Shown here in pieces: positions 1-10,652 of a DNA stretch of 10,652 nt. Origin of the DNA: Campylobacteraceae bacterium (lineage in GTDB: Bacteria; Campylobacterota; Campylobacteria; Campylobacterales; Sulfurovaceae). The translations under genes were made by a program, and so were the position numbers. The notes below the pieces were generated by a model that did not search any database, was not told where the DNA came from, and saw only the letters and a program-made list of their open reading frames with translations. The stretch covers positions 1 through 10,652 of the forward strand of contig JALWZI010000160.1 of assembly GCA_027002755.1 (NCBI GenBank). Reading direction: 5' to 3'. Numbering within the stretch: the stretch's first letter is position 1; each line of letters opens with the position of its first letter.

Positions 1-2
1 CG

Positions 3-836
3 AAGTTCTCCCTGAAGTGGCCGGTGCGGATCACCCTGGTGGTTCTCATCGCCGCCTTCTTCGCCCATACACTGGGGCTGGGGTTGCGCTGGTATATCGC
101 CGGACACGCCCCCTGGTCCAACGCCTATGAATCGATCCTCTATATCGCCTGGGCCACGGTACTGGCGGGATTCGTCTTCTCCCGCCGCTCTCCTCTGACC
201 CTGGCGGCCACGTCAGTTCTGGCGGGGATCTTCCTCTTCGTGGCCCATCTGAACTGGCTCGATCCCCAGATCACCAATCTGGTCCCGGTGCTCAAATCCT
301 ACTGGCTGATGATCCACGTGGCGGTTATCACCGCCAGCTACGGTTTCCTGGGGCTGGGGGCGCTGCTGGGGATGCTGGTGCTGATCCTCTTCATCCTCAG
401 GGGCAAGGAGGGTGATCCCGACATCGATCGGGCCATCAAAGAGCTGAGCATCATCAACGAAATGACCCTGCTCATCGGCCTGGCGCTCATCACGCTCGGG
501 AATTTCCTGGGCGGGGTCTGGGCCAACGAATCCTGGGGCCGCTACTGGGGCTGGGACCCCAAGGAGACCTGGGCGGCGGTGACGATCCTGGTCTACGCGG
601 CAGTGGTCCATATGCGCTTCATCCCGAAGCTCAACTCCCTTTACGCTTTCAACGTGGCGGCGGTCCTGGCCTACAGTTCGGTCATCATGACCTACTTCGG
701 GGTCAACTACTATCTCAGCGGTATGCACTCCTACGCCGCCGGAGATCCGGTGCCCATCCCGGGATGGGTCTGGCCCGCCGTGGCGTCGGTCTTTGTCCTG
801 ATTCTGCTGGCAGCCCGCAACCGCAGGCTGAAGTAG
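3..836 (+). CDS. ccsA: Cytochrome c biogenesis protein, CcsA domain (3' part of a probable ccsBA fusion; 5' truncated by window)
   Basis: This is the C-terminal part of a System II cytochrome c synthetase, an inner-membrane protein that exports heme and attaches it to CxxCH apocytochromes outside the membrane. The frame is open through the left edge (it reads KFSLKWPV before the first candidate start, GTG at 24), so the true start lies outside the window. About 277 residues are visible, with a series of hydrophobic segments. The heme-handling WWD signature is clear: WGRYWGWDPKETW, beginning near nt 534. Candidate heme-ligand histidines flank it, in YWLMIHV upstream and in VHMRF and GMHSY downstream. 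Campylobacterota usually encode CcsB and CcsA as one large protein; the open upstream frame fits this but does not prove it. The stop is TAG at 834-836. No terminator is evident before the tRNA gene. Confidence 0.93.
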   Translation, partial: KFSLKWPVRITLVVLIAAFFAHTLGLGLRWYIAGHAPWSNAYESILYIAWATVLAGFVFSRRSPLTLAATSVLAGIFLFVAHLNWLDPQITNLVPVLKSYWLMIHVAVITASYGFLGLGALLGMLVLILFILRGKEGDPDIDRAIKELSIINEMTLLIGLALITLGNFLGGVWANESWGRYWGWDPKETWAAVTILVYAAVVHMRFIPKLNSLYAFNVAAVLAYSSVIMTYFGVNYYLSGMHSYAAGDPVPIPGWVWPAVASVFVLILLAARNRRLK

Positions 837-883
837 CGGGGCCTTCCTCCTTCCGCTTCCGGATTTTCTAAGAGCATTCATAG

Positions 884-889
884 TATCAT
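884..889 (+). promoter_or_regulatory. Weak candidate -10 box for the tRNA-Arg gene
   Basis: TATCAT lies about 19 nt upstream of the mature tRNA 5' end, in an AT-richer stretch (CATTCATAGTATCATTG) than its surroundings. No recognisable -35 box is present. Co-transcription from the upstream gene is an alternative. Confidence 0.3.
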
Positions 890-907
890 TGCATCCGTTT
901 TTCCCAT

Positions 908-983
908 GCCCCCATCGCTTAACAGGATAAAGCAGGGCCCTCCTAAGGCCTAGCTGGAGGTTCGAGTCCTCCTGGGGGTACCA
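908..983 (+). tRNA. tRNA-Arg (anticodon CCT)
   Basis: A full cloverleaf of 76 nt can be folded. The acceptor arms are GCCCCCA (908-914) and TGGGGGT (973-979), followed by discriminator A980 and an encoded CCA at 981-983. The D stem is GCTT/AAGC with a loop containing GG (925-926). The anticodon stem GGGCC/GGCCT encloses the loop CTCCTAA, giving anticodon CCT at 942-944, which reads AGG arginine codons. The T stem GGAGG/CCTCC encloses TTCGAGT. The 1-72 pair is G-U rather than G-C, and position 9 is C. The rpsP promoter begins about 20 nt after the CCA. Confidence 0.94.
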
Positions 984-1002
984 GTGTTTCCGATCTTCAG
1001 CA

Positions 1003-1016
1003 CTTTTTGGTATAAT
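1003..1016 (+). promoter_or_regulatory. Extended -10 promoter of the rpsP operon
   Basis: TTTTTGGTATAAT places a perfect TATAAT (1011-1016) directly after a T-run and GG. This is the form of sigma-70 promoter described for Campylobacter and Helicobacter, where a T-rich stretch plus extended -10 replaces a strong -35 box. Transcription would start near 1023, giving a leader of roughly 75 nt before rpsP. Its position between the tRNA and the first ribosomal gene fits an operon promoter. Confidence 0.75.
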
Positions 1017-1038
1017 GCGCCTCCAAAGTCCTGATGAG

Positions 1039-1057
1039 TCTCTTACCGTCAAAGAGA
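1039..1057 (+). promoter_or_regulatory. Small hairpin in the rpsP mRNA leader
   Basis: TCTCTT (1039-1044) and AAGAGA (1052-1057) form a perfect 6-bp stem with a 7-nt loop, inside the predicted leader and about 40 nt before the rpsP Shine-Dalgarno. A regulatory role, such as feedback control of the ribosomal operon, is only a possibility. I see no known riboswitch fold. Confidence 0.25.
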
Positions 1058-1096
1058 GTTGTCAGAACTTTTCAACACACTATTCAAGGAAGTACA

Positions 1097-1327
1097 ATGA
1101 CCGTTATCAGACTGACCCGCATGGGACGCAAAAAGAAGCCTTTCTACCGCATCGTCGTTACCGACAGCCGCAAGCGCAGAGACGGAGGCTGGATCGAGTC
1201 CATCGGTTACTACAACCCCGTCTCCAAAGAGAAAGAGGTCAAGCTCGACGAAGAGCGCCTCAACTACTGGCTCAGCGTCGGTGCTCAGATGAGCCCCACC
1301 GTCAAGCGTCTCGCCGGCAAGAAGTAA
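1097..1327 (+). CDS. rpsP: 30S ribosomal protein S16
   Basis: S16 is a small-subunit ribosomal protein that binds 16S rRNA early in 30S assembly. The 76-residue product has the family start [20 protein letters not shown] and a conserved YNP in the middle ([23 protein letters not shown] in parts), with the normal length of 75-82 residues. I chose ATG 1097 because AAGGA (1086-1090) sits 6 nt upstream and the protein then begins exactly like the family. An in-frame ATG at 1034 would add 21 unrelated residues and lies close to the inferred transcription start. It is the first gene of the rpsP-khpA-rimM-trmD-rplS operon. Confidence 0.97.
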
Positions 1328-1335
1328 GTCCCTCC

Positions 1336-1578
1336 ATGGTCCGGGACTTCATCCTCTCCTACGCCCGGCTCATCGTCCGACATCCCGAAGCGCTGCGTCT
1401 CGAAGAACGGCCGCTGGATGAGCAGTACGACGAGATCCTCCTCTATGCCCATCCGGATGATGTGGGCAAGCTCATCGGCAAAGAGGGCCGCATGATCAAC
1501 GCCATCAAAACCGTCATCTCCGGCTGCAAAGCCAAAGGCGGCAAAAACTACCGGGTGAATGTCCGGCCGATCGACTGA
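1336..1578 (+). CDS. khpA: KH-domain RNA-binding protein KhpA
   Basis: This 80-residue protein is almost entirely one K-homology domain. The GxxG RNA-binding loop is GKEG (residues 48-51, in KLIGKEGRMINAIKTV), followed by the usual basic helix and a short C-terminal strand (YRVNVRPID). KhpA family proteins bind RNA, often as partners of KhpB/Jag, and are commonly encoded between rpsP and rimM, as here. The ATG lies 8 nt after the rpsP stop. The Shine-Dalgarno is weak, so translation may depend on coupling to rpsP. Its own RNA targets cannot be read from the sequence. Confidence 0.93.
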   Translation: MVRDFILSYARLIVRHPEALRLEERPLDEQYDEILLYAHPDDVGKLIGKEGRMINAIKTVISGCKAKGGKNYRVNVRPID

Positions 1579-1583
1579 TCCCC

Positions 1584-2111
1584 ATGAAAAAAGAGCGTTT
1601 CCTCATCGCCCAGGTCGGGCGGACCGTCGGTCTCGGCGGTGATCTGAAATTCCACCTCCATACCGATTTTCCCCAGCAGTTCCGCCCCGGCGTAACCCTG
1701 CAGAGCAGCCGGGGTCCTCTGACCGTGGCCGCCTACAATCCCAAACGGGGACTGATCCGCTTCGCAGGGTATGAGAGCCCCGAAGCGGCCAAAGCTCTCA
1801 CCAACGCCAAAATCTACAGCGACGAAGCCCAGACCCGGGAGCTCTGTCCTCTCAAGGAGGGGGAGCACTACTGGTTCGAGATCATCGGGGCGGAGGTGAA
1901 AGAGGGGGACGAAGTTCTGGGAAAGGTCCGGGAGATCCAGCGGATGCTGGAGGTGGATTACCTCCTGATCGGGACCGATGATGCGCTGCGTGAGGCGGGA
2001 CTGCCCGAGACCTTTCTGCTTCCTTACATCCCCCGCTATATCCTCTCCTTCGATCCGGAGACGAAGGTTCTGCAGACCCGGGACGCCCGGGAGATTCTGG
2101 AGGCGAGCTGA
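1584..2111 (+). CDS. rimM: Ribosome maturation factor RimM
   Basis: RimM assists late 30S maturation around the 16S rRNA 3' head domain and binds S19. The 175-residue product has an N-terminal RimM beta-barrel (FLIAQVGRTVGLGGDLKF, residues about 6-23) and a C-terminal PRC-barrel beginning near YWFEIIGAEVKEGDEVLGKV, residues about 93-112. It closes with a family-like FLLPYIPRYILSFD segment. The length is normal. The start ATG lies 5 nt after the khpA stop, and the TGA stop overlaps the trmD ATG by one base (TGATG), a strong sign of operon coupling. S16 and RimM both act in 30S assembly, consistent with joint expression. Confidence 0.95.
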   Translation: MKKERFLIAQVGRTVGLGGDLKFHLHTDFPQQFRPGVTLQSSRGPLTVAAYNPKRGLIRFAGYESPEAAKALTNAKIYSDEAQTRELCPLKEGEHYWFEIIGAEVKEGDEVLGKVREIQRMLEVDYLLIGTDDALREAGLPETFLLPYIPRYILSFDPETKVLQTRDAREILEAS

Positions 2112-2803
2112 TGCGCTTTACCTTCGTCACGCTTTTTCCCGAGATTGTGGAGGGCTATTTCGGTGCCTCGATCCTGGGCCGTGCCCGGGAGGCGGAGCGG
2201 ATCGCCGTCGACTTCGTCAATCCCCGGGATTACAGCGCCAGCCGCTACAAAAAAGTGGACGAGCCGATGATCGGGGGCGGGGCGGGGATGCTCATGTCTC
2301 CTCAGCCTCTGGACGATGCGTTGAAAGCCCTCAAAGCCGATTCCCCGGAGGCTCATGTGATCTTTCTCACCCCGGTCGGAAAACCCTTCCGCCAGAGCGA
2401 CGCCAAACGCCTGGCAAAGCGGAAGCATCTGGTCCTGGTAGCGGGTCGTTACGAGGGGATCGACGAACGGATCATCGAACTGCACGCCCACGAGGTCTTC
2501 AGCGTGGGGGACGCGATCCTCACCGGGGGCGAACTGCCGGCGATGATGGTCTGCGATGCCGTCAGCCGGCTCCTTCCGGGGGTCCTGGGCAACCAGGCCT
2601 CTCTGGAAGAGGAGAGTTTCGAAGCGTCACTCCTGGAAGCACCCTCCTTTACCAAGCCGGACGAGTTCCGGGGAAAGCGTACGATTTCAGAGTTTCTAAA
2701 GGGTAATCATAGTAAAATCGCAGCCATTAAAAATCGGATGGCTTTGGCGAAAACCAAGTATTTCCGACCCGATCTATATCAACGAGCGAAGGCAAAAGTA
2801 TGA
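2111..2803 (+). CDS. trmD: tRNA (guanine-37-N1)-methyltransferase TrmD
   Basis: TrmD uses S-adenosylmethionine to make m1G37 in tRNAs with G36-G37, which prevents +1 frameshifting. The 230-residue protein shows the trefoil-knot SPOUT signatures: [17 protein letters not shown] (46-62), [12 protein letters not shown] (112-123) and [15 protein letters not shown] (131-145), then LLPGVLGN (154-161). The C-terminal region carries FLKGNHSKI (195-203), equivalent to the usual LLSGNH motif. At the EDSF motif, which as I recall holds the catalytic aspartate of E. coli TrmD, this protein reads EESF (Glu168). Whether that is normal for the lineage is unknown to me. The gene overlaps rimM by 1 nt and rplS by 4 nt (ATGA). 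Confidence 0.97.
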
Positions 2804-3159
2804 AAAACAAGTACATCGAGAGCTTTGAAAAAGCCCAGGTCGAAGGGAAAAACATCCCCGATTTCCGTGCCGGTGACACTGTCCGTGTCGCCGTCCGCAT
2901 CAAAGAGGGGAACAAAGAGCGCGTCCAGAACTTTGAGGGCGTCTGTATCTCCATGCGCGGTGAAGGGACCGGCAAAAGCTTCACCGTCCGCAAAATGGGT
3001 GCCAACAACATCGGCGTCGAGCGGATCTTCCCCCTCTACTCCGAGAGCATCGAGAGCATCGAGGTTGTCCGCCGCGGCCGGGTTCGCCGTGCCAAGCTCT
3101 TCTATCTGCGCGATCGGAAGGGGAAGGCCGCCCGCATCAAAGAACTCCGGCGAAAGTAA
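2800..3159 (+). CDS. rplS: 50S ribosomal protein L19
   Basis: L19 sits at the interface of the two ribosomal subunits. The 119-residue product has normal length and family motifs: [20 protein letters not shown] near residues 19-38, a [13 protein letters not shown] strand, [20 protein letters not shown] (61-80) and the basic tail [20 protein letters not shown]. The ATG shares 4 nt with the trmD stop, so translation is probably coupled. It is the last gene of the operon. No convincing intrinsic terminator follows; only small hairpins without a T-run are seen. Confidence 0.98.
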
Positions 3160-3176
3160 TCTTTTGTTCCGCTTCA

Positions 3177-3223
3177 CTGCATCTTTGCAGGAGCGGTTCA
3201 GTCACTTACTATTCGTAAGCTCC
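3177..3223 (+). other. Weak hairpins after rplS (not a clear terminator)
   Basis: CTGCA-TCTT-TGCAG (3177-3190) and CTTAC-TATTC-GTAAG (3205-3219) are perfect 5-bp hairpins, the second bracketed by GGAG/CTCC (3190-3193, 3220-3223). Neither is followed by a T-run. They may slow RNA decay or mark the operon end, but intrinsic termination is not supported. The rest of 3160-3296 holds only the next promoter. Confidence 0.25.
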
Positions 3224-3285
3224 TTCTCCACAACCTGCAAATCTACAGCAAATCGAAACAAAATCTTTACTTTCGATCCATTTAT

Positions 3286-3291
3286 TATACT
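3286..3291 (+). promoter_or_regulatory. Candidate -10 box directly before the 3297 gene
   Basis: TATACT (with overlapping TATTAT at 3283-3288) ends only 5 nt before the ATG at 3297, after a T/A-rich stretch. Transcription would start at or within a few bases of the start codon, which implies a leaderless mRNA. There is no purine-rich Shine-Dalgarno between the box and the ATG. Confidence 0.45.
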
Positions 3292-3296
3292 CTCTC

Positions 3297-3881
3297 ATGA
3301 AAAAAATCCTTTATAAAATCACCCTGCCTCTTCAGTATCTCCTGGTCTTTCTCTTTATCGTTTTCGAGGAGTTCATCTGGGAGGGGATCGCGGTTCCTGT
3401 CGGGGAGTATCTGCGCTCTCTGCGGCTCCTGCAGGCACTGGAGCGTGCAGTTCGGAAGATGAACCGCTATCTGATCCTGGTGCTCTTTGTCCTGCTCTTC
3501 GGCGGGGTGGAGCTGGCGGGGGTGACGGCAGGGATTCTGATCGTGCAGGGGATGATCCTGCCGGGTCTCCTGCTCTACGGGCTCAAGATCCCCATCGCCG
3601 CCTTTACTTTCTGGCTCTTCGGTGTCAGCCGGGAGCAGCTTCTCTCCTTTGCCTGGTTCGCCTGGGCCTACGAGCGAATCCTGGCTTTCCTTGCCTGGCT
3701 GAAATCGAGCGAGATCTACCGCAAAAGTATGGCAGCGGTTCATCGTCTCAAAGAGGAGCTGCGCCGAATCTGGCAGCAGATCAAAGTTGTTCTCCCTGCC
3801 GGAGAGAACGGCCTTCTGCATCGGCTCAAGGCGCTCTACCGTAGGGTGCGTGACGAGCTGCGGCGCAACAGGATGCGGTGA
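3297..3881 (+). CDS. Hypothetical membrane protein with basic C-terminal helices
   Basis: I do not recognise the family. The 194-residue product has an N-terminal hydrophobic segment (about 8-23) ending in the acidic/aromatic FEEFIWEG, an amphipathic stretch (39-55), then two long hydrophobic segments (about 58-86 and 87-109). The last 85 residues form soluble-looking basic helices rich in K, R and E (LKEELRRIWQ, YRRVRDELRRNRMR), likely cytoplasmic. No signal peptidase site, cysteine pair or catalytic motif is visible. The ATG at 3297 has no Shine-Dalgarno and sits 5 nt behind a -10 box. A later ATG at 3461 would remove the first membrane segment and is less likely. The gene converges on smpB with a 10-nt gap. 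It is a real gene by length, codon use and hydropathy, but its function is unknown. Confidence 0.75.
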   Translation: MKKILYKITLPLQYLLVFLFIVFEEFIWEGIAVPVGEYLRSLRLLQALERAVRKMNRYLILVLFVLLFGGVELAGVTAGILIVQGMILPGLLLYGLKIPIAAFTFWLFGVSREQLLSFAWFAWAYERILAFLAWLKSSEIYRKSMAAVHRLKEELRRIWQQIKVVLPAGENGLLHRLKALYRRVRDELRRNRMR

Positions 3882-3891
3882 GTATTCGCTT

Positions 3892-4353
3892 TTAGAGGCT
3901 GCGGTTCTTCATCGCCTGGGCCGCTTCCCGATCGAGGGTGCGGCGCTTGAGGGTTTCGCGTTTGTCGTGGAGTTTTTTCCCTTTGGCCAGGGCGATGGAG
4001 AGCTTGGCCCGGTTGCGTTCGTTGAAGTAAAGCATCAGAGGGACGATGGTGAGCCCCTCTTTGTTGACTTTGCCGTAGAGTGAGTGGAGCTGCTTTTTGT
4101 GAAGCAGCAGCTTGCGGGGAGCGCGCTCTTCTCTGGCGAAGTGGCGGTTGGCGGTCTCCAGGTGGCCGATGTGGGCGTTGAGGAGCCAGAGTTCGCCCTT
4201 GATGAAGCGGCAGTAGGCGTCGTTGATATTGACCCGTCCCTGGCGCAGCGCTTTGACCTCGCTGCCCTGAAGCTCGATTCCCGCTTCGTACTTCTCCAGG
4301 ATCTCGTATTCGTGTCTGGCTTTTTTGTTCTGGGCGATGATTTTGATGGCCAT
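3892..4353 (-). CDS. smpB: SsrA-binding protein SmpB
   Basis: SmpB binds tmRNA and delivers it to stalled ribosomes for trans-translation. The 153-residue product has the OB-fold core (IIAQNKKARHEYEILEKYEA, then GIELQGSEVKALRQGRVNI) and the HIGHLETANRHF segment. Its basic C-terminal tail, KGKKLHDKRETLKRR, is the part that enters the mRNA channel. I chose ATG 4353 because the protein then begins as family members do and has the usual length. An upstream in-frame start at 4404 would add 17 residues encoded partly by the promoter. A TATAAT box lies 35 nt upstream. It is the last gene of the minus-strand cluster and converges on the membrane-protein gene. Confidence 0.97.
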   Translation of the reverse strand: MAIKIIAQNKKARHEYEILEKYEAGIELQGSEVKALRQGRVNINDAYCRFIKGELWLLNAHIGHLETANRHFAREERAPRKLLLHKKQLHSLYGKVNKEGLTIVPLMLYFNERNRAKLSIALAKGKKLHDKRETLKRRTLDREAAQAMKNRSL

Positions 4354-4387
4354 GGGTCCGCTTTCACTCTTTGGGGTTCGTGGCGGA

Positions 4388-4393
4388 ATTATA
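4388..4393 (-). promoter_or_regulatory. smpB promoter -10 box
   Basis: On the minus strand TATAAT reads from 4393 to 4388, giving a start near 4381 and a leader of about 28 nt before ATG 4353. There is no TTGACA at the right distance. The expected -35 region (about 4411-4416) lies inside the hairpin that forms the end of the adjacent repeat array. Confidence 0.6.
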
Positions 4394-4401
4394 GCACGTG
4401 G

Positions 4402-4643
4402 CACGCCGCGGAGGCGTGATCATTGGTGATTAGTCATTGGTCATTGGGGAAGGGCAGTGAGATCCGCTTTGCGGATCGGCAGTGGGCAATGGGCCTTGAG
4501 TGCGCCTCCAATGCAGTTTTTGGTCATTAGTCAATGGCTATTGGAGGCAGGGTTTCAGCCCTGCATGCGGGACTGAAGTCCCGCCTCCATAAACACGCGT
4601 TGCGAAACAACGCCCCGAAACTCCTAATTCCTAATTCCTAATT
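4402..4643. repeat. Heptamer/hairpin repeat mosaic A (smpB/ispE gap)
   Basis: The whole gap is repeat-derived. From the left: hairpin CACGCC/GGCGTG (4402-4418); heptamers TCATTGG, TGATTAG, TCATTGG, TCATTGG in exact 7-nt phase from 4420; perfect hairpin GATCCGC-TTT-GCGGATC (4461-4477); heptamers GGCAGTG, GGCAATG, GGCCTTG (4478-4498); a fragment resembling the core end (GCCTCCAATGCAG, near 4505); heptamers TTGGTCA, TTAGTCA, ATGGCTA, TTGGAGG (4520-4547); the core double hairpin (4543-4588); hairpin GCGTTG-CGAAA-CAACGC (4597-4613); and CCTAATT three times (4623-4643). The last copy contains the ispE stop codon. The hairpin-core order is inverted relative to arrays B and C. Confidence 0.9.
4543..4588 (-). 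repeat. REP/BIME-like double hairpin, copy 1
   Basis: This 46-nt element reads, on the minus strand, GGAGGCGGGACTTCAGTCCC, then GCATGC, then AGGGCTGAAACCCT, then GCCTCC. It contains an outer GGAGG/CCTCC stem and two inner hairpins whose loops, TTCA and TGAA, are complementary. Each hairpin is preceded by GGAG on its own strand, which recalls the GTAG-hairpin layout of REP sequences paired in inverted orientation (BIME). Three further copies lie at 5530, 6635 and 10531. Confidence 0.88.
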
Positions 4644-5408
4644 CTTCATTTTGAAAAAGCTGCTTCCGCTGCCGCTGAAGAACCAGCCGGGTCGGGCGTA
4701 GTCCCGGAGCCTGGGGCAGGCCAGCAGGGCGGCGGGGTAGAGGTCGTTGAGTTTTTCCGGATCGGCGATGCGCTCCAGGAGTTCGGCGGAGGGGATCCGT
4801 TCCCAGCCGAGGAAGGAGAGGGGATCGATGTCGGAGAGGAAACGCTCTTTGAAGACTCTGTAAACTGCTGCGGTGTCACAGGCGACGGGGGGTGTCTCGA
4901 TCTCCAACGCCAGAGGCTCCTCGTCGAAAGGTTCCACGATCTCTCCGAAACCCGAAACATTGGCGCTGGGGCAGTCGTAGATGAAAAAGGGGATATCGGC
5001 TCCTATGGTCGAGCCGATCCGGGCCAGTTCGTCGGTGGAGAGCTTCAGATCGCAGACCTGCTTTGCCAGGCGCATGAAAGCCGCGGCGTCGGAGCTGCCG
5101 CCCCCCAGGCCGGCCTGGGAAGGAATGCGCTTCTCCACCACCACCTTGTGGTGATAGAAAAACTCCAACAGATCCAGATCTCCCGTGGCTTCGTTGAGGG
5201 CTTTCCAGGCTTTGTAAACGGTATTGGACTCCCTGGGCACACCGGGGCAGCCTTCGATCGTGAAGGTTTCGCACTCACAGGGCACGAAACGGATCGTGTC
5301 GTAGAGATCCGTCACCTGCATGAAACGGGAGAGGAGGGTGTGGTAGCCCTCTTTGTGTCCGGTGATCTTGAGGAAGATGTTGACTTTGGCGGGAGCTTTG
5401 ATGGTCAT
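4638..5408 (-). CDS. ispE: 4-diphosphocytidyl-2-C-methyl-D-erythritol kinase IspE
   Basis: IspE phosphorylates CDP-methylerythritol with ATP in the MEP pathway of isoprenoid synthesis. The 256-residue GHMP kinase has normal length. Visible motifs are PAKVNIFLKI near the N-terminus with the catalytic lysine region, the glycine-rich ATP loop PSQAGLGGGSSDAAA (about 96-110), GADIPFFIY with the catalytic aspartate region (about 135-143), and the C-terminal GHMP motif FSGSGSSFFK. The ATG at 5408 overlaps by 4 nt the end of the repeat-derived frame upstream. Both the start codon and GGAGG (5421-5417) lie inside a perfect hairpin. The stop TAG and last codon come from a CCTAATT heptamer tract, so the natural C-terminus may have been altered. 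Confidence 0.97.
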   Translation of the reverse strand: MTIKAPAKVNIFLKITGHKEGYHTLLSRFMQVTDLYDTIRFVPCECETFTIEGCPGVPRESNTVYKAWKALNEATGDLDLLEFFYHHKVVVEKRIPSQAGLGGGSSDAAAFMRLAKQVCDLKLSTDELARIGSTIGADIPFFIYDCPSANVSGFGEIVEPFDEEPLALEIETPPVACDTAAVYRVFKERFLSDIDPLSFLGWERIPSAELLERIADPEKLNDLYPAALLACPRLRDYARPGWFFSGSGSSFFKMKN

Positions 5409-5430
5409 CGGAGAGGCCTCCGATGACCAT
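5401..5430 (-). promoter_or_regulatory. Perfect 13-bp hairpin hiding the ispE ribosome binding site
   Basis: ATGGTCATCGGAG (5401-5413) and CTCCGATGACCAT (5418-5430) are perfect inverted repeats around a 4-nt loop. In the ispE mRNA the 5' arm and loop contain the Shine-Dalgarno GGAGG (5421-5417), 8 nt before the start, and the 3' arm contains the ATG (5408-5406). Unless opened, for example by a ribosome translating the upstream frame that ends at 5405, the site should be closed to initiation. The next bases rightward begin a GTGGGTA heptamer tract. Confidence 0.7.
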
Positions 5431-5643
5431 CAGTGGGTAGTGGGTAGTGGGTAGTGGGTAGATTTTTAATGGAGAATTGAGAATTGAGAATGGAGAATTT
5501 TGGGGCGTTGCTCCACAGCGCGTGTTTTTGAAGGCGGGACTTCAGCTCCGCAATGCAAGGCTGAAGCCCTGCCCCTAATAACCAATAACCAATAACCAAT
5601 AACGGCGCCGCAGGCGCCTTCACTTGCGACTTGCGACTTTCGA
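5431..5643. repeat. Heptamer/hairpin repeat mosaic B (ispE/truB gap)
   Basis: In order: GTGGGTA four times (5433-5460); linker GATTTTTAATG; GAGAATT four times with one variant (5472-5499); hairpin GCGTTG-CTCCA-CAGCGC (5505-5521); the core double hairpin (5530-5576); CAATAAC three times plus a partial copy (5576-5603); perfect hairpin GGCGCC-GCA-GGCGCC (5604-5618); linker TTCA; and CTTGCGA, CTTGCGA, CTTTCGA (5623-5643), ending 3 nt before the truB stop. Every tract is a 7-nt period with a different sequence. The module order equals that of array C, so B and C are copies of one composite element whose outer heptamers differ. Confidence 0.92.
5530..5576 (+). repeat. REP/BIME-like double hairpin, copy 2 (degenerate)
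   Basis: This copy has the same 47-nt layout as the other three, but the first hairpin is damaged (GGGACTTCAGCTCC instead of GGGACTTCAGTCCC) and the outer GGAGG stem has become GAAGG. The second hairpin, AAGGCTGAAGCCCT, is nearly intact. The decay suggests an older copy than the ones at 4543, 6635 and 10531. Confidence 0.82.
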
Positions 5644-5646
5644 CGT

Positions 5647-6483
5647 TCATCCTCCCTCTCCTTTATACTTTTCGATCCGATTGAGTCGGTACTTTATTTC
5701 ACCCTCTTCAAACTCCAGGATACTGAAGAACCTGTCGGTCTCGACCACATAGAGGCCGTTCTCCTGTTTTTCAAAAAAGCGGGGTTGGAGCTTTTTGCCG
5801 AGTTCCAGCCACTGGGGATCGCCGAAGTAGCGGTTTTTGGGCAGGGCCAGGTAGTCGAGGGGGTCGAGGGGCTCCTGCTTGCCGATCCGGAACTTTCCTT
5901 CCCGGAGGCGCCGGAGGCTGCTGAGGGTGCCGGGGAGGTCCAGGGCCTCGGCGATCATCGCTCCCAGGCTGCGGATGTAGGTGCCTTCGCTTACGGTCGC
6001 GTCGAAGGTGACGAAAGGATGCCGGTAGTGAAGCAGCTTGAGCTCATGGATCGTCGAGCGGACCGTAGGCAGTTCGATATCTCCGCCCCGGCGCATCACA
6101 TCATAGGCCCGTTCTCCGGCGATCTTTTTGGCACTGTATTTGGGGGGCAGATACTCCAGCTCCCCCTCCAGGGAGGCGAGGATCTCCCGGAGCCGCATTT
6201 CATCGACCCGGGGAACGTCGCGGATGCTCTGGATATTCTCGATATCGAGGCTGGATGACTCCACCCCCAGCCAGAGGGTGGCCCGGTAGGTCTTGGGGGT
6301 TTTGGCCAGGTATTGGAAGAGTCTGGTGTACTGCCCCGTGGCGACGATGAGGCAGCCGGTGGCGAAGGGATCCAGGGTACCGGAGAAGCCCACCTTCTTC
6401 GTACCGTATTGCCGCTTGATGACGTTCATGTAGCGGTTGGAGGAGACAAAGATGGGCTTGTCCACGACAAAGAGGCGATTCAC
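5647..6483 (-). CDS. truB: tRNA pseudouridine(55) synthase TruB
   Basis: TruB converts U55 in the T loop of tRNAs to pseudouridine. The 278-residue protein has the N-terminal FVVDKPIFVSSN segment, the catalytic motif GFSGTLDPFATG with the nucleophilic Asp at residue 38, YSAKKIAGERAYDVMRRG (the second conserved block) and GTYIRSLG. The C-terminal region is less conserved. The start is GTG at 6483, preceded by GGAG at 6-nt spacing, although this site is inside a hairpin (6487-6503). The GTG overlaps the end of an upstream repeat-derived frame as GTGA. The stop TGA overlaps the ATG of the csrA-slot frame. In C. jejuni the order is, as I recall, helicase-truB-csrA-ispE-smpB. Confidence 0.96.
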   Translation of the reverse strand: MNRLFVVDKPIFVSSNRYMNVIKRQYGTKKVGFSGTLDPFATGCLIVATGQYTRLFQYLAKTPKTYRATLWLGVESSSLDIENIQSIRDVPRVDEMRLREILASLEGELEYLPPKYSAKKIAGERAYDVMRRGGDIELPTVRSTIHELKLLHYRHPFVTFDATVSEGTYIRSLGAMIAEALDLPGTLSSLRRLREGKFRIGKQEPLDPLDYLALPKNRYFGDPQWLELGKKLQPRFFEKQENGLYVVETDRFFSILEFEEGEIKYRLNRIEKYKGEGG

Positions 6484-6486
6484 AGG

Positions 6487-6503
6487 GCGCTCCTATGGAG
6501 CGC
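6487..6503 (-). promoter_or_regulatory. Perfect 7-bp hairpin hiding the truB Shine-Dalgarno
   Basis: GCGCTCC-TAT-GGAGCGC is a perfect 7-bp inverted repeat. In the mRNA the arm nearest truB carries GGAGCGC, and its GGAG lies 6 nt before the GTG start, so pairing would block it. As at ispE, the outer arm borders a heptamer tract (AGTGAGG) and an upstream frame runs through the hairpin to end on the start codon. Confidence 0.55.
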
Positions 6504-6758
6504 AGTGAGGAGTGAGGAGTGAGGAATTTCTTTAACTAGTAACGAGTAACTAGTAACGAGTAACCGATTTTTGATTGAGAATTGAGAATTGAGAATTGAG
6601 AATTTTGGAGCGCTGCTTCGCAACGCGATTTTATGGAGGCGGGACTTTAGTCCCGCAAAGCAGGGCTGAAGCCCTGCCCCCAATAACCAATAACCAATAA
6701 CCAATAACAGCGCCACAGGCGCCTTCAGTTCCTCACTCCTCACTCCTCACTCCTCACT
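6504..6758. repeat. Heptamer/hairpin repeat mosaic C (truB/uvrD gap)
   Basis: In order: AGTGAGG three times (6504-6524); AACTAGT/AACGAGT alternating four times plus AACCGAT (6534-6568); linker TTTTTG; ATTGAGA four times (6574-6601); hairpin GCGCTG-CTTCG-CAACGC with one mismatch (6610-6626); the core (6635-6681); CAATAAC four times (6681-6708); hairpin GCGCC-ACA-GGCGC (6710-6722); linker TTCAGTT; and CCTCACT four times (6731-6758), ending 6 nt before the uvrD stop codon. The middle is a close copy of array B from the ATTGAGA tract to the TTCA linker. The outer tracts are unrelated in sequence but keep the 7-nt period. Confidence 0.92.
6635..6681 (+). repeat. REP/BIME-like double hairpin, copy 3
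   Basis: GGAGGCGGGACTTTAGTCCC, then GCAAAGC, then AGGGCTGAAGCCCT, then GCCCCC. The first stem is perfect with loop TTTA instead of TTCA; the second stem is perfect. The final CCTCC has become CCCCC, weakening the outer stem. Confidence 0.87.
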
Positions 6759-6764
6759 CGAAGA

Positions 6765-8822
<2,058 letters not shown>

Positions 8823-8867
8823 GGGTCGTTTCCTCTCCCTGAACAGTTTTGTTCCAAAATTAGAAAT

Positions 8868-8873
8868 ATTATA
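8868..8873 (-). promoter_or_regulatory. Helicase-operon -10 box
   Basis: TATAAT reads from 8873 to 8868 on the minus strand, in GAGGATATAATATTTC, with a start expected about 40 nt before ATG 8822. It lies in the AT-rich 230-nt intergenic region shared with the divergent lysR gene. No clear -35 box is visible. Confidence 0.6.
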
Positions 8874-8915
8874 TCCTCTAAGGTTTAAACTCTTCCGTCA
8901 GAGATGCCTCCATAA

Positions 8916-8930
8916 ATCTATTTCATAGAT
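8916..8930. promoter_or_regulatory. Candidate LysR-type operator 1
   Basis: ATCTAT-TTC-ATAGAT is a perfect 15-bp dyad with the T-N11-A spacing typical of LysR-family binding sites. It lies 123 nt before the divergent lysR start and about 45 nt behind the helicase -10 box. Confidence 0.45.
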
Positions 8931-8964
8931 GATAATTCATAATAAATATAAAATGGAAGTGTCA

Positions 8965-8979
8965 ATAAGTTTACCTTAT
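8965..8979. promoter_or_regulatory. Candidate LysR-type operator 2
   Basis: ATAAG-TTTAC-CTTAT is a second 15-bp dyad with T-N11-A spacing, centred 49 bp from the first. A possible lysR -10 box, TATATT (8983-8988), lies just downstream, so binding here could repress lysR itself. Confidence 0.4.
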
Positions 8980-9052
8980 GCTTATATTCGTTAGAATGTT
9001 AATATGTATCGATAAACATTAGATTTCATGAAAGCGGGAGGAGCAGGGGGCT

Positions 9053-9955
9053 ATGCTGAAGGATTTCACGAAACTGGAGACATTTTTGACGGTGGTTCGG
9101 GAGCGAAGCTTCTCCCGGGCTTCGGCCAAGCTGGGGATCTCCCAGCCGGCGGTGACCCAGCAGATCAAGTTCATCGAGGGGTACCTGGACACCAAGGTGA
9201 TCGAACGCAAGAAGAACGGGATCCGCCTCACCAACGCCGGGGAGGAGCTCTACAAAGTCGCGGTACGGCTGGAGAAGTGTATCCATGAAGCCGAAGGGGA
9301 TATTCTCAAGATCATCAACAAAAAGATCACCTTCAAACTGGGAACCTCCTTCACCATCGGCAACTATGTCCTCCCGGGAGAGTGTCTCAATACCCTGAGC
9401 GAAGTGATCAACAACGATGTGAAACTCATCGTCGAAGTGAGCCGGAAGATCGTGGAGGAGGTCAAGAACCACAAGATCGATCTGGGCCTGATCGAGGCCC
9501 ATGTGGCCGATGACGACCTGATTGTCAGGGAGTGGCGGGAGGATGAGCTGGTGGTCTTCAGCAACGTGCCGATCCCCAAGGTTCTGCGGCCCGAGGATCT
9601 CTATGAGTTCAAATGGGTCTGCCGCGAAGAGGGGAGCCAGACCCGGATGGTGGTCCAGGAGGTCTTCGAGGAGCTGGGGGTCCGCTGCAAGGATTTCAAC
9701 GTTCTCTCCGAAGTCTCCAATACCACGGCGGTTCTCCAGACGGTCAAGAAAAGTAAAAAAGATACCGAGCATCCCACCGTCTCCATCGTCTCCCATTACG
9801 CCATCGCCGACGAGGTACAGAACGGCACGCTTTACGAAGCGCGTATCCAGGGTTATACGATGATGCGCAAGTTCTACATCGTCTACCACAAAGACAACAA
9901 GCACAACGCCTACGTGAACAATACGGTGGATTTTATTCTTTCCGGCAAGTGCTGA
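9053..9955 (+). CDS. LysR-family transcriptional regulator
   Basis: This 300-residue protein has the normal LysR layout. An N-terminal winged helix-turn-helix (residues 1-62) has recognition helix region SRASAKLGISQPAVTQQIKF and wing KNGIRLTNAGEELY; a linker helix follows; and residues about 92-295 form a two-lobe effector domain (FKLGTSFTIGNYVLP onward). The start ATG 9053 is preceded by GGAGGAG (about 9 nt). The ligand is not predictable. The neighbours are a divergent housekeeping helicase and a convergent periplasmic rhodanese, so a link to sulfur metabolism is a guess. The upstream region has two T-N11-A dyads consistent with autoregulation. The stop TGA lies inside an AGTGCTG heptamer tract, which may define a changed C-terminus (SGKC). 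Confidence 0.94.
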   Translation: MLKDFTKLETFLTVVRERSFSRASAKLGISQPAVTQQIKFIEGYLDTKVIERKKNGIRLTNAGEELYKVAVRLEKCIHEAEGDILKIINKKITFKLGTSFTIGNYVLPGECLNTLSEVINNDVKLIVEVSRKIVEEVKNHKIDLGLIEAHVADDDLIVREWREDELVVFSNVPIPKVLRPEDLYEFKWVCREEGSQTRMVVQEVFEELGVRCKDFNVLSEVSNTTAVLQTVKKSKKDTEHPTVSIVSHYAIADEVQNGTLYEARIQGYTMMRKFYIVYHKDNKHNAYVNNTVDFILSGKC

Positions 9956-9969
9956 GTGCTGAGTGCTGA
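9948..9969. repeat. AGTGCTG heptamer tract across the lysR stop codon
   Basis: AGTGCTG occurs three times in exact phase (9948-9968). The first unit is inside the lysR coding sequence, and its junction with the second forms the TGA stop (9953-9955). A 7-nt tract containing TGA stops all three frames. Confidence 0.85.
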
Positions 9970-10003
9970 GAGGGTTTGACAATTTTCTTTAATAGATAAA
10001 ATT

Positions 10004-10017
10004 CCTCATTCCTCATT
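10004..10017. repeat. CCTCATT heptamer pair across the rhodanese stop codon
   Basis: Two exact CCTCATT units span the 3' end of the minus-strand rhodanese gene. On that strand they read AATGAGG and supply the last codons (N, E, E) and the TGA stop (10008-10006). It is short, but it has the same period and placement as the longer tracts. Confidence 0.6.
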
Positions 10018-10419
10018 CAGCCGTTCCACCGGCATTCCCAGCTCACGCCATCCGTATTCGATCCCCCCTTTCAGCTCATAGACCTTTTCGTAGCCCAGTT
10101 TTTCGCTGAGCCATTTGCCGACGGCCTTGCTCCGGTTGGCATGGGCGCAGTAGAGAATGAAGGGGCTCTTTTTGTCCCTGACGATCTGAGTGAACTTCTC
10201 CAGCCACTCCCGGACATGGGGGCGTCCCTGTTCATCGAAAAACATCATCAGATGCGCTCCTTTGATGATGCCCCGTTCCCGCCATTCGGCCGGGGTACGG
10301 ATATCGATGACCGGGATGCCTTCGGCCTGCATTTTTTGAAGAGTCCTGGCATCGATAGACTGAAAACCGGCCTGGATGGCGAGAGTTAGAGCGGTGAGGA
10401 TCAGCAAGATTTTTTTCAT
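10006..10419 (-). CDS. Secreted single-domain rhodanese (sulfurtransferase-like protein)
   Basis: Rhodaneses carry a persulfide on a catalytic cysteine and pass sulfur between donors and acceptors. The 137-residue product has an N-terminal signal peptide (MKKILLILTALTLAIQAGF), so it should act in the periplasm. One rhodanese domain follows: IPVIDIRTPAEWRERGIIKGA (in two parts, about 35-55), the active-site loop YCAHANRS with the C-x4-R pattern (cysteine present, so probably active), and LKGGIEYGWRELGMPV near the end. ATG 10419 is chosen because the signal peptide starts there and AGGA lies upstream. An in-frame start at 10461 would add 14 residues before the signal. The gene converges on lysR. 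The sulfur substrate is unknown. Confidence 0.92.
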   Translation of the reverse strand: MKKILLILTALTLAIQAGFQSIDARTLQKMQAEGIPVIDIRTPAEWRERGIIKGAHLMMFFDEQGRPHVREWLEKFTQIVRDKKSPFILYCAHANRSKAVGKWLSEKLGYEKVYELKGGIEYGWRELGMPVERLNEE

Positions 10420-10652
10420 GATAGGTTCCTGAAATGAGATGGCGTATCGTAGCGTATCCACTGTGTAACGTATATAAAACGGTGGAGATCCTGTTCATTA
10501 TGATATTAACCGGCGAGATTTTTTTCTATAGGAGGCGGGATTTCAGTCCCGCAATGCAGGGCTGAAGCCCTACCTCCAATGTTAGGATAATATCCACCGG
10601 AATAATAGTTTATCGGAGAAGGAGTTTCCAGGGGGATACCGGGTATTTCATC
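10420..10652. other. Gene-free right edge upstream of the rhodanese gene
   Basis: No gene is supported here. On the minus strand a TATATA stretch (about 10471-10477) could be the rhodanese -10 box, though far upstream. GCGTATC occurs twice, 10 nt apart (near 10442-10458). A small palindrome, GGATA-A-TATCC, is at 10585-10595. The core repeat occupies 10531-10577. A minus-strand frame is open from the right edge to about 10510, but much of it is repeat DNA. Confidence 0.4.
10531..10577 (+). repeat. REP/BIME-like double hairpin, copy 4 (solitary)
   Basis: GGAGGCGGGATTTCAGTCCC, then GCAATGC, then AGGGCTGAAGCCCT, then ACCTCC. Both inner hairpins and the outer GGAGG/CCTCC stem are intact (one stem pair has become T-G). 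The loops TTCA and TGAA are complementary. Unlike the other three copies it has no heptamer tracts or accessory hairpins beside it, which shows that the core is a separable unit. Confidence 0.88.

Follow-up and report, generated by a model that had tools for sequence, protein, structure and literature searches.

Tandem heptamers, or STRRs, were reportedly described in cyanobacteria by Mazel in 1990. They resemble, in another phylum, the arrays considered here, and their unit TTGGTCA corresponds to TCATTGG at our locus. To our knowledge, no mosaic order has been ascribed to them.

That bacteria can show an excess of heptanucleotide repeats has been published before. As quoted in two later papers, long simple repeats with heptanucleotide units show a sharp 7-nt excess and are mainly intergenic (Mrazek 2007, in PMC4679880 and PMC4692102); the passages that trace the excess to the 2007 study give no tested cause. 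The cyanobacterial tandem heptamers (Mazel 1990) are also quoted in PMC4692102. In marine Beggiatoaceae, TAACTGA direct repeats form short heptamer arrays in spacers, with presence differing between close relatives; indels between close strains are mostly of 7 nt, and translation is thought to limit both site and orientation (PMC4679880). Repeats of Xanthomonas and Nostoc (GGGAATC and GGGGA(T/C)T) are heptamers with variable positions, mainly intergenic, and those of Xanthomonas commonly comprise four units (PMC4692102). Finally, about four tandem heptamers recur at 49 places in one genome of Geobacter metallireducens (PMC2700814).

The locus described here lies in the window, i.e., the whole stretch of 10,652 nt that was analyzed from a Campylobacteraceae bacterium. 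It shares a 7-nt excess and an intergenic bias with the repeats of Mrazek but consists of an ordered, oriented mosaic of arrays and hairpins, which is not described for those repeats as quoted. Likewise, the TAACTGA repeats involve one unit, mostly forward and just upstream of a start, and no ordered mosaic as described in PMC4679880, whereas tens of units occur here. The Xanthomonas and Nostoc unit is G-rich and of quadruplex type, with neither slot order nor bridge ORFs in its description (PMC4692102), while the Geobacter unit, GGACCGG, is GC-rich, occurs within genes too, and is described in PMC2700814 with no mention of a hairpin mosaic.

The seven-nucleotide period and its units

A sequence-only reading of the window had proposed that every tandem repeat in positions 4420 to 6758 has a 7-nt period, with units unrelated to one another. 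TRF returned 18 rows for the window: 13 had period 7, one had period 14 and covered one of the period-7 arrays, and the other four, starting at 353, 3042, 5854, and 9774, had period 9 or 12. The proposal holds for the 13 rows and fails for those of period 9 or 12, one of which (period 9, 5854-5871) falls inside the region concerned. The tracts listed in that reading are real apart from two: GGCAGTG forms no tandem array and has no TRF row, and CCTCACT is simply AGTGAGG on the opposite strand.

Periods were tabulated in an index sample of the window's genome comprising 75 contigs and 372,760 bp (~373 kb), all chosen by index except C251, originally picked for its TCATTGG content, and C252, its stand-in. 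Exact tandem runs with 14 or more matched positions (periods 2-30) numbered 40 at period 7, with single runs at 8, 9, 12, and 28 nt and three each at 14 and 21 nt. Without C251 and C252, 34 runs were left at period 7 and the other counts were unchanged; relaxing the threshold to 10 matched positions gave 63 runs at period 7, 21 at period 21, 19 at period 14, 10 at period 9, and 8 each at periods 12 and 15. An initial 21 contigs, among them the window and contigs selected for TCATTGG (seven in all), had yielded 36 period-7 runs of at least 12 matched positions versus none in a single shuffle. The complete genome of the window's genus, taken as Nitratifractor salsuginis (G011), had 30 period-7 runs in 400 kb and at most 2 at any other period, and the excess is therefore not an assembly artifact. 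The anticipated period-7 peak is thus sharp in the contigs sampled, and the tracts are not restricted to one locus as far as the 75 contigs and G011 extend. In the main, the period-7 observation holds and is partly confirmed; a shared process with a 7-nt step behind the tracts is possible.

The arrays are mainly intergenic, with midpoints outside called genes in 153 of 186 cases when a codon-scored gene caller was used. This replaced an earlier context count, in which 68 of the 186 were placed within ORFs because the arrays are themselves open. Array length peaks at 3-4 copies (75/91 arrays).

The units form a small common vocabulary, with 28 different units among 88 arrays. Far from being unrelated, as had been claimed, they fall into families of one-mismatch neighbors: of the 21 units in the index sample, 16 had such a neighbor (shuffled mean 8.4, although the maximum of 200 shuffles was also 16), and there were 13 one-mismatch pairs (shuffled mean 4.8, maximum 9 of 100). 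A shared A-R-T core (AAT or AGT), spotted post hoc, was dropped as a general rule once other phyla were compared. The core was present in 23/28 units here (shuffled mean 14.2), 23/24 in Bacteroidota (17.0), 18/25 in Cyanobacteria (13.8, P 0.03), 4/11 in Acidobacteriota (3.5), 4/8 in Desulfobacterota (4.5), 4/5 in Chloroflexota (2.4, P 0.13), 2/2 in Bacillota (1.5), and 4/6 in a mixed group (2.5, P 0.19). Absence of stop codons within units was also rejected as a vocabulary rule (23/28, shuffled mean 23.6), and cross-phylum sharing of units was judged weak evidence of transfer. Four copies of AATTGAG were found in at least 115 stretches of genome_contigs; in viral_contigs, units outnumbered reversed-pattern controls (18 vs 7, 5 vs 1, and 17 vs 7), the controls being non-empty.

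One way that such tracts could conceivably arise is through polymerase slippage that prefers 7 nt, where a contact of ~7 nt with the replicating polymerase generates each tract on its own; polymerase contact is the hypothesis offered for the long simple repeats of bacterial genomes (Mrazek 2007, via PMC4679880 and PMC4692102). A period-7 excess is indeed also seen around bait-chosen arrays in several other phyla, with hairpins next to the arrays rare or not found there, and none of 60 relatives passes the cut-off for MutS1, with weaker matches in 50. Array-free relatives, however, fall below the MutS1 cut-off just as much; MutS1 does not account for the presence of arrays in some genomes and their absence from others and was discarded as a separator. 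Slippage also fails to predict the small vocabulary, the slot order, or the hairpins beside the arrays, and we consider it unlikely. A second possibility is that the arrays are putative binding sites for a DNA- or RNA-binding protein, as suggested for the TAACTGA repeats of Beggiatoaceae (PMC4679880). The peak at 3-4 copies and the rarity of mosaics in divergent spacers (4/79, against 105/413 controls) are in keeping with binding, but the units are many, close relatives carry different ones at the same junction, and no single sequence is kept; such a role is very unlikely.

Ordered mosaics in operon spacers

Arrays were assigned to six families (F1 and so on), each occupying a slot in the mosaics. 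In the truB-ispE spacer, a palindrome enclosing the ispE start codon (5399..5432), with an upstream arm that is the reverse complement of the first bases of ispE, is followed by arrays in slots F1 (AGTGGGT, 5432..5461), F3 (GAGAATT, 5468..5499), F4 (AATAACC, 5577..5603), and F5 (ACTTGCG, 5622..5644), all with TRF rows, and a GGCGCC-type hairpin occupies the F4/F5 interval (5604..5618). In the uvrD-truB spacer, a hairpin with a 7-bp stem immediately upstream of the truB start (6487..6503) is followed by slots F1 (AGTGAGG, 6504..6525), F2 (TAACTAG alternating with TAACGAG in a 14-nt superperiod, 6533..6564), and F3 (ATTGAGA, 6574..6604), a REP/BIME-like hairpin pair (6635..6675), slot F4 (CCAATAA, 6680..6708), and, at the uvrD end, an inverted F1-family array (TCCTCAC, 6730..6759); all five arrays have TRF rows. 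In this one mosaic, F1 arrays inverted relative to each other stand at both ends. The smpB-ispE spacer contains an F4-family array (TCATTGG, 4420..4447; TRF), a hairpin with a TTT loop flanked on each side by GGCAGTG copies (4461..4477), the hairpin GCGGGACTGAAGTCCCGC (4567..4584), and, at the ispE end, an F3-family array (TCCTAAT, 4622..4644; TRF).

The array families are near-fixed in order and orientation, with short-loop hairpins alongside. Order was kept in 13/13 blocks of the window's genome and in 15/16 blocks of its relatives. By comparable pair it was kept in 70/70 cases in the window's genome, from which the families were defined, and in 54/55 cases in the relatives, where G011 contributes one pair and only 101 of 167 arrays belong to the six families. 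The notion of independent tracts with unrelated units is thus wrong for this genus, as unit families occupy ordered slots. On balance, we lean toward regarding the tracts as repeat slots of a single dispersed, ordered family of intercistronic mosaics in the genus, an explanation that leaves the 7-nt preference itself aside.

At a minimum of one operon junction, mosaics take up space where array-free relatives have almost no gap. The median uvrD-truB gap was 245 nt at nine measured array-bearing loci and 8 nt at 15 measured array-free ones, with exceptions on both sides (array-free L246, 158 nt; array-bearing L227, only 21 nt). Similarly, the distance from the truB stop to the IspE motif was 250 nt in the window versus 8 and 14 nt in the close relatives G006 and G001, the exceptions being array-free L248 (245 nt) and L250 (235 nt). 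A 165-nt mosaic core at 5461..5625 recurs within the window at 6566-6730 with 87% identity, and, of 60 co-directional mosaic spacers, 25 have a match of 60 nt or longer to another spacer of the same genome in the fetched sample. Such likeness between copies suggests that mosaics have spread between spacers. No clear target-site duplication was seen at truB-ispE, the junction inspected; ATGA flanks this mosaic on both sides, and gene overlap accounts for ATGA too.

Two further arrays lie at gene ends in the right-hand part of the window. One (AGTGCTG, 9948..9970) starts within the last codons and stop of a LysR-family gene, and the other (AATGAGG, 10001..10018) covers the last codons and stop of a rhodanese-domain gene.

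Hairpins and candidate copying enzymes

Hairpins numbered 5.0 per kb beside arrays, compared with 0.22 in shuffled flanks and 1.34 at a distance of 1 kb. The sequence GCGGGACTNNAGTCCCGC occurs 13 times in the window's genome and 2-24 times in seven of twelve genus relatives, with no copy in the remaining five; the first hairpin of the pair at 6635..6675 has 13 copies in the window's genome. The GCGGGACT hairpin is absent from G011. A search of Rfam gave two matches (E 0.15 and 0.37), both under the gathering score. At the one site where a GTAG or CGTC tag was looked for, GGAG precedes the hairpin pair at 6635. Few or no hairpins were found beside the arrays sampled in other phyla, and the mosaic therefore fails to account for the 7-nt excess in general.

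These high-copy short palindromes in spacers recall REP/BIME palindromes, which are small, high-copy, extragenic, and in some cases paired (PMC3733652), and the sequence-only reading had pointed to Y1/RAYT transposases as an agent. If the hairpins were REP/BIME elements mobilized by RAYT (Y1) transposases, the heptamers would be by-products. Y1_Tnp matches were indeed found in G001, G008, and G011, and, outside the genus, in array-bearing G017, G036, and G039. Five array-bearing genomes, however, had no match (G000, the window's genome, 75.6% complete; G004, 99%; G005, 88%; G006, 88%; G009, 96%), and matches also occurred in genomes with no arrays in the sampled stretch. The palindromes described in PMC3733652 further differ from those here, which adjoin heptamer arrays in a genome where no Y1 transposase was matched, and mobilization of this kind is highly improbable.

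An unusual copying enzyme had also been suggested. Were the repeats added by a reverse transcriptase or telomerase-like enzyme copying a 7-nt template, the step would be fixed at 7 nt, and array-bearing G017 and G039, outside the genus, have one RVT_1 match each. Yet RVT_1 (PF00078) was matched in none of the eight genus members that bear arrays (G011 being complete, and G000, G005, and G006 less than 90% complete), and tens of units would require tens of templates, making the idea barely credible. Loss of the hairpin nuclease SbcD was set aside as uninformative: array-bearing genomes had no pass of the cut-off, yet across the phylum it is passed by just 12 of the 298 genomes sampled. A comparison of 0/12 with 4/14 gave p = 0.10; its 12 include G010, which showed no array in 20 kb, and it omits G012 and G027.

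Open mosaics, bridge ORFs, and a candidate mechanism

Both operon mosaics of the window are spanned by a bridge ORF on the minus strand. That of truB-ispE (5405..5650; 81 aa) has an ATG overlapping the truB stop (ATGA) and a TGA overlapping the ispE start (ATGA), and that of uvrD-truB (6480..6743; 87 aa) has a TGA overlapping the GTG start of truB; neither matched a Pfam family at E 0.01. In the following spacer counts, gene starts were assigned by script rather than individually. Mosaics with at least two arrays were open on the sense strand in 18 of 25 cases and on the antisense strand in 2 of 25 (shuffled mean 6.9, maximum 12; 17 to 1 when paired), compared with 42/141 sense-open controls of matched length range (p = 0.00009). 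Single-array mosaics had no sense bias (9/35 sense, 7/35 antisense), and, counted over all frames, stops were no less frequent in co-directional mosaics than in controls (per 100 nt, 4.44 sense and 5.45 antisense; controls, 4.00 and 4.04).

A stop overlapping the next start, as at both bridge ORFs, was found in 16/60 mosaics versus 8/135 controls (p = 0.0002). The next start was wrapped in a palindrome in 13/60 mosaics versus 3/189 controls (p = 1e-6), and at ispE the arms vary between species while the upstream arm fits its own gene. A start followed by A was not more common in mosaics (14/25 and 17/35, vs controls 61/135).

Whole mosaics or parts of them probably moved from spacer to spacer through copying or recombination, and each array would stay uniform through 7-nt units being gained and lost as wholes. 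A point change could then sweep an array, so that a slot would drift among one-mismatch units. Within operons, mosaics would be kept mainly if the sense strand stays open. The bridge ORF is predicted to lead ribosomes across the spacer, from one gene's stop to the start of the next, so that translational coupling would survive, and the arriving ribosomes could open the palindromes around some starts. Such readable fillers may therefore let the downstream gene still be expressed. The start palindromes are perhaps fold-back copies dating from spacer formation. A bolder version, which we consider unlikely, is that the mosaics are intergenic elements that encode no gene and grow by accretion, outward from the gene start, with fold-back copying (palindromes) and 7-nt re-copying (arrays) alternating in a set order. 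They would evade selection against them because their bridge ORF, free of stops, maintains coupled translation of the operon.

N. salsuginis is a described isolate with arrays in operon gaps that are absent from relatives, a recurring order, and a predicted effect on translation. It thereby makes two questions testable, namely the origin of 7-nt arrays and the tolerance of bacteria for DNA inserted in operons. Nine relatives of one bridge ORF were found, none with a Pfam domain, and the analysis suggests that some small hypothetical proteins in the databases are readings of such mosaics.

Period-7 arrays in the genome, the genus and beyond

In the window's own genome (G000; 1.57 Mb in 300 contigs, 75.6% complete, with contigs sampled mostly by index number), 40 period-7 runs of at least 14 matched positions were found across 75 contigs (372,760 bp), while each other period from 2 to 30 gave at most three, seven of these ten runs being at 14, 21 or 28 nt. 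Removal of contig C251, first fetched for its TCATTGG repeat, and of its stand-in C252 left 34 period-7 runs. At a looser threshold of 10 matched positions, period 7 again ranked first (63 runs), followed by 21 nt (21 runs), 14 (19), 9 (10), 12 (8) and 15 (8). The same excess occurs in a 400-kb sample of G011, a single-contig genome of 2,101,285 bp from the same genus, with 30 period-7 runs and no more than two at any other period, so that neither binning nor draft assembly accounts for it. As far as sampled, the 7-nt peak stands out in both genomes and the tracts are not limited to one locus. The sequence-only reading had further held that every tandem repeat at 4420-6758 has this period; over the window, this is true of 13 of the 18 TRF rows, but the remainder comprise 9- and 12-nt repeats at 353, 3042, 5854 and 9774, together with one heptamer array read at 14 nt.

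The excess is not confined to the window's genus. Four copies of AATTGAG occur in at least 115 stretches and, among the 80 matches listed, in many phyla by title. In loci of other phyla, which were chosen by bait and are not a survey, and with bait copies removed at period 7 only, period-7 runs outnumber those at the next-ranked period in Cyanobacteria (38 against 15), Acidobacteriota (22 against 4), Desulfobacterota (13 against 10), Chloroflexota (6 against 3) and a mixed group (6 against 4). For Bacteroidota, 21 nt (44 runs) lies slightly above 7 nt (40), and three bait-chosen loci of Bacillota gave no period-7 lead. Within the window's phylum, five of 298 sampled genomes (G000, G001, G011, G039 and G289) carry three copies of AATGACC, against zero for the reversed control. 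G039 belongs to another family; its 20-kb locus L311 (G039:C1:1300001-1320000) contains few hairpins and long arrays, those of AGTGAGC and CAATGCC exceeding ten copies. No run of three AATGACC copies occurs in three further genomes of the G039 genus. The 7-nt excess itself is already known, and portions of two published studies describe heptanucleotide repeats as over-represented across many bacterial genomes (PMC4692102, PMC4679880). Word matching in open-licence PubMed Central papers gave no account of heptamer-hairpin mosaics that are ordered and carry bridge ORFs, reading frames that stay open through such a spacer towards the downstream start.

Unit families and their order

Arrays of 18 nt or more number 88 across 81 G000 contigs, the ones picked for TCATTGG among them, and draw on 28 units. 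Most arrays (75 of 91) are three to four copies long. The units had been described as unrelated, a view that the index sample does not support: 13 pairs of units there are a single mismatch apart (shuffled mean 4.8; highest of 100 shuffles, 9). Units with a one-mismatch neighbour numbered 16 of 21 in that sample (shuffled mean 8.4; highest of 200 shuffles, also 16). Among relatives, such pairs are more numerous than in any shuffle in G011 (11, maximum 10) and in the G004/G005/G008/G010 set (7, maximum 6), and their number lies inside the shuffled range in G001 (4) and G006 (5); the units-with-neighbour count is inside that range in all four relative sets.

Six families, defined from blocks in the window's own genome, form the slots of the ordered mosaic: F1 (AGTGAGG/AATGAGG/AGTGAAG/AGTGGGT), F2 (AGTAACT/AGTAACG), F3 (AATTGAG/AATGGAG/AATTAGG/AATGGTG/AATGATG), F4 (AATAACC/AATGACC/AATGATC/AATGACG), F5 (ACTGCCG/ACTTGCG/ACTGTCG) and F6 (CAAACGA). 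All 70 same-orientation pairs in G000 follow the order F1 to F6, which is not an independent test because the families came from those data; in relatives, 54 of 55 such pairs do so, only one pair being from G011. Mixed-orientation pairs number a further five in G000 and six in relatives. By block, the order holds in 13/13 (G000) and 15/16 (relatives), and in all these counts pairs that share a block depend on one another, as do blocks that share descent. Of 127 arrays in G000, 95 belong to a named family, as do 101 of 167 in relatives. In spacers between co-directional genes, the commoner form is the reverse-strand one (F6, F5, F4, F3, F2, F1 along transcription), with 55 arrays versus 27.

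Genes, open frames and hairpins

Pfam places smpB (3892-4404), a GHMP kinase gene that we take to be ispE (4638-5408), truB (5647-6483) and the gene of a UvrD-type helicase, hereafter uvrD (6765-8822), all on the minus strand, along with a LysR-family gene on the plus strand (9053-9955) and a minus-strand rhodanese-domain gene (10006-10461). An ORF of 194 aa (3297-3881) has no Pfam match at E 0.01, and a tRNA-Arg (cct) gene lies at 908-983. Set against the ORFs, the window's period-7 arrays fall within spacers or slightly overlap gene ends. The AGTGCTG array (9948-9970) starts inside the final codons and stop codon of the LysR-family gene. At the rhodanese-domain gene, the AATGAGG array (10001-10018) spans the final codons and the stop. 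It looks as if arrays could invade, or start from, gene ends.

With a codon-scored gene caller, spacers of at least 60 nt were classed by gene directions as co-directional, convergent or divergent, yielding 60, 15 and 4 mosaics and 242, 66 and 105 array-free spacers, respectively. The 60 co-directional mosaics (22 from G000, 18 from G011, 20 from five other genomes) were scored as open where one frame stayed free of stops across 93% or more of the spacer. Of 25 mosaics with at least two arrays, 18 are sense-open and two antisense-open (paired, 17 to 1, p = 0.00014); their shuffles average 6.9 open and reach at most 12/25. Controls of the same length range are open equally often in both senses (42/141 each; versus mosaics, p = 0.00009), and single-array mosaics show no sense bias (9/35 sense, 7/35 antisense). 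Over all frames, co-directional mosaics contain 4.44 stops per 100 nt in sense and 5.45 in antisense, against 4.00 and 4.04 in controls; stops are not rarer overall, so it is a single frame that is kept open.

In 16/60 mosaics (69-549 nt) versus 8/135 controls (100-400 nt; p = 0.0002), one ORF takes up 85% or more of the spacer and its stop overlaps the next start (ATGA pattern). Start codons with a following A are not enriched (31/60 versus 61/135). In the window, the bridge ORF at 5405-5650 has an ATGA-type overlap at both ends and that at 6480-6743 at its downstream end; the smpB-ispE spacer, whose mosaic has the opposite orientation, has zero frames open throughout. The 5405-5650 ORF has nine database relatives, none with Pfam domains, and small hypothetical proteins like it may be mosaics read as genes.

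Hairpins (perfect stem of at least 7 bp, loop 2-6 nt) occur no more than 60 nt from 37/77 arrays in G000, 16/39 in G011 and 19/48 in other genus members. Their density near G000 arrays, 5.04 per kb, compares with 1.34 at a distance of 1 kb and 0.22 in shuffled flanks. At the bait-chosen loci of other phyla they accompany 12/100 arrays in Bacteroidota, 4/46 in Cyanobacteria and none in Chloroflexota (0/13), Acidobacteriota (0/31) or Desulfobacterota (0/22); 7-nt arrays therefore need no hairpins. One hairpin, GCGGGACTNNAGTCCCGC, has 13 copies in G000, 2-24 in seven genus members and zero in G002, G003, G010, G011 and G012, and was found in 7/47 genomes outside the genus. The window's REP/BIME-like hairpin pair (6635-6675) has a further copy at 10531-10571, without a reported heptamer array alongside.

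Start palindromes, candidate enzymes and operon junctions

Start palindromes, hairpins with a stem of 9 bp or more (up to one mismatch) and the downstream start in or beside the 3' arm, occur in 13/60 mosaics versus 3/189 controls (p = 1e-6; controls 100 nt or longer). The upstream arm is the reverse complement of the gene's own first bases: the first codons of ispE differ among the window, G004 and G011, and every upstream arm fits its own gene. The ispE palindrome is present in G008 (L274) and imperfect in G005, and none in G010 reaches threshold. In several listed cases an array adjoins the outer end. Such palindromes would be the expected residue of fold-back copying. They could also persist through selection for coupling hairpins; part of a review describes structure around a downstream start that is unfolded by translation of the upstream gene (PMC12548453), and the arrangement thus fits this proposed coupling mode.

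The transposase-linked copying earlier suggested is not supported in the genus: Y1_Tnp has zero matches in array-bearing G000 (75.6% complete), G004, G005, G006 and G009, with one in G001, four in G008 and nine in G011. RVT_1 is likewise unmatched in these eight genomes. Array-bearing genomes outside the genus match Y1_Tnp (G017, G036, G039) and RVT_1 (G017, G039). SbcD and MutS1 do not distinguish array-bearing from array-free groups.

Sixty genomes were searched for truB, giving 30 loci. The uvrD-truB gap is 21-385 nt (median 245) at array-bearing loci (9 of 10 measured) and -4 to 158 nt (median 8) at array-free loci (15 of 20 measured); several relatives carry mosaics here whose units differ but stand in the same order. 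From the truB stop to the IspE N-terminal motif, the distance is 250 nt in the window, 209 in G004, 194 in G005 and 112 in G011, and only 8 nt in G006 and 14 in G001, whose TruB proteins are 94% and 93% identical to the window's, respectively. The mosaic may have been lost in these two genomes or gained separately in the others. Array-free loci span -16 to 17 nt in nine cases and 74 nt in L229, and reach 245 and 235 nt in array-free L248 and L250; the truB-ispE distance can therefore also grow without arrays.
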